In this document: positions 1 through 7,013 of the stretch, piece after piece
Position numbering within the stretch: position 1 is the stretch's first letter
Layout of the letters: each line of letters starts with the position of its first letter
The notes under the pieces: model-generated
Databases searched by the model: none
What the model saw: only the letters and a program-made list of their open reading frames with translations
Told to the model about the DNA's origin: nothing
Translations under genes and position numbers: made by a program
Assembly (NCBI GenBank): GCA_030689585.1
Contig: JAUYFZ010000089.1
Location: 1 to 7,013, forward strand
From: Rhodocyclaceae bacterium
GTDB taxonomy: Bacteria > Pseudomonadota > Gammaproteobacteria > Burkholderiales > Rhodocyclaceae
Length of the DNA stretch: 7,013 nt
Direction of reading: 5' to 3'

Positions 1-28
1 GAAGAAAAAGCCAGTGCGAAGCTGGCTT
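1..28 (-). terminator. Rho-independent terminator of the tRNA gene
   Basis: Read on the minus strand, a perfect 7-bp stem (AAGCCAG / CTGGCTT, plus-strand positions 8-14 and 22-28) encloses a 7-nt loop and runs into a T-rich tail (TTTTTCTTC, partly overlapping the stem). It begins 8 bases past the CCA end of the tRNA, so it most likely ends that single-gene transcript. Confidence 0.85.
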
Positions 29-36
29 GAGGTTGC

Positions 37-113
37 TGGTAGTGATGGGGGGACTTGAACCCTCGACCTATGGATTATGAATCCATCGCTCTAACCAGCT
101 GAGCTACATCACC
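37..113 (-). tRNA. tRNA with anticodon CAT, probably elongator tRNA-Met
   Basis: The minus strand folds into a complete 77-nt cloverleaf. The acceptor stem is GGTGATG/CATCACT, the D stem GCTC/GAGC, the anticodon stem ATGGA/TCCAT with loop TTCATAA, and the T loop TTCAAGT. The 3' end is A73 followed by an encoded CCA. The anticodon CAT fits elongator Met, initiator Met or the lysidine-modified Ile2 tRNA. The initiator is unlikely because 1-72 is a G-U pair and not the unpaired C-A seen there. The A5-U68 pair differs from the C4-G69/C5-G68 pairs associated with Ile2 recognition in E. coli, so elongator Met is favoured, but this is inference. Oddities are the G1-U72 wobble and an A50/C64 mismatch in the T stem. 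It has its own promoter and terminator and appears monocistronic. Confidence 0.95.
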
Positions 114-126
114 TGAAAGGGGGGCG

Positions 127-156
127 ATTATCGGTTGTCACGCTTGTTATTGTCAA
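127..156 (-). promoter_or_regulatory. Sigma-70 promoter of the tRNA gene
   Basis: On the minus strand there is a perfect -35 TTGACA (151-156), an 18-bp spacer and a -10 GATAAT (127-132, five of six consensus bases). The start would fall near 119-121, giving a leader of about 6-8 nt before the tRNA. The bases just after the -10 are CGCCCCCC. Such a GC-rich discriminator is typical of stable-RNA promoters under stringent control, so growth-rate regulation is a reasonable inference. Confidence 0.8.
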
Positions 157-178
157 GACGGACAACTTCCGCGACAAT
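150..178 (+). promoter_or_regulatory. Candidate sigma-70 promoter of dsbC
   Basis: TTGTCA (150-155, five of six consensus bases) is followed after 17 bp by GACAAT (173-178, four of six). This predicts a start near 185 and a leader of about 34 nt before the dsbC ATG. The -35 lies on the same 7 bp as the -35 of the divergent tRNA promoter. No other pair in the gap fits as well. Confidence 0.55.
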
Positions 179-209
179 GACGGGCCTCGATTGACCCCTC
201 ACTTTCTAC

Positions 210-213
210 GGAG
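210..213 (+). promoter_or_regulatory. Ribosome binding site of dsbC
   Basis: GGAG sits 5 nt before the ATG at 219 and supports this start, which also puts a proper signal peptide at the N-terminus. Confidence 0.75.
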
Positions 214-218
214 ACACC

Positions 219-941
219 ATGATTCAGCGCATCGTTAGCACTTGTTTGACCGCCGTACTTCTTGTTGCTTGTAGTGTTCAGGCAGATGAAGCTTCTGTCA
301 GAAAATCCATCGAACCTGTGTTGCAGAGCATGTTTGGGGCCGATTTCAAAATAGAAGCTGTGCAGAAATTACCCCCGCTGGATCTGTACGAATTGCAGGT
401 GGGTGATGACTTGGCCTATACGGATGAGAAGGGAAGTTTTCTCATTCTGGGGAGCGTGATTGATCTGAAATCCAAGAAAAATCTGACGGAAGAGCGTAAA
501 AACAAGCTGTCGCAAATTAAGTTTTCTGATCTTCCGCTGGATCTGGCGATCAAACAGGTCAAAGGTAACGGCAAACGGGTGCTGGCGACCTTTGAAGATC
601 CCAACTGCTCCTATTGCAAGAAACTCGCCAAAGAATTGCAGGGGATGACGAATATCACGATTTATACCTTCGTCTATCCTATTTTTCCCCAGTCCAGCGG
701 TATCGCCAAGGCGATCTGGTGTGCTCCGAATCGTGCGAAGGCTTGGAATGATTATTTGATTAACGGCATCTCTCCCGCTGAAGGAAAATGCGATACCTCC
801 GGGGTCGACAAGATCGTGGCTGCCGGTAAAAAACTCAATATTCGCGGTACGCCCGCGCTGTTCTTCGCCGATGGTTCCCGCGTGCCAGGGTATATGCCTA
901 CGGCTCAACTGGAAGAAACACTGAATCGCTTGACAAAATAG
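219..941 (+). CDS. dsbC: DsbC, periplasmic thiol:disulfide isomerase
   Basis: This 240-residue protein (E. coli DsbC has about 236) is a DsbC-family isomerase, which rearranges wrong disulfides in secreted proteins and is kept reduced by DsbD. Residues 1-22 form a signal peptide, with a plausible signal peptidase I site after V20-Q21-A22. The N-terminal dimerisation domain covers about 23-90 and a linker leads to a thioredoxin fold from about 110. The active site is C130-S-Y-C133 in the family context DPNCxYC. The cis-proline is in the T211-P212 motif (RGTPALFF). C168 and C191 match the second, structural cysteine pair. All key residues are present. The signal peptide also contains L15-V16-A17-C18, which fits a lipobox, so a lipoprotein form cannot be excluded. 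The start is set by GGAG at 210-213. The gene has its own promoter and is followed 2 nt after its stop by an inserted mobile element. Confidence 0.95.
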   Translation: MIQRIVSTCLTAVLLVACSVQADEASVRKSIEPVLQSMFGADFKIEAVQKLPPLDLYELQVGDDLAYTDEKGSFLILGSVIDLKSKKNLTEERKNKLSQIKFSDLPLDLAIKQVKGNGKRVLATFEDPNCSYCKKLAKELQGMTNITIYTFVYPIFPQSSGIAKAIWCAPNRAKAWNDYLINGISPAEGKCDTSGVDKIVAAGKKLNIRGTPALFFADGSRVPGYMPTAQLEETLNRLTK

Positions 942-943
942 GC
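936..943. repeat. Left copy of the 8-bp target-site duplication
   Basis: AAATAGGC is identical to 1098-1105 and lies flush against the left terminal inverted repeat. It contains the dsbC stop codon TAG (939-941). Exact 8-bp copies touching both ends of the element are the signature of transposition. Confidence 0.85.
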
Positions 944-958
944 GTAACTACTCAGGTC
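944..958 (+). repeat. Left terminal inverted repeat of the MITE
   Basis: GTAACTACTCAGGTC is the perfect reverse complement of 1083-1097. The match ends abruptly after 15 bp, and further complementarity inward is imperfect. Confidence 0.9.
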
Positions 959-976
959 CGGTCGGAACACAGCTCT

Positions 977-997
977 CCTCCCCCTTCAAGGGGGAGG
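977..997. terminator. Left G/C-rich palindrome, probable 3' stem-loop of the dsbC mRNA
   Basis: CCTCCCCCTT and AAGGGGGAGG flank a central C987, making a perfect palindrome. Its stem would form in the dsbC transcript about 36 nt after the stop codon. There is no T-run on the plus strand after it, so it is not a canonical intrinsic terminator. It could still stabilise the 3' end or assist termination. Confidence 0.5.
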
Positions 998-1050
998 CGG
1001 GGAGGGGGATGGGGGGAAAAATTCCGCGTAAAACCCCATCCCCACCCCAG

Positions 1051-1071
1051 CCCTCCCCTTGAAGGGGAGGG
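1051..1071. terminator. Right G/C-rich palindrome, probable 3' stem-loop of the dehydrogenase mRNA
   Basis: CCCTCCCCTT and AAGGGGAGGG flank G1061. On the minus strand it forms about 34 nt after the dehydrogenase stop. G-rich sequence follows, with a TTTT only 13 nt further on (plus-strand 1030-1033), so termination is plausible but not canonical. Confidence 0.5.
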
Positions 1072-1082
1072 AGATTGACACC

Positions 1083-1097
1083 GACCTGAGTAGTTAC
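1083..1097 (-). repeat. Right terminal inverted repeat of the MITE
   Basis: GACCTGAGTAGTTAC is the exact reverse complement of 944-958 and lies flush with the right copy of the target duplication. Confidence 0.9.
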
Positions 1098-1105
1098 AAA
1101 TAGGC
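1098..1105. repeat. Right copy of the 8-bp target-site duplication
   Basis: AAATAGGC repeats 936-943 exactly. Its last base, C1105, is also the first plus-strand base of CTA (1105-1107), the stop codon TAG of the minus-strand dehydrogenase gene. Confidence 0.85.
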
Positions 1106-4100
1106 TACAACAACACCCGTTCGATTCCTCCGGCGTTGATCTGGCGCACCGTGTCTGCTTGCCAGTCTTCGCCTAGGAGGTGTCGCGCCAGTTCAACCAC
1201 GACGTAGTCGACTTCAATATCGGTATCTTTTCGGAACCGAGATAGTCCTTGCAGGCAACTGGGGCAGGTGGTGAGCAATTTCACTTTGCTCCCTATTTTT
1301 TCGACCCCTGCCTCAATTTCCTGCTGTTTGCGGAATCTGACCTGGGTGGACACGTCGGGACGCGTGACTGCCAGCGTGCCGGATTCACCGCAGCATCGGT
1401 CTGAGAGGTCAATGGGTTGCCCCATGAGTTCGGAAATGAGTCGGGTGGGTTGGGTGGTTTTAATCGGCGTGTGGCAGGGGTCGTGATAAAGATAGCGATG
1501 GTTGGACTGTTCAAGTCGAACCCCTCGTTCACGCAAATATTCATGGATATCGAGCAGGCGACAACCCGGGAAAATCTGGTCGAACCGATAAGTCAGAAGC
1601 TGATCTAGGCAGGTTCCACAGGAAACGATGACCGTTTTGATGTCCAGATAGTTCAACGTATTGGCGATGCGATGAAAAAGCACCCGGTTGCGCGTGGTCA
1701 TTTCCTGACCCTGACCCGCTTCGCCGCTGGCGGCTTGCGGATAACCACAGCACAGATACCCGGGGGGTAACACGGTTGTCACGCCCAGATTGAAGAGGTG
1801 GGCCAGTGTCGCCAAACCAATCTGGGAAAACAGACGCTCGGAACCGCACCCCGGAAAATAAAAAACGGCTTCTGAGTCTTCCGACGCTTTTTGAGGATGA
1901 CGAATCACCGGAATCATGTCGTTTTCTTCCATGCCCAGTTGAGCACGCAAGGTGCGCGAGGGCATCTGGCTGGGCAGGGGCTTGTTGAGAAAGTGAATGA
2001 TCTGCGCTGGAATCGAAGGACGACCCGAGGTGGCAGGAGGGTGGCGCACCGTGTTCCGAACAGGGGCGAATGAACCCGCCAAGGCGTGCCCCATGCGTTG
2101 CGCCGGATAGCCCCAAGTCACCAGACCGGTTCGCAGGGCTTTAATCGTGGTCGCATCGGTGGCATTCAAAAACGCCATGGCGGAGGTGGCCCCCACGCCT
2201 TTAGGGCGCGATTGCCGAGCCAGTAACGTGCGCATCAGCATCGTGACATTGCCGAAATCAATATCGACAGGACAGGGTTTGACGCAACGGTGACAAACGG
2301 TGCAATGGCCTGCCACATCCTCGAATTCGTCGAAATGCGAAGCGGAAATCCCTCGGCGGGTCTGTTCCTCATAGAGGAACGCCTCAATCAACATTGAAGC
2401 CGCTAAAATTTTGTTGCGCGGTGAATAAAGCGAGTTGGCACGAGGCACATGGGTCGAACAGACGGGTTTGCATTTTCCGCAGCGCAGGCAATTCTTGATC
2501 ATGTCCGCCAGCGTGCCAATCTCGGATTGCTCCATGATGAGCGATTCAATACCCAGCAAGGCGAACGAGGGCGTGTAGGCGTTGTCCAAATTGCCCCCTG
2601 CCATGAGTTTGCCTTGATTGAACCGACCGTCAGGGTCAATGCGGTTTTTGTATTCCCTGAAGGGACGCATTTCCTCATCGGACATAAATTCCAGCTTGGT
2701 GATGCCAATACCATGTTCGCCGGAAATGACCCCGCCTAAAGAACGGGCCAGTTGCATGATGCGGGCCACGGTTCGGTACGCCGTGGCTAACATCTCGTAA
2801 CGGTCTGAGTTGACGGGGATATTGGTGTGCACGTTGCCATCCCCCGCGTGCATGTGCAGGGCAACAAACACGCGGTCACGCAGAATGTCGTTATGCAGGG
2901 CGTCGATGGCTTCCATGACGGGGCGGAACAGGCTGCCGTCGAAAATTGTTTCCAGCCGGACGCGAAGCTCATGTTTCCAAGAGATACGCAAGGTGCGGTC
3001 TTGGAAAGCAGAGAAATGCACCTCCAGATTATCGAGAATGGATTGCCAGCGCGCGCGGGTTTCCCCCACCAGCGACCTGGCTTGTTCACGTCGATCTCCG
3101 ATCAATTCGACCTTGTCAAGGTTGGTATCCCCCGCATGGAGGGGCAATTCTCCCGTTAAAAATTCATCTAACGCGTCGCACAGGGCCAGTTTGTTGGCCA
3201 TGGACAGTTCAATGTTGATGCGCTCGATTCCATCGCAATAATCCCCCATGCGAGGCAGCGGAATGACGACATCTTCGTTGACCTTGAAGGCGTTGGTATG
3301 GCGGGAAATAGCCGCCGTGCGGGCACGGTCAAGCCAGAATTTTTTGCGCGCTTCCGGCGATACCGCCACGAATCCTGCTCCCCCATGCGAAGCGGCGAGG
3401 GCGACCACGTGATCCACCGCCTCCATGACGGCGGCTTCTTCTTCACCGACGATATCGCCGATCAACACCATTCGAGGACGCTCGGAACGTTTTGCTTTGG
3501 TCGAATAACCGACCGCTTTGACATAGCGTTCATCCAAGTGCTCAAGCCCCGCCAGTTTTGCCTCTCCCGATTTGAAATAATCGGTGATCTTGACGATGCT
3601 AGGCACGGCATCCCGAACCTGTCCGAAAAATTCCAGGCAAACCGTGCGCACCACCGGCGGCATTCGGTGCAACAACCAAACCGCGGACGTGATAATGCCA
3701 TCACACCCTTCCTTTTGAATGCCCGGCAGACCGGCAAGGAATTTGTCGGTCACATCCTTGCCCAGTCCGGCTTTGCGGAAGATTTTGCCCGGAATGGAGA
3801 GGAATTCTTCACGGGTTACCCCTCCCTCGTCGGTCAGGGTTTTGAGTCGGAACGTGACGATTTCCTGTTCGTGAATCTTGCCCAGGTTGTGACCAATACG
3901 CTCCACGTCCAGCCAAAACCCCTCTGGCGTCACCATGCGCCAGGAAACGAGGTTGTCCAGTGCCGTCCCCCATAACACGGCTTTCTTGCCCCCCGCATTC
4001 ATGGCGATGTTGCCGCCGATACAAGACGCATCCGCAGACGTGGGATCGCAGGCAAAGACACGACCGGCCTCATCGGCACGCTCCATCACGCGCCGGGTCA

Positions 4101-4842
4101 CGACCCCGGCCCCCGTGCGGATCGTGGCGTAAGAAACCTCCACCCCGGGCAAGCGGGATTCCTCCACCGCCCCCATGTCCATCAACTTTTCGGTATTGAT
4201 GACCGCCGACAGGGGAGATAACGGTATCGCGCCGCCGGTATAACCGGTTCCCCCGCCGCGCGGAATGATGGTGAGCTTCAAGGCGATCAGCTCACGCACC
4301 AGCGGAGCAATTTCTGTTTCAGAATCGGGCGTCAGCACCACGAAGGGCATTTCAACCCGCCAGTCCGTGGCATCGGTAACGTGAGCAATACGAGTCGCCG
4401 CATCAAACCGGATGTTGTCGCATCGGGTATGACGACAGAGGCAGTTTTTGGCTCGATGGCGCAAGCGGGTCGTCTCGTCAAACCAGTGTTCAAAGTTCCG
4501 CACGGCGATGCCGGCCGCATCGAGCAAAGCGGCCACCGCCTCATTGCCTTGACGACGACGCTCGATCTCCGTCAGCCGATGATGCAGCGCACCGATCAGC
4601 GCAGATCGTCGATCCGCGTGGGCCAGCAAATCGTCTTCCAGTGTCGGGTTGCGACGCACCACCCAGATATCGCCCAACACTTCGTAGAGCATCCGTGCCG
4701 AACGACCGGTGACCCGTTGCGTGCGCAGTGCATCGAGCTGTTGCCAAGCCGCTTCGCCTAACAACCGGATAACAATTTCACGGTCAGAAAAGGACGTGGT
4801 GTTATAGGGGATTTCACGTAAACGAGCGGTCATCATGCCCAC
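1105..4842 (-). CDS. Fused FAD-linked oxidase / 4Fe-4S 2-hydroxyacid dehydrogenase (DUF3683 type)
   Basis: This 1245-residue protein joins a GlcD/YdiJ-like flavin dehydrogenase to a GlcF-like iron-sulfur part. It probably oxidises a D-2-hydroxyacid such as lactate, glycolate or 2-hydroxyglutarate and passes electrons through Fe-S clusters to the respiratory chain. The substrate cannot be read from sequence. Residues about 8-140 are a DUF3683-like N-terminus. FAD-binding motifs are [12 protein letters not shown] (194-205) and CDPTSA...[10 protein letters not shown] (265-285). The FAD-oxidase C domain shows [10 protein letters not shown] (663-672) and SGEHGIG (707-713). Two ferredoxin-type cluster motifs follow: C785, C788, C791, C795 and C847, C850, C853, C857. 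Two cysteine-rich CCG domains end the protein (C999, C1031-C1032, C1075/C1078; then C1123, C1150-C1151, C1193/C1196). There is no signal peptide or membrane span, so it should be cytoplasmic and perhaps membrane-associated. The listed start is a GTG directly after the upstream stop. ATGs at 4836 and 4833 are alternatives, the latter 5 nt after AAGTGG. The gene appears intact and co-transcribed with the HD-GYP gene. Confidence 0.92.
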
Positions 4843-6057
4843 TTACATAAACTTTGATACGTCAATGCCCCACTTCTCTGGCGTTTCGCTTGAGACGATT
4901 TTATCGGCTCCGCCGTGACCTTCCGGTTTGGAAAGATCAACCTCCCTGGGCGTGATATATAACTTTCCTCGGCTATCAAAGAAAACACGAATCACCGGTT
5001 GCAACAGATTGCCCTCGGTTTGCTCCATCACCAGACCGATACGACCGGATTCGAGCATGACCAGCGTACCCACCGGATAAATCCCCACAGCACGCATGAA
5101 ATGTTGCACCAGCAGCGGATCGAAGTGAAACTTGCTCCACTCGAACAATTTGCGCAAAGCTTCATGGGCAGGCAAGCCCTTGTGATAACAGCGGTCGGCC
5201 GTAATGGCATCGTAAACATCGACAATGGCCGCCATTTTGCCGAGTTGCGAGATGCCGTCGCCCTTAAGTCCGTTGGGATACCCCGTGCCATCGTGACGCT
5301 CGTGATGTTGATAGGCTACCTGAATCGACGCAAGTGAGACCCCGTCCGTCTTGTCGAGAATCAGTTTGCTCTGGGTGACGTGGTCTTTCATGGTTCTAAA
5401 TTCGTCGTCGGAAAGTTTATTGGGGCTATTGAGGATGTCGTCTGGCACCTTCATCTTGCCGATGTCATGCAGCAACCCCCCCACGCCGGCCAACCGAATT
5501 TCTTCCGCCGACATATCCATCGCACGACAGAAAGCGATGAGCAGGGTGCCAACCGACACAGAATGTTGAAAAGTGTAATTGTCTTTGTCCTTGATGCGGC
5601 ACAGCGATAACAGTGCTCCCCCATTGCGCAAAATCGATTCGGTGATCTGCGCGACGACCGGTTCTACCTGTTCGACTTTCACCTGCTTACCCAGCCGCAC
5701 ATCTTGCAACATGCCGTGAATGATGACGTTGGCTTGCGTATGAACCTCCTTCGCACGCCCGGCCTCTTCCTGATACGACACCTTGCGAATCGGGGCGGGT
5801 TCTTCCTCCGCAATGCGTTCCATTTCCTTATCTAGCTTCTCGTCGACTTCCACTTTGGTCGGCGCGCCTGCAACATCAAGCCCCCGCGAGGGATCAATAT
5901 AAACTTCACGAAGACCGCATCCGATGATTTTGGCGACCGTGGCCTCATCACTCACCGCAAAGCTGCTGCGCAAGAACGGATGATCCATCCAGCCAGCACC
6001 GAGATCGGCGATATACATGCCCGGGGTGAGTTGTTCAACAGGGATTTTTTTCGACAT
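4843..6057 (-). CDS. DUF3391 / HD-GYP cyclic-di-GMP phosphodiesterase
   Basis: This 404-residue cytoplasmic protein should hydrolyse the second messenger c-di-GMP. The N-terminus (about 1-65, KKIPVEQLTPGMYIADL...WMDHPF) is the DUF3391 domain often found before HD-GYP. A charged, probably helical linker covers about 67-110. The HD-GYP core spans about 150-320 and has the expected metal and signature residues: H165, H197-D198 with K201 (HDIGK), H226, H251-H252-E253, the G259-Y260-P261 signature in HDGTGYP, and D280/D283 (VDVYDA). All are present, so the enzyme should be active. A C-terminal extension (about 325-404) carries no motif I recognise. The N-terminus fits the family, and no other in-frame start lies between it and an upstream stop. 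There is no Shine-Dalgarno sequence before the ATG. Its TAA stop is immediately followed by the GTG of the dehydrogenase, which suggests an operon and translational coupling. A link to motility or biofilm control is known for the family but not shown here. Confidence 0.94.
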   Translation of the reverse strand: MSKKIPVEQLTPGMYIADLGAGWMDHPFLRSSFAVSDEATVAKIIGCGLREVYIDPSRGLDVAGAPTKVEVDEKLDKEMERIAEEEPAPIRKVSYQEEAGRAKEVHTQANVIIHGMLQDVRLGKQVKVEQVEPVVAQITESILRNGGALLSLCRIKDKDNYTFQHSVSVGTLLIAFCRAMDMSAEEIRLAGVGGLLHDIGKMKVPDDILNSPNKLSDDEFRTMKDHVTQSKLILDKTDGVSLASIQVAYQHHERHDGTGYPNGLKGDGISQLGKMAAIVDVYDAITADRCYHKGLPAHEALRKLFEWSKFHFDPLLVQHFMRAVGIYPVGTLVMLESGRIGLVMEQTEGNLLQPVIRVFFDSRGKLYITPREVDLSKPEGHGGADKIVSSETPEKWGIDVSKFM

Positions 6058-6064
6058 AGGGCGG

Positions 6065-6093
6065 ATGATACACTCGCCGCTGCCTCTTTTGAC
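6065..6093 (-). promoter_or_regulatory. Weak candidate promoter of the HD-GYP operon
   Basis: On the minus strand TATCAT (6065-6070, five of six -10 bases) ends 7 nt before the ATG. The sequence 17 bp upstream, GTCAAA (6088-6093), matches the -35 at only three positions. If used, transcription would start at or next to the ATG, giving a leaderless mRNA. Alternatively the true promoter lies inside uppP. Confidence 0.3.
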
Positions 6094-6116
6094 TAGCCCA
6101 CCCCGACCACTTCATT
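6089..6116 (+). promoter_or_regulatory. Weak candidate promoter of uppP
   Basis: TTGACT (6089-6094) is a good -35. The best -10 at allowed spacing is the poor TTCATT (6111-6116, 16-bp spacer), which would place the start at or within a few bases of the uppP ATG. It overlaps the proposed -35 of the divergent gene. The real promoter could instead lie inside the HD-GYP gene. Confidence 0.25.
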
Positions 6117-6120
6117 ACTC

Positions 6121-6957
6121 ATGGAATTTCCTGCCCTGTTATCCGCCATTATTTTAGGTCTCGTCGAAGGTTTGACGGAATTTCTGCCTGTTTCCAGCAC
6201 GGGGCATTTAATTCTGGCCGGCGATCTGCTGTCTTTCAACGATGAACGCGGCAAGTTGTTTCATATCGTCATTCAATCCGGGGCCATTCTGGCCGTCTGC
6301 TGGGAATATCGAGCAAAAATCGCCAGCGTGCTGGCCGGTCTTTCGCACCACGAGGCGATTCCACGATGGGCGGCACGTCGATTCGTGCTGAATCTGGCGA
6401 TTGCCTTTTTGCCCCTGGCCCTCTTGGGGCTGGCTTTCGGCAAGGCGATCAAGGCCTCGCTGTTTAATCCTCCGGTGGTCGCCGCCGCCTTCATTCTCGG
6501 TGCTTTTATCATTCTCTGGGCAGAACGACGACAGCATCACATCCGCATCGACAATGTGGACGATTTGATGCCGCTGGATGCCTTCAAGCTGGGGATCGCG
6601 CAAGCCTTTGCCCTGATTCCCGGCACGTCCCGTTCAGGGGCCACCATCATCGGCGGGATGCTGTTCGGCCTGTCGCGCCGTGCGGCCACCGAGTTTTCTT
6701 TTTTTCTGGCCATTCCCACGCTCTTAATCGCAACGGCCTATCAGCTTTGGAAAGAGCGTGCACTGTTGTCTTGGGATGACCTCGGCCTCTGGGTCGCCGG
6801 TTTTCTGGCCGCCTTTGTCTCAGCGTTTTTATGTGTGCGCTGGCTGCTGCGTTACATCTCGACCCACGACTTCACCCTGTTTGCTTGGTATCGCATCGCG
6901 TTTGGTCTTGTGGTGATCGTGACTTGGCAGACCGGCTGGGTAGCCTGGTCTGCCTAA
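6121..6957 (+). CDS. uppP: Undecaprenyl-diphosphate phosphatase UppP (BacA)
   Basis: This 278-residue integral membrane protein (E. coli 273) removes a phosphate from undecaprenyl diphosphate. It thereby recycles the lipid carrier for peptidoglycan and other wall polymers, and the family is linked to bacitracin resistance. The first conserved region is E16-G-L-T-E20-FLPVSSTGH29, with the glutamates and histidine matching the catalytic region of E. coli UppP (E17, E21, H30). The second is [10 protein letters not shown] (167-176), with R171 as the expected phosphate-binding arginine. The rest is a series of hydrophobic segments (about 10-35, 47-62, 88-108, 118-134, 155-180, 190-208, 222-240 and 253-270), as expected for the fold. 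The ATG is the only possible start, since an in-frame TAG lies at 6094-6096 with no GTG, TTG or ATG between. The distance from the start to E16 also agrees with the family. There is no Shine-Dalgarno sequence. It is divergent from the HD-GYP gene across a 63-bp gap and is probably monocistronic. Confidence 0.96.
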
Positions 6958-6969
6958 ACAATCACGGCT

Positions 6970-7013
6970 CTATGTGGTTTGTAGTGGGTAATCGAAGCGG
7001 TTGTTGCGGCCTC
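6970..7013 (-). CDS. Possible C-terminal end of a minus-strand gene, cut by the window edge
   Basis: One minus-strand frame reads GRNNRFDYPLQTT and then TAG (6970-6972). Its codons mostly end in C near the window edge, as in real genes of this window, and it would converge on uppP with a 12-bp gap. A second frame is also open to the edge and stops at 6954-6956, so the call is tentative. I do not recognise the protein from so few residues. Confidence 0.3.
   Translation of the reverse strand, partial: GRNNRFDYPLQTT

Follow-up and report, generated by a model that had tools for sequence, protein, structure and literature searches.

The Locus and the Inserted Element

The window, which is the whole 7,013-nucleotide stretch of DNA that was analysed, carries a DsbC-like gene and a gene for an FAD-linked oxidase / Fe-S protein that converge on a short inserted element (Table 1). 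The first-pass annotation had read the 15-mer GTAACTACTCAGGTC at the left end of this element, its exact reverse complement at the right end and AAATAGGC flush against both flanks, and every coordinate was borne out base for base. No open reading frame of 60 aa or more in the ORF list lies over 944-1097, and a search of the window against Rfam returned a tRNA and nothing else. When folded, the 154 bases formed a single hairpin of -105.8 kcal/mol (z -11.57), which was equalled by 0 of 200 shuffles.

Table 1. Features at and around the element in the window.
Feature	Position	Strand	Basis
Upstream DsbC-like gene (DsbC_N + Thioredoxin_2), frame unbroken	219-941	+	ORF list, domain matches
Left copy of the 8-bp target duplication, AAATAGGC; includes stop codon 939-941 of the DsbC-like gene	936-943		Sequence, ORF list
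Left 15-bp terminal inverted repeat, GTAACTACTCAGGTC, IS66/ISBst12 type	944-958	+	Sequence, copy counts, end matches
Left half-core: palindrome CTCCTCCCCCTTCAAGGGGGAGG and G-rich arm	975-1014	+	Half-core matches elsewhere
Loop separating the half-cores	1015-1034	+	Fold
Right half-core: C-rich arm CCCATCCCCACCCC and palindrome CCCTCCCCTTGAAGGGGAGGG	1035-1074	+	Half-core matches elsewhere
Right 15-bp terminal inverted repeat	1083-1097	-	Sequence, complete copies
Right copy of the target duplication; last base within the stop codon of the minus-strand gene	1098-1105		Sequence, ORF list
Convergent FAD-linked oxidase / Fe-S protein gene (DUF3683, FAD_binding_4, CCG, DUF3400), frame unbroken	1105-4842	-	ORF list, domain matches

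The stop codon contained in the left duplication is TAG, and the right duplication overlaps the stop codon at 1105-1107 by its final base, which is that codon's first base on the plus strand. Both neighbouring genes end normally despite the insertion between their stop codons, and in the unoccupied site these convergent stop codons would have been separated by 1 nt. The best match of the FAD-oxidase protein in the plasmid collection had 59.9% identity, in records labelled Neisseria gonorrhoeae, which suggests a betaproteobacterial host.

Copies in the Host Genome

The host assembly (G000) is 1.71 Mb in 314 contigs and is 79% complete. With up to 2 mismatches allowed, GTAACTACTCAGGTC was found 63 + 59 times, compared to 1 + 1 for the same pattern read backwards, so the terminal repeats are not a product of chance. 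Of these 122 end copies, 96 were exact. The 65 host contigs that were read, with the window's own contig among them, hold 114 ends. They belong to 34 complete two-ended copies, and the other 46 ends stand singly; of the latter, 42 are no more than 320 bases from a contig end, at a break in the assembly. An 8-bp duplication was perfect at 20 of the 34 complete copies, had one mismatch at 9 and was absent at 5. The first-pass annotation had predicted many copies sharing the 15-bp ends, each with 8-bp repeats specific to its site, and this is what was found for 29 of the 34 (no more than one mismatch), with 5 copies lacking the repeat. Its further claim, that a complete MITE arrived here by transposition, is likewise supported by the 34 complete copies, the duplications and the lack of an ORF.

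The copies range from 80 to 305 bp, with unchanged ends. Two copies of 80-81 bp retain one palindrome, the right palindrome unit is present three times in copies of 230 and 232 bp, and the 305-bp copy contains a nested element. Mean identity among the 22 copies of 150-156 bp was 94.1% (77.0-99.4%). The window element thus has what is expected of a MITE: terminal inverted repeats, duplications that vary by site, a short non-coding body and multiple copies.

Some copies had unusual surroundings. At L133 (G000:C220, 1-182), a copy is followed by the 8 bases GCATTTTC, after which a second copy begins and runs for about 33 bases, an arrangement that looks like two copies with one common duplication. 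Two contigs that end in the element (L123 and L131; G000:C169 and C211) have the same flanking 8-mer, CATATTTT, and two others (L140 and L142; C280 and C289) have the matching flanks GGAAGATG and CATCTTCC. Since the flanking 8-mers are the same, each pair of contigs is probably joined via a copy of the element.

One other genome of the host genus was compared, the complete genome G001, and it had 0 copies of the end and 0 core palindromes, which argues against an old fixed repeat. Its matches to the two neighbouring genes were far apart, and no empty site was seen in it at this locus.

Terminal Repeats and the Likely Transposase

The exact end was present in 5 of 395 genomes of the family: the host, G019, G334, G345 and G324. 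In G019, it begins a 1516-bp element with a 477-aa IS66 transposase (PF03050, E 1.4e-45; zf-IS66). The two copies of this element that were read (L148 and L149) are identical at 1516/1516 bases; one is flanked by the duplication TTTCGAAG, and the other has no duplication. The element ends in GTAACTACTCAGGTC and GTAACTACTCAGTAG, which agree with the MITE ends at 15/15 bases on the left and over the first 12 bases only on the right. G334 and G345 (L151-L153) carry elements of 167-168 bp with the same end (0-2 mismatches), different insides and perfect 8-bp duplications. A wider search, which covered 84,980 named species with a single genome per species, for the exact pair of ends at a spacing of 105-134 bp returned 3 stretches, from Rhodoferax, Perlabentimonas and a deltaproteobacterial MAG, with 7/8, 8/8 and 7/8 duplicated bases, respectively.

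ISDge4, a member of the ISBst12 group whose transposition has been observed, is described with the ends GTGACTACTCAGCA and GTAACTGCTCAGCA and an 8-bp repeat (PMC12898284), and a passage on IS66 insertions describes flanking 8-bp repeats (PMC11946415). The matches to ISDge4 and to the G019 element indicate that the window ends are of the ISBst12/IS66 type. The likeness to the ISBst12 group of the IS66 family consists of the terminal repeat GTAACTACTCAG, or near it, and the 8-bp target duplication. However, the full-size form has a single transposase ORF, whereas the window element has none, is a tenth the size and has only the ends in common with it. No IS66 transposase (PF03050) was found in the 79%-complete host assembly, although control genomes gave matches, so the helper transposase is one that we infer. 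A search of the host and 5 relatives for a relative of the 477-aa transposase, run with no positive control, was also negative.

As described in a review of bacterial MITEs (PMC10969869), such elements are short and non-coding, have terminal inverted repeats and target duplications, and occur in tens of copies, mostly intergenic. The window element resembles them in all of this but differs in that its interior is a repeat common to other element types. The term IS66 is absent from the main text of that review. No described IS66-derived MITE was found in the titles, abstract openings and passages covered, with subscription papers largely outside, and full-text searches for the end sequence or the palindrome returned papers that, by their titles, were on unrelated subjects only.

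Insertion Sites

For tests of gene orientation, the element was removed before frames were called, and the calls were simple ORF calls rather than those of a trained gene finder. The 34 complete copies were placed in intergenic sequence (18), inside open frames (7) or at contig edges (9). A convergent setting was found for 8 of the 18 intergenic copies and for 41 of the 352 gene pairs used as comparison; Fisher's p was 0.0008 with an ORF cut-off of 80 aa and 0.0004-0.002 with three further cut-offs. Of 25 copies that could be tested, 10 had a duplication overlapping a stop codon, compared to 2.4% of random 8-mers. At tolerated sites, a stop codon was duplicated in 9 of 19, compared to 9.8% of tolerated A/T-rich 8-mers (called genes, p 3e-5). 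The 29 duplications with one mismatch at most were rich in A/T at the centre and frequently had G or C at their edges, in a profile counted on both strands and so symmetric by construction. The target is likely an A/T-rich 8-mer. The bias toward stop codons could have arisen in two ways: stop codons may match the preferred target, or insertions at stop codons may have the best chance of survival. At such a site, the codon is rebuilt by the duplication.

Alternatively, the host could retain the element because its strong hairpin, placed where convergent genes share their 3' ends, serves as a transcript end in both directions and halts or protects the two transcripts. The excess of convergent settings, the duplicated stop codons and the stability of the hairpin all fit this scenario. 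However, no terminator-like site (a G/C stem with a T run) was found in 850-1250, so the element does not qualify there as an intrinsic terminator. In a cruder count of 104 readable ends, 60 faced the 3' end of a gene and 44 faced a 5' end (p 0.14, not significant). The 7 copies inside open frames also do not fit, and a target preference suited to stop codons accounts for the bias equally well. We therefore consider retention as a transcript end to be unlikely.

One Core Within Several End Types

Core blocks were counted in 85 host contigs (516 kb). There were 131, of which 66 adjoin the window's end type (type A), 28 adjoin contig edges and 37 adjoin other sequence, with at least one of these 37 (L135, 9157) being a copy of the window element missed by the filter. 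Single-linkage clustering of the core flanks gave one chained group; end types were set by eye and then counted. Besides type A, the host core lies between at least 4 further, dissimilar end types. Types B (TTARCGTGAAAYACA / CATGGCGAATCGCCACCCCGC), C (GGCTCTATGYGGTTTGTAGTGGG / AATTACGAGACTTGTTTGTCC) and H (TTGCGAAAGTTCTYG) stand beside host cores; for C, the outer boundaries were not found and no duplication was seen, and for H a duplication was present in 0 of 2. Type D (CTACCGTATGCACACA) had a 10-bp duplication that was perfect in 1 of 3 pairs, had one mismatch in 1 and was absent in 1. Type E (CATTCCATTACCCATAAGTCG) had a 9-bp duplication that, in 7 readable pairs, was perfect in 3, had two mismatches in 2 and had five mismatches in 2. 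These lengths were chosen after trying 8-11 for D and 8-10 for E. In two other genomes, G015 and G009, the core lies between CAGGGCAATCGCATGAA ends; by eye, the pair at L159 has a 10-base repeat with one mismatch and the pair at L175 has none. Duplications of 8, 9 and 10 bp suggest different transposases, although D and E could come from one transposase family. The other end types may resemble those of ISAs1, ISL3, IS4 and IS200/IS605, but we do not claim these names for them.

An arm or tip of the core was found within 110 bp inside the end in 103 of 105 cases for A, 17 of 22 for B left, 13 of 13 for B right, 10 of 10 and 5 of 5 for C, 7 of 7 and 5 of 5 for D, 13 of 13 for E and 5 of 5 for H, compared to 3.8% of random pieces from the same contigs. 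The 40-base half-core, with up to 4 mismatches, was found inside 72 of 92 ends of type A, 18 of 32 (B left), 10 of 15 (B right), 4 of 10 and 5 of 5 (C), 6 of 7 and 4 of 5 (D), 4 of 11 (E), 5 of 5 (H) and 5 of 6 (CAGGGCAATCGCATGAA); shuffled insides always had at least 17 mismatches. These associations are partly by construction, because it was the sequence adjoining cores that was inspected to define types B, C, D, E and H, and because the contigs were picked for their ends or cores. Type E alone was then searched for by its end only. This gave 41 ends, and in the 30 places for which loci were given, the core was present in all 25 ends with at least 60 bp readable inside.

One copy of E has inserted into a short copy of the window element, at its palindrome tip, with the duplication CCTTGAAGG. 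Once E is removed, 79 bp remain that are organised like the 80-bp copy in L109, so the window-element family provides an empty site for E. The core may have come to be shared through repeated capture, through nesting followed by deletion or through gene conversion.

No account of one core in several end types was found in the titles, abstract openings and passages covered, which included few subscription papers. The Tn3-derived TIMEs (PMC4133298) are similar in that miniature ends acquire new insides, stay mobile and form mosaic elements. In contrast, TIMEs have one set of ends with various insides, whereas the window family has one inside with several dissimilar sets of ends.

Distribution of the Core Across Genomes

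When the whole element was searched as DNA against 41 genomes, 6 of the 40 other than the host gave matches, only in parts of element positions 26-142, and no match in those 6 spans a whole terminal repeat. The core palindrome CCCCTTSAAGGGG occurs 532 times in the 1.7-Mb host genome. In the family, 43 of 150 genomes have it, the host included, with 210 in G042, 121 in G060, 109 in G130 and 89 in G101; the reversed palindrome gave no more than 1 in any genome. It was found 0 times in G001 (host genus) and 0 times in G115, G152, G145 and G083, four genomes that belong to the same genera as core-rich ones. A class-wide search with the core arm pattern returned the host's own genome alone among 185. 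Plasmids gave one weak match, in Photobacterium, and phages gave none.

Stretches from G060, G042, G101, G127 and G095 carry the core without the host end types, and it often consists there of a pair of half-cores in inverted orientation around a variable loop. A motif check of 20 such stretches found none of ends A to E and no CAGGGCAATCGCATGAA; the 15-base H motif was matched once. ATTAGCAGGTYCCTT recurs 8 times beside the core in the G060 stretches, suggesting that the core may have its own ends there. The right half-core was matched at 40/40 bases once in the G042 stretches and once in those of G101 (0 matches with 50 shuffles). The left half-core, with up to 4 mismatches, was present in other end types and in G042, G101, G127, G095, G015 and G009, but not in the G060 stretches. 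The first-pass annotation was thus right about a complete MITE but missed that the G/C-rich palindromic inside is a much wider repeat, common to elements with other ends.

The bare core in these five genomes, an inverted palindrome pair around a variable loop, is REPIN-like, and the element could accordingly be a REP/REPIN-like palindrome spread by a tyrosine (Y1, RAYT) transposase, with incidental terminal repeats. With REP, REPIN and BIME sequences (PMC3116915, PMC2817692, PMC3733652), the likeness lies in the inverted pair, the high copy number and the patchy distribution. Core-bearing G158, G110, G126 and G015 also have 1-3 Y1 transposases. However, the window element differs from these sequences in lying within ends that have 8-bp target duplications, flush in 29 of 34 copies, and no Y1 transposase (PF01797) was found in the host or in core-rich G042, G060, G101, G130 and G123. 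Core-free G115 and G152 have 8 and 4 PF01797 matches; PF01797 is also present in core-free G001 and G083 and not in G145. No GTAG tag was seen by eye beside the palindromes. For the element as a whole, the REPIN reading is disfavoured, and we hold it to be quite improbable.

That the mixed ends around the core are an assembly artefact, from short-read contigs misjoined at palindromes, is harder still to credit: there are many contigs that end inside the elements, the contig start at L110 is a suspicious inverted repeat and the copy at L096 adjoins a piece of end type E without a duplication, but chimeras would not yield the duplications that match across the elements of types A, E and D, and the core is also present in the single-contig genomes G042, G060 and G101, though without the host ends.

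Interpretation

Taken together, these data indicate that the window element is very probably a complete 154-bp MITE that an IS66-family (ISBst12-group) transposase likely moved in trans, and that its core is likely a separate repeat carried as cargo by several systems. The ends, duplications, copy number and lack of an ORF, together with the IS66 element of G019 that has the same end, carry the first part of this explanation. A transposase of this family, present in the host now or formerly, would mobilise 944-1097, and it may recognise the ends whatever the inside, as copies from 80 to 305 bp keep them. For the second part, the G/C-rich double-palindrome core lies inside elements with other ends in the host and is free of those ends in other genera; from this, it appears to be a separate repeat that became the cargo of several transposition systems. 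Taken alone, the window element is an ordinary, well-preserved MITE of a known transposase family, and the hairpin cargo is the notable part.

A likely cause of one core within dissimilar ends would be that the hairpin is readily captured or that it aids the movement of short elements. The core could further be a portable hairpin cassette that takes the ends of successive transposition systems, which we rate as possible at slightly under an even chance. The systems that share half-cores are the IS66 type (8-bp duplications), CATTCCATTACCCATAAGTCG (9 bp), CTACCGTATGCACACA (10 bp), CAGGGCAATCGCATGAA in relatives and at least 2 more. If the core is such a cassette, a repeat family has spread through a common cargo instead of through one transposase, and short elements may be good substrates owing to the hairpin itself. 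Whether a long hairpin between ends raises transposition becomes testable.

MITEs are usually classified from their ends, each being taken as a reduced form of a single parent IS. With a constant inside and variable ends, MITE interiors would be selectable and exchangeable across different transposases. The distribution also provides a case for bursts of non-autonomous repeats, with 532 core palindromes in one species and none in the other genus genome, and the duplication of stop codons would be one way in which dense insertion leaves a compact genome unharmed.

Other Arrangements of the Core

The window itself stops, at 6966-7013, inside a type C element (GGCTCTATGTGGTTTGTAGTGGGTAATCGAAGCGGTTGTTGCGGCCTC), 8 bases past a BacA-like gene; the same end type bears the core elsewhere in the host genome. 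Tandem core palindromes with a period of about 30-39 bp were seen at L199 (C2:70-238) and L117 (C150:62-164). In G042 and G101 (L224-L234), core palindromes are fused to another repeat (GGGGTTTCG...GAGCACTGCTC...), forming a further mosaic.
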